A DNA stretch of 40,929 nt, from contig JACQKU010000009.1 of NCBI GenBank assembly GCA_016204335.1, positions 1 through 40,929 of the forward strand. Direction: 5' to 3'. The first letter of the stretch is position 1, and each line of letters opens with the position of its first letter. The notes under the pieces are model-generated. The model ran no database searches, was not told the origin of the DNA, and saw only the letters and a list, made by a program, of their open reading frames with translations. The stretch comes from Candidatus Liptonbacteria bacterium. Lineage in GTDB: Bacteria; Patescibacteriota; Minisyncoccia; UBA6257; 2-01-FULL-56-20. A program made the translations under genes and the position numbers. Shown here one piece after another: positions 1 through 40,929 of the stretch.

Positions 1-104
1 AGGCCACTGCGACTATTAAGGCACAACGTCCTGCTATTCACCTGAACGAAACGCAGATCGCTGCTCTTGCGGCGTTTGCCCATCGTTCGCGCGGGAGGCA
101 ATAA
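1..104 (+). CDS. 3' end of an unidentified gene (partial)
   Basis: An open frame enters from the left edge (first full codon at base 3) and stops at TAA 102-104, giving the last 33 residues of a protein that ends AHRSRGRQ. The fragment is rich in Ala, Arg and His and shows no motif. A hairpin terminator follows at 229-260, which fits a gene end here. The family cannot be named from so short a tail, and a chance open frame is possible. Confidence 0.4.
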   Translation, partial: ATATIKAQRPAIHLNETQIAALAAFAHRSRGRQ

Positions 105-178
105 TTTGAATTTTTTCCTATTATTCTCCTTCGCCAGAATACCTTGCGGCTTGCCGCGAGGATGAATGGCGAGGAGAA

Positions 179-205
179 CCCTTCCGTAGCTTTGGCGAAG
201 GAGGG
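179..205. repeat. dispersed CGTAGC/GCGAAGG-type repeat
   Basis: The stretch reads CCTTCCGTAGC-TTTGGCGAAGG, an imperfect inverted repeat. Related copies occur at 29515-29541, 30866-30890 and 39841-39900. Short GC-rich repeats of this kind are scattered through this window and often run into coding sequence. Confidence 0.55.
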
Positions 206-228
206 TTGGCTTCGGAAGAATTCCGATA

Positions 229-260
229 CCGCACCGCTTGCGGTGCGGTTCTTCATTTTT
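229..260 (+). terminator. intrinsic terminator
   Basis: A perfect 8-bp stem (CCGCACCG, loop CTTG, CGGTGCGG at 229-248) is followed by a T-rich tail TTCTTCATTTTT. It probably ends the transcript of the partial gene at the left edge. Confidence 0.75.
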
Positions 261-392
261 GAGAAGCTATCGGTATTTTACTTTCCATCAAGCGAAGGAC
301 TTTTCTTTTCGGGAAGCTTTTAGAGATTTCATAAAAGCGAGGAATTTTTTGGTCGGAAAGCTCTCGGAGCTCCGACGGGCTTGGTTTCCTGC

Positions 393-518
393 CGCTATGC
401 TATAGCATACCGCTATGCCATGGCATAGCGCTATGCCGTGGCATAGCGGCGCGGAACTCTCCGAATGATAATCTCTTCGATTCTCAACTTCGGTAGGGCG
501 CTATGCCATGGCATAGCG
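393..518. repeat. cluster of four 20-bp palindromes
   Basis: The perfect palindrome CGCTATGCCATGGCATAGCG occurs at 411-430 and again at 499-518. A copy with one changed central base is at 429-448, and a diverged copy with the 14-bp core TATGCTATAGCATA lies at about 393-410. The first three copies abut. The cluster sits in the gene-free stretch 105-659, which otherwise holds the repeat at 179-205, the terminator at 229-260 and the promoter of the gene at 660. Each copy could form a cruciform, bind a dimeric protein, or be a REP-like repeat. Confidence 0.85.
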
Positions 519-622
519 ACAGGAGCCGCCGGAGCGAGATGCGGGCGCGCGATTCTCGCTGGAAGAATCGCGACACCGGTTTCCGACAAAAATGTTCCGA
601 GCAAAAGTTATGCACAGTCAAA

Positions 623-650
623 TTTGCTCTGGCTGAAATTGTAGTATAAT
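623..650 (+). promoter_or_regulatory. sigma70-like promoter, leaderless
   Basis: A consensus -10 TATAAT lies at 645-650, with TTTGCT (623-628) a plausible -35 at 16-bp spacing. The expected start point is about 657, only a few bases before the ATG at 660. That leaves no room for a Shine-Dalgarno site. Confidence 0.65.
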
Positions 651-659
651 CAATCTACT

Positions 660-1421
660 ATGATAAAGGCAGTACTTTCGCTGTTATTTTCATTTGTTTT
701 GGTCGCAACGACATTCGCGCAACAGACCACATCGTCCGCGCCTTCCGGCGTCCGTGAAGAATCGCGGGAAATTCGCCGGGAAATAAGAAGGGAAAATATT
801 CAGGATATGCGGCAAAACGCCAGGGAACGGCGCGCCGAACTCAAGACGCAGATGCAGGAGAAGCGGGAAGAATTTAAGAAAACTATCGAAGCAAAACGGG
901 AAGAATTGAAAAACGAAATCGAAGCGCGGAAAGAAGCCCTGAAAATCCGCCTTAAAGCGATAAAAGACGAACGAAAAAAGCTGGCTGTCGAAAGAATTGA
1001 CGACGGGCTCGGTAAAATGAACGCGCGAATGACCGCTCACTTCACCGATGTGCTCGACAAGCTCGCGGATGTTCTCGGCAGAATTGTTTCCCGAACCGAT
1101 AAAGCTGCGGATGGGGGATTGGATGTTTCCGCCGTTCGTACCGCCGTTACGGAAGCCGAGAGCGCGATTGCGAGCGCCAGAAGCGCGGTCGCGGCGCAAG
1201 CCGGCAAAGCGTATTCCATAACCGTGACCACGGAAGATACGTTGCGCGCGGATGTCGGCGGCGCGCGGAAAGCGCTTCACGATGATTTGAAAAAAGTCCA
1301 AGACGCGGTGAAAGCCGCCCGAGAGAAAGTCCGCAAGGCGGCGACTACGCTCGCCCAAATTCCCGGAGTAGACCAACCCGCGCCGACTTCGACTTCGGCA
1401 GGGACTTCAACGGTTCAATAA
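660..1421 (+). CDS. secreted coiled-coil protein of unknown function
   Basis: The product has 253 residues. Residues 1-20 form a signal peptide (MIKAVLSLLFSFVLVATTFA, cleavage likely after TFA). Residues 33-118 are a highly charged Arg/Glu/Lys helix typical of an extended coiled coil. A second helical, Ala-rich half covers about 120-235, and the tail is Pro/Thr/Ser-rich. No catalytic motif is visible. The ATG at 660 is preferred because a TATAAT ends 9 nt upstream. The gene opens a same-strand run of exported and membrane proteins; the next gene follows after 13 nt. A periplasmic or surface structural role is an inference from composition only. Confidence 0.85.
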   Translation: MIKAVLSLLFSFVLVATTFAQQTTSSAPSGVREESREIRREIRRENIQDMRQNARERRAELKTQMQEKREEFKKTIEAKREELKNEIEARKEALKIRLKAIKDERKKLAVERIDDGLGKMNARMTAHFTDVLDKLADVLGRIVSRTDKAADGGLDVSAVRTAVTEAESAIASARSAVAAQAGKAYSITVTTEDTLRADVGGARKALHDDLKKVQDAVKAAREKVRKAATTLAQIPGVDQPAPTSTSAGTSTVQ

Positions 1422-1434
1422 TTCAATAACTTAT

Positions 1435-1671
1435 ATGAACAAAAATATCATAATAATCGGAGTCGTCGCCGTTCTTCTCATCGTTGGCGTGTGGTTGTCA
1501 AAAGCGCCGGTTTCACGGGCGCCGGTCACCGAAGGATTGCCGTTGCAGGACGCAACCGGAACAACGCTCCAAACCGGCGATACGACCGGCATAATCAACC
1601 AAGACCTTCAAAATATTACCGTCGAAGAGCCCGATTTTCAGAGCATTGACAGCGACTTAAATTCACTTTAG
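1435..1671 (+). CDS. small membrane-anchored protein
   Basis: This 78-residue protein has one N-terminal hydrophobic segment (residues 4-22) followed by a polar, Thr/Gln/Asp-rich tail of about 55 residues. It looks like a single-pass anchor or an uncleaved signal peptide with an external tail. It starts 13 nt after the coiled-coil gene and lacks a clear ribosome binding site, so it is probably translated from the same mRNA. No family was recognised. Confidence 0.7.
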   Translation: MNKNIIIIGVVAVLLIVGVWLSKAPVSRAPVTEGLPLQDATGTTLQTGDTTGIINQDLQNITVEEPDFQSIDSDLNSL

Positions 1672-1694
1672 GGTGAGGCACATACTGTTTACTT

Positions 1695-2105
1695 ATGAAG
1701 CCCATCCTTACAATTCTACTCGTCGGCAGTTTTATCGGCGTTGCTGTGTTTGGCTTCGCCGGAATGCATAATGGAATGGAAGCCCATGACGGTGATTGTA
1801 TCGCGGCAACTGCTCAAGGCGCAGGTTGTTCAAAACAGGCGAGCCCCGTAGATTACGCGGCTTTTCATCTCAATGCCTTTAAGATTTTTTCTTCCGCCGC
1901 TTTCAGCGAGAACTTTCTAAGCGTTCTTTTGCCGGCGCTCGCGGCATTGCTTTTAATCGGCCTCGGTTTCTTCCGGCAGTTTCTTTTTATGCCGCCCCAG
2001 CCGATTTTATCCCGGCACAAATTCAGAAATACTTTTTCTTTTCCCCAAAAACGGGAATTCATCCGTTGGCTCGCGCTTCACGAAAACAGTCCGGCAACTT
2101 TCTAG
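1695..2105 (+). CDS. membrane protein with His/Cys-containing loop
   Basis: The product has 136 residues. Hydrophobic segments cover about residues 4-24 and 76-98. Between them lies a loop with His, Met and two Cys (GMHNGMEAHDGDC, then GC). The C-terminal 40 residues are basic and aromatic, probably cytoplasmic. The Met/His/Cys-rich loop and the downstream CcdA and copper-ATPase genes suggest a metal or thiol role, but that is context only. It lies 23 nt after the previous gene. No named family was recognised. Confidence 0.7.
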   Translation: MKPILTILLVGSFIGVAVFGFAGMHNGMEAHDGDCIAATAQGAGCSKQASPVDYAAFHLNAFKIFSSAAFSENFLSVLLPALAALLLIGLGFFRQFLFMPPQPILSRHKFRNTFSFPQKREFIRWLALHENSPATF

Positions 2106-2117
2106 GGCGCCGATATA

Positions 2118-2172
2118 AAACCGTTTTGCCCTCTTCCGCGTAAAACCGCGCGAGGGCAAGTCGAACGGGTTT
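2118..2172 (+). promoter_or_regulatory. hairpin between two genes
   Basis: The sequence folds into a two-part hairpin: an inner stem TTGCCCTC/GAGGGCAA (2126-2133 with 2152-2159) and an outer stem AAACCGTT/AACGGGTTT (2118-2125 with 2164-2172). No T-run follows, so a terminator is less likely than an attenuator or mRNA-processing structure ahead of the DUF1573 gene. Confidence 0.45.
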
Positions 2173-2236
2173 GTATCGAGCGTCCGCCAATCCCTGTCTC
2201 GCGGGGATTTTTTGCATTCATAATTTAACAGATATA

Positions 2237-2734
2237 ATGAATAAAATAATCATAGGCATCGGCATCGCGGTAGTCGTCCTCGGCGGACTGGTCTGGATGG
2301 CTCAGCCGGACTCGCAAGGCAATTCCATAACCCCGCCGGCAAGCGGCAGCGGAACGCTTGTCGCGGAAGAAGCAAACAACTATGACTTCGGCACGATTTC
2401 AATGGCGGCCGGAAAAGTAAAACATACGTTCAAAATCAAAAACACCGGCAGCGAGCCATCCACAATAAAGAAAATGTATACTTCCTGTATGTGCACGACA
2501 GCCACGCTTACGAATGGAGGCAGACAGTTCGGACCTTACGGCATGCCTGGACACGGAGCCATCCCCATAATAGATGAAACGGTCAATCCGAACGGGGAAG
2601 CGGCAGTGGAAGTTGTTTTTGACCCGGCGGCGCACGGCCCTGCCGGCGTAGGCCGGATTCAAAGGTCAATTACGATAGAAAATAGCGGGGGACAACCGGT
2701 CGAACTCTTGTTTGCCGCAGTCGTCACCCCATAA
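2237..2734 (+). CDS. DUF1573-family membrane-anchored protein
   Basis: Using the ATG at 2237 the product has 165 residues; the longer frame from a TTG at 2171 would put 22 unrelated residues in front of a clear signal anchor. Residues 3-20 are the hydrophobic anchor. From about residue 48 (YDFGTI...GKVKHTFKIKNTG) the pattern is that of DUF1573, an immunoglobulin-like beta-sandwich domain. A TSCMCTT segment adds a C-x-C pair. The C-terminal part carries VNPNGEAAVEVVFDP, which suits this fold. DUF1573 proteins are extracytoplasmic and of uncertain function. CcdA starts 5 nt downstream, so the two are almost certainly co-expressed. Confidence 0.8.
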   Translation: MNKIIIGIGIAVVVLGGLVWMAQPDSQGNSITPPASGSGTLVAEEANNYDFGTISMAAGKVKHTFKIKNTGSEPSTIKKMYTSCMCTTATLTNGGRQFGPYGMPGHGAIPIIDETVNPNGEAAVEVVFDPAAHGPAGVGRIQRSITIENSGGQPVELLFAAVVTP

Positions 2735-2739
2735 ATCTT

Positions 2740-3522
2740 ATGAGTAAAAAACTTGCGATTCTCATTGCGGTCGCTGTTCTGCTGTTCGGTTCGGTGATTT
2801 TCCTGAAATCGGGAAATATCGGGACTACCGCGCTATGGAATTTAAGCGCCGAAGGAAAATGGCTGCTCCCTCTCGTGGGCATCGCCGCGCTGATAGACAG
2901 CATCAACCCGTGCGCGTTCGGAATTCTGCTCCTGACAATCGCATTCCTGCTCTCTCTTCAAAAGACGAGAGCCGGCATATTGAAAATTGGCGGCGTATAC
3001 ATCCTCGGACTTTTTACGGTCTATCTTCTCATAGGATTGGGAATTCTTCAGGCGCTCCATATCTTCAACACGCCGCATTTCATGGCGAAAGCGGGAGCGG
3101 CGCTTTTGGTCGCGCTTGGCGGCATCAATATCATCAACGAGTTTTTCCCGTCGTTTCCCGTCAAGCTCCGCATTCCGCAAGCGGCGCATAATAAAATGGC
3201 CGCGCTAATGAATAAAGCTTCCCTCCCGGCCGTATTTTTGCTGGGCGTACTGGTGGGACTCTGCGAGTTCCCGTGCACCGGCGGACCGTACCTTATGGTG
3301 CTCGGGTTGCTCCACGACCAGGGGACATACCTCGCCGGAGTCGGCTACCTCCTGCTCTACAACTTAATCTTTATTCTTCCGCTTGTCGTCATTCTGCTTA
3401 TCGCGAGCGACAACGCGCTTCTTGAAAAGGTGAAAGCATGGAAAAAAGCCGAAACAAAACATATGCGGCTGTGGGGCGGCATCGCAATGATAGCGCTCGG
3501 CGGCATTATCTTTCTCCTTTAA
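2740..3522 (+). CDS. ccdA: CcdA/DsbD-type thiol-disulfide transmembrane protein
   Basis: The product has 260 residues and about seven hydrophobic helices. Family signatures are DSINPCAFG (Cys58) and GLCEFPCTGGP (Cys175 and Cys179). In CcdA and the DsbD membrane domain such Cys residues pass electrons from cytoplasmic thioredoxin across the membrane to extracytoplasmic thiol proteins. Its tight linkage to a DUF1573 gene upstream and a CPIC-motif membrane protein 4 nt downstream suggests it keeps Cys-rich partners of this cluster reduced. Which of its Cys form the redox pair is inferred from the family, not shown here. Confidence 0.87.
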   Translation: MSKKLAILIAVAVLLFGSVIFLKSGNIGTTALWNLSAEGKWLLPLVGIAALIDSINPCAFGILLLTIAFLLSLQKTRAGILKIGGVYILGLFTVYLLIGLGILQALHIFNTPHFMAKAGAALLVALGGINIINEFFPSFPVKLRIPQAAHNKMAALMNKASLPAVFLLGVLVGLCEFPCTGGPYLMVLGLLHDQGTYLAGVGYLLLYNLIFILPLVVILLIASDNALLEKVKAWKKAETKHMRLWGGIAMIALGGIIFLL

Positions 3523-3526
3523 ATCT

Positions 3527-4033
3527 ATGCTCATTGCCATCGCCACAACTTCAATTCTGGGCATTACTCTGCTTGCGCACCTTGCCAATCGAATTTTGCT
3601 CCCTCGACTTCGCTCGGGACAAGCTTTCCGGATTTGCCCGATATGCGCGGGTGTATCCGGCACATGGATAGGTCTCGTCATTGCGCGTTTTTTGGGCTAC
3701 CCGATTGATGTCGCAATTCCCTCGCTCTTAATGGGCGGGTCGGTTGTCGGTATCGCGTATCAGCTTGAGAAAAAACTGCCCGTAGACAGGTCATCGCTTC
3801 TTTGGAAGACATTCTTTATTCCCGCAGGATTTATTGCCGCATATGCCATTCTGATGGAATGGCAGGGGATATTTTTTGCCGCGCTTATTTTTCTCTTATT
3901 GTTGTCCTATCTGTTTCTTCCGCCGCGCAAACAGCAAGAATCGCAAAAAAAAGCAGTCGCTGTCCCCATAGGGAGCGAGCCTCGCCCGATTGGGCGGGAG
4001 GAACTCAAGAAAAAAATGAAGGATTGTTGTTAA
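3527..4033 (+). CDS. membrane protein with CPIC motif and C-terminal CC
   Basis: The product has 168 residues and about four hydrophobic helices. A CPICAG motif sits near residue 37 and the protein ends KDCC, so it has a possible N-side Cys pair and a vicinal Cys pair. Just before CPIC lies the peptide LPRLRSGQAF, encoded by a dispersed genomic repeat (3601-3625), so part of the first loop is repeat-derived. The gene begins 4 nt after ccdA. A role as redox partner of CcdA is inferred from the Cys pairs and position. No named family was recognised. Confidence 0.75.
   Translation: MLIAIATTSILGITLLAHLANRILLPRLRSGQAFRICPICAGVSGTWIGLVIARFLGYPIDVAIPSLLMGGSVVGIAYQLEKKLPVDRSSLLWKTFFIPAGFIAAYAILMEWQGIFFAALIFLLLLSYLFLPPRKQQESQKKAVAVPIGSEPRPIGREELKKKMKDCC
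3601..3625. repeat. dispersed TCGACTTCGCTCGG repeat inside a gene
   Basis: CTCGACTTCGCTCGGGACAA is one half of a palindromic repeat family also seen at 9337-9364, 33671-33711, 34823-34864, 35269-35288 and 37613-37661. Here it is translated in frame as part of the CPIC-motif membrane protein. Confidence 0.7.
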
Positions 4034-4048
4034 TCAAAATTCAAATCT

Positions 4049-5011
4049 ATGGAAAACGAAGCACAAAATCAAACAACGGAACAATTTCCGGAAGCCGGAC
4101 AAACTAAAAAGGACTATATGCTCCCGGCGAGCATACTTATCTCGGCGATAATTCTTGCAGGCGCGTGGGTTTACACGACCGGGCTCAAAGCTACCAATGC
4201 TCCGCAAAAAGCAAACATCGCCGGAACGTCCGCAAAAGCGCCGGTGTCCGGGTTTGAAGACAGGGTGTTGCCGCCCGGGGGAGTTGTTCTGCCCGTCGTT
4301 TGGGGCGACCTTGGCGCAAAACTTGCGGGTGCCGGCGCTATTGACGCAGACAGATTCAAGGCCATATATATATATGAAGAGAAGGGCACATTCACCGATG
4401 AGTACAAAAATCTGCTTCTCGGGCGGAGTAACGGTGAATTAAAAATTACGAAAGGCAATGCCGGATACCTCCTGAATTTATTTTGGGCGCTCGGTCTTGC
4501 GAATAAAAATCCTATCTTGGAAAAAGGCGAAATGATGAACCCTGCGTATGGCGGAGCCGGAAACTTTGCCTCGACAGGCGGTTGGACAATCGCACAAGGC
4601 ACCGCAATGGATCATTACAGCCGTCATAAATTCTTTGATCTGACTACCGAACAGCAGGCTCTTGTGGATAAAATATCAAATGGCATTTATAGACCGTGTT
4701 GCGGCAACTCCACGCATTTCCCGGATTGCAATCACGGCATGGCCATGTTGGGACTTTTGGAGCTTATGGCTTCGCATGGAGCAAGCGAGCGGGATATGTG
4801 GAAGGCGGCTCTGGCGGTGAATTCATATTGGTTTCCGGACACCTACCTCACAATAGCAACCTTTATGAAAAATAAAGGGGTTGATTGGAAAGACGTGAAT
4901 CCGCAAGAAATCCTCGGAATCGATTATTCCAGCGCCCAAGGATATCAGAGAATCGCTTCTCAGGTTGTCAAACCGCAACAACAGCAGGGAGGGGGCGGAT
5001 GCGGTGTTTAA
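4049..5011 (+). CDS. anchored protein with CC..H..C.H motif, unknown family
   Basis: The product has 320 residues. Residues 24-44 form a single membrane anchor after a short polar N-terminus, so the bulk is probably outside the membrane. The striking segment is residues 215-233, with Cys217, Cys218, His223, Cys227 and His229 followed by Met231 and Met233, a likely metal or redox site. A Gln/Gly-rich tail ends GGGGCGV with Cys318. The gene follows a CcdA operon and precedes a copper-exporting ATPase, so copper binding or reduction is a reasonable guess. I do not recognise the fold. The start at 4049 is an ATG 15 nt after the upstream stop. Confidence 0.75.
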   Translation: MENEAQNQTTEQFPEAGQTKKDYMLPASILISAIILAGAWVYTTGLKATNAPQKANIAGTSAKAPVSGFEDRVLPPGGVVLPVVWGDLGAKLAGAGAIDADRFKAIYIYEEKGTFTDEYKNLLLGRSNGELKITKGNAGYLLNLFWALGLANKNPILEKGEMMNPAYGGAGNFASTGGWTIAQGTAMDHYSRHKFFDLTTEQQALVDKISNGIYRPCCGNSTHFPDCNHGMAMLGLLELMASHGASERDMWKAALAVNSYWFPDTYLTIATFMKNKGVDWKDVNPQEILGIDYSSAQGYQRIASQVVKPQQQQGGGGCGV

Positions 5012-5015
5012 GCGG

Positions 5016-5021
5016 TATAAT
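5016..5021 (+). promoter_or_regulatory. -10 box of the copper ATPase gene
   Basis: TATAAT at 5016-5021 ends 11 nt before the ATG at 5033, predicting a leader of about 5 nt. It argues for the ATG at 5033 over the TTG at 5021, which overlaps the -10 box. No good -35 is visible, so the gene may also be read from the upstream operon. Confidence 0.55.
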
Positions 5022-5032
5022 TGCAAATAATC

Positions 5033-7132
5033 ATGAACCGTGAAGAACATAAAAAATCCTACGCCTGCCCGATGCATCCGGAAGTTGTTTCGGACAAGCC
5101 GGGCATGTGCTCCGAATGCGGGATGAACCTCATTCCCGCAAAAAAGAAAAAGACGGCGGCGGATGCGGACAGGCACGCAGGACATAAGACGGAATCCTTT
5201 CTGCGAAAGTTTTTGGTGGTGTCGGCGCTGACCGTTCCAATCCTTGCGTATTCGGAATTATTCGAAAAGGTTTTTGAGCGGACCGCGCCGAAATTCTCCG
5301 GCTCGGAGTTCGTTATTCTGGCGTTCGGCTCAATCATATTTTTTTACGGCGGCTGGATATTTTTGGCAAGCGCGCGGAGAGAGCTGAAAGCGCGCCTCCC
5401 CGGTATGATGACGCTCATCGCTCTTGCAATAACCGCCGCTTACTCCTTCAGCGTTTTCGCTGTTTTGACCGGCCGCGAGCATACGCTGTTCTGGGAACTC
5501 TCGACGCTGATTGCCGTGATGCTTCTCGGCCACTGGATTGAGATGCGCGCTGTTGCCGGAGCGCAGGGCGCTCTCAAGGAACTGGCGAAACTGCTTCCCG
5601 ATACCGCAGAAGTGATACGAGGCAATGCCACGGAGATTATTCCAATCGCTGAACTTAAAATCGGAGATGTAATGCTCGTAAAACCGGGCGGAAAAGTGCC
5701 GGCTGACGGCAAAATCGCAGAAGGGCGTTCGGAACTAAACGAGTCAATTATTACCGGAGAGTCCAAACCGGTTTCTAAACAAGCGAACGATGAACTGATT
5801 GCCGGTTCCATAAACGGCGATGGAACGTTAAAAGTATCGGTGACCAAAATCGGCGAGCATACTTTTCTTGCGGGTGTAATGCGTCTTGTGGCGGACGCTC
5901 AAGCATCAAAATCGCGGCTTCAGATGCTTTCCGACCGCGCCGCTTTTTATCTTACCGTGCTTGCGGTTGCGGCCGGAGGTATTACCCTTACGTTGTGGCT
6001 TTTGGCGGGAGCCGGCATTGTTTTTGCCACGGAGCGATTAGTGGCGGTTTTGGTCATCGCGTGTCCGCACGCGCTTGGTTTGGCAATACCTTTGGTTGCT
6101 TCCATTTCAACAACGATGGCGGCGCGCGGCGGTCTTTTGGTCCGCCAGCGCCTTGCGCTTGAGGCGGCCCGAAAAATAAATGTTGTCCTGTTTGACAAGA
6201 CGGGAACGCTCACAAAAGGAGAATTCGGCGTGGACGCAATCATCGCCAACGACGGAGGGAGCGAGGACAATGTGCTTCAACTCGCCGCGTCAGTGAACAG
6301 CCATTCGGAACATCCTCTCGCAAAAGCAATGGTTTCGGAGGCGAGAAAGCGGCAACTCTTGCTCACCGAAGTAAAGGACTTCGAACGCATCCCAAGCGGC
6401 GGAGCCAAAGGATGGCTCGAGGGGACAGAGATGTTTGTCGGCAACGAAAGATTGCTTGCGGAAAAAGCGGTTCGGTTGCATTCGGAATTTAAGTCCCGCG
6501 CCGACATTCTCTCTCGTCAGGGCAAAACGGTTATTTATGTCATTGCCGGAAACGCTTTGGTCGGAAGCATCGCTCTTGTAGATGTCATACGCGAAGAGTC
6601 GCGCGAAGCCGTTAAAGCGCTTAAAGAATTAGGCGTAAAAGTCGCGATGGTCACCGGTGATTCCGAAGATGTCGCCAAGTGGGTTTCCGACGAACTGGGC
6701 GTTGATGAATATTTCGCAAAAGTCCTGCCGCATGAAAAATCGGAAAAGGTAAGAATTTTGCAGTCCAAAGGATACAAAGTGGCGATGGTCGGCGACGGAG
6801 TAAATGACGCGCCCGCCTTGACGCAAGCCGACCTCGGCATTGCCATTGGCGCGGGGACAAACGTGGCAATCGAATCAGCCGGAATTATTCTTGTAAAAAG
6901 CGACCCGCGGGATATTCCCAAAATTATTAAACTTTCACGGCTCACCTACGGAAAAATGATTCAAAATCTCTTTTGGGCGACTGCGTACAATATTGTCGCT
7001 CTGCCGCTCGCGGCCGGAGCATTGGTTTTCAAAGGCATTATTCTGGAACCGGCGGTCGCGGCGGTATTTATGTCATTGAGCACGGTAATCGTGGCGTTTA
7101 ACGCGGTGTTGTTGAGAAAACAAAAGTTGTAA
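5033..7132 (+). CDS. copB: copper-translocating P-type ATPase, CPH (CopB-like) class
   Basis: The product has 699 residues. Residues 11-35 form a heavy-metal binding domain (C-x-MHP then PGMCSECGMNLIP). Next come membrane helices, the actuator motif TGES (241-244), the ion-site motif CPH (344-346), the phosphorylation loop DKTGT (388-392), the HP dipeptide (427-428) and the hinge GDGVND (587-592). CPH rather than CPC marks the CopB-type P1B subclass, which exports copper or silver, so the substrate is probably Cu+ or Cu2+. All ATPase residues are intact and the length is normal. It lies 21 nt after the Cys/His protein gene, with which it probably works. Confidence 0.93.
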   Translation: MNREEHKKSYACPMHPEVVSDKPGMCSECGMNLIPAKKKKTAADADRHAGHKTESFLRKFLVVSALTVPILAYSELFEKVFERTAPKFSGSEFVILAFGSIIFFYGGWIFLASARRELKARLPGMMTLIALAITAAYSFSVFAVLTGREHTLFWELSTLIAVMLLGHWIEMRAVAGAQGALKELAKLLPDTAEVIRGNATEIIPIAELKIGDVMLVKPGGKVPADGKIAEGRSELNESIITGESKPVSKQANDELIAGSINGDGTLKVSVTKIGEHTFLAGVMRLVADAQASKSRLQMLSDRAAFYLTVLAVAAGGITLTLWLLAGAGIVFATERLVAVLVIACPHALGLAIPLVASISTTMAARGGLLVRQRLALEAARKINVVLFDKTGTLTKGEFGVDAIIANDGGSEDNVLQLAASVNSHSEHPLAKAMVSEARKRQLLLTEVKDFERIPSGGAKGWLEGTEMFVGNERLLAEKAVRLHSEFKSRADILSRQGKTVIYVIAGNALVGSIALVDVIREESREAVKALKELGVKVAMVTGDSEDVAKWVSDELGVDEYFAKVLPHEKSEKVRILQSKGYKVAMVGDGVNDAPALTQADLGIAIGAGTNVAIESAGIILVKSDPRDIPKIIKLSRLTYGKMIQNLFWATAYNIVALPLAAGALVFKGIILEPAVAAVFMSLSTVIVAFNAVLLRKQKL

Positions 7133-7203
7133 ACATTCCCGGAGGGTCGAACCGGGCATTGAAAAACGAACAAATAACCGTTAATATGCGGATATGGATA
7201 AAA

Positions 7204-7242
7204 AAGATTTACTGCCGCGCGCGGCATTGCCGATAAAATCTT
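7204..7242 (+). promoter_or_regulatory. intergenic hairpin
   Basis: An outer stem AAGATTT/AAATCTT (7204-7210 with 7236-7242) encloses the perfect 14-bp palindrome TGCCGCGCGCGGCA (7213-7226). It lies in the 135-bp gap between the ATPase and the DoxX-like gene. It is followed by A-rich, not T-rich, sequence, so it is not a standard + strand terminator. Confidence 0.45.
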
Positions 7243-7267
7243 AAATAAAAAAAATAATAAAAAAATT

Positions 7268-7648
7268 ATGAACACAAAACTTATTGAATGGGTCTTGCGG
7301 ATATCGATAGCAGGCGAGTTCATCGGCCACGGCGTATTCGCTTTGCAGGGCAGAAAGGACTGGGTCGGCTGGTTTGCTAAGTTCGGGGTCGCCGATGCCG
7401 GCATCGCGGCACAAATGCTTTTTCTTATCGGAGCAATGGACGTTGTTCTGGCAATTCTTATTCTGATTAAACCGGTCCGCATCGCGCTCCTTTGGATGGT
7501 ATTCTGGGGCTTCTGGACCGCCTTGATAAGGCCACTGGTCGGAATGCCCATTTGGGATTTCGTGGAACGCTGGGCTAACTGGGGCGCGCCGCTGGCGTTG
7601 CTCTTCTTGGTCGGCTGGCCGAAAACAATTAAAGAATGGTTCAGATAA
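7268..7648 (+). CDS. DoxX-like membrane protein
   Basis: The product has 126 residues and four predicted membrane helices. The N-terminal LRISIAGEFIGHGVFALQG and later helices match the DoxX/DoxD-like fold of small integral membrane proteins with varied redox-linked roles. The ATG at 7268 follows an A-rich stretch with no Shine-Dalgarno site. The substrate is unknown. Confidence 0.72.
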   Translation: MNTKLIEWVLRISIAGEFIGHGVFALQGRKDWVGWFAKFGVADAGIAAQMLFLIGAMDVVLAILILIKPVRIALLWMVFWGFWTALIRPLVGMPIWDFVERWANWGAPLALLFLVGWPKTIKEWFR

Positions 7649-7690
7649 TTTTATGTGGTTCGGATAGAGGTTGGTTTTCGGTTAATTAAT

Positions 7691-8413
7691 ATGAAAAAAT
7701 ATATTTTCGGCGCCATCGGCTCAATAATGCCCGCTTTTGCAATCGGCGGCGCTGTTTTTGCGCATGGAATGTCTGCCACGACAGGAATCGAAGAGATGAG
7801 CAATGTCGCAATGGTCTCAGATGGCCATACCGCCATCGAAGAAGCTGAAGGAAAAGCGGTTTGGGAAAAACTCCAAAACAAAGAGCTGGCTTGCAAGGAT
7901 TTATCCGATGACAATTTCGGAGCTCTCGGCGAATATTTTATGGGCCGGATGACGGGGACTTCTCATGAAGCGGTGAATAATATGATGATTCAGATGCTCG
8001 GTGAACAAGGTGAAGAGCAAATGCATGCGGTTATGGGCAAGCGTCTGAGCGACTGCGACGCTTCCGCCGCGTTCCCGCCGCAAGGAGTCGGCTTTATGCC
8101 TATGATGCAAATGATTACGGGAGGCCTGCCTGCCGGTCAGGCAGGGTGGTCGTCTCCCGTTGGTTCCAGTCAATTAAACAATTCAATGATGAATTTCGGA
8201 TTTACGCCTTTGGGCGGATTCGGCTGGATTTTTATGATTTTCTGGTGGGTACTGATAATCGCCGGCGTTGTGGCGCTTATCAAATGGCTGGGCGGCCAGT
8301 CCCGCGGCTCGCACGGCCATGACAAGTCGCCGGTTGAAATTTTGAAAGAGCGATACGCAAAAGGCGAAATTGACAGAAAAGAGTTTGAAGAAAAAAAGAG
8401 AGAAGTCCAATAA
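7691..8413 (+). CDS. exported membrane protein with C-terminal SHOCT domain
   Basis: The product has 240 residues when started at the ATG 7691; the frame reaches back to 7655, but the signal peptide begins at this Met (MKKYIFGAIGS, hydrophobic to about residue 26). The middle is Met-rich with a few Cys. A membrane helix lies near residues 180-200 (FGWIFMIFWWVLIIAGVVALI). The last 30 residues (SPVEILKERYAKGEID...) match the SHOCT oligomerisation motif. The peptide GLPAGQAGW is encoded by a GCCTGCCTGCCGG-type repeat (8125-8145), an in-frame insertion. The gene ends the + strand run, and a strong terminator follows. Confidence 0.78.
   Translation: MKKYIFGAIGSIMPAFAIGGAVFAHGMSATTGIEEMSNVAMVSDGHTAIEEAEGKAVWEKLQNKELACKDLSDDNFGALGEYFMGRMTGTSHEAVNNMMIQMLGEQGEEQMHAVMGKRLSDCDASAAFPPQGVGFMPMMQMITGGLPAGQAGWSSPVGSSQLNNSMMNFGFTPLGGFGWIFMIFWWVLIIAGVVALIKWLGGQSRGSHGHDKSPVEILKERYAKGEIDRKEFEEKKREVQ
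8125..8145. repeat. CCTGCCTGCCGG..CAGGCAGG palindromic repeat
   Basis: An imperfect palindrome lies within the SHOCT gene. A related copy is at 21695-21716 inside murC. Both are translated in frame, giving PAGQAG and PAGRRAS peptides. Confidence 0.65.
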
Positions 8414-8421
8414 TAATAAAG

Positions 8422-8454
8422 AAAACCGCCTGACAATTGGCGGTTTTTCTTTTT
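8422..8454 (+). terminator. intrinsic terminator after the metal/redox run
   Basis: The stem AAACCGCC (8423-8430) pairs with GGCGGTTT (8439-8446) around loop TGACAATT and is followed by TTTCTTTTT. It begins 9 nt after the SHOCT gene stop. The following 120 bp (8455-8578) hold no other feature I can support. Confidence 0.88.
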
Positions 8455-8578
8455 CCGGATGCCTGTCGGCAACCTTTCCGATTCATACAACATGGCTGTG
8501 CTCTCCGATCTGGTACCAAAACCTTGCAGGCAGTATAAGCATTTTTTAAGGGTCGGAACAGGGGAGTAACTGACCCCT

Positions 8579-9286
8579 CTAGGTCAGGGATTTATTTAAG
8601 AAGAAGGATCTAATGTCCATCGCTGCATTAATATGGTCTTCTAGTCTAAGAATCGCGGAATCTTCACCGCGTCTTTCCCGTGGAATATAGTCAATCAAAT
8701 CAAAATATTTAAAATTCTCGCAACCTGATCTTCGTACCGCTTCTACGGCATCTTCGATTCTCCTGGCTTCTAGAGAATCGTTATAAGGCGATGGTTTCCC
8801 ATCTTTATCCCTGTACATCCAATCATGTTTTTTTGCGAAATTCTCCAAATATTCCTTGCCGATAGCCGTTTCGATTAATTTTTCTAACTCAGGTGTCCAT
8901 TCCGGGACCTGAAACTCTACGGTTTTACCGTAACCCACAAAGGCAGCTCGAACTTTGAGATTCGGATCTTGAAGCTCCAAACTTCTAACTCCTGTTGGCG
9001 GGATAGCGATGCCCTCAATAAGTGCGTCTTTCTTTTGATTATTTAGTAATCTTATTAAGCCAATTGTACCAATCCAGGCCGGAGTATCCTCGCCTGTTCT
9101 AAGCTCCGGTATTTCCGGCATCTTTTCCTCGCGGGGATCACGTTTCGTGATAAACCAATAAAGTTGACTCGTGCTTGCGCGGATAAGGTCCGTCGAATTC
9201 CGATACATAGGCTTCTGCGAACAAATGCATGGAGTTATGACCGTCGATTTTCGCATCCCAGGCACTCCGCCGATGAGATAGATCAT
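8579..9286 (-). CDS. P-loop kinase-like protein
   Basis: The product has 235 residues from the ATG at 9286. The much longer open frame to 9538 runs through dispersed repeats and a tRNA-like sequence and is not credible as protein. The N-terminus MIYLIGGVPGMRKST is a Walker A loop, with Lys-Ser-Thr kept but Arg before Lys. The segment NSTDLIRA about 14 residues later resembles the substrate-side motif of small-molecule P-loop kinases (2-phosphoglycerate-kinase-like). The rest is acidic, mixed alpha/beta, with a C-terminal IRSFFLNKSLT tail. The substrate is unknown. The gap between KST and STD is a little short for the family, so activity is uncertain. Confidence 0.68.
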   Translation of the reverse strand: MIYLIGGVPGMRKSTVITPCICSQKPMYRNSTDLIRASTSQLYWFITKRDPREEKMPEIPELRTGEDTPAWIGTIGLIRLLNNQKKDALIEGIAIPPTGVRSLELQDPNLKVRAAFVGYGKTVEFQVPEWTPELEKLIETAIGKEYLENFAKKHDWMYRDKDGKPSPYNDSLEARRIEDAVEAVRRSGCENFKYFDLIDYIPRERRGEDSAILRLEDHINAAMDIRSFFLNKSLT

Positions 9287-9336
9287 AGAGTTTAGAGTTT
9301 GGTTGGTTTTTTTTGTATTCCGTCTTCTCCGGTCTG

Positions 9337-9364
9337 CCTCGACTTGTGGTGAGCGTAGTCGAAT
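9337..9364. repeat. dispersed TCGACTT..AGTCGAA repeat
   Basis: CCTCGACTTGTGGTGAGCGT followed by AGTCGAAT forms a small hairpin of the same family as 34823-34864. It lies in the intergenic stretch 9287-9463 upstream of the kinase-like gene. Confidence 0.6.
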
Positions 9365-9396
9365 CCGTACTGCGCCGACTGGTGATAGGTGACATG

Positions 9397-9446
9397 GATT
9401 CTCCGCCAAAGGCGGATGCACCTTTGGCGCAGAACCAAGATACTGG
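9397..9446. repeat. 50-bp direct repeat, copy 1
   Basis: The block begins GGATTCTCCGCC and ends AACCAAGATACT. It contains two small palindromes, CCGCCAAAGGCGG and CCTTTGGCGC. It is nearly identical to 10634-10683 in the same orientation. In both places a tRNA-Gln-like 3' end follows 18-20 bp to the right, so repeat plus tRNA form one duplicated unit. Confidence 0.8.
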
Positions 9447-9462
9447 GCTTTCCCGCACATAG

Positions 9463-9609
9463 CTGGGGGACAGGGATTCGAACCCCAATTTTTTGGTTCA
9501 GAGCCAAACGGCCTATTTACCCCGCTAAGTGGGGCCATTCACCCCGCCAAATTTTCTTCTCCGAATTGCTGGCTTCCTCGGGCTCGGATTTTTGAAAATC
9601 GTTCCCCCA
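9463..9609 (-). pseudogene. interrupted tRNA-Gln(CTG)-like gene
   Basis: Read on the minus strand the right part is a clear tRNA: anticodon arm TTTGG-CTCTGAA-CCAAA (anticodon CTG, glutamine), a T arm with loop TTCGAAT (9474-9480) and acceptor TCCCCCA (9464-9470). A matching 5' acceptor TGGGGGA is found only at 9603-9609, about 60 nt too far away. The D loop also carries a 19-nt insert (9516-9534) absent from the intact tRNA-Gln at 10700. It is most likely a tRNA gene broken by repeat insertion; an unusual split or processed tRNA cannot be excluded. Confidence 0.55.
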
Positions 9610-9670
9610 CATAGCTCCCAGAGGATACCTTGATTTTACCAAATTGATGCTCCTCGGACGGTTTTTAAAA

Positions 9671-10516
9671 TTAAGTAACACCAGAAATTCTTTTTGCAAT
9701 TTCGTATTGTTTCTCCGTTAATTCTAAATGACACTTACCGCACTTATACAAATTAGAATCGCCATCTGATAAGAAAACAGAGGAGTAATCGATTGATGAT
9801 GCATAGGGAGTTCCCCACGCATTTTTATTACCATCTAACGAGAACGAGTCTGAGCCGCAACGAGGACATTTGTTGGTAACCTCAAATATTGACGCACGCT
9901 GGATGAGAGGAGTGACCAAATATGGGTTTTTCCAGCTTTGATTTTGAGTTGGTCCAATCATTTTTCTAACTTCTTCTTCTAAAACTTGCTCAAGCTCTTT
10001 TTCGGTATACTTTTTCTTTGGTTTGCCGTTCTTTATATTTTCTTTGCCCAGCAGAGAGATAGCCATCTTTGAAATTTTTTCCCAGATCGTACCCATTTTT
10101 TTAATGACATCTTCAACCTCAAAGACGATTTTGTCATCAGACTTATATCCGTGCACAAAATGGTTCCGGACTATATAGATATCTCTCAACGCCTGGATTT
10201 CATCAGGGGTGAAAGCTTCTTTAAAAACAATCGCGAATCTGTTTATAATATTTTCTATTTTCACTGTCTCGATGTCCATTTCCTTTTTGAGCGCAACTGC
10301 TGAGAGCGAGTCATCGTCCTTTAATCGCGCGACATCAAAAATCAAAAATGGGTTTTCGCTATGCAGTTTAACTTTTAGCAGCTTCTCTGTTGTTACACAA
10401 AAAGAAACTATGGAATCTGGCAAATCTTCCAGTATAGGATTTTCAGCACTTAGAAATTCATCTACCCGGGAATAGAGAGACAATAAGTATCTATGATTCA
10501 ATTTCCTCTTTTGCAT
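9671..10516 (-). CDS. HEPN-like protein with C-terminal zinc ribbon
   Basis: The product has 281 residues. The N-terminal 160 are helical and contain R-N-H-F-V-H at 117-122, the R-x4-H motif of HEPN RNases, preceded by a helix IQALRDIYIV as in HEPN folds. A Lys/Glu-rich linker (about 160-190) leads to a zinc ribbon with Cys217, Cys220, Cys259 and Cys262. HEPN proteins often act as toxins or defence RNases that cut RNA, including tRNA. No antitoxin gene is adjacent. The gene lies between two tRNA-Gln-like sequences and two copies of a 50-bp repeat, as if carried in. The HEPN call rests on one motif and predicted helices. Confidence 0.6.
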   Translation of the reverse strand: MQKRKLNHRYLLSLYSRVDEFLSAENPILEDLPDSIVSFCVTTEKLLKVKLHSENPFLIFDVARLKDDDSLSAVALKKEMDIETVKIENIINRFAIVFKEAFTPDEIQALRDIYIVRNHFVHGYKSDDKIVFEVEDVIKKMGTIWEKISKMAISLLGKENIKNGKPKKKYTEKELEQVLEEEVRKMIGPTQNQSWKNPYLVTPLIQRASIFEVTNKCPRCGSDSFSLDGNKNAWGTPYASSIDYSSVFLSDGDSNLYKCGKCHLELTEKQYEIAKRISGVT

Positions 10517-10633
10517 TGTTTTGTAGCTCTTCGTAAATTTTCTATTTATCCCTTGAGTTTGAAAAACTCTCGGGACGATTGAAAGTGTAAGTTGCGAATA
10601 CGCAACAACACTTTCTAATCGGCTGCCGGGCAG

Positions 10634-10683
10634 GGATTCTCCGCCTAAGGCGGATGCGCCTTTGGCGCAGAACCAAGATACTC
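10634..10683. repeat. 50-bp direct repeat, copy 2
   Basis: This is the second copy of the block at 9397-9446, same orientation, with only a few base differences. It is followed rightward by the intact tRNA-Gln gene. A fragment of the same theme (CTCCGCATGAGGCGGATCCG) recurs at 10799-10818. Confidence 0.8.
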
Positions 10684-10699
10684 AATTTTTTCTGCAGTG

Positions 10700-10770
10700 C
10701 TGGGGGACTAGGAATCGAACCTAGATACTGGGCTTCAAAGGCCCATGTCCTACCGTTAGACGATCCCCCA
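10700..10770 (-). tRNA. tRNA-Gln (anticodon TTG)
   Basis: The minus strand folds as a standard tRNA: acceptor TGGGGGA/TCCCCCA, D stem GTCT/GGAC, anticodon arm TGGGC-CTTTGAA-GCCCA with anticodon TTG, and T arm CTAGG-TTCGATT-CCTAG. No CCA end is encoded. The acceptor stem continues outward as a 13-bp inverted repeat in the flanks (10688-10700 and 10771-10783), which is unusual. A TTG anticodon can also read CAG by wobble, so the broken CTG-type gene at 9463-9609 need not be essential. Confidence 0.87.
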
Positions 10771-10828
10771 GCACTGCAGAAAATACTATTGAGCCTTCTC
10801 CGCATGAGGCGGATCCGCCCAGGGAGGA

Positions 10829-10881
10829 AAAGGCCCATGTCCTATTTACCCGCCTCCGGAGGGCCATTAGACGACTCCCCA
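10829..10881 (-). pseudogene. tRNA-Gln 5'-half fragment with D-loop insert
   Basis: On the minus strand this copies the first half of the neighbouring tRNA-Gln: TGGGGAG, then TCGTCTAATGG, then a 19-nt insert (10845-10863), then TAGGACATGGGCCTTT. After that the match ends and no 3' half follows. The insert occupies the same D-loop point as in the sequence at 9463-9609. Confidence 0.65.
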
Positions 10882-10888
10882 ATAACTC

Positions 10889-10897
10889 TGCTATAAT
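10889..10897 (+). promoter_or_regulatory. extended -10 promoter, leaderless
   Basis: TGCTATAAT (10889-10897) is an extended -10 box ending 9 nt before the ATG at 10907, so the mRNA leader would be about 2-3 nt. Confidence 0.65.
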
Positions 10898-10906
10898 ATA
10901 CCGTAA

Positions 10907-11410
10907 ATGAAAAATAAAAGAAATAAAACTATTTTGACGATTGTATTGGCGGTTGCGGCGGGGTTCGGACTTTTGGGATTCGGGAGCATTAAGCAATTTT
11001 TCGGCGGCAGTTCCGGCGCGCTTGTTTCCACGCGCTCGCTCGCGATGGGCTGTACGCTCGATATGTACACGCGATTTCACATTCATCCGCGCCTCCGAAT
11101 CGTCATAAACGGCGCGGAACAGATTATTCCGGCAAGCATCGGCGTTTCGCCTTCCTGCATGCATCCGCTCCATACGCACGATACTATTGGAACGATTCAC
11201 ATTGAGTCCCCGGAACAAAGGGACTTTACGCTCGGTGATTTCTTCGCGGTCTGGAACAAGCCGTTCGACAAGAGTCAGGTTTTGGATTACAAAGCCGATG
11301 CCACTCACGAAATTGTTATGGCAGTCGGCGGCCAGCCGAGCGATGCGTACGAAAATCTCATATTCAAAGACAACCAGCAGATTGTGATTGAGTATAAATC
11401 GAAAAAGTGA
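10907..11410 (+). CDS. anchored extracytoplasmic protein with HTHD motif
   Basis: The product has 167 residues. Residues 8-28 are hydrophobic (signal anchor). The mature part is predicted beta-rich and includes SCMHPLHTHDTIGTIHIES, a cluster of Cys, Met and three His that could bind a metal, and further Met/Cys (AMGCTLDMY). It looks like an exported single-domain protein of a cupin- or cupredoxin-like nature, but I cannot assign a named family. It is convergent with fmt, whose stop lies 5 bp beyond its own. Confidence 0.75.
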   Translation: MKNKRNKTILTIVLAVAAGFGLLGFGSIKQFFGGSSGALVSTRSLAMGCTLDMYTRFHIHPRLRIVINGAEQIIPASIGVSPSCMHPLHTHDTIGTIHIESPEQRDFTLGDFFAVWNKPFDKSQVLDYKADATHEIVMAVGGQPSDAYENLIFKDNQQIVIEYKSKK

Positions 11411-11415
11411 CTGAT

Positions 11416-12294
11416 TCAAAATTCGCCGTGAAACATTTTCGGTTTTTCTCCTTCAATCTGAATTTGTTTAAGTTTCAGTTTCCCCGCGACTAATTCCGAT
11501 TCCAGCAATTTTACCTGTTTTCCTTTCAAAATCGTCCACGCGCCCGGCTCGGGATTGAACGCGCGGATTTTTCGCTCGATTTCAATGGCTTTTTCCGGAG
11601 CGGTTCCAGCCTCTGCTTTGAGCAAATCTTCCGGTTCCACAAAAGCGTCTTTTCTTTCGAATTTTTTCGTATACGTAGCTTTCGATTCATTCTGGGTTTG
11701 CGGCGCTATTTCCTTGTTCAAAAATTTAGGCAGTGTTTCAACAAGCAACTCGCCGCCAGTTTTCGCCAACATTCTCATCAGCGATTCATAATTCATAATC
11801 CTTGATTCATGATTTTTCAATTCTCGCCGTGCGAGAATTGGTCCATGGTCCATTTTGTCGTCTAAAAGATAAAGCGTTACGCCGGTTTCCTCGTCGCCAC
11901 TCAGGATAGCTGATTGAATGGGGGATGCGCCGCGATATTTCGGGAGAAGCGAGGGATGCGCGCCGATAACGCCGAGTCGCGGGACATCAATCAGTTTTTG
12001 CGGGAGAATCTGCGCGTACGCGGCGACGATAAAAAAATCAGGTTTTAGAGACAGGAAATGAGAGACAAGAGATGACGGGTTTTCCGGCTGGAGAATTTCA
12101 ATTTTATTCTCCAATTTTCCGTTTTTTACAATTTGCTTAACGGGCGGCGGCATTATGATTTTTTTTCTGCCGACCGGTCGGTCGGGATTGCAAACAACCG
12201 CGGTCGGAATAAAACCGCAGCCAATCAGTTTTTGCAAAATGACGGCAGCGAATTCTGGAGTGCCGAAGAAAACGAATTTAGAATCAAGAAACAT
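11416..12294 (-). CDS. fmt: methionyl-tRNA formyltransferase
   Basis: The product has 292 residues. It transfers formyl from 10-formyl-THF to initiator Met-tRNA. The family pattern VFFGTPEFA at the N-terminus and HPSLLPKYRGASPIQ (113-127) are clear, and Asp149 matches the catalytic Asp in the DHG segment. The residue two before His113, normally the catalytic Asn of N-x-H, is Gly111. Near residue 160 a dispersed-repeat peptide NHESRIMNYES is inserted. It begins 10 nt after def, forming the common def-fmt pair. The C-terminal domain is present but short. Confidence 0.92.
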   Translation of the reverse strand: MFLDSKFVFFGTPEFAAVILQKLIGCGFIPTAVVCNPDRPVGRKKIIMPPPVKQIVKNGKLENKIEILQPENPSSLVSHFLSLKPDFFIVAAYAQILPQKLIDVPRLGVIGAHPSLLPKYRGASPIQSAILSGDEETGVTLYLLDDKMDHGPILARRELKNHESRIMNYESLMRMLAKTGGELLVETLPKFLNKEIAPQTQNESKATYTKKFERKDAFVEPEDLLKAEAGTAPEKAIEIERKIRAFNPEPGAWTILKGKQVKLLESELVAGKLKLKQIQIEGEKPKMFHGEF

Positions 12295-12304
12295 GAATCA
12301 AGAA

Positions 12305-12892
12305 TCAAGCGCCGGATTTTTTCTTCAGCCGCTCCGAAACAGGCATACGATAAATCTCCTTTGCTTTGTCGATGAATAACTTGCCGTTCAAATGGTCCAT
12401 CTCGTGCTGGAATACTTTCGCGAGAAGCCCCCACGCTTTTATTTTGAGCGGTTTTCCGTTTTTGTCGAAACCGGCGAGAACCACTTTTTCAGGTCGGTCC
12501 ACCAGTCCGTAAACGCCCGGCACGCTTAAACATCCTTCTTCCATCGGAACGGTTTCGCGCGAATACTTCATGATTTCCGGATTGAACACGGCGTAGAACG
12601 CGGACTCACGATGATAGCTATGCTGATTTACGCTTGCTCTGGATACGCCTTTATCCGCGTCCGTATCCGCGCTAATCCGAGTCTGGGGAATTTGCGCCAC
12701 GAATACTCGCATGTCCAAACCTATTTGGTTCGCGCTCAAGCCGATTCCCCGCGCCTGCCTCATCGCCTTTCTCATTCCGATAATCAATTCCTGAATTTCC
12801 CGCCGGCTGAATTTTTTGAAATCAAACTCCGCGGTTTTCTTCCGCAAAAACCGCTCGTCTTTTTTATTTTCAACCGTTACGATTTTGTCCAT
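12305..12892 (-). CDS. def: peptide deformylase
   Basis: The product has 195 residues. It removes the N-formyl group from new proteins, using a metal held by one Cys and two His. All three motifs are intact: GIGLSANQIG (49-58), EGCLS (119-123, Cys121) and QHEMDH (162-167). Residues about 72-98 (ISADTDADKGVSRASVNQHS) are an in-frame insertion encoded by a dispersed repeat (12620-12680), so the loop between motifs 1 and 2 is longer than usual. It is upstream of fmt in the same operon. One copy of the 34-bp palindrome lies in its upstream region. Confidence 0.94.
   Translation of the reverse strand: MDKIVTVENKKDERFLRKKTAEFDFKKFSRREIQELIIGMRKAMRQARGIGLSANQIGLDMRVFVAQIPQTRISADTDADKGVSRASVNQHSYHRESAFYAVFNPEIMKYSRETVPMEEGCLSVPGVYGLVDRPEKVVLAGFDKNGKPLKIKAWGLLAKVFQHEMDHLNGKLFIDKAKEIYRMPVSERLKKKSGA
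12620..12680. repeat. dispersed ATCCGCG/GCTGATTTACGC repeat inside def
   Basis: GCTGATTTACGC and TATCCGCG words occur here and, more densely, at 26189-26280 in gltX. Related CGCGGAT and GTCTGCGC words occur at 20431-20471 and 21371-21445 in murC. All are translated in frame. Confidence 0.65.
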
Positions 12893-12936
12893 ACTGCATT
12901 ATTTAAGATTCAGTTTCGTAAATTATTGCTTTTATA

Positions 12937-12970
12937 AACATCCTTATAAACTCCAGTTTATTAGGATGTT
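12937..12970. promoter_or_regulatory. 34-bp palindrome, copy 1 (upstream of def)
   Basis: Arms AACATCCTTATAAACT and AGTTTATTAGGATGTT surround a CC centre. One base breaks the symmetry. It lies between the regulator stop and the def start. It is followed by TTGCGCGCG, as copy 3 is. It could be an operator, a bidirectional terminator or a small mobile palindrome. Confidence 0.7.
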
Positions 12971-13256
12971 ATTGCGCGCGCTGAAATGATTTTAGAAAGC
13001 TCACAAATGTTTTTCCGTAGGGCGACAGTGTGTGCTCCACGAATTTACCTCGGTATTTTTTGTTGACGAGTCCGGCTTGATGGAGTCGCCTCGCGTGTTC
13101 GCCGATGGTTTTCTCGTTTGCCCCGAGAGTTTTAACAATGTTCTCAAGAGTTATGCCTTCACCGTCGGCAATCGAAAGCAATATCTGAATGCGGTAGTGA
13201 TTCGCCATTCCCTTGAGATGCCGCTCCATTTGCTTTGCCGTTTTTATTTTCCCCAT
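12969..13256 (-). CDS. ArsR-like winged-helix transcriptional regulator
   Basis: The product has 95 residues with a compact winged HTH: MANHYRIQILLSIADGE (helices 1-2), ITLENIVKTLGANEKTIGEHARRLHQAGLV (HTH and recognition helix) and a wing KYRGKFVEHTLSPYG. It has no Cys or His cluster, so it is unlikely to be a metal sensor of the classical ArsR kind. A TATAAT lies 6 nt before the ATG, and a near-perfect palindrome covers the -35 area, so it may repress its own gene. The same palindrome stands upstream of def and rplI. Confidence 0.82.
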   Translation of the reverse strand: MGKIKTAKQMERHLKGMANHYRIQILLSIADGEGITLENIVKTLGANEKTIGEHARRLHQAGLVNKKYRGKFVEHTLSPYGKTFVSFLKSFQRAQ

Positions 13257-13262
13257 ACTTTA

Positions 13263-13268
13263 ATTATA
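13263..13268 (-). promoter_or_regulatory. -10 box of the regulator gene
   Basis: TATAAT read on the minus strand ends 6 nt before the ATG at 13256, predicting a leaderless mRNA. The palindrome at 13284-13321 overlaps where RNA polymerase would contact the -35 region. Confidence 0.65.
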
Positions 13269-13283
13269 CATTATTTACCGTAT

Positions 13284-13321
13284 ACAACATCCTTATAAAC
13301 TGGAGTTTATAAGGATGTTGT
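13284..13321. promoter_or_regulatory. 38-bp palindrome, copy 2 (regulator promoter)
   Basis: Two 18-bp arms (ACAACATCCTTATAAACT and its exact complement) flank a GG centre. Copies 1 and 3 have CC at the centre, the same core read from the other side. Position over the promoter makes this the best operator candidate in the window. Confidence 0.75.
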
Positions 13322-13384
13322 TGTCGTGTTTGAGTGAATTAGGGTGTGAAAAATTACCATCCGCAGTAAATCTGTTAAATCATG

Positions 13385-13654
13385 TTATTTGTAATTCCGT
13401 GCTTTCGTGAGTTTAACTACTGTCATAAAATACGCGCCTTTGTTTTTTATACTTTTGTTTTTGGATATCTCTTTGGCAATGCCGAGAAGTTTTTCGGGAT
13501 TGTTCTGTTTCGCCAGTTTTATGTAAAGCGACTTGTGTCCGCGGTCTTCGAGAAGCTGGGCTATTTCGAGCCCGATAAGCTGATGTTTTCGGTATACTCG
13601 AGATTTAAGAGACCGATTTTTAAGTTCTTGAATGTAATCCTCGGCTAGCGGCAT
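13385..13654 (-). CDS. small conserved-looking hypothetical protein
   Basis: The product has 89 residues, basic and helical throughout, with no signal peptide or Cys. The C-terminal half (AKEISKNKSIKNKGAYFMTVV) is Lys-rich and could bind nucleic acid. TAATAT on the minus strand ends 6 nt before the ATG, the same leaderless layout as nearby genes, which supports it as real. No named family was recognised. Confidence 0.72.
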   Translation of the reverse strand: MPLAEDYIQELKNRSLKSRVYRKHQLIGLEIAQLLEDRGHKSLYIKLAKQNNPEKLLGIAKEISKNKSIKNKGAYFMTVVKLTKARNYK

Positions 13655-13779
13655 ACTTGCATATTAGGCGTTTTTCTTCGGATTTTCAATTTTGGCGATT
13701 TGCAAACTTGCTCATTCGGCGATAGAATCAACGCCAAGACATCGGGCAATGGATATTGGATATTAAGGCGCCGGCAAAT

Positions 13780-15024
13780 ATGTTTACGAAGACAACAGGA
13801 AAAAAGATTCTTATCGCGGTTGCGGTTTTGGCGGCGGGAGCAGTTCTTTTGGGGAGCGGGTTTTTTATTGGTTTCCGCGCGGGCGAAAAGTTTCCGAAAA
13901 CGGTTACCGTAAAAGAATTGACCAATACGACTTCCGGCCAGCCTGGTTCGGTTGATTTCGGAACGTTCTGGCAGGCATGGGAATCAATTAATGAAAGTTA
14001 TTTGAAATCGAAGGAAGTCAACAGCCAGGACAAGGTTTATGGCGCTATCGGCGGGTTGGTGAGTTCGCTCGGCGACCCGTATTCGCTTTTCCTTTCGCCG
14101 AAGAAAAACGAAAAATTCCAGGAGGACATCCAGGGCAATTTCGGAGGCATCGGCGCGGAAATCGGCGTTAAGAAAAACCAGCTTATGGTCGTAGCGCCGT
14201 TGAAAGACACTCCGGCAAGCCGCGCGGGATTGAAAGCCGGCGACAAAATTTTCAAAATAAACGCCACCTCGACCGAGGGCATGGCCGTTGATGAAGCGGT
14301 TCAACTGATTCGAGGCCCGAAAAAAAGCGAAGTCACGCTCACTATTTTCAGGGACGGCTGGGACCAGGCAAAAGATTTCAAAATCATCCGCGACACCATT
14401 CTTATACCGACACTCGATTACTCGATGAAAGACGGCGACATCGCGTATGTCCAGCTGTACAGTTTCAACGCGAACGCGGAACAGCTTTTTTATCAATCCG
14501 CCGCGAAAGCGCTGTCGGAAGGCGCGCGCGGAATGATTCTTGACCTTCGGGATAATCCCGGCGGCTATCTTGACGTGGCAGTCGGTCTCGCGGGCTGGTT
14601 CGTTCCGCGCGGCACGCTTGTCGTGAAAGAAGAATCGAGCGCGGGCGTTATCCAGGAACTCAAAGCCGCGGGCAATGCGGCGCTCGTAAAATTCCCCGTA
14701 GTCGTTCTTATCAATGGCGGTTCGGCTTCGGCCTCAGAAATTTTGGCGGGCTCGCTCCGCGACGACAGAGGAGTCAAGCTCGTCGGAGAAAAAAGTTTCG
14801 GCAAGGGGACAGTGCAGGAACTTATTCCGTTGAGGGACAATTCATATCTGAAGCTGACAATCGCCCATTGGGTTCTGCCGAGCGGAAAAATTTTGGAAAA
14901 CGGGGGATTGGACCCGGATATCGCAGTGAAAATAACCGATGACGACATAAAAAACAAGCGCGACCCGCAGCTGGACAAGGCAATTGAGACGCTAAAATCC
15001 GAAATTCAAAACTCGAAATCTTAA
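13780..15024 (+). CDS. ctpA: C-terminal processing peptidase (S41 family, CtpA-like)
   Basis: The product has 414 residues from the ATG 13780; the frame opens earlier only with a TTG. Residues 8-32 form a membrane anchor. A PDZ domain covers about 115-195 (GGIGAEIGVKKNQ... AGLKAGDKI). The S41 core follows, with DLRDNPGG (255-262), GGSASASEI (313-321; Ser317 the likely nucleophile) and GEKSFGKGT, where Lys342 lies 25 residues on as in the family's Ser-Lys dyad. It should trim C-termini of exported proteins. The last residues (EIQNSKS) look repeat-derived. Confidence 0.93.
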   Translation: MFTKTTGKKILIAVAVLAAGAVLLGSGFFIGFRAGEKFPKTVTVKELTNTTSGQPGSVDFGTFWQAWESINESYLKSKEVNSQDKVYGAIGGLVSSLGDPYSLFLSPKKNEKFQEDIQGNFGGIGAEIGVKKNQLMVVAPLKDTPASRAGLKAGDKIFKINATSTEGMAVDEAVQLIRGPKKSEVTLTIFRDGWDQAKDFKIIRDTILIPTLDYSMKDGDIAYVQLYSFNANAEQLFYQSAAKALSEGARGMILDLRDNPGGYLDVAVGLAGWFVPRGTLVVKEESSAGVIQELKAAGNAALVKFPVVVLINGGSASASEILAGSLRDDRGVKLVGEKSFGKGTVQELIPLRDNSYLKLTIAHWVLPSGKILENGGLDPDIAVKITDDDIKNKRDPQLDKAIETLKSEIQNSKS

Positions 15025-15035
15025 ACAAATGTTCC

Positions 15036-15093
15036 TGCGCGCAAAATAACATACTTACAAACTCCAGTTTTTAAGGATATTGTTGCGCGCAGT
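15036..15093. promoter_or_regulatory. palindrome copy 3 with GCGCGC ends (upstream of rplI)
   Basis: The core at 15048-15081 matches the palindromes at 12937 and 13286 but has more mismatches. Here the symmetry extends outward to CTGCGCGCAA (15036-15045) and TTGCGCGCAG (15084-15093), giving a 58-bp inverted repeat. It lies between ctpA and rplI, ending 27 nt before the rplI ATG. Confidence 0.7.
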
Positions 15094-15120
15094 AGGATTT
15101 GGAAATTGGAACGCAAAAAT

Positions 15121-15570
15121 ATGAAAGTTATTTTACTCCAAGACATTCGGAATATTGGGAAAAAGAACGAAATTAAAAATGTTTCCGACGGCTACGCGAG
15201 AAATTTTTTGTTCCCGAGCGCGCTGGCAAAGTCGGCAACCGCGAGCGGCATGAAAGAATTGGAGAAAGACAAAGCGCGCCTTGAAAAGGAAGATGAAGCG
15301 ACAAAAAAACATCTTGTGGAAATCAGCCGGCTTCTGAACGACCGCCATATTGAATTTTCTTTGAAAACCGGAGAGCGGGGCGAAGTGTTCGGCTCAATAA
15401 CCAAAGACGCGATTTCAAAAGCCCTGCGCGACACCGGATGGCTCGGCAAAGAAAGGGTTGAAATAAAAATCGCTCACCCATTGAAGGAACTGGGCGAGCA
15501 TTATGTGAATATAGACCTTAAAAGGGGGATTGCGGCGAAACTTAAAGTTGTGTTACTGCCACAACAGTAG
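15121..15570 (+). CDS. rplI: 50S ribosomal protein L9
   Basis: The product has 149 residues from the ATG 15121, which begins [15 protein letters not shown]; an upstream TTG start at 15106 is not needed. The N-terminal L9 domain ([13 protein letters not shown]), the long connecting helix (about 40-75) and the C-terminal domain ([17 protein letters not shown]) are all present. L9 is reported missing from some CPR lineages, so its presence may help place the organism. Its 3' end overlaps the convergent rpmA gene by 29 bp. Confidence 0.95.
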
Positions 15571-15820
15571 CTACTCGCCGCGAGCCGTCAAAGTTTAGCT
15601 TTCTTTTTATGGAGAATTTTATTTTGCCGCTTTGCGCGGCGTAGAGCGTGTCATCGCCTCCCTGCGAAACATTCGCGCCGGGCAGGTATTTCGTGCCGCG
15701 CTGACGAATAATAATCTGGCCGGCCATCACGTTCTGGCCGTCCTGAATCTTCACGCCCAAGCGCTTTGATTGCGAATCCCGTCCTAATTTAGTTGAACCG
15801 CCGGATTTTGTATGTGCCAT
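15542..15820 (-). CDS. rpmA: 50S ribosomal protein L27
   Basis: The product has 92 residues. [20 protein letters not shown] and [15 protein letters not shown] are diagnostic of L27, whose N-terminal arm reaches the peptidyl-transferase centre. No cleavable N-terminal extension of the Firmicutes type is present. The last nine codons overlap the end of rplI on the other strand, so transcripts of the two ribosomal genes are complementary at their ends. Confidence 0.96.
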
Positions 15821-15843
15821 AATTGTTTAATATTTAATTCCAC

Positions 15844-16215
15844 TCACTTTGCCAAAGATGCTTTTAATTGTTCCAGATGCTGAAAAAATTCCGCTGGCGT
15901 CATTTCTTCAAGCACTTTTGCATATACGCCTACTGTTAGTCCTAGATGTGGGGCTTTATCTTTCGCCGCAAGCATTGCCTCGTCTATCAATTGATTTAGA
16001 TATTCGGCATTACAACCAAGTTCTTTAAGTTTACGATGAGCAGTATCAATATCATTTCCGTTTCGAAGAAGTTCTTTCTTGATGGTGTTTTTAAGAGTAT
16101 CAAGAAAATCTCGATAAAATTCCGCTTCTTTTCGGGCTCTCACATGCCCTTCTTTTTTTTCTTCCGCTTCGACTAATTCACCCGCAGTGAAGCTAAATTT
16201 CCTTTCTTTTTGCAT
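15844..16215 (-). CDS. hypothetical helical protein
   Basis: The product has 123 residues from the ATG at 16215; the frame extends to a TTG at 16230. It is almost wholly helical with a charged N-terminal half (EAEEKKEGHVRARKEAEFYRD) and the segment RNGNDIDTAHRKLKELGC. No signal peptide or catalytic motif is visible. It is divergent from the exonuclease gene, with only 39 bp between the two starts, so they probably share a promoter region. No family was recognised. Confidence 0.7.
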   Translation of the reverse strand: MQKERKFSFTAGELVEAEEKKEGHVRARKEAEFYRDFLDTLKNTIKKELLRNGNDIDTAHRKLKELGCNAEYLNQLIDEAMLAAKDKAPHLGLTVGVYAKVLEEMTPAEFFQHLEQLKASLAK

Positions 16216-16241
16216 AGTATTTATTAACAATGATTCTATGC

Positions 16242-16247
16242 TATAAT
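16242..16247 (+). promoter_or_regulatory. -10 box of the exonuclease gene
   Basis: TATAAT ends 7 nt before the ATG at 16255, predicting a leaderless mRNA. It decides the start: the TTG at 16249 would lie upstream of the expected transcription start. Confidence 0.65.
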
Positions 16248-16254
16248 CTTGAGC

Positions 16255-16974
16255 ATGTCAACAACTTCCAGGCTCATCATCGACATTGAAACGGTAGGGG
16301 AGGATTTTGATTCACTCGACAAAGCAACCCGGGAAAATCTGACGCACTGGATAAAAAAAGAGTCGGAGGTCGAGGGCGAATATGAGGATGCTCTGGCAGA
16401 ACTTAAAAATCGGCTGGGTTTCTCTCCGCTGACTGGCGAAATCGTCGTCATTGGAGTTCTGGATTCGGAAAAAAACGAGGGAGTCGTTTATTTTCAGGCA
16501 CCCGGCGAAAAAATCCCGGAACTAAAAGAAAACAATATAACGTTCAAACAGTGCTCGGAAAAAGAAATGCTCCAAAAGTTTTGGGAAGGAGCGAGGCATT
16601 ACAATTGTTTCGTAACATTCAACGGCAGAAGTTTCGACATCCCGTTTTTGATGATTCGTTCCGCGGTTCATCGCATTCGTCCGACAAAGGACCTGATGCG
16701 CGGACGGTATTTATATCAACATAGTCCAGATGCCATCCATATCGACCTCTATGACCAGCTTTCGTTTTACGGCGCGCTCCGGCGAAAAGGAAGTTTGCAT
16801 CTGTGGAGCCGCGCGTTCGGAATACAAAGCCCAAAGGCGGGAGGCGTGACGGGCGACGACGTCGGCCGGATGTTCGCCGAAAAGAAATTTCTCGACATCG
16901 CGAAATATAATGTCGGCGATTTGATAGCCACGAAAGAACTCTACGAACGATGGCAAAAATATCTGCAGTTCTAA
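16255..16974 (+). CDS. DEDD-family 3'-5' exonuclease (PolB exonuclease-like)
   Basis: The product has 239 residues. Exo I is LIIDIETVG near the N-terminus, Exo II is FNGRSFDIPFL near residue 122, and Exo III is YNVGDLIATKELY near the C-terminus. This fits the predicted 3'-5' exonuclease group related to the PolB proofreading domain (DNA_pol_B_exo2 type), a metal-dependent nuclease. A 30-residue charged insertion after Exo I (HWIKKESEVEGEYEDALAEL) is typical of that group. It probably has a role in DNA repair or turnover. Its stop overlaps the next gene by 25 bp. Confidence 0.87.
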   Translation: MSTTSRLIIDIETVGEDFDSLDKATRENLTHWIKKESEVEGEYEDALAELKNRLGFSPLTGEIVVIGVLDSEKNEGVVYFQAPGEKIPELKENNITFKQCSEKEMLQKFWEGARHYNCFVTFNGRSFDIPFLMIRSAVHRIRPTKDLMRGRYLYQHSPDAIHIDLYDQLSFYGALRRKGSLHLWSRAFGIQSPKAGGVTGDDVGRMFAEKKFLDIAKYNVGDLIATKELYERWQKYLQF

Positions 16975-17138
16975 AAGAAAATTCAAACCGATTCAGAGAT
17001 TGGTTTGTTTTCCATAAAAAAGAAGTTATCTTCGCGCTGATTATTTTTCTTGTCGCCTCATTAAGTTTTGGTTTGGGATATCTGGCGAACCGCGAATTCA
17101 ATCACGCGCCGATTATTATCGAGAAGCGTTCCCAGTAA
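16950..17138 (+). CDS. small single-pass membrane protein
   Basis: The product has 62 residues: a basic N-terminus, one membrane helix (about 28-48, FALIIFLVASLSFGLGYLA) and a short tail. It starts inside the 3' end of the exonuclease gene in another frame, so translation is probably coupled. No family was recognised. Confidence 0.68.
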   Translation: MAKISAVLKENSNRFRDWFVFHKKEVIFALIIFLVASLSFGLGYLANREFNHAPIIIEKRSQ

Positions 17139-17154
17139 AACAAAAATCCGGGCG

Positions 17155-18321
17155 TTATTTGCAGTTCTGTTCTGTCGGAAGGCCCTGTGCGGATTGATTG
17201 GGGTTGTACGGAATACAACTCCAGGAAATTACAGAAGACAGAAGTGCCGTCTTTATCTCCGGATGGTCGGTAGTTACTTCTTGAAGGACTACTGTGACTT
17301 CTGGATTAACGCCGACGCTGGCGAGCGGTTGGACGCCCAACACCTGAATCATAAGCAGGCGCTGGCCGCGGGGCTTCACGGTAAATGAAAATGACGCTTT
17401 CGTATCCGCGCCTTTTCTCGTGTAAGGACGACTGGAGTCGGTTGGCAAATTTTGGAGAGGGTATTCGGCGAGCGTTGATTCGTTCTCCGGTTCAAGAAAT
17501 CGAAGAACAATGGGCGATGAAGTGTTCAGCGCAGTGAATGACATATCGAACGCCAGGCCCGTGACAGTCACCGGAGCGTTGCTTTGATTGTCGAGCACAA
17601 AACCATTCGTACTTTTGTTGAATTTAAGCGTTGTGTCGAGATTGGACGCTTTCACCACCAAACGTCCGGCTCCGGTCTGAAAGTTTATTTGCTTGTTTTG
17701 CTTTCGTAAAAGCGCATCGGTAAGCGAAATGACGCATGCGTACGAAGTCCCGATGCTGAACGTCGGGTTTTGGTCCGGCGACCCGGAAGGGGGTATATCG
17801 GGTTGCGGGTCGCAGGAAAAAGAAACTTCGAGCTTCGGAATTGGCGCGGCGCCTCCGATGGTTGTTTCAGAAAGGTCCCAGTTAAAACCGGAGTTTGCGG
17901 TGGTGGTTGTATGGAGCAAAAGCCGGTATGCGCCGTCGGTTCTTTGTCCCAAAGAAAATCCGGTGCTGTCCAGAAGCAGTTGCGCTGTGAAAACTTTTGG
18001 CGCGGGAAGCGGCTTTGTCTCCGGAATTTTTGCTGTTTCCGCTGTTTTTTCTTTTTTAGTGGACGAAGATGAAGAAGAAGTCGCGGTTTTTGTAGAAGTA
18101 GAAGTTGTCGCTGATGCCGTTGCAGTCGAAATTTGTCGAGCCAACTCCGTCGAAGTAGGAGACATTACGGAAATTTCAGGCAGAGCCGGTAAAACCGAAA
18201 TTGGGACAGGCGGAGTAATCACCACTATATTCGGCTGGGCGATAAATCCAAATCCGGTCGCGAGCAATGCTGTAAGAACCGCCGCGCTTTTCTGCGCTAT
18301 GTCGTGGAAAAAATTAAGCAC
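17155..18321 (-). CDS. secreted protein with Thr/Ser-rich linker
   Basis: The product has 388 residues. The N-terminus (about 12-30) is a signal peptide or anchor. Residues 55-95 are a Thr/Ser/Ala/Lys linker (STSTKTATSSSSSST), probably disordered. A large beta-rich region follows (about 110-360) with two pairs of spaced Cys (SFSCDPQP and SYACVIS; WSCIPY and QNCK) that could form disulfides outside the cell. No enzyme motif is seen. It follows the hydrolase gene by 6 nt and is likely co-transcribed. A surface or pilus-like role is only a guess. Confidence 0.78.
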   Translation of the reverse strand: MLNFFHDIAQKSAAVLTALLATGFGFIAQPNIVVITPPVPISVLPALPEISVMSPTSTELARQISTATASATTSTSTKTATSSSSSSTKKEKTAETAKIPETKPLPAPKVFTAQLLLDSTGFSLGQRTDGAYRLLLHTTTTANSGFNWDLSETTIGGAAPIPKLEVSFSCDPQPDIPPSGSPDQNPTFSIGTSYACVISLTDALLRKQNKQINFQTGAGRLVVKASNLDTTLKFNKSTNGFVLDNQSNAPVTVTGLAFDMSFTALNTSSPIVLRFLEPENESTLAEYPLQNLPTDSSRPYTRKGADTKASFSFTVKPRGQRLLMIQVLGVQPLASVGVNPEVTVVLQEVTTDHPEIKTALLSSVISWSCIPYNPNQSAQGLPTEQNCK

Positions 18322-18327
18322 TTTGTT

Positions 18328-19101
18328 TTAGAAATTTTTTATCCAGCTGTCAAAAATCTTTTTGATTTCTTCGAGGTGTTCTTTTTCCAGGAACGTGTGT
18401 TGCGCTCCTTTAATTACGTGAATTTCTTTTTTCCCAGAAAGCATTTCGTATAGGAGTTGTTGATGTTTAGGCGGAGTTCTGCCGTCGTTTTCGCCGACGA
18501 TAAGCAAAACAGGCATGGTAAGTTTATCAACATTCGGCAACAGATCATATTTCAAACGGTCTTCCACGTGCGACCACTTAAGCCGTTTAATAATCCCCGG
18601 TTTTGAAGCGCTCGGTTCTGCGCGCCATCCAGTCCGTTTCCATTCTTCAATTTTTTCTTGATAACTCGGAGTTTCCGCGCTCAATTTTCCTGAAACGACC
18701 GTGGAGGTAGGGGCGAGCGCTTTCACTTTCTTCGGATATTTTTCGGCGTAGAGCGCGGTGCAAATTCCGCCCAAGCTGTGTCCGGCAAGGCAAAATGGTT
18801 CTTGATACCATGGTTGCGATTTCGACCACTCAATCACGTCTTCCAAATCCTCGCAGTAATTCGTGGTTGTGGCATCTTCGTAATTGCCGTCGCTTTCGCC
18901 GAACGTATTTGTCGTGTCAAAACGCACGGTAGTATAACCATTTTCGAAAAATGCTTGCGCGTAGGTTTCAATATGGGGCTGTTCTTTAAAGCCGCCCAGG
19001 CCGTGCATCACGAAAGTCAATCCTTGCGGATATTTTTGTTTTTCAATCAGCACCGAGATTTTTTGTCCTTTTCGATTCTTAATGAATAGTTTTTCCTGCA
19101 T
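18328..19101 (-). CDS. alpha/beta hydrolase (serine esterase/lipase-like)
   Basis: The product has 257 residues. The nucleophile elbow is GHSLGG with Ser109, the acid is probably Asp206 in GENDGRTP, and the base is His235 in KGAQHTF. The oxyanion-side HGLGG (33-37) is also present. The triad is complete and the length normal for a cytoplasmic esterase/peptidase-type hydrolase; no signal peptide is seen. The substrate cannot be read from sequence. It sits between the PD-(D/E)XK nuclease gene (4-nt gap) and the secreted protein gene. Confidence 0.88.
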   Translation of the reverse strand: MQEKLFIKNRKGQKISVLIEKQKYPQGLTFVMHGLGGFKEQPHIETYAQAFFENGYTTVRFDTTNTFGESDGNYEDATTTNYCEDLEDVIEWSKSQPWYQEPFCLAGHSLGGICTALYAEKYPKKVKALAPTSTVVSGKLSAETPSYQEKIEEWKRTGWRAEPSASKPGIIKRLKWSHVEDRLKYDLLPNVDKLTMPVLLIVGENDGRTPPKHQQLLYEMLSGKKEIHVIKGAQHTFLEKEHLEEIKKIFDSWIKNF

Positions 19102-19105
19102 TGTT

Positions 19106-19903
19106 TCAAGAAAGATACCCTACTTTTTTCAGCCAAAATTCATTCTCCCACTCCCACAGTTTTTTCGCGCCAAGGAACGCCTCGAAGTCGTTCTGCCAGT
19201 AGGGGAATTCCTGAAATTCGATGTCGCCTTTGACTTCGGACCAGTCGTGCTCGCAAGTTTTCATTTTTTCTTTGTTGGAAGAGCCGTTTGAAAAGCCATT
19301 TTTTAACCAGAAACTTATTTTTTCTCTGCCGCCTTTGTTTCTGCGGGTAGCGCCGCATTTGAGACAGGTCTGAATTTGGTCAATTTTCAGAATCCATCTC
19401 GTTTGAAGATGCTGGAATTGGTCTTTGAGAGCGCTCATATACGCCGCCGTCTGAAGATTGTAGTCGCGGTAAATCGCCTGCGATGTCTTAATGTCCAGAA
19501 CGCCGAATTTGCCGTCTATGAGCGCCATAACGTCTATGGTGCCCGCGTAGCGGTGCTCGGGATGGAAAATCTGCCGCTCCACGTATTCCGGCGCGGTCTG
19601 GATATTTTTACTTTGCAAAAATTGCTCGAATGCTTTTATCGCCGGCGCGATGAGCGGAGCGACTTCCGGATTTTGGCCCAGCAGAATCGCTTCGACGGCT
19701 TCGTGGACGAGCGTGCCTTCGGCGGCGGATCTTTCGGTGATTGCCTGGCTAGCCTTGAAATTTTCCTGCTCGGCGTAAAATCGGTATAACGCCGGTTTCG
19801 CTTTTATGGAAAGTATTTTCGTCACGCGCGGGTACCACTTGCCGTCGATGATATACCCGCTTGCCTCCTTGAAACTTTCGGCATCTTTGAAGTAGTCGAA
19901 CAT
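19106..19903 (-). CDS. PD-(D/E)XK nuclease with zinc-binding insertion
   Basis: The product has 265 residues. The RecB/Cas4-like nuclease core is visible: His67 in GTLVHEAVE, Asp124 in GTIDV, Asp137 and Lys139 in VLDIKTS, and the downstream helix QTAAY (Gln151, Tyr155). A Cys/His set (Cys180, Cys183, Cys217, His219) lies after the core, separated by a basic stretch, and may bind zinc. No Cas genes or array are nearby, so a repair or DNA-processing role is more likely than CRISPR adaptation. It heads a three-gene minus-strand unit. Confidence 0.83.
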   Translation of the reverse strand: MFDYFKDAESFKEASGYIIDGKWYPRVTKILSIKAKPALYRFYAEQENFKASQAITERSAAEGTLVHEAVEAILLGQNPEVAPLIAPAIKAFEQFLQSKNIQTAPEYVERQIFHPEHRYAGTIDVMALIDGKFGVLDIKTSQAIYRDYNLQTAAYMSALKDQFQHLQTRWILKIDQIQTCLKCGATRRNKGGREKISFWLKNGFSNGSSNKEKMKTCEHDWSEVKGDIEFQEFPYWQNDFEAFLGAKKLWEWENEFWLKKVGYLS

Positions 19904-19911
19904 TGAAGAGA

Positions 19912-19940
19912 ATTATATCCGTTTAAAAGCCGTGCCGCAA
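19912..19940 (-). promoter_or_regulatory. sigma70-like promoter, leaderless
   Basis: TTGCGG (19940-19935), 17-bp spacer, TATAAT (19917-19912) on the minus strand. The -10 ends 8 nt before the ATG at 19903. Confidence 0.72.
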
Positions 19941-19947
19941 TGCGTGT

Positions 19948-19976
19948 TTGACTTGATGATTCGTTTTTGATAAATT
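19948..19976 (+). promoter_or_regulatory. sigma70-like promoter of the zinc-ribbon gene
   Basis: TTGACT (19948-19953), 17-bp spacer, TAAATT (19971-19976). A start near 19983 leaves a 30-nt leader that contains AGGAGGTG (20001-20008), an excellent ribosome binding site 5 nt before the ATG at 20014. Confidence 0.75.
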
Positions 19977-20013
19977 AAGTTCGGTACCAAATTTAGCGAG
20001 AGGAGGTGCGCTC

Positions 20014-20220
20014 ATGAAGGGACTCGACGAGCGGTTGGCGCAAGAGATGATCGAACTGTCCCGAGAAGGGAAGTGCGCCGATTGCGGAAAGGAGCTCCGC
20101 GGCGCAGGTCAGCTTGCCTCGGTCCCCGGCTACCCGCCGAACCTCCAGTTCTGCGGGGGTTGCCTCGAATCCCTCGAGGAGGCGGTCGGGAAAGCACTTT
20201 TCCGAACTCAATCTCAATAA
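20014..20220 (+). CDS. small four-cysteine zinc-ribbon protein
   Basis: The product has 68 residues with Cys21, Cys24, Cys47 and Cys50 (CADCGK...FCGGC), a compact zinc-ribbon or treble-clef knuckle. It has a strong Shine-Dalgarno site and a near-consensus promoter, unlike most genes here. Its codons favour C/G third positions (CTC, GAG, GCG), unlike neighbouring housekeeping genes. A hairpin follows its stop. It may be a transferred gene or one of a small class of strongly expressed accessory genes. Its function is unknown. Confidence 0.75.
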   Translation: MKGLDERLAQEMIELSREGKCADCGKELRGAGQLASVPGYPPNLQFCGGCLESLEEAVGKALFRTQSQ

Positions 20221-20245
20221 GGAAAGGAGTGGCCGTTCAGCAAAC

Positions 20246-20281
20246 GGACTGGCGGATAGGCATTGCTCCATCCGCCGGTCC
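20246..20281 (+). terminator. hairpin after the zinc-ribbon gene
   Basis: A 12-bp stem (GGACTGGCGGAT with ATCCGCCGGTCC, one G-T pair) encloses a 12-nt loop. No T-run follows directly; T-rich sequence appears about 12 nt later. It is probably the end of the transcript. Confidence 0.5.
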
Positions 20282-20304
20282 CCAGTTCATCTTGCACATT
20301 TTTC

Positions 20305-20332
20305 ATTATACTGGACGATCGTCCGGTATAAT
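20305..20332. terminator. palindrome with TATAAT at both ends
   Basis: The stretch reads ATTATAC, then TGGACGATCGTCCG, then GTATAAT. It is symmetric apart from one T-G wobble pair. It lies in the gap between the convergent zinc-ribbon gene and murC and could be a bidirectional terminator. The outward TATAAT boxes could equally act as weak divergent promoters. Confidence 0.45.
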
Positions 20333-20369
20333 AAAATAAAATAATAGGAAATCGAAATTCTCAAAACTT

Positions 20370-21947
20370 TCAGTTTTTCAAAAGCAGGTCGGTATAGCGG
20401 AAAATATCGCCGGCGCCCATCATTACCAAAACCGCAGATGTACGCGGATGTGACGCGGATTGACGCAGATTATTTTTTGGTTGCGGCGCGGTGTTAAAGA
20501 ATAGGGTAGTGATTGCTTTTTTCAGATTTTTCGGATTCCCGAGATAAAAAACAAATTTCCCGGGATATTTTTTTTGAATTGCTTTTGCCAATTTTTCTGA
20601 GGTAAAATCGCGATTTATCGCATCCCGGCCCGCAACTTGGTACATAGGAAGAATCAATGTTAGGTCGGCATCGGTAAACGCGGACTGGAAATCTTTGAAA
20701 AGAATTCTCAATCGCTCGGCTTGGTGCGGCTGGAATACGCAGACGATTTTTTGCCGAGGGAATTTTTCGCGGAACGCCTGCAAAGTCGCTTTTATTTCTG
20801 TCGGATGATGGGCGTAGTCGTCGTAAATGCGACATGCGACATGCGACATGCGACATGTACCCCGATATTCCATCCTTCGCCACGCGCCGCGGTACTCGCC
20901 GATGGCCCGGAGCGCGGTTTTTTGCGAAACACCGGCAAACATTCCGGCTGTAAGCGCGGCGAGAGCGTTTGAAATATTGTGCTTACCGGGTATCTTGATA
21001 GAAGCGAATAATCGCGAAAGTACAGGCGAATCAGTGCGAATACTATACCAGCGGACAGTTAATTTGTTTTTAGCAGCAATTTTTTGAATTTGCTTTTTGA
21101 GCGACCATAGGATCTTATTGTCCTTATTCAGTACCAGTGCTCCGCCGCGCTTCGTTTTTTTCAAAAACGCGAGAAACGATTTTTTGACGTTTTCGAGGTT
21201 TTTGTAAAAATCAAGATGTTCGCGGTCTATGTTGGTGACTATCGAAAGAAAAGGGGAGTAGTTGAGGAACGCGCCGCCGTATTCATCCGCTTCAAGAACC
21301 AAATAAGGGCTTTTCCCGCTTGTGGTCTGTCGCATCGAACCAGCCCGGAAATTTCCGCCACTATTTTTTATTGTCTGCGCTTGTCTGCGCTTGCCCTTAC
21401 ACCAAATTTTGGTGTGAGGGTGAATCCGCGAAAGTCCGCGCTTGGAGAATTCTTTAAGTTTGGTCCCGACAATAACCGTCGGGTCAAAGCCGGCTTTAAT
21501 GAGAATCAAACTTACAAGCGCCGAGGTTGTGCTTTTGCCGTGCGCGCCGGCAACCGCTATTGTCTTATAGAATCGGGTCAGTTTGCCTGCCGCTTCCGGG
21601 TATGCGAGTGTGGGTATTTTGCGCCGTCGCGCTTCCATCAACTCGGCATTTTTGGCGCGTATTGCCTGGGTGTATATGACAAGGGCGGGGGATGCCCGCC
21701 TGCCGGCAGGCAGGTTGCCTTTCTTATGCCCAAATCTGACTTTTACGCCGAGTTTTCCGAGCGACCGAGTGGTTTCATCCGGAGATATGTCAGAGCCGGA
21801 TACAGCCCATTTTTGAGACATTCGACCGGGCTCGCGGCAAGCAATAAACCACTGGGCGAGCGCGCTCATCCCGATGCCGCCGATGCCGATAAAATGAACG
21901 GTTTTCGGCGTTATTCCTGAAAACGGAAGGGGAGTGTTCTTATGCAT
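20370..21947 (-). CDS. murC: UDP-N-acetylmuramate--L-alanine ligase
   Basis: The product has 525 residues, longer than the usual 450-490. MurC adds L-Ala to UDP-MurNAc in peptidoglycan synthesis. Motifs are HFIGIGGIGMSALA (N-terminal Rossmann domain), the ATP loop VAGAHGKSTTS, LEADEYGGAFLNYSP and DDYAHHPTEI. The extra length comes from repeat-derived insertions: one near residue 80-90 (PAGRRAS), one between KEFSKRGLSRI and NFRAGS (about 30 residues, DNA 21371-21445), a CRMSHVACR peptide, and a C-terminal RQSASHPRTSA. It starts 21 nt after prs, behind AGAAGGAA, a weak ribosome binding site. Confidence 0.95.
   Translation of the reverse strand: MHKNTPLPFSGITPKTVHFIGIGGIGMSALAQWFIACREPGRMSQKWAVSGSDISPDETTRSLGKLGVKVRFGHKKGNLPAGRRASPALVIYTQAIRAKNAELMEARRRKIPTLAYPEAAGKLTRFYKTIAVAGAHGKSTTSALVSLILIKAGFDPTVIVGTKLKEFSKRGLSRIHPHTKIWCKGKRRQAQTIKNSGGNFRAGSMRQTTSGKSPYLVLEADEYGGAFLNYSPFLSIVTNIDREHLDFYKNLENVKKSFLAFLKKTKRGGALVLNKDNKILWSLKKQIQKIAAKNKLTVRWYSIRTDSPVLSRLFASIKIPGKHNISNALAALTAGMFAGVSQKTALRAIGEYRGAWRRMEYRGTCRMSHVACRIYDDYAHHPTEIKATLQAFREKFPRQKIVCVFQPHQAERLRILFKDFQSAFTDADLTLILPMYQVAGRDAINRDFTSEKLAKAIQKKYPGKFVFYLGNPKNLKKAITTLFFNTAPQPKNNLRQSASHPRTSAVLVMMGAGDIFRYTDLLLKN
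20431..20471. repeat. ACGCGGAT repeat at the murC 3' end
   Basis: CGCAGATG-TACGCGGATG-TGACGCGGAT-TGACGCAGAT are four related words in a row, translated in frame near the MurC C-terminus. The family is shared with 26189-26280 in gltX. Confidence 0.65.
20828..20856. repeat. 7-bp tandem repeat (GCGACAT x4)
   Basis: Four copies of GCGACAT lie inside murC and encode part of CRMSHVACR. Similar 7-mers (TGTCGCT, GTCTCAT) appear in and upstream of trmD at 37228-37263 and 37498-37524. Confidence 0.75.
21371..21445. repeat. composite repeat insertion inside murC
   Basis: GTCTGCGCTT is repeated twice, followed by the palindrome TTACACCAAATTTTGGTGTGA and the words AATCCGCG and AGTCCGCG. The whole block is translated in frame within a loop of MurC before the GxNFRxG segment. 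Confidence 0.7.
21695..21716. repeat. GCCTGCCGGCAGGC palindrome in murC
   Basis: The perfect palindrome GCCTGCCGGCAGGC with flanking GG/CC lies in frame in murC. It is the same family as 8125-8145. Confidence 0.65.
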
Positions 21948-21968
21948 TTCCTTCTTGCGCCGAAATAA

Positions 21969-22838
21969 TTACTCGGCAGAGAATAATGATTGAAAATGTT
22001 CGTCTAATTGTTCCTTTATGGAAACCTTCGCGGCGGGGTTGAGAATGGAATCCGTGGTGAACACGGCATCGCTGATTGTCTCGAGCTTGTCAAGCGAATT
22101 TCCCAAAAAAAGTCCGTGTGTCGCGGCGCAGGCGATTTTTTCCGCTCCGGCTTCCCGCGCCCATTCCACCGTCTTTATCATGGTATTGCCCGTGCTTATC
22201 ATATCGTCAAGAATGAGCACATTTTTTCCGCGCACCTCGATGTCGCCCTCAAGGGTTTCGACATCGCGATAAATAATGGCGCCGCCTTTGTAGCCGCGGC
22301 GGACTTTGGTGAGCGCGGTGCCGCCCGCGTGTTCGACGAGATAGCTTGCCCCTTGGTCGGGACCGATAACCTCGAATGCCTCATCTTTGAAAATTTTTTC
22401 ACGGGCATAATCGGTGAGCGGCTTTGCCATCGAGATATTTCGAATGGGCAATTCGCCGTGGGTGAAATCGCCCGTTCCTTTCAGAAAATGGCAGTCGATT
22501 GTAATAAAAATTTTGCAGCCGGTACGCGCCAAAAGATTGCAGACAACCTTGCCGCCCGCGATTTCGCCTTTAAGAATATTTTTGTCCTGGCGGGAGTAGG
22601 GGAGATACGGCGACAGGACTGCGACATCGCACTTTTTGTGCGCCAATTCATCGATAATAAGAAGAAGTTCAAGCAAACTGTTATTTTGCTCGGGATACAG
22701 GCGGTGAAGAAGCGTAATCGGCCGGTCTTCGCACGCGCCGAGGTCCGGTATGCGGACATAGCTCTCCCCGTCGGGAAATTTTTTTATTTCTACGTTCGGA
22801 GCAAAAAGGTCGCTGAAGTTCGGGGAGACGAGGAGCAT
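21969..22838 (-). CDS. prs: ribose-phosphate pyrophosphokinase
   Basis: The product has 289 residues from the ATG 22838. The open frame continues upstream through an inverted-repeat element and is not used. It makes PRPP from ribose-5-phosphate and ATP. Seen are KFPDGESYVRI, YLPYSRQDK, VIGPDQGASYLVEHAGG and the PRPP loop VLILDDMISTGNTM. The length is slightly below the usual 310-320, and the N-terminal strand is reduced. Its ATG follows directly after a 132-bp element that carries a TATAAT, shared in layout with the M23 gene. murC follows 21 nt downstream. Confidence 0.92.
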   Translation of the reverse strand: MLLVSPNFSDLFAPNVEIKKFPDGESYVRIPDLGACEDRPITLLHRLYPEQNNSLLELLLIIDELAHKKCDVAVLSPYLPYSRQDKNILKGEIAGGKVVCNLLARTGCKIFITIDCHFLKGTGDFTHGELPIRNISMAKPLTDYAREKIFKDEAFEVIGPDQGASYLVEHAGGTALTKVRRGYKGGAIIYRDVETLEGDIEVRGKNVLILDDMISTGNTMIKTVEWAREAGAEKIACAATHGLFLGNSLDKLETISDAVFTTDSILNPAAKVSIKEQLDEHFQSLFSAE

Positions 22839-22839
22839 A

Positions 22840-22971
22840 CCAGGTAGTAGAAATGCGACTAGATTATATTTATAACTTTGACTTTTAGATGTTTCATGCT
22901 TTGTTGCCAGATGATGTTCTGCAACTGTTTTCTCCGACTGCGGTCGGAGCAGTCGCATTTTCACTACCTGG
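22840..22971 (-). repeat. 132-bp inverted-repeat promoter element, copy 1
   Basis: On the minus strand it begins CCAGGTAGTGAAAATGCGAC and ends with the complement AGTCGCATTTCTACTACCTGG less one base of symmetry. Inside are a hairpin CTCCGAC-CGCA-GTCGGAG near the start and TATAAT 24 nt before the prs ATG. A second copy precedes the M23 gene (24817-24954). The end sequences of the two copies differ by paired changes. It could be a small non-autonomous mobile element carrying an outward promoter, or a structured leader. Confidence 0.75.
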
Positions 22972-22984
22972 CATAAAAAATTAC

Positions 22985-23236
22985 TTAACCATATTTTATT
23001 TTGAGAATAAGTATCCATCCCGTTAAGACAAACGTGATTGCGTTTGCGACGATAATAGGTATATCTTTAATGAGCAATCCGTAGGTTAACCAAAGAAATA
23101 CGCCTGTCGTCGCGATTATATACATCCCGAGCGAAAGCTCATCCGTTTTCTTTGTCTGTGTTATCTCGATTGCCTGCGGAAGATAAGCTGCGGTTGTCAA
23201 TGTCGCGGCAACAAGACCGATGGCAGTTATAATCAT
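22985..23236 (-). CDS. SemiSWEET-type sugar transporter (PQ-loop, MtN3 family)
   Basis: The product has 83 residues from the ATG 23236, the usual SemiSWEET size, with three membrane helices. The hallmark is AAYLPQAIEITQTKKTDELSL, where the PQ motif lies in helix 1 and precedes the conserved K-T-D/E-S segment, then WLTYGLLIKDIPIIVAN. SemiSWEETs dimerise to move sugars by facilitated diffusion. The frame opens 17 codons further upstream, but the promoter places the start at 23236. Confidence 0.87.
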   Translation of the reverse strand: MIITAIGLVAATLTTAAYLPQAIEITQTKKTDELSLGMYIIATTGVFLWLTYGLLIKDIPIIVANAITFVLTGWILILKIKYG

Positions 23237-23242
23237 CAGAGC

Positions 23243-23271
23243 AGTATATTTAATTTGAAGGAAACATGCAA
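23243..23271 (-). promoter_or_regulatory. sigma70-like promoter of the SemiSWEET gene, leaderless
   Basis: TTGCAT (23271-23266), 17-bp spacer, TATACT (23248-23243) on the minus strand; 6 nt to the ATG at 23236. This decides the start codon. Confidence 0.72.
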
Positions 23272-23340
23272 TCAAAAGAGCGGGCAACCGTGGCGAGGGA
23301 GTGATATATCGGAATAATTAGATATGTCGCCCAATATACC

Positions 23341-23525
23341 TTTTACGTCATTACTTAACTTACTGTTTTAAGTAATGACGTAAAAGGTTACGCAGATTTT
23401 ACAACGCCACTTTGTGTCATCGTAAAATCTGCTTCTTACGTCATTACTTAACTTACTGTTTAAATAATGCTAAAAGGTTACGCAGATTTTACAACGCCAC
23501 TTTGTGTCATCGTAAAATCTGCTTC
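23341..23525. repeat. two tandem ~92-bp units, each with two hairpins
   Basis: Unit 1 (23343-23435) and unit 2 (23436-23525) are near identical. Hairpin A in unit 1 is an 18-bp stem (TTTTACGTCATTACTTAA with its complement, loop CTTACTGTT); in unit 2 it is damaged by base changes and a 3-bp deletion. Hairpin B (GCAGATTTTAC / GTAAAATCTGC with an 18-nt loop) is identical in both. The block fills most of the 316-bp gap between the SemiSWEET start and the M23 gene end. No ORF fits it. Confidence 0.85.
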
Positions 23526-23552
23526 ACACGAGCGTAAATCGTAAGTAAATGG

Positions 23553-24815
23553 TCAGAGATAATCTTCCGGATTAACCACTACGCCTATCGGAACAAGCCC
23601 TGCCGCGGGAGGAATTGATTTCATTATGACGCTCGGCGCCCAATACAAGCCGAAATGAAGATGAGGGCCGGTTGCATAGCCGGTGTTGCCGCTGTATCCG
23701 ATTAAGTCCCCCCTTTTCACGTTCGCGCCGGCCGAAACGATTTGCCGGGAAAGATGCGCGTAGAGCGTTGTAAGGTTGTTATCATGTTTTATTAAGATAT
23801 ATTTTCCGTATTGGTATTTTTGCCTGGAACTGCGGTCATTGTTGTCGACGGCGACCACCGCGCCGTCATCCGCGGCGAAAACCGGAGTGCCGATTGGAAT
23901 GCCAATGTCAAGTCCATTGTGGGGTTTATTGCGGTAGAGATAAGATTTTTCTCCGAAATGCTGGGTTATTCTGATGGGAGGCGGGAGTGGCCACGCGAGA
24001 ACGCCCGGGCGTTTTGTCGGAAGAAGCCCGGTGTTGAAAGAGGCACGGAGCTGGTCCTCGGCTTTGCCTATTTCATCTGAAATCGAGTCCTGCTGTTTTT
24101 TAAGGTCCGCCAATTGCTGTTGGTACGTGCTTTCCTGATTCTTTGTCTGAACAAGAGTTATTTTCCGCGTTGCCGTTTGGTCGGCGGCAATCTCTTTCCG
24201 CACGGCCAGATTTTTCTGATGAAGTTGAACTTCCGATTTTTTTTGGCTGCTTTGCTTGATTTTATCGTTCAGCGTCCGGCTCAAACCGGAAAGATTCTGG
24301 ATATCGAGCGATAATTGGCTGCGAAGATTTACCATCGACTGCGTTTCCATAATGCTGTCGGCAAGAGTTCCGTTTTTCAGAAGCACCATCAGGAGATTTG
24401 GCGCTCCTCCGTCATTTTTCTGCAGTTCGACAAGAAGCTTGTTGATTGCCTGTTTTTTGTCGTCAATCGAAGACAAAGTGTCTTTTACGTCGTAATTCAG
24501 CGAGTCGATTTCGAGATTCAGTTTTTGAACCGAAATGGCGTCGCCCAGTATATTCAAATCAAGCTGTTTGATTGAGCCGTTTAACTGAGTAATTTCCTTT
24601 TGAAGCGTGCGGGTTTGATTTTGGGTTGCCTCAAGATTTTTTTGCGCGGTTTGGACCTGGTTGTTGATGGTGTCAAGCTGCCGGTTTTTTTGCTCGATTT
24701 GCGCCTGGAGTTCTTCTCTTGTCAGCGGCGCCGCAGTTTGCGCGCGCGCGTTCGGGAAGATATTCGCGAACAGCATTATTCCGATTGCGGTAACTGTAAA
24801 AATTCGTTTAAGCAT
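23553..24815 (-). CDS. EnvC-like murein hydrolase activator / M23 peptidase
   Basis: The product has 420 residues. Residues 1-25 form a signal peptide (cleavage near ARA-QT). About 30-250 is a long coiled coil (EELQAQIEQKNRQLDTINNQ and onward), and the C-terminal 140 residues are a LytM/M23 domain with HNGLDIG and HLHFG, the zinc ligands and catalytic His. In EnvC/NlpD activators these ligands are missing; here they are present, so it may cut peptidoglycan itself. It acts outside the cell in wall remodelling at division. Its ATG directly follows element copy 2. Confidence 0.92.
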   Translation of the reverse strand: MLKRIFTVTAIGIMLFANIFPNARAQTAAPLTREELQAQIEQKNRQLDTINNQVQTAQKNLEATQNQTRTLQKEITQLNGSIKQLDLNILGDAISVQKLNLEIDSLNYDVKDTLSSIDDKKQAINKLLVELQKNDGGAPNLLMVLLKNGTLADSIMETQSMVNLRSQLSLDIQNLSGLSRTLNDKIKQSSQKKSEVQLHQKNLAVRKEIAADQTATRKITLVQTKNQESTYQQQLADLKKQQDSISDEIGKAEDQLRASFNTGLLPTKRPGVLAWPLPPPIRITQHFGEKSYLYRNKPHNGLDIGIPIGTPVFAADDGAVVAVDNNDRSSRQKYQYGKYILIKHDNNLTTLYAHLSRQIVSAGANVKRGDLIGYSGNTGYATGPHLHFGLYWAPSVIMKSIPPAAGLVPIGVVVNPEDYL

Positions 24816-24816
24816 T

Positions 24817-24954
24817 CCAGTGTAGTAGAAATTCGACTAGATTATTGCCGATTCGACTTTATTGTACCTAAACATTATTTTTTTATGTCAGATATCGTTT
24901 TTTTCACGGACTTTCTCCGATTGCGGTCGGAGCAGTCGAATTTTCACTACCTGG
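24817..24954 (-). repeat. 138-bp inverted-repeat promoter element, copy 2
   Basis: This has the same layout as 22840-22971: starts CCAGGTAGTGAAAATTCGAC, carries hairpin CTCCGAC-CGCA-ATCGGAG, then AATAATCTAGTCGAATTTCT and the end next to the M23 ATG. The middle of the element is unrelated to copy 1. Ends and hairpin are conserved. It sits precisely between the gltX stop and the M23 start. Confidence 0.75.
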
Positions 24955-24960
24955 CATTAT

Positions 24961-26511
24961 TCAGGCAATCAATGATTCTATTTTATCTTTTGCGATTCCG
25001 ATTCTGCGCACTGTTTCGTCCTTTCCCAGAATTTCCATTATGACAAGAGGGTCGGGAGAGGCCGATTTTCCCGAGACAGCAACCCGAAGAGGCCAAAAAA
25101 CCGCTCCCCTGCCGTACTCGTTCACGAGGTCGTCAAGAGAAGCAAAAAGTTGTACCCGTTCGAAATTCTCGGCTCCGATATTTTTTATTATCCCAAATGC
25201 TTTTTCCAAAATGGTTTTTATGTTCGAAACCGGTTCCTGTTTCCAGACAAGCAGATTCGCTTCGTAGTCCGGAAGTTTGAAAAAGAAGTCGGTCAAAACA
25301 AAAAAATCTTTCAGTGTTTTCATCCGGTCGCGCTCGGCCTCAACAATCTTTTTCAAAAATTCTTCGGAGGCGGCGATATTTTTTTCCAGAAGAAATGGCT
25401 CAAGCCGCGCGATAAGTTCTTCAATAGTCAGTCGCTTTATGTATTGCCCGTTGAGCCAGTCAAGTTTTTCCGGATTGAATACAGCTCCGGCTTTTTGAAC
25501 GCGTTTCAAATCGAATTCCTTGACCAATTCGTCAAGCGTAAAAATTTCTTTTTCGTCTTTGGGGTGCCAGCCGAGAAACGCGATGAAATTCACTAATGCC
25601 TCAGGCACGTACCCCTGTTTTTTGTATTCGAAAAGCGACGTATCCATATACCGCTTCGAAAGTTTTTTCCTGTCTTTTCCGAGAATAAGCGGGAGATGGG
25701 CATAGTGCGGCTCGGTAAATCCCAGCGCTTTTTGGAGAAGAATCTGTCCCGGCGTGTTCGAAATATGTTCCTCTCCTCTTAGCACATGAGATATTTTCAT
25801 CAGCGCATCGTCTATTACCACGGCGAAACCGTAGAGCGGCGACTGTAAATCTCTTGCGATGACAATATCCCCCATAAGAGAAGCGTCAAATTTAATTTTG
25901 CCCCGGATTAAATCGTGGAACTCGACTTCCGCTTGCGGGATTCGGAGCCGTATTACCGATTTCTCCCCCTTTTTTCTTTTCTGTTCGGCTTCTTCTTCGC
26001 CAAGAGACGCGCAGTGGCCGCTGTATTTAGAAGCCAAGCCCTGGGCTTGCATCGCCTGTTTTTCCGCATCAAGCTGTTCTTTCGAGCAAAAACAAAAATA
26101 AGCTTTTTTCTCGGATAAAAGCTTCTTCAGATATTCTTCGTAAATATCGAGGCGCTCCGACTGCCTGTAAGGGCCGTAATCACCTCGGTACGCTGATTTA
26201 CGCTGATTACTACACTGATTTACGCTGATAGTATCCGCGTTCATCTGCGCATTCAGCGATCCGCGTTCATCTGCGTATTGAGGCCCTTCATCCCATTCAA
26301 GCCCGAGCCACTGCAAGCTTTCCAGAATATTTTCCTCGTACTCTCTTTTGGAGCGCTGGATATCGGTATCCTCTATTCTTACGATAAATTTGCCGCCATG
26401 TTTCTTCGCGAACAGCCAGTTGAAAAGAGCCGTTCTCGCGCCTCCCAAGTTAAACAGCCCCGTTGGGCTGGGCGCCATGCGCACGCGTACCGACTCGTGG
26501 ACGGTCATCAT
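24961..26511 (-). CDS. gltX: glutamyl-tRNA synthetase
   Basis: The product has 516 residues. It charges tRNA-Glu (and tRNA-Gln where GatCAB amidates it). APSPTGLFNLGGARTALFNWLFA is the class I signature, but the HIGH-type motif reads N-L-G-G (21-24), with Asn in place of the first His. The second signature is KKLSKR. Residues about 81-112 (GSLNAQMNADTISVNQCSNQ) are an in-frame dispersed-repeat insertion (26189-26280). The start at 26511 is supported by GATAAT 8 nt upstream on the minus strand. murG lies 36 nt upstream. Confidence 0.94.
   Translation of the reverse strand: MMTVHESVRVRMAPSPTGLFNLGGARTALFNWLFAKKHGGKFIVRIEDTDIQRSKREYEENILESLQWLGLEWDEGPQYADERGSLNAQMNADTISVNQCSNQRKSAYRGDYGPYRQSERLDIYEEYLKKLLSEKKAYFCFCSKEQLDAEKQAMQAQGLASKYSGHCASLGEEEAEQKRKKGEKSVIRLRIPQAEVEFHDLIRGKIKFDASLMGDIVIARDLQSPLYGFAVVIDDALMKISHVLRGEEHISNTPGQILLQKALGFTEPHYAHLPLILGKDRKKLSKRYMDTSLFEYKKQGYVPEALVNFIAFLGWHPKDEKEIFTLDELVKEFDLKRVQKAGAVFNPEKLDWLNGQYIKRLTIEELIARLEPFLLEKNIAASEEFLKKIVEAERDRMKTLKDFFVLTDFFFKLPDYEANLLVWKQEPVSNIKTILEKAFGIIKNIGAENFERVQLFASLDDLVNEYGRGAVFWPLRVAVSGKSASPDPLVIMEILGKDETVRRIGIAKDKIESLIA
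26189..26280. repeat. dispersed repeat cluster inside gltX
   Basis: Words ACGCTGATTTACGCTGATT and ATCCGCGTTCATCTGCG recur two to three times each. The block is translated in frame as a 30-residue insertion. The same family lies in def and murC. Confidence 0.75.
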
Positions 26512-26512
26512 A

Positions 26513-26537
26513 AGGCGATATTATCATTTTATCGCCT
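26513..26537 (-). promoter_or_regulatory. hairpin overlapping the gltX promoter
   Basis: AGGCGATA (26513-26520) pairs with TATCGCCT (26530-26537). The minus-strand -10 GATAAT (26525-26520) lies inside it, and the gltX ATG starts one base after the stem. It could serve as an operator or as the end of the murG transcript. Confidence 0.45.
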
Positions 26538-26547
26538 AAAAATCTAC

Positions 26548-27696
26548 TCAAAGTCCGGCCACTCTCAAAATTTCTTCCGCGATAACTTCCGCGGCCCGGG
26601 GCTTGAAAAATCGCTCCGAAGCCAAACTCATTTTTGCGAGAAGCTCGGGGTTTTTTAACGTTTCGCGGATTTGTCCGAGGAAAATTCCCGGCAATAGGTT
26701 TGTTTCTTCAATGACAATCGCGGCTCCGCCCTTCGCGAATTCATAGGCGTTTGCGCGTTGATGGTCGTTTGCGGATTCCGCCAAAGGAATAAGAATCGAT
26801 GGCTTGGAAAATGCGGCGATTTCGAAAATAGCATTGCTGCCGGCTCTTGCGATTACGAGGTCGGCCGCGGAAAGCGCGGTTTTCATGTTGTCTTCCAGAT
26901 ACGGCGTCGCCTGATAACGGTTTTTCAGTTCTGTTTTTACCGCAACATCGAGAAGCGCGGTTCGCGACAGTTCCCGGACTTCGGAGAAATTTGACGTGCC
27001 CGTCTGGTGCAAAATCTGCGTTATTTCCATTAAGTCCTTCAGGTCGAGAATAATCAGTTCATTAATTCGTTGCGCTCCCTGCGAGCCGCCGAGGATAAGA
27101 ATGAGCGGCTGGTCGGAAGCAAATCCAAGTTCTTCCTTCGCTTGCTCCTTAGCCGGTTTCCCGCCCAAAAGGGATGTCCGGACGGGCGTGCCGACCCAGG
27201 CGGTTTTTTTCGGATTGAAATAATTTTGCGCGTATTCGAAACTGACCGCGATTCTCTTCGCGAATCGCGCGGACAATAAATTATTCAATCCGGGCCGTGC
27301 GTCCGATTCGTGGATGATAACCGGAATCCGATGGAACCAGGCGGCGAATACAACGGGAAAAGCGCCCGTGCCGCCTTTCGAAAACACGGCGTCCGGCATA
27401 AACAGAAATATTTTAAAAAGCGCCTGGAAAAATCCGATGAAAGATTTCGGAATGTCGAGAATATTCAACAAGGAAAAATACCTTCTGAGTTTTCCTGAAA
27501 TTATTGGACTGCATTTGACGCCGGCGTTTTCAATAACATTTTTATAATTGTCCGCCGGGCCGAAATAACGGAGTTCCGCGTAAATCTTTTTTTCAATCGC
27601 AGTTTTTTCAAGTTTCTCGGCAACCGCAAGCAAAGGATACACGTGTCCCCCGCTCCCCCCGCCGGTTAAAACGATTCGTAATTCTTTTTTGGTCAT
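26548..27696 (-). CDS. murG: UDP-GlcNAc transferase making lipid II
   Basis: The product has 382 residues. MurG adds GlcNAc to lipid I at the inner membrane face. TGGGSGGHVYPLLAVAE is the N-terminal glycine loop, with GGTGAFPVVFAAW, VIIHESDARPGLNN, ILGGSQGAQRIN and the donor-binding ADLVIARAGSNAIFEI. The usual Q-x-x-A-x-H region is seen as ANDHQRANA. The length is normal. It begins 4 nt after the Cys-rich protein gene, so they are co-transcribed. murC, ftsW and the M23 gene nearby make this a wall-synthesis neighbourhood. Confidence 0.96.
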   Translation of the reverse strand: MTKKELRIVLTGGGSGGHVYPLLAVAEKLEKTAIEKKIYAELRYFGPADNYKNVIENAGVKCSPIISGKLRRYFSLLNILDIPKSFIGFFQALFKIFLFMPDAVFSKGGTGAFPVVFAAWFHRIPVIIHESDARPGLNNLLSARFAKRIAVSFEYAQNYFNPKKTAWVGTPVRTSLLGGKPAKEQAKEELGFASDQPLILILGGSQGAQRINELIILDLKDLMEITQILHQTGTSNFSEVRELSRTALLDVAVKTELKNRYQATPYLEDNMKTALSAADLVIARAGSNAIFEIAAFSKPSILIPLAESANDHQRANAYEFAKGGAAIVIEETNLLPGIFLGQIRETLKNPELLAKMSLASERFFKPRAAEVIAEEILRVAGL

Positions 27697-27700
27697 AGCA

Positions 27701-29476
27701 TTATTGTGTTTCTTTATTATAGCACTCCTCGCAGTAGATTATTTCCGGTCGTTCCGGTGCATACGAGGTCTCGAACTCATTCAGGCAGTGTTTTTGTCCA
27801 TGCAAATGCGAAATGGTGTTAATGTATGCACTGTTATCGGAGGAAGGTCCGCCGCATTGGCACTTACGGTGCCAAAGTTTCAACGGATTCCTTTGTTTCA
27901 GCCGCTCGTAGTGTCTGCAATTCGGACACAACCGCGGCAAGGGAAGGCTCATCCGCCGGTAGAACTGGAGCTCGTCTTGGATAATCTTGAACGCTTGCGT
28001 ACATTGGTCATTGCACTCCTGGTTGTGGGCGCATTGGATGATTTGATTAAGGATATCGCCTGTTACATCTTTGATATGGTCAGGGAGGTTATCAGGCAAT
28101 TTAGTTATTTGGTAATTGCGGGGTTCAAGGTCTTTCCATTTGTATCCTTGTTTCTCTGCTTCTTCTTTTGTCAAAGGATAATATTCCTGAGCTACGGTTT
28201 CGTTGTAAGCGAACGGAGACAGTTCCGGCGGAAAAAACTCGCCGCACTTATAGGTTCTGCCGAGCGAATCTGCATACGGCACAGAATTCATATGCTCTTT
28301 AATTCGCGGAAGGAGCTCCTCATATTGTTCTTTGGAGTACTGTTTATTCAAAATGCAGTATTGCTTGTTGCGTAATCCAATACAGCCGAACAAATGAGAA
28401 GAAGAATGGCAGTCAAACACGTAAGACGCATCTGTTCCGTTTCGGAATACAATTGCGGAAAAAACTCTGGAAACGCCGAATCCGGTATCAATCACTTCGT
28501 ACATAAGCTCGCCCACCCCAATTCCATAACCGCAATACGAATCTTTTACGTTGTAACCGCCGTTAACAAGATATTTGCAGTTTTCAACGTTGTCGGTAAT
28601 ATCAAATGACCATTTGCAGTTTTTGCAGTCCCAGAGAATATCGCCGGTTGAATTTGGAGAATTAATGACGTGCGCGTAACGGTAAGGATATTTTTTGAAA
28701 AACTCTTTGCATTCCGCTTTGATTTTTTCAAGCGCATTGAAACTGCCCAGTTCGAATTCGCTCATTTTTTTGAAATAATCTTCTTTTGAATGGGGTTTAT
28801 TGAAAATGTAATACGATTTATTCCGCAAGTTGATACAACCGAAACAATTTGTGCAACCTCGACAATCAAGCAAGAAAGAAGAATCGGTACAGTTGGACGA
28901 GTATTTGCTGAAAAGAACTCTGTAGCATTCTTCACAGCCGATGTTTTCGTAAACCAACTCGCTTTTATCGCCGAACAAAATATCAAGCGAATCCTTGCAT
29001 TTGACGGCTCCTTTTGCGTACAAAACATTTTCATTCCAAGCCGAGCCGAAAATAAGATAACAGTTTTTAAGATATTCTGTATGGTTGCAGAAATCGCTCT
29101 GCACGGCATTTTTGTTGAAGAGCGATTCGAGCGGCACCCGTTCAAGCAGTTCGCGGAACTGGACGAAAAACGGTTTTGAAAAATCATAGTCCATCCCATA
29201 GCTAAGTGGGTCCCAGTTATCCGACCACCAGCGTCCGCGCTCGTAAACGGTAAAAGGTTTGTCCGGAGAAAAAATCGAAATTATGTCTTTGCCCGAAGAA
29301 TCGTCTTCCCGTTTGTAGAGCGACCGTTCGTTCCGCCACGCCATCAGCCGCCGCAACTGGCACTCCGGACACCATGTCGGCGCCGGTACTTTCATTTTTT
29401 CATAAAACGAGAAGTCCTCCGGTTCGATAAAAAATTCCTGTTTACAATTCTGACAAGTTTTAGTTTCCGATGTCAT
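27701..29476 (-). CDS. large Cys-rich protein with terminal zinc ribbons
   Basis: The product has 591 residues. The N-terminus has CQNCKQEF...CPECQ and the C-terminus CPNCRHY...CQCGG and a final CEECYN, giving several likely zinc ribbons. The middle (about 110-400) is a chain of short repeats with regularly spaced Asn, Cys and aromatic residues (NCYLIFGSAWNENVLY, GCTNCFGCINLRNKSYYI), suggesting a right-handed beta-helix. Two stretches (INLRNKSYYIFNK and IGLRNKQYCILNK) are clear internal repeats. I have seen this architecture as a hypothetical family in CPR-like genomes; function is unknown. It is co-directional with murG, 4 nt away. Confidence 0.8.
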   Translation of the reverse strand: MTSETKTCQNCKQEFFIEPEDFSFYEKMKVPAPTWCPECQLRRLMAWRNERSLYKREDDSSGKDIISIFSPDKPFTVYERGRWWSDNWDPLSYGMDYDFSKPFFVQFRELLERVPLESLFNKNAVQSDFCNHTEYLKNCYLIFGSAWNENVLYAKGAVKCKDSLDILFGDKSELVYENIGCEECYRVLFSKYSSNCTDSSFLLDCRGCTNCFGCINLRNKSYYIFNKPHSKEDYFKKMSEFELGSFNALEKIKAECKEFFKKYPYRYAHVINSPNSTGDILWDCKNCKWSFDITDNVENCKYLVNGGYNVKDSYCGYGIGVGELMYEVIDTGFGVSRVFSAIVFRNGTDASYVFDCHSSSHLFGCIGLRNKQYCILNKQYSKEQYEELLPRIKEHMNSVPYADSLGRTYKCGEFFPPELSPFAYNETVAQEYYPLTKEEAEKQGYKWKDLEPRNYQITKLPDNLPDHIKDVTGDILNQIIQCAHNQECNDQCTQAFKIIQDELQFYRRMSLPLPRLCPNCRHYERLKQRNPLKLWHRKCQCGGPSSDNSAYINTISHLHGQKHCLNEFETSYAPERPEIIYCEECYNKETQ

Positions 29477-29491
29477 AGTATAGTTTATTTT

Positions 29492-29557
29492 TCATACTTT
29501 CTTATTCGCGCGCCTGCCCGCCGTAGCGTTCGCGAAGGAGGGAATAAGAAAGTATGA
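29492..29557. terminator. 16-bp inverted repeat with repeat-filled loop
   Basis: TCATACTTTCTTATTC (29492-29507) and its exact complement (29542-29557) enclose a 34-nt loop made of a CGTAGCGTTCGCGAAGG-type dispersed repeat. It lies between the ftsW end and the start of the Cys-rich gene. It is probably a terminator stem into which a repeat has inserted. Confidence 0.55.
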
Positions 29558-29580
29558 TTATGGCTTTCTCCATTTATATT

Positions 29581-30690
29581 TCACGTATACTTCGAAATAT
29601 TAACCGCCATCCCGCTTAGCGTGAGAAAAACCGCGAGCGCGGTGCCGCCGTAACTTATGAAAGGAAGCGGCACTCCGGTCAGGGGCATAAAGCCGGAAAG
29701 CGCCCCCATATTCATCAGTGACTGAAGCGCGATTAAACTCGCGAAACCGACCAGAATAAGCTGGCCGAATTTATCGCGCAAGCCCTTGGCAATCCAAAAA
29801 AGCCGGAATACCAAAACACCGAAGATGGTTATCAAAGCGCCTGCGCCGACAAATCCGAGTTCTTCCGCCGCGACCGCGAAAATCGAATCGCCGATGGGCG
29901 CGGGAAGATAACTGATTTTGCTCGTTGAACGGCCGTAGCCGATTCCCCACAGTCCGCCCGACCCTATGGCGTTGAGCGACTGGTTGATTTGATAACCGGC
30001 GTTGCTTATATCGGCGCTCGGGTTGAAAAAGGTGGTAATTCGCTTAAGCCGATATGGTGTCACCAAAATAATAAGTCCCAGCGCAGCGATTATGAAAAGA
30101 CCCGCCCCAAAAATATGTTTTATTTGCGCTCCGCTTGAAAAATACATTATTCCGCCGGCGCCGAGAAGTATTACCACGGTGCTTGTCGCCGGCTGTAAGA
30201 GCAGCAGTGCGCCGATGAATCCGGAAACCGCGAGAAAAGGAAGAAATCCCGTGAAAAAATCCTCGCTGCGGTTCATTTTAGGATTGCTCAGCCATGCCGA
30301 AAGATAAAGAATGAATGACAACTTTACTATTTCGGCCGGCTGAAAAACAACCGGTCCGAATTTCAGCCAGCGGCTCGCGCCCCCGGCGGTAATCCCAAAC
30401 GGCGTGAATACGAGAGCCAAAAGCCCCAAACCAAAAAGAAGAAAAAGAAAAGCTATTTTCCGGTAGTGCTGGTAATGAACGGTGAACGCCGCAAAAAATC
30501 CGATTAATCCCATGAAAAGCCCGTATAAAATCTGGTGTTTGAGATAATAGTAGCTGTCGTTGAATTTTATTCTGCTGATTTCCGAGGAAGCGCTTGCGAG
30601 AATTACAAGTCCGGCGACGGTCAGGAGAAAAATAAGCCCCATAAGAAAATAATCCGGCCGATGCCCCTTTTTCGATAATTTGGTCGCCAT
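29581..30690 (-). CDS. ftsW: SEDS peptidoglycan glycosyltransferase (FtsW)
   Basis: The product has 369 residues and ten hydrophobic segments. SEDS features include GGASRWLKFGPVVFQPAEIVKL, a conserved Arg/Lys loop SNAGYQINQSLNAIGSGGLWGIGYG, and the C-terminal LPLTGVPLPFISYGGTA (here MPLTGVPLPFISYGG). It polymerises lipid II with a class B PBP, at the septum if FtsW or along the wall if RodA. FtsW is favoured by the PAE segment and neighbourhood, not proven. It starts 2 nt after the amidohydrolase stop. Confidence 0.92.
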   Translation of the reverse strand: MATKLSKKGHRPDYFLMGLIFLLTVAGLVILASASSEISRIKFNDSYYYLKHQILYGLFMGLIGFFAAFTVHYQHYRKIAFLFLLFGLGLLALVFTPFGITAGGASRWLKFGPVVFQPAEIVKLSFILYLSAWLSNPKMNRSEDFFTGFLPFLAVSGFIGALLLLQPATSTVVILLGAGGIMYFSSGAQIKHIFGAGLFIIAALGLIILVTPYRLKRITTFFNPSADISNAGYQINQSLNAIGSGGLWGIGYGRSTSKISYLPAPIGDSIFAVAAEELGFVGAGALITIFGVLVFRLFWIAKGLRDKFGQLILVGFASLIALQSLMNMGALSGFMPLTGVPLPFISYGGTALAVFLTLSGMAVNISKYT

Positions 30691-30692
30691 TG

Positions 30693-32291
30693 TTATTGCC
30701 GGCCGTTTCTCAATATTTTTCCGAAAAACATATTCTTGGACCCGCCGTCTTTCAGAGCGATTCTGCCGTTTACAACGACGAATTTTATATCTATATTTTT
30801 TCCATAAGAGTCCGCACGCCTGTCTGCGGGCGGGGCGGGGCGGGCGCCGGAAACGCCTGTCCGTCCGTAGCCCTGCGAAGGCGAGGAGAATCCGACAAGG
30901 TCGGCGAAATTTCCCTCCTTGATTTCGCCGCGGTTTTTCAAACCGAATTTTTTCGCCGGTTCAAGCGTAATTTTCCGTATTGCCTCTTCAAGCGGCATCA
31001 GGTTTGACTGTTCCACAAGGGAAAGAAATTTTGTGAATGTCGATGTCGCGTGTTCCGGTATAATAACCTTTTCTTTCGCGCCGTCGGAAAAACTTGCCGC
31101 GTTCGAGGCAATAAGCGAACGAGGATGGCGCAAAGCTTTTTCCAGCATGTCCTGATTGATATTTTTATAAAAAATAACCGCGCGGAGTTTCGTGCTAAGC
31201 ATTAATTTTGAAAGCGTCTCTTTCGCATCGCTTGTTCCGTACAATTCTTTTATCTTTTTTAAAGAGAGACCGACCAAAGCTTCATTTTTCGGGGCTTGAG
31301 CGACAACAAAGTCCTCTTCGCGCAGTTCCGGAAACTCTTTTATGATTTTCGAACGCCGCCATTCGTCTTCAAGCGCCGCGTTCATCGTCTCTAAATTGCC
31401 GTTCTGCGCCCAGACCGGCAAAAATGTGTACAGCGGCGCCGCGGTTGCGCCGTACGGATACAAATCAAAATGAAAGTCGGCATCGGGAGGCAGCATGTCG
31501 AATTTCTCAAGCGCTTTTTCATATTCCTTTTCTTCTCCGAAGTGCGGAGCGAAGTGGCTTATCAGCGTTTTTACTCCGGCTTCTTTCAAAATTTTCAGCG
31601 TTTCATCGACTGATTCGTTCAATTCCAGTCCGTCTTTTCGGAGATGCGTGGCATAAACGCCCCCGTAATTTTTCACGATTTCAGCCAAAAATTTTATTTC
31701 ATGATAGGGCGTTGCGCGGCCGTGCGTGTAACCGAGACCAGTTGAAAAACCGAGACCTCCCTCGATTAGCGCGCGTTTTACCGTTTCGCCTAATACGCCG
31801 AGTTCGTTTTTCGTAAGATTTCTGAATGTCTCCCCTATCAGCGCGCGGCGAATAGTCGAATGGCCCACCAGTGTCGCGAAATTGACCCCGAGCGGACGTT
31901 TTTCAAGAACATCAAGCAGTTCTTTCATTGTGTTCCAGTTGACATTCGCATGGTCAATATCGGCCCACTTGCGGATTGATTCCAAGGTGCCGTACAAAAG
32001 CGGCGCGAGTGACGAACCGCAATGGCCGCCGATAATCGTGGTCACTCCCTGCTTCAAAAAATCTTCCTGCCCGGGGTCGTCAAAAAGCGTCAAATAATGG
32101 TCCGAATCGGTGTTGACGTCGATAAACCCCGGGCTCACATACGCGCCCTGGCCCTCGATGACTTCGTCCGCGCCTCGGGTAGGAAAATTTCCGAATGCGG
32201 AAATTTTATCGCCGCTGATAAAGATATCTATTCTCTCCGGCAGTTTCTGCGCCGAACCGAGAACCTGTACGTTTTTGATGAGAAGGGTCAT
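30693..32291 (-). CDS. amidohydrolase-superfamily protein (D-aminoacylase-like)
   Basis: The product has 532 residues. The overall pattern follows N-acyl-D-amino-acid deacylases: VSPGFIDV near residue 53-59, GGHCGSSLAP (Cys91), the VGHSTIRR segment, ATHLRKDG, SHFAPH, and a C-terminal VNGRIALKDGG. Key metal ligands look altered: the HxH after GFIDV reads N-T-D (60-62), and the expected catalytic Asp in a GSD-type segment reads ASNAASFSD. A 30-residue repeat-derived peptide (GYGRTGVSGARPAPPADRRA) interrupts the C-terminal beta domain. Activity is doubtful. It is the first gene of an operon with ftsW. Confidence 0.8.
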   Translation of the reverse strand: MTLLIKNVQVLGSAQKLPERIDIFISGDKISAFGNFPTRGADEVIEGQGAYVSPGFIDVNTDSDHYLTLFDDPGQEDFLKQGVTTIIGGHCGSSLAPLLYGTLESIRKWADIDHANVNWNTMKELLDVLEKRPLGVNFATLVGHSTIRRALIGETFRNLTKNELGVLGETVKRALIEGGLGFSTGLGYTHGRATPYHEIKFLAEIVKNYGGVYATHLRKDGLELNESVDETLKILKEAGVKTLISHFAPHFGEEKEYEKALEKFDMLPPDADFHFDLYPYGATAAPLYTFLPVWAQNGNLETMNAALEDEWRRSKIIKEFPELREEDFVVAQAPKNEALVGLSLKKIKELYGTSDAKETLSKLMLSTKLRAVIFYKNINQDMLEKALRHPRSLIASNAASFSDGAKEKVIIPEHATSTFTKFLSLVEQSNLMPLEEAIRKITLEPAKKFGLKNRGEIKEGNFADLVGFSSPSQGYGRTGVSGARPAPPADRRADSYGKNIDIKFVVVNGRIALKDGGSKNMFFGKILRNGRQ

Positions 32292-32298
32292 GACTTAT

Positions 32299-32304
32299 AT
32301 TATA
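32299..32304 (-). promoter_or_regulatory. -10 box of the amidohydrolase gene
   Basis: TATAAT on the minus strand ends 7 nt before the ATG at 32291, predicting a leaderless mRNA. It faces away from the + strand promoter at 32328-32355. Confidence 0.65.
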
Positions 32305-32327
32305 AACTTATTGCCTGTGGATAACTA

Positions 32328-32355
32328 TTGACTATACTCGATTGTTTGCTATTAT
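32328..32355 (+). promoter_or_regulatory. sigma70-like promoter of a candidate small RNA
   Basis: TTGACT (32328-32333), 16-bp spacer, TATTAT (32350-32355). The expected start is near 32362. No ORF follows on this strand, but a hairpin with a T-rich tail does. Confidence 0.6.
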
Positions 32356-32361
32356 AGTTGC

Positions 32362-32419
32362 ATCACGACGAAAAGGGTTCTCTAAGGGTTTCCGTCCCGA
32401 CGAGAGCCCTTTTCATTTT
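32362..32419 (+). ncRNA. candidate ~57-nt small RNA
   Basis: From the predicted start the transcript would contain one stem, GAAAAGGGTTCTC (32370-32382) with GAGAGCCCTTTTC (32402-32414), 12 of 13 pairs. The 19-nt loop has its own GGG/CCC, and the stem is followed by ATTTTC. This matches a minimal promoter-hairpin-terminator RNA. It is antisense to the last codons of the NYN gene. The alternative is simply that the hairpin ends the NYN transcript. Confidence 0.45.
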
Positions 32420-32915
32420 CTGCGTAGCGCAATTTTTCTTTTAGCGAATTCATAAAGTTGAAAATGTTATTATCAGGCGGACAAAGTTTCTTTAAAAGTC
32501 CCGAGTAGCGATATTGATTCGGTATGATAACTTTACGCAATTTATTCTGCTTCGAAAGATATTCCACGAGGCAGTAAAAATCTCCGTCGCCGGTTACGAT
32601 AACCGCTCGATCAAAGTTCGGATACTGAATCATTGTGTGAAGTACCAACTCGGCATCCACGTTTCCTTTTACTCTGCCGCTTGGAAGTTCCAACGTCGGC
32701 TTAAATACGCAGTTATATCCAAAATCCTGTAAACGGGAATACAACGCTTCATTCCCCGCAACGTATCCGATAAATAAAAATGCTTTTGTAATGCCGTACT
32801 TGTCGGCAAGATATTTTCTGAAACGGCCGAAATCCAGCTTCCATCCCAAATCACGAACGGCAAGATTTAAATTCTGGCTGTCTATAAAAGCGTAATTATT
32901 TTCTTTGAGAATCAT
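32382..32915 (-). CDS. NYN-domain (LabA/DUF88-like) putative ribonuclease
   Basis: The product has 177 residues. The PIN-like NYN fold is indicated by YAFIDSQNLNLAVRD (first Asp and Asn), GNVDAELVLHTM (middle Asp) and VIVTGDGDFYCLVEYL (Asp pair), all acidic metal ligands in place. Such proteins are Mg-dependent RNases or RNA-binding proteins. The C-terminal tail is basic (RRDGNP). TAAAAT ends 6 nt before the ATG on the minus strand, giving the common leaderless layout. No partner gene is obvious; the stop lies in the hairpin of the candidate small RNA. Confidence 0.88.
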   Translation of the reverse strand: MILKENNYAFIDSQNLNLAVRDLGWKLDFGRFRKYLADKYGITKAFLFIGYVAGNEALYSRLQDFGYNCVFKPTLELPSGRVKGNVDAELVLHTMIQYPNFDRAVIVTGDGDFYCLVEYLSKQNKLRKVIIPNQYRYSGLLKKLCPPDNNIFNFMNSLKEKLRYAENEKGSRRDGNP

Positions 32916-32993
32916 GGAATTATTTTAACATAACTCCTTTTATTAGCTTGCATTCGATGAGAACAGTGGCAAATCTTCTGTCTTAACAGAAAT

Positions 32994-33027
32994 AATATTC
33001 CGACATTCTCAAGAATGTCGGAATATT
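32994..33027. terminator. 34-bp perfect palindrome with CA centre
   Basis: Arms AATATTCCGACATTCT (32994-33009) and its complement (33012-33027) surround CA. It lies in the intergenic stretch 32916-33268. As RNA it forms a long hairpin ending in T or A runs on both strands, so a bidirectional terminator is likely. Confidence 0.6.
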
Positions 33028-33057
33028 TAAGTTGAATTGAATGGCAGAATAAAAAGC

Positions 33058-33137
33058 CCCTTATCTGAAGTTATTTCTTTTGAAACAAATTCGGATAAGG
33101 GTGGGAGGGGTTGCCGTTGTTGCTGGCAACCCCTCCC
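33058..33137. terminator. two adjacent hairpins after the gene at 33269
   Basis: Hairpin 1 pairs CCCTTATCTGAA (33058-33069) with TTCGGATAAGGG (33090-33101). Hairpin 2 is a perfect 13-bp stem, GGGAGGGGTTGCC (33103-33115) with GGCAACCCCTCCC (33125-33137). They lie 3' of the minus-strand gene at 33269-33586 and probably end or stabilise its mRNA. The 130 bp from 33138 to 33268 hold only GC-rich sequence and a shadow ORF. Confidence 0.6.
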
Positions 33138-33268
33138 GATTACTCTTGCGTTTTTTCACGCCGGTCGCACGCCTGCGCCGGCAACTCCGTGGGCTACGGA
33201 GATTTTCACCCAACGCCATATCATCGCATTGCTTGAACATCTCCTTTTTTGCAGAGCGCGAGGTACGC

Positions 33269-33586
33269 TTAGCGCCCTGCCGGTCGCTCCATGATGAGCT
33301 TTGGCTCATTGTCTCCACGATGCCATACCTGGAATTTCCCGTCCGCTGCCGTCCGGAAACTGTAACGGTTTAGGTATTCTGCCGCGATCGCGTACCCAGC
33401 AATAACTACCGTCCCCTCGTCGATCAGCACGATCTCCTTGGTCCCGCAGAGACCGGTATCGTGCTTCGCCTCGGCGACGGAGAGTTGCCGATTGAAATTA
33501 CGTGCAACCACTACGCACGTGAGACCAAAGATAACTGCGCCGACGATAAAACCAACCAAGAATCCTTTCGCGAACTTATGCATCAT
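33269..33586 (-). CDS. membrane-anchored hypothetical protein
   Basis: The product has 105 residues. Start chosen at 33586 because GGAGGG lies 6 nt upstream; the frame extends to a TTG at 33667 through repeat sequence. Residues 7-29 form one membrane helix (GFLVGFIVGAVIFGLTCVVV), followed by a 75-residue polar domain with one Cys. Codons favour G/C in the third position. The gene has a near-consensus promoter, a long leader with a boxA-like motif, and a Shine-Dalgarno site, a set shared with the gene at 39934-40530. Function is unknown. Confidence 0.7.
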   Translation of the reverse strand: MMHKFAKGFLVGFIVGAVIFGLTCVVVARNFNRQLSVAEAKHDTGLCGTKEIVLIDEGTVVIAGYAIAAEYLNRYSFRTAADGKFQVWHRGDNEPKLIMERPAGR

Positions 33587-33670
33587 TGGTTGCCCTCCAT
33601 GTGTGGCGTTTACTCCATCGATACTCCATTCTGTTTCAGCGAAGCGTTCAAATTTCACTTGTGGCAAAAC

Positions 33671-33711
33671 CTGAGCGCTTCGCTGAAACTTGTCCCGAGC
33701 GAAGTCGAAGG
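33671..33711. repeat. dispersed repeat in a leader
   Basis: CTGAGCGCTTCGCTGAA and TTGTCCCGAGCGAAGTCGAA are repeat halves of the 34823-34864 family. They lie inside the leader of the gene at 33269-33586, between the boxA-like motif and the start codon. Confidence 0.6.
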
Positions 33712-33712
33712 A

Positions 33713-33732
33713 TATTCACTTGTCAAAGAACT
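33713..33732 (-). promoter_or_regulatory. boxA-like leader motif, copy 1
   Basis: AGTTCTTTGACAAGTGAATA on the minus strand resembles the boxA antitermination site of rRNA leaders (TTCTTTGA-A-ACT-GAATA type). An identical 20-mer lies at 40689-40708, also downstream of a strong promoter. Confidence 0.6.
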
Positions 33733-33748
33733 ATCACTTACGCTCTTG

Positions 33749-33777
33749 ATGCTAACATATAACTAATCGTCTGTCAA
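33749..33777 (-). promoter_or_regulatory. near-consensus sigma70 promoter
   Basis: TTGACA (33777-33772), 17-bp spacer, TAGCAT (33754-33749) on the minus strand. The start near 33742 gives a leader of about 155 nt before the ATG at 33586. Confidence 0.78.
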
Positions 33778-33850
33778 GCCCTTTTGCGAGCCACGGAAAA
33801 GCTCGATTTTACGGCATATTTCATATTCGTTTTTAAAATCCAAAACACTC

Positions 33851-33892
33851 TCAACTCCGGATACTTTCCTCAAGGAAAGTATCCGGAGTTGA
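33851..33892. terminator. 42-bp perfect palindrome with CA centre
   Basis: Arms TCAACTCCGGATACTTTCCT (33851-33870) and its exact complement (33873-33892) surround CA. It is in the 180-bp gap after the metallo-beta-lactamase gene and is followed by A-rich (+) or T-containing (-) sequence. Probably a terminator; the same arm-CA-arm design as 32994-33027. Confidence 0.6.
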
Positions 33893-33959
33893 GAAACTAG
33901 AGCAAAAAAATGAAAATGAAAAAGTATGGATAACAAAAACGAGGAGAATTCAGTACGCC

Positions 33960-34892
33960 TTATTTTTCCGTAAATACTTTCAATTTTCCGTTTTCGACAA
34001 TCGCCGCCACGGCGCCGTTCAAATCTGTTCGAAAGACCTTTGCCGATGTGGAAGACGCCAAGCGAGCAAGCGTTTCTTTTGTCGGATGGCCGTAGCGGTT
34101 ATTGGCGCCGACTTCGATAATCGCGATTTTCGGATTGACGGCTTTCAGAAATTCGTCGCTCGAAGAAAATCTCGAGCCGTGATGCCCGACTTTCAAAATA
34201 TCGGCCGAGACACTTTCTTGTCCGGCGCCAAGAAGATAGTGCTCGATATTCGAACCGATATCGGCGGTCAGCAACACTCTTAACCCCCTGCTCTTCAGCA
34301 ATTCGACTAATCCCGTATCGTTCAATTCGCCGCTTCGGATAAAATCCGAGCTCGGCGACAAAAAATCCACGCGGCTGTTTTCATATCGAATCGCATCGCC
34401 GCCCGCCAAGGTGATAAACGGAATGCCCCTGTCTTTGATTTTTTGAACGAGCGCGTCCCATTCTTTAACGCCGGGGTCGTTCGAGCGGCCGTTGAAAATG
34501 AGCGCGCCGATGCGGTATTTATCGGCGATGTATTGGAAACCGTTGAAATGGTCGAGTTGCGGGTGGGAAATAACCGCGATGTCGATGTATCTGTTATTCA
34601 TCGCCGGATTTTTTTCAAGTTCGCGAAGGACAGATTTGTCCGGCCCGGCATCGGTCAGAATTTTCACGCCTCCGGGCAAAACCGCAAGTTCCGAATCACC
34701 CTGACCGACATCGAGAAAATACATCCGCGGCTCATCGTGCGATTTTCCGAACGCCACCTGAAACCAAACGAACGCGTCAACCGCCAGCGCAAGAAGAAAC
34801 GAGATGACGGTTATGGTATCAACCCTTCGACTGCGCTCAGGGTTTGTGCTGAGCGAAGTCGAAGCATCAAACTTTTTTGTCTGTTGATTCAT
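33960..34892 (-). CDS. ComEC-type metallo-beta-lactamase-fold protein
   Basis: The product has 310 residues. After a membrane segment (about 26-46) comes FLDVGQGDSELAVLPGG, SHPQLDHFNGF (metal motif SHxxxDH), LLTADIG and KVGHHGSRFSSS, the series found in the ComEC nuclease-like domain. It is the separate C-terminal half of ComEC, with the channel part encoded by the preceding gene (26-bp overlap). The N-terminus contains TSLSTNPERSRRVD, encoded by a dispersed repeat (34823-34864). It probably acts outside the membrane on incoming DNA. Confidence 0.88.
   Translation of the reverse strand: MNQQTKKFDASTSLSTNPERSRRVDTITVISFLLALAVDAFVWFQVAFGKSHDEPRMYFLDVGQGDSELAVLPGGVKILTDAGPDKSVLRELEKNPAMNNRYIDIAVISHPQLDHFNGFQYIADKYRIGALIFNGRSNDPGVKEWDALVQKIKDRGIPFITLAGGDAIRYENSRVDFLSPSSDFIRSGELNDTGLVELLKSRGLRVLLTADIGSNIEHYLLGAGQESVSADILKVGHHGSRFSSSDEFLKAVNPKIAIIEVGANNRYGHPTKETLARLASSTSAKVFRTDLNGAVAAIVENGKLKVFTEK
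34823..34864. repeat. dispersed palindromic repeat at the gene start
   Basis: CCCTTCGACTGCGCTCAGGG and CTGAGCGAAGTCGAAG face each other around TTTGTG. This is the fullest copy of the family in the window. It is translated as STNPERSRR just inside the metallo-beta-lactamase gene. Confidence 0.8.
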
Positions 34893-36303
34893 AGTAATGT
34901 TTAGCGAATATAATCAGAATTCCGTAGTACGCCATAATAATAACCCACGAACCAAAACCTGTTGTGAGCGGCAACCGGAGATATGAAAACAGTTTTATGA
35001 TGTAAATTTGATACTGCAAAAGTATGTTGACCGGCAGGGCGATGAGAAATCCGAGATAATGGAACAACGAACTTACGCCGGCCAGCAAAAAACCCAGAAG
35101 CATCGTAAGAGGCACGAGTTCGAGAATCAAAATATTTGCCGCGATGCTCGTCAAGGAAAACTGACCGAAGTTCAGGATAAGAACCGGCAAAACGGCAAGC
35201 TGAGCTGAAAGCGTGGTGAGTCCGTTTTCACGCCAGGAAAGAAAATCGCCCTTCGCCTTATCAGTAATCCTTCGACTCGGCTCAGGATAAATCCGGAACA
35301 ATTTTTTGAACGCCGGCTCGAGATACACGATGCCGAGCAAACTCAAAAATGAAAGCGAAAAACCGATATCGAATAACATATTTGGATTCGTGAAAACCAT
35401 TATTGCGGCGGTAAGCGCGACCGCGTTCCGAACATTGGAAAGCCGTCCCGTCTCTTTCGCCAGCAGCGCGAGGAAGCCCATAATCGCGGCGCGAAGCACC
35501 GATGCTTCGGCGCCGACCATCAAAACAAATAACAAAATGACAAGCCCTGCCAGATAAAATGTGATTCTTCGCGAGAAAAAATAACCGAATACGGCCGCGA
35601 CCGCGAGAACGAGAATGGTGATGTTATAGCCTGAAAGCGCCACAAGATGCGTGGTGCCGCTCAACGACATTTCCTGTTTGAATTCATTTGTAAAATCCCC
35701 CTGCCAGCCGAATGTCAATCCGCCAAGGAGCGCCGCGCTGCGGCTCGGCAAAAACGTTTCGAATTGCGCGATAAGCGATTTTTTGAAATCAACCAACTTT
35801 TCTTTCAGCCAAAAACCGCGGTGGCGTTCGGAAATTTCTATTTTCGGAAAAAACGCGACCGGTTCACTCCCTTTTTTTGAAGGGGACTCAATCACTCCTT
35901 CCGCTTTTATTACGTCTCCGTAATTTATTTCGGGAAACAGAGATGCCAAAACAACGATACTGCCGGCTGAAGGCGGTAAAAGTTCAAGCTCCAGCTTTTG
36001 GAATTTTTCGCCGGGCTTGGGTTCTGCGGAAACGATTCCGGAAAAAGAAATCGGCTTGTCAAAAACAATATTTCTGCCGTTCTCCTCGATATTGTTGTAG
36101 AGATGATAATGAAAAGCTCCGAACAGGAATAAAAAGAACACAACGCAGAAAACCGCAATGTTAATTTTTCGCCGAAAAGCGGCGGCGGAAAGACATACGG
36201 CAAGAATTAAAATATAGGCGTAAACATTTGCGCCGATAGTTGCAGCCGCTACTCCCGTTAAAAACGATATCGCTCCGTAAAATGCGGCGTCTCCGGAAGT
36301 CAT
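34867..36303 (-). CDS. comEC: ComEC/Rec2 DNA-uptake channel protein
   Basis: The product has 478 residues. N-terminal membrane segments lead to a soluble OB-like region (about 85-165) and then the competence core: LGGLTFGWQGDFTNEFKQEMSLSGTTHLVALSGYNITIL is the conserved competence-domain segment, followed by about seven helices. It should form the inner-membrane channel for single-stranded DNA in natural transformation. A repeat peptide (RIYPEPSRRITD, DNA 35269-35288) lies in a loop. The nuclease-like half is a separate overlapping gene. No comEA or pilus genes are in the window. Confidence 0.9.
   Translation of the reverse strand: MTSGDAAFYGAISFLTGVAAATIGANVYAYILILAVCLSAAAFRRKINIAVFCVVFFLFLFGAFHYHLYNNIEENGRNIVFDKPISFSGIVSAEPKPGEKFQKLELELLPPSAGSIVVLASLFPEINYGDVIKAEGVIESPSKKGSEPVAFFPKIEISERHRGFWLKEKLVDFKKSLIAQFETFLPSRSAALLGGLTFGWQGDFTNEFKQEMSLSGTTHLVALSGYNITILVLAVAAVFGYFFSRRITFYLAGLVILLFVLMVGAEASVLRAAIMGFLALLAKETGRLSNVRNAVALTAAIMVFTNPNMLFDIGFSLSFLSLLGIVYLEPAFKKLFRIYPEPSRRITDKAKGDFLSWRENGLTTLSAQLAVLPVLILNFGQFSLTSIAANILILELVPLTMLLGFLLAGVSSLFHYLGFLIALPVNILLQYQIYIIKLFSYLRLPLTTGFGSWVIIMAYYGILIIFAKHYYESTDKKV
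35269..35288. repeat. dispersed TTCGACT.GGCTCAGG repeat in comEC
   Basis: CCTTCGACTCGGCTCAGGAT is a half copy of the 34823-34864 family, translated as PEPSRR. Confidence 0.7.
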
Positions 36304-36311
36304 GATGTTTT

Positions 36312-36824
36312 TTACGTCTTAATTTTTGCGGCAATGAATGCTGAAAAGTAGCCCTTGTATTTCTTCTGTAATTTTTTGTTTTTCCAATCTTTTCCAGTGA
36401 TAAATCTTCTACAGTTCTTTCCATGGCAACTGCATTTCATTCGATAACTTACATCATCAATCATTGCATAATCGATTGTTAACTCTTCTTTTGGTCTGAT
36501 GTCTCGTATGGCCACAAAAACTATATTTCCCTGCACGCCCACATTCGGGTTGCAAGAATGATTCAGAAACATCATCACTTTTCTTTTTTCTGATTTTTGC
36601 AAAGGTGCGAGAAAAAAATTTTCTGCAACTTGCAACTCAGAATCTCCTATGATACTTTCAAACTTCTTTAGAGTTTTTCCATCAACGATATATCCTCCCT
36701 TAATTGCAACAATTTCTCCTTTCTTAACTGCTTTTATTGCAAATAAGCCCTGGCCTTCAACAGAGCTTTTTTCGCTTTTCGTTTTTGGTGATAAGTAAGA
36801 ACTTACTTCTAACTTGTTAACCAT
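36312..36824 (-). CDS. SET-domain protein methyltransferase
   Basis: The product has 170 residues. SET motifs: GQGLFAIKAVKKGEIV at the N-terminus, FLNHSCNPNV (87-95) and ELTIDYA (114-120), then a post-SET cluster CSCHGKNC (131-138). These bind S-adenosylmethionine and the lysine channel, so it probably methylates Lys in a protein. A small stand-alone SET gene next to tRNA and competence genes is unusual. It overlaps the end of trmD by 8 bp and precedes comEC by 8 bp. Its target is unknown; ribosomal or surface proteins are guesses. Confidence 0.9.
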   Translation of the reverse strand: MVNKLEVSSYLSPKTKSEKSSVEGQGLFAIKAVKKGEIVAIKGGYIVDGKTLKKFESIIGDSELQVAENFFLAPLQKSEKRKVMMFLNHSCNPNVGVQGNIVFVAIRDIRPKEELTIDYAMIDDVSYRMKCSCHGKNCRRFITGKDWKNKKLQKKYKGYFSAFIAAKIKT

Positions 36825-37485
36825 GTCTTTTTCTATATTCGTCTATTTTTTTATGATTGCCGGAAAGTAATACGCCTGGAACTTTCCACTTTTTTCCTGA
36901 CTTCGGCAAAACGAATTGAGCCGGTTTTGTGTATGCCGGATGCGAGCCGTTGAATTCTTCCAGCGACTCTCTCTTGCCGAGAAATCCGGGCAGAAATCTG
37001 CATACCGATTCAATAAGGACAAGCGCCGGCAATTCTCCTCCGCTCAAAACATAATCCCCTATCGAAATTTCTTCGTCGGCGACATACTTTGCCACACGCT
37101 CGTCCACGCCCTCATATCTGCCGCAGATTAAAATCAATCGGTCGTATTTGGATAACCGCGCGGCAACTTTTCCGTCCAGCTTTTTCCCTCGAAGCGAGAA
37201 AAGAATCGTTCTTGTTTTAAATATGTTTCTTCCTTGTCGCCTGTCGCTTGTCGCTTGTCGCTTAATAAACTCGACTGCTTTGTAAATCGGCTCAACCTTC
37301 AAAACCATTCCGGGCCCTCCGCCGTAAGGCGAATCGTCGACTTTGCGATGTTTGTCATTGGCGAAATCACGGAGATTATGCGGCACAATCGAAATGAGAC
37401 CCGCCTTTCGGGCCCTTTTCAAAAAGGACTCGTCGAGATACGAGGAAAATATATCGGGGAAAATAGTGATGATGTCAAAACGCAT
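36817..37485 (-). CDS. trmD: tRNA (guanine37-N1)-methyltransferase
   Basis: The product has 222 residues from the ATG 37485; the frame extends 10 codons through 7-mer repeats. TrmD methylates G37 next to the anticodon to prevent frameshifting. MRFDIITIFPDIF, DSPYGGGPGMVLKVEPI, ICGRYEGVDERV and ISIGDYVLSGGELPALVLIES (the knotted SAM site) are all present. A repeat-derived loop RQATSDRRQGR (about 76-86) is inserted. It follows the coupling ATPase gene by 40 nt and overlaps the SET gene. Confidence 0.95.
   Translation of the reverse strand: MRFDIITIFPDIFSSYLDESFLKRARKAGLISIVPHNLRDFANDKHRKVDDSPYGGGPGMVLKVEPIYKAVEFIKRQATSDRRQGRNIFKTRTILFSLRGKKLDGKVAARLSKYDRLILICGRYEGVDERVAKYVADEEISIGDYVLSGGELPALVLIESVCRFLPGFLGKRESLEEFNGSHPAYTKPAQFVLPKSGKKWKVPGVLLSGNHKKIDEYRKRHG
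37228..37263. repeat. 7-bp tandem repeat in trmD
   Basis: CTTGTCG-CCTGTCG-CTTGTCG-CTTGTCG is translated in frame in trmD. A similar set (TGTCTCATGTCTCATGTCG) lies at 37500-37518 upstream of its start. Confidence 0.65.
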
Positions 37486-37525
37486 CGCTTTCTTGTTTCT
37501 TGTCTCATGTCTCATGTCGCTTGTC

Positions 37526-39718
37526 CTATTTCCCTTCGGCTGCCTTCTTTAAAGATTCGCTGATTGCCTGCCGAAGTTCATCGATGTCCGCTTTCACGCG
37601 GTGTTCTTCCTGCCCCGAAGGTTCGGCCCGGCTCGCCCCGAGTTTTGTCGAAGTGCCCGCCATAGACGGTTTGATATCGCCCGCCGCAGACAAATAATCT
37701 TTGACGATATTCAGATGATTCGGGAAAAAATCGGGCAGAGAAAGTATCTGTTCCGGAGAAAAAACGCCGACCTCTTCGCCTTTGCCGCCTTCTTTTTTAA
37801 GGAGCGGGAGTTTCGGCAATCGCGCCTCAAAAAACATCAAAATATGATTTCCTTTGTCGTTTTCGTAAATGACTTCCAAATCGTCCGCTTTTAACGATAC
37901 TCCGATTTCTTCTTCAATCTCCCGAATGGCGGCTTCTTCCGCCGTTTCTTCGCCGGCGCTTCTTCCTCCGGGAAGTTTCCAGTAATTCGGAGGCGGTTTT
38001 TTCGGGTCTTTTATCAAAGGGATTCCTTCAGGAGTTGTAATGAGAACCGCCACCGCGGCTCCGCGCAGTTTTCTCCGTTCCGACTGGGCAAGAGACGACA
38101 GCGATATTCTTTTTCGAATCGCGGACTTCGGAATCTCTTCAAGGCGCTTTGCCGGCGGTTTTTTGAACTCGAATTCTATGCCGAGGTCGGCGAGGTCCCT
38201 TGCGAATTCTTCATCCGCTTTCTTGGCCGCTTTTCCTTTTCCGGAAACCGGCTCAAGCTTGCCCGCCTGAATTTTTGAAAGACATTCCGAACAGTAGACC
38301 GGCCTGCCTTTTGCCGGCTCGAACGGAACCTCCGCCGATTTCCCGCACGACGAACAGATTGCCGGGTACAACTTTAAATTCGCACTCGGAGCGGTTTGTT
38401 CGCCGAACATTCCGCTCCAGCGGCTGATTTGTTCCTCGACGAATTCACGGGGCTTGGCGTACAACTTTCTCGACATCTCGACAATATGTTCGGCGATTTC
38501 CTGCGAACCCATGACTCTGAACGGCGCCAGTGTCTTTGCCGAAAACGGCCGGCACGTGATGCCGTCCACCATCAGTTTCAAATAGACGCAGTAATTCGGC
38601 AGGTTTACCATATCTTGAATCACGAATTCCGGCTCGAATTCGCTTTCAAGAAATTCCGCGTCGGCGGCGCCGATTCTGAAGACAATCATCGTCCCGACGT
38701 TGCCGAACACCGCGTCGCGGACTTTTGTCGAAACTTTATCGGAAGCGCTCGTAATCAATTGCCCTATGTATTGGTGCGCGACAATGAGATTCAGCCGGTA
38801 TTTTCTCGCCTCGGAAAGAATGCCGGCGAACGAATCGGTCGCGAAATTCTGGAACTCGTCGACGTAAAGATAAAAATCCTTGCGTTCTTCTTCGGGAACC
38901 CTGACCCGTTCCATCGCCGCCAGCTGGACTTTGGTGATAAGCATCGCGCCCAACAGAGCGGAATTGTCTTCGCCGACCCTGCCTTTTGACACGTTGACGA
39001 GAAGAATTTTCCTGCCATTCATTATTTCGAAAATATCAATCGTGCTTTTTTCCTGGCCGACGATATTCCGTATCATTGCCGTCGAGAGAAACTGGCCGAC
39101 TTTGTTCTGTATCGGCGCGATTGCTTCGTTCCGGAACTGGTCCTTCCACTGCTCGTATTCGTTCACCCAAAACGCTCTGATGACCGGGTCTTTGACGTTT
39201 GAGATAATTTTTTGCCGGAAGTCCTTGTCGACGAGAATCCTGTTTATGCCGAGAAGCGTCGAGCCGGGATTTTCAAGAAGCGCGAGCACGGCATTATTCA
39301 TGATGTATTCCATTCTGGCGGACCAGACACCGGCCCAGATTTTCGTGAAAATGCCCATCAACCCCGAAGCGACTAAGTGCTTGTATCTCGGGTCGGGCAG
39401 TTCGAGAATATTGAAGCCGATGTGATGGTCGGGGTCGGCGGGATTGAAATAGATGACGTCTTTCTCGCGCTCGGCGGGAATTTTATCGAGAAGCCCTTCG
39501 ACCAGTTCGCCGTGCGGGTCGATTACGCACACGCCCTCGCCGTTCGCGATGTCCTGGATTATCGTGTTATTAAGGAGCGCGGTCTTGCCGGTGCCTGTTT
39601 TCCCGACAACATACATATGCTGTCTGCGGTCTTTCCGTTTGATGCCGAACAGCCGGTTGGTGTTGCGGAAATCGGTTCGCGCGAAATACACGACGTCTTT
39701 TTGTATGTCGGTTGTCAT
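37526..39718 (-). CDS. VirD4/TraD-like coupling ATPase fused to zinc motif and Nudix domain
   Basis: The product has 730 residues. Part 1 (about 1-430) is a DNA-translocase-type ATPase: Walker A GKTGTGKT (39-46), Walker B YLYVDEFQ (Asp287, Glu288), and NLIVAHQY after it, as in type IV coupling proteins. Part 2 has Cys455, Cys458, Cys476 and Cys479, a likely zinc knuckle. Part 3 (about 550-680) is a Nudix hydrolase with a complete box from Gly585 to Val607 (G-x5-E-x7-R-E-x-x-E-E-x-G-V). A repeat peptide (MAGTSTKLGASRAE, DNA 37613-37661) follows. No other secretion genes are nearby, so the ATPase may serve DNA uptake or export alone. Confidence 0.87.
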   Translation of the reverse strand: MTTDIQKDVVYFARTDFRNTNRLFGIKRKDRRQHMYVVGKTGTGKTALLNNTIIQDIANGEGVCVIDPHGELVEGLLDKIPAEREKDVIYFNPADPDHHIGFNILELPDPRYKHLVASGLMGIFTKIWAGVWSARMEYIMNNAVLALLENPGSTLLGINRILVDKDFRQKIISNVKDPVIRAFWVNEYEQWKDQFRNEAIAPIQNKVGQFLSTAMIRNIVGQEKSTIDIFEIMNGRKILLVNVSKGRVGEDNSALLGAMLITKVQLAAMERVRVPEEERKDFYLYVDEFQNFATDSFAGILSEARKYRLNLIVAHQYIGQLITSASDKVSTKVRDAVFGNVGTMIVFRIGAADAEFLESEFEPEFVIQDMVNLPNYCVYLKLMVDGITCRPFSAKTLAPFRVMGSQEIAEHIVEMSRKLYAKPREFVEEQISRWSGMFGEQTAPSANLKLYPAICSSCGKSAEVPFEPAKGRPVYCSECLSKIQAGKLEPVSGKGKAAKKADEEFARDLADLGIEFEFKKPPAKRLEEIPKSAIRKRISLSSLAQSERRKLRGAAVAVLITTPEGIPLIKDPKKPPPNYWKLPGGRSAGEETAEEAAIREIEEEIGVSLKADDLEVIYENDKGNHILMFFEARLPKLPLLKKEGGKGEEVGVFSPEQILSLPDFFPNHLNIVKDYLSAAGDIKPSMAGTSTKLGASRAEPSGQEEHRVKADIDELRQAISESLKKAAEGK
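37613..37661. repeat. dispersed repeat near the 3' end of the fusion gene
   Basis: GCCCCGAAGGTTCGGCCCGG and CGAGTTTTGTCGAAGTG are halves of the 34823-34864 family, translated in frame downstream of the Nudix domain. Confidence 0.6.
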
Positions 39719-39730
39719 TGACTTGCAAAA

Positions 39731-39739
39731 ATTGTATCA
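39731..39739 (-). promoter_or_regulatory. extended -10 of the coupling ATPase gene
   Basis: TGATACAAT (39739-39731) is an extended -10 on the minus strand; the ATG at 39718 lies 12 nt further, so the leader is about 5 nt. Confidence 0.6.
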
Positions 39740-39785
39740 CAAAAATGGAAATTTGAAAAGAAAAAAGGCATTATAAAATGAAGCG

Positions 39786-39822
39786 CGGCCTCGATGGGTT
39801 TTCATGCCATCGAGGCCGTTTT
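39786..39822. terminator. intrinsic terminator
   Basis: A perfect 12-bp stem CGGCCTCGATGG (39786-39797) pairs with CCATCGAGGCCG (39807-39818), with TTTT after it on the + strand and GCGCTTCATTTTATAAT after it on the minus strand. It probably ends the minus-strand transcript of the gene at 39934. The gap between them (39823-39933) holds only dispersed GC-rich repeats (39841-39900). Confidence 0.7.
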
Positions 39823-39840
39823 GCTGGAGCTGATGGCGCC

Positions 39841-39900
39841 TTGCCCGCCGAAGCCTTGCTCGCCCGGCGTAGCCTTGGCGAAACTGGGGCGAAGGCGGGT
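39841..39900. repeat. GC-rich dispersed repeat block
   Basis: TTGCCCGCCGAAGCCTTGC, CCGGCGTAGCCTTGGCGAA and GGGGCGAAGGCGGG are related to the repeats at 179-205 and 29515-29541. They fold on each other. Confidence 0.6.
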
Positions 39901-39933
39901 GCCTTCAACTCGGGGTTAAAATCAAAGCCTCCG

Positions 39934-40530
39934 CTATGTGGAGGCCTCGGTCTTGAGACCGAGGTTGCGGAAAAGCCACTTCGCTACCGCCGTTTTGTCG
40001 GCGGTCGGGCGTACCACGACGCGGGTCACGCGCCGCGGCCGGTGGCTGGTGGTCTCACGACCCACCGCCTGCCGCACCACGATTGCGTCGCCACCGGTGA
40101 TCTGGCGGCGAATGTAATTCCCGCCCGAGTCCTCGACAACGGACTTGCGCCCGTCACCGAGAACCATCGCCTCCTCCCCAGTGGAAGGATCGGCTGCCGA
40201 GTTCTCCGGCCATCCGCTCGTATTTTGCCACGAGTCGGTGTACTCGACCGGCTCGGCCGAGTACTCGAGGAACTTCTGGCTCAAGTGAGCCTGAGCCAGA
40301 ACCCGACGAATCGGGTCGCGGTAGGACTCGGCCCGTGGAACCAACCAAACGGTTCCGCAGTCGTAACCGAGGGTGTCGCCCGACTTGAGCGTCACCCGAC
40401 CGGCGACACTCCCGACGACCACCTTCTCGTCGCCCTGACGGACGACGGTGCAGTGGTGCCGACCCAGGGTCCCCTCGGGCTTGAAGTTGCCTTCGGGAAC
40501 CCACTCGAACTGCGCGTATCGCTTTGCCAT
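39934..40530 (-). CDS. hypothetical protein with strong expression signals
   Basis: The product has 198 residues. It is soluble, polar and predicted beta-rich in the first 70 residues (VVVGSVAGRVTLKSGDTLGYDCGTVWLV), then a variable, Ser/Glu-rich region and a basic end (SHRPRRVTRVVVRP). CAAGGAG lies 7 nt before the ATG at 40530. A consensus promoter and a 230-nt structured leader precede it. Codons favour G/C endings (CTC, GTC, ACC). An overlapping + strand ORF (39778-40659) is the shadow. I do not recognise a family. Confidence 0.75.
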   Translation of the reverse strand: MAKRYAQFEWVPEGNFKPEGTLGRHHCTVVRQGDEKVVVGSVAGRVTLKSGDTLGYDCGTVWLVPRAESYRDPIRRVLAQAHLSQKFLEYSAEPVEYTDSWQNTSGWPENSAADPSTGEEAMVLGDGRKSVVEDSGGNYIRRQITGGDAIVVRQAVGRETTSHRPRRVTRVVVRPTADKTAVAKWLFRNLGLKTEAST

Positions 40531-40600
40531 TTTAATTCTCCTTGCCGTTTAGAGCCCGGCACGGCTTTAGTTTCCGCAAGCAACATGCTCGCGGAGCCGA

Positions 40601-40649
40601 GTTTCGGCGCGCAATCCGGAAAATATTTTTCCGAACTTTGCGCCGAAAC
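40601..40649 (-). promoter_or_regulatory. stem-loop in the leader of the gene at 39934
   Basis: A 10-bp outer stem (GTTTCGGCGC, 40601-40610, with GCGCCGAAAC, 40640-40649) encloses an inner CGGAAAA/TTTTCCG hairpin. A second weaker hairpin (CCGCAAGCA / TGCTCGCGG) lies at 40574-40594, close to the start codon. These could modulate translation or mRNA life. Confidence 0.6.
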
Positions 40650-40688
40650 CCGGAATTAGAAAAACTGCACTCATGTAATCGGTCGTCT

Positions 40689-40708
40689 TATTCACTTGTC
40701 AAAGAACT
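40689..40708 (-). promoter_or_regulatory. boxA-like leader motif, copy 2
   Basis: This is identical over 20 bases to the motif at 33713-33732 and again lies in a long leader downstream of a strong promoter on the minus strand. Confidence 0.6.
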
Positions 40709-40759
40709 GTCCCGACAATTGAAGATGGAAATAAATCCTAATCTCAATTGTGTGTCGCC

Positions 40760-40788
40760 ATTATAGCAGGTTTCTATAAGTGTGTCAA
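40760..40788 (-). promoter_or_regulatory. full-consensus sigma70 promoter
   Basis: TTGACA (40788-40783), 17-bp spacer, TATAAT (40765-40760) on the minus strand: both hexamers and spacing are ideal. It drives a leader of about 220 nt to the ATG at 40530. Confidence 0.88.
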
Positions 40789-40840
40789 CAGTCAAAGGTA
40801 ATATGCACACACATATGGCGGTTTCTCCTAGAATGGAGAA

Positions 40841-40929
40841 ATGTCCATATCTATGTCAAAAACAATCATTGAAGAACGTCTGCGCTGGGTGCTTCCCGTC
40901 GTACAAAACGAGGTCAAACTCATAGAATC
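40841..40929 (+). CDS. 5' end of a gene, possibly a transposase/integrase (partial)
   Basis: An open frame starts at ATG 40841 and runs off the right edge (29 codons). The N-terminus MSISMSKTIIEERLRWVLPV followed by QNEVKLIE resembles the start of integrase-type transposases with an N-terminal helix-turn-helix (IS481-like), as I recall the family, but the fragment is too short to be sure. TAGAAT ends 6 nt before the ATG, again a leaderless layout. The start of an insertion sequence might lie near 40781. Confidence 0.45.
   Translation, partial: MSISMSKTIIEERLRWVLPVVQNEVKLIE

Follow-up and report, generated by a model that had tools for sequence, protein, structure and literature searches.

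Two inserts of 132 and 138 bp, one upstream of prs and the other upstream of an M23-family peptidase gene in Candidatus Liptonbacteria, are probably non-autonomous copies of a small Patescibacteria transposon that inserts at translation-start signals and would be mobilized by a GIY-YIG nuclease. Judged from comparative sequence data, we put this reading at roughly 70%. The whole 40,929-nt stretch of DNA that was analyzed is referred to below as the window. The material consisted of metagenome assemblies, gene starts were ORF-based, and the genome to which the window belongs (the home genome) is 93% complete.

The inserts upstream of prs and the M23 peptidase gene

A first-pass annotation had described the two inserts as copies of one element, and its coordinates for them are correct. 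Their parts and surroundings are as follows.

22840..22971, minus strand: copy 1 of the element, 132 bp; in the gene direction, the 5' arm is followed by the hairpin, an AT-rich middle, and the 3' arm
22951..22971, minus strand: copy 1, 5' arm of terminal stem P1, CCAGGTAGTGAAAATGCGACT; from end pattern and covariation
22840..22860, minus strand: copy 1, 3' arm of terminal stem P1, AGTCGCATTTCTACTACCTGG; from end pattern and covariation
22932..22949, minus strand: copy 1, inner hairpin P2, CTCCGACCGCAGTCGGAG; adjoins the 5' arm, as in most long copies; from family test and fold
22907..22915, minus strand: copy 1, inner ATCATCTGG; possible alternative partner of the 5' arm
22836..22839, minus strand: target-site duplication TATG, gene-side copy; ATG 22838-22836 is the prs start codon
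22972..22975, minus strand: upstream target-site duplication, TATG, where the start codon originally stood
21969..22838, minus strand: prs, ribose-phosphate pyrophosphokinase, the gene behind copy 1
24817..24954, minus strand: copy 2 of the element, 138 bp
24934..24954, minus strand: copy 2, 5' arm of P1, CCAGGTAGTGAAAATTCGACT
24817..24838, minus strand: copy 2, 3' arm of P1, AGTCGAATTTCTACTACACTGG, carrying a one-base insertion
24915..24932, minus strand: copy 2, inner hairpin P2, where a C-G pair is replaced by T.G
24813..24816, minus strand: gene-side target-site duplication, AATG; its ATG, 24815-24813, starts the M23 peptidase gene
24955..24958, minus strand: upstream target-site duplication, AATG, 2 nt past the stop codon of gltX (24963-24961)
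23553..24815, minus strand: M23-family peptidase gene, behind copy 2

Read in the gene direction, copy 1 runs from 22971 to 22840 as TATG, CCAGGTAGTGAAAATGCGACT...AGTCGCATTTCTACTACCTGG, TATG, and copy 2 from 24954 to 24817 as AATG, CCAGGTAGTGAAAATTCGACT...AGTCGAATTTCTACTACACTGG, AATG; on the plus strand the flanks are CATA/CATA and CATT/CATT. The tetramer at the gene start is thus also present upstream of the insert, so that each copy is flanked by a perfect 4-bp direct repeat, the kind of target-site duplication that the first-pass annotation had proposed looking for. Copy 2 starts a few nucleotides behind the gltX stop codon, and a tightly spaced gene pair has therefore been split by the insert.

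The ends of the window copies are 21 bp each and pair with one another. GTGAAA in the 5' arm lies opposite TTTCTAC in the 3' arm, giving imperfect inverted repeats with a fixed G.T plus A.C mismatch, and copy 2 has an additional base at its outer end (CCAGTGTAG). The resemblances first noted between the copies all stand: the common ends (a 22-mer end pattern has three matches in the window, with none expected), the internal hairpin present in both, and the paired change from GCGACT/AGTCGC to TCGACT/AGTCGA. What had been reported as a G-T exchange in the hairpin is the C-G to T.G change listed above. Folded as single-stranded DNA, copy 1 had a z-score of −7.0 and copy 2 one of −3.8.

The first-pass annotation had left two possibilities, a promoter-bearing mini-transposon or a new structured leader. 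Its −10 boxes, TATAAT (22863-22868) and AATAAT (24841-24846), are present on the minus strand, but across the family no −10 box keeps a constant position ahead of the gene-side ATG, and elements as short as about 60 bp have no room for one, so a promoter-bearing element is not supported. The mini-transposon itself is borne out by the 4-bp duplications and by the dispersed and nested copies described below. Elsewhere in the window, downstream of the M23 gene at 23340-23530, there is a twice-repeated block, ACTTAACTTACTGTTT...AAATAATG, with the hairpin GCAGATTTTACAACGCCACTTTGTGTCATCGTAAAATCTGC.

A dispersed family with paired ends

The end pattern gave 26 matches in the 700,911-bp home genome, where the reversed control gave none, corresponding to about 20 elements. 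It was found in 14 of 61 genomes (the home genome and related species), and well over 100 copies are present in related Patescibacteria. When genome contigs were scanned with the tail pattern, at least 110 stretches were recovered, nearly all from Patescibacteria, including Portnoy-, Lipton-, Yanofsky-, Terry-, and Berkelbacteria, among others. The element seeds came largely from this exact tail pattern, and the counts of duplications and start-codon sites below refer to 163 paired elements. A phylum-wide count of a 14-mer was rejected as a measure of copy number, since it includes chance matches, for example to a coding repeat. The elements fall into a short class of 58 to 78 bp, made up of the stem with either a loop or a single hairpin, a long class of about 105 to 157 bp, and gene-carrying forms of 306 to 327 bp.

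The first-pass annotation had argued from a single paired change that the two ends pair, and this holds on some 50 distinct end pairs. For 48 of them, with 21-nt arms, 96.9% of the cells in P1 were paired, 13 of the 18 pairs showed two-sided change, and the number of cells with two-sided change was 80, compared with 15.8 in shuffles (none of 500 reached it). Pairing collapsed in slid-register controls. Unmatched ends, which had been named as telling against the idea, were looked for in the family and none were seen. We also assembled a set independent of pairing, consisting of 113 elements picked by outer motif and exact duplication alone, in which G-A was required at head positions 10 and 11 and the facing T-C was allowed as CT or TC. 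In this set, the inner nine positions paired at 0.91, against at most 0.83 in 1,000 shuffles, and the mismatch was present as G.T in 113 of 113 and as A.C in 112 of 113 elements. Since a fully paired alternative was allowed and the mismatch was nevertheless near-invariant, the mismatch is as conserved as the pairs. Conserved pairing together with a conserved mismatch is as would be expected if both ends act as one folded strand, of either DNA or RNA.

Long copies have further structure, with an inner hairpin adjoining the 5' arm (p=5e-11) and inner segments complementary to one arm or the other (p=3e-8 and 1e-5), so that alternative folds are possible. A search of the window against Rfam returned no family at the gathering threshold, and no group I or group II ribozyme core was among the Rfam hits up to E=1 at eight element loci.

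Exact 4-bp duplications of many different sequences flank 115 of the 163 paired elements, and some of the remaining duplications are imperfect. Six short elements have inserted into the head of a further copy (...GTGAAAA / AAAATTCGA), and removal of the insert with one AAAA restores a canonical head. In the home genome, the insert at C9:37013-37144 (L048) interrupts a tRNA-Gly(CCC) gene within its anticodon arm; once the insert and one CAAG are taken out, the cloverleaf folds again. This insert itself holds a second, complete tRNA-Gly(CCC). The nested copies and the tRNA-gene copy show that insertion is precise. No orthologous empty allele was obtained, the prs site being too diverged.

Two insertions in other genes were also observed. 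At C2:16596-16669 in the home genome (L007, L274), the GIY-YIG domain at the N terminus of uvrC holds a 74-bp copy that is in frame and lengthens the gene by about 25 codons with no stop, much like a Rickettsia palindromic element. The other is in Sungiibacteriota, where a 16S gene (L213, 5441-7354) is about 3.3 kb long and contains several hairpin inserts; a 127-bp copy with a CCAG duplication is found in it at GTGCCAG / CAGCCGCGG, beside the 530 loop and directly behind what, read by eye, appears to be the 3' end of a group I intron.

Sites such as these raise the possibility of an intron-like element that is removed from RNA within the 4-nt repeat, so that its insertions are silent. The stem draws the two repeats together, and removal would mend the tRNA anticodon arm, the 16S gene at the 530 loop, and a helicase gene that carries a copy 5 nt inside it (L062). 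We nevertheless consider this very improbable. Elements of 60 to 140 nt are too small for group I or group II introns, neither of which was matched, and the uvrC reading frame is open through its copy. The complete tRNA-Gly(CCC) carried by the tRNA insert suggests replacement, and the 16S copy directly adjoins the group-I-like intron end, which may remove it.

Insertion at translation-start signals

The first-pass annotation remarked that each window copy ends at a start codon, and this is characteristic of the family as well. Start codons of ORFs with 60 or more codons are occupied by 97 of the 163 copies (shorter ORFs were accepted solely at contig ends), 84 with the mismatch in one orientation and 13 with it in the other; about 66 copies have no assigned start. 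Sites unrelated to gene starts, which had been thought to count against the idea, do exist, as a minority. The genes behind the copies, named from their N termini, include rpoB, serS, rplT, alaS, gyrB, mreB, ndk, and pheS. In the home genome, 24% (573/2375) of ATGs with noncoding sequence upstream start an ORF of at least 60 codons. Set against 97/163, this means that a preference for ATG combined with the loss of gene-breaking insertions is insufficient to explain the distribution.

The signal is not always an ATG. At L062, the last G of the element together with TGAA makes a new GTG start. Eight copies in the Berkelbacteria-like genomes G340, G219, and G373 have a Shine-Dalgarno sequence, GAGG or GAG, directly behind the element, with the start codon just after it. 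Two Liptonbacteria copies duplicate the TTGA of TTGACA, a −35 sequence, with a −10-like box 17 to 18 bp farther on, as judged by eye. Three copies from one genome (L100, L085, and L141) have ATAA duplications at TGTGNATAA / TGTGGATAA or TGTGTATAA, which resemble DnaA boxes.

At start-codon sites, a −10 box 6 nt before the ATG was enriched (20% versus 8%, p=8e-4) and Shine-Dalgarno sequences were depleted (3.6% versus 11%). We considered whether the target might be the transcription start of leaderless genes and rejected it: despite the −10 enrichment, about a third of the sites, including both window copies, lie just behind an upstream gene in an operon-like arrangement, so promoter targeting cannot explain everything. 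The start-signal bias could reflect machinery that is aimed at these signals or selection that keeps such insertions, and its sharpness argues for aim.

As an alternative, the elements might be a family of cis-regulatory RNA leaders that spread by duplication and control translation from the start codon at their foot. P1 and P2 are selected as structures, inner segments can pair with each arm as alternative folds, and the inner hairpin is mostly gene-distal in the gene direction (42 versus 15). Starts on the gene side are retained more often than the upstream ATG, which sometimes decays (6 versus 2, a weak contrast, since the sites were partly chosen by their gene-side start). The genes behind the copies are, however, unrelated housekeeping genes, short copies have P1 alone, and there was no Rfam match. 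Target duplications, nesting within other copies, and the copies that interrupt tRNA and 16S genes or lie in frame within uvrC are likewise unlike a cis-regulatory leader. We therefore regard such a family as quite improbable. From the first-pass proposal of a new structured leader, what survives is that the insert becomes the leader of the gene behind it, and the element may act as a leader once inserted.

A GIY-YIG gene between the ends and how the element may move

Four elements of 306 to 325 bp (L145, L163, L198, and L199) have a complete GIY-YIG ORF between their arms, matching PF01541 at E values of about 1e-16 to 3e-15, far above the cutoff. The PF01541 search yielded two more, of 322 bp (L285) and 327 bp (L292), both at TATG, and in L067 the C terminus alone is left of the gene. 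The product, of 86 to 91 amino acids, is encoded by the sole gene between the ends. A GIY-YIG gene occupies this position in at least ten genomes, and no other gene was found there.

Using the protein profile alone, we found a homologue at 1e-20 in 118 of 380 genomes. Among 30 loci recovered by protein similarity, nine showed both paired ends and a 4-bp duplication at p<0.02, where 0.6 would be expected. These ends and duplications were present at six of the seven nearest homologues (L309, L310, L311, L313, L314, and L315), and such ends were seen by eye at L316 and L318. L309 is the same element as L199 and thus part of the profile; the other recovered loci lie outside it. L310, L314, and L315 have diverged ends in which the GA/CT mismatch is kept. 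The duplications at homologue loci, among them TATG, ATGA, and AAAG before GGT-AATATG, fall at start regions. Most of the distant homologues among the 30 loci have no detectable ends.

Two of the homologues without detectable ends (L325 and L336) adjoin apparent tRNA T-arm sequences. At two other loci (L290 and L291), the inverted ends that enclose the GIY-YIG gene have quite another sequence (CCCCGCACCTATTTAAGA; TCCCGTTAGAGACAGCAA) and the duplications are TTGA and TGAA, which suggests a possible wider superfamily; at L291, an ATG is rebuilt in the way that L062 rebuilds its GTG start. Among the five GIY-YIG genes of the home genome, none was found with P1 ends, and two, including uvrC, were not resolved; its copies of the element appear to be non-autonomous.

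Terminal repeats, 4-bp duplications, and short non-autonomous copies also make the elements look like MITEs, which an ordinary DDE transposase might move in trans, with the GIY-YIG gene as a passenger or homing-type hitchhiker. The home genome, with many copies and no P1-flanked nuclease gene, fits that picture. At the sampled loci, no transposase was found between these ends in elements up to several kilobases, among the matches listed, and the matches listed included no large autonomous copies in element-rich genomes. A 1,749-bp pair of weak ends on contig C1 with a TATG repeat contained no recognizable transposase, had poor ends, and was set aside as a chance pairing. The consistent presence of GIY-YIG as the only gene between the ends also speaks against a passenger, and recognition of double-stranded ends needs neither compensatory change nor a fixed mismatch. 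Movement by a DDE transposase, with the nuclease gene as a passenger, is on this evidence unlikely.

We favor instead the GIY-YIG nuclease as the mobilizer, and we infer both that it drives movement and that the ends are recognized as a folded single strand rather than as two independent double-stranded repeats. The two ends would form one imperfect 21-bp stem whose sequence is free to change while its pairing and G.T/A.C mismatch are not. The autonomous form would be about 310 bp long, with a single gene for the 86- to 91-amino-acid nuclease between the same ends. Acting in cis or in trans, the nuclease might cut the foot of the stem and make a staggered cut in the target, and gap filling by host repair would then create the 4-bp duplication. 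Insertion would be aimed at, or survive mainly at, start signals, NATG in most lineages and GAGG in the Berkelbacteria-like genomes. With the signal rebuilt by the duplication right behind the element, the host gene would keep its start codon, and the element would gain a place behind a host promoter or within an operon and be transcribed for free; in the transcript, the insert would form a structured leader ending at the start codon. Counting against this explanation, described GIY-YIG enzymes hydrolyze, and we know of none that joins strands. The stronger proposal, that these elements make up a new class of transposon in which a single GIY-YIG protein of about 87 amino acids mobilizes a folded single strand of about 310 bp, targeting start signals with a duplication that rebuilds the start codon or Shine-Dalgarno sequence, seems to us slightly better than an even bet.

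The element shares with MITEs and insertion sequences its inverted ends, fixed-length duplication, and many short non-autonomous copies alongside rarer gene-carrying ones. It differs in having GIY-YIG as its sole gene and no known transposase (DDE, DEDD, HUH, or serine) at the sampled loci, an autonomous form of only about 310 bp, ends that covary as a stem with a fixed mismatch, and a position on translation-start signals. REP/RAYT systems (TnpA-REP, a Y1 HUH enzyme) comprise dispersed hairpins with conserved mismatches that are recognized as folded single strands, and the element resembles them in having such hairpins. To our knowledge, however, Y1 elements make no 4-bp target duplications, which sets REP/RAYT and IS200/IS605 apart from the element. 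A Y1 transposase was also rejected as the mobilizer: no Y1 HUH nuclease was found in the home genome, and its presence in 14 of 61 relatives is distributed unlike the element.

With GIY-YIG homing endonucleases and UPF0213 proteins, the element nuclease shares the catalytic domain PF01541, and its closest solved structures are the UPF0213 proteins 1zg2 and 1ywl. Unlike a homing endonuclease gene, the element gene is not in an intron and does not home to one allele; it occurs at numerous unrelated positions, flanked by 4-bp duplications. Insertion sequences with GIY-YIG ORFs in CPR rRNA genes have been described as matching neither group I nor group II introns and as seemingly not spread by homing (PMC11270868). 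By that description, they are like the element in placing GIY-YIG genes in non-intron CPR inserts; the passages compared give no ends, duplications, or mechanism (PMC11270868). IStrons are another case in which a mobile element inserts without harm to the gene (PMC4227781), but the harmlessness of the present element would come from a duplicated start signal, and no ribozyme was found in it.

A literature search, mainly of openly accessible papers, found no description of such an element, which is apparently an unusually small, undescribed kind of transposon. If our reading is true, an autonomous form of about 310 bp would rank among the smallest known autonomous transposable elements. It would also suggest that a transposon of extreme minimum size can be driven by a nuclease without known strand-transfer activity and that it follows a "safe harbor" strategy, the gene being restored by the target duplication itself. 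Those Patescibacteria inserts whose spread was left open in the passages compared would gain a testable identity (PMC11270868). Structured leaders of 60 to 140 nt at essential genes such as rpoB, gyrB, alaS, serS, and pheS would be the remains of mobile elements, an origin that would bear on start-site annotation and on the study of translation initiation in Patescibacteria.
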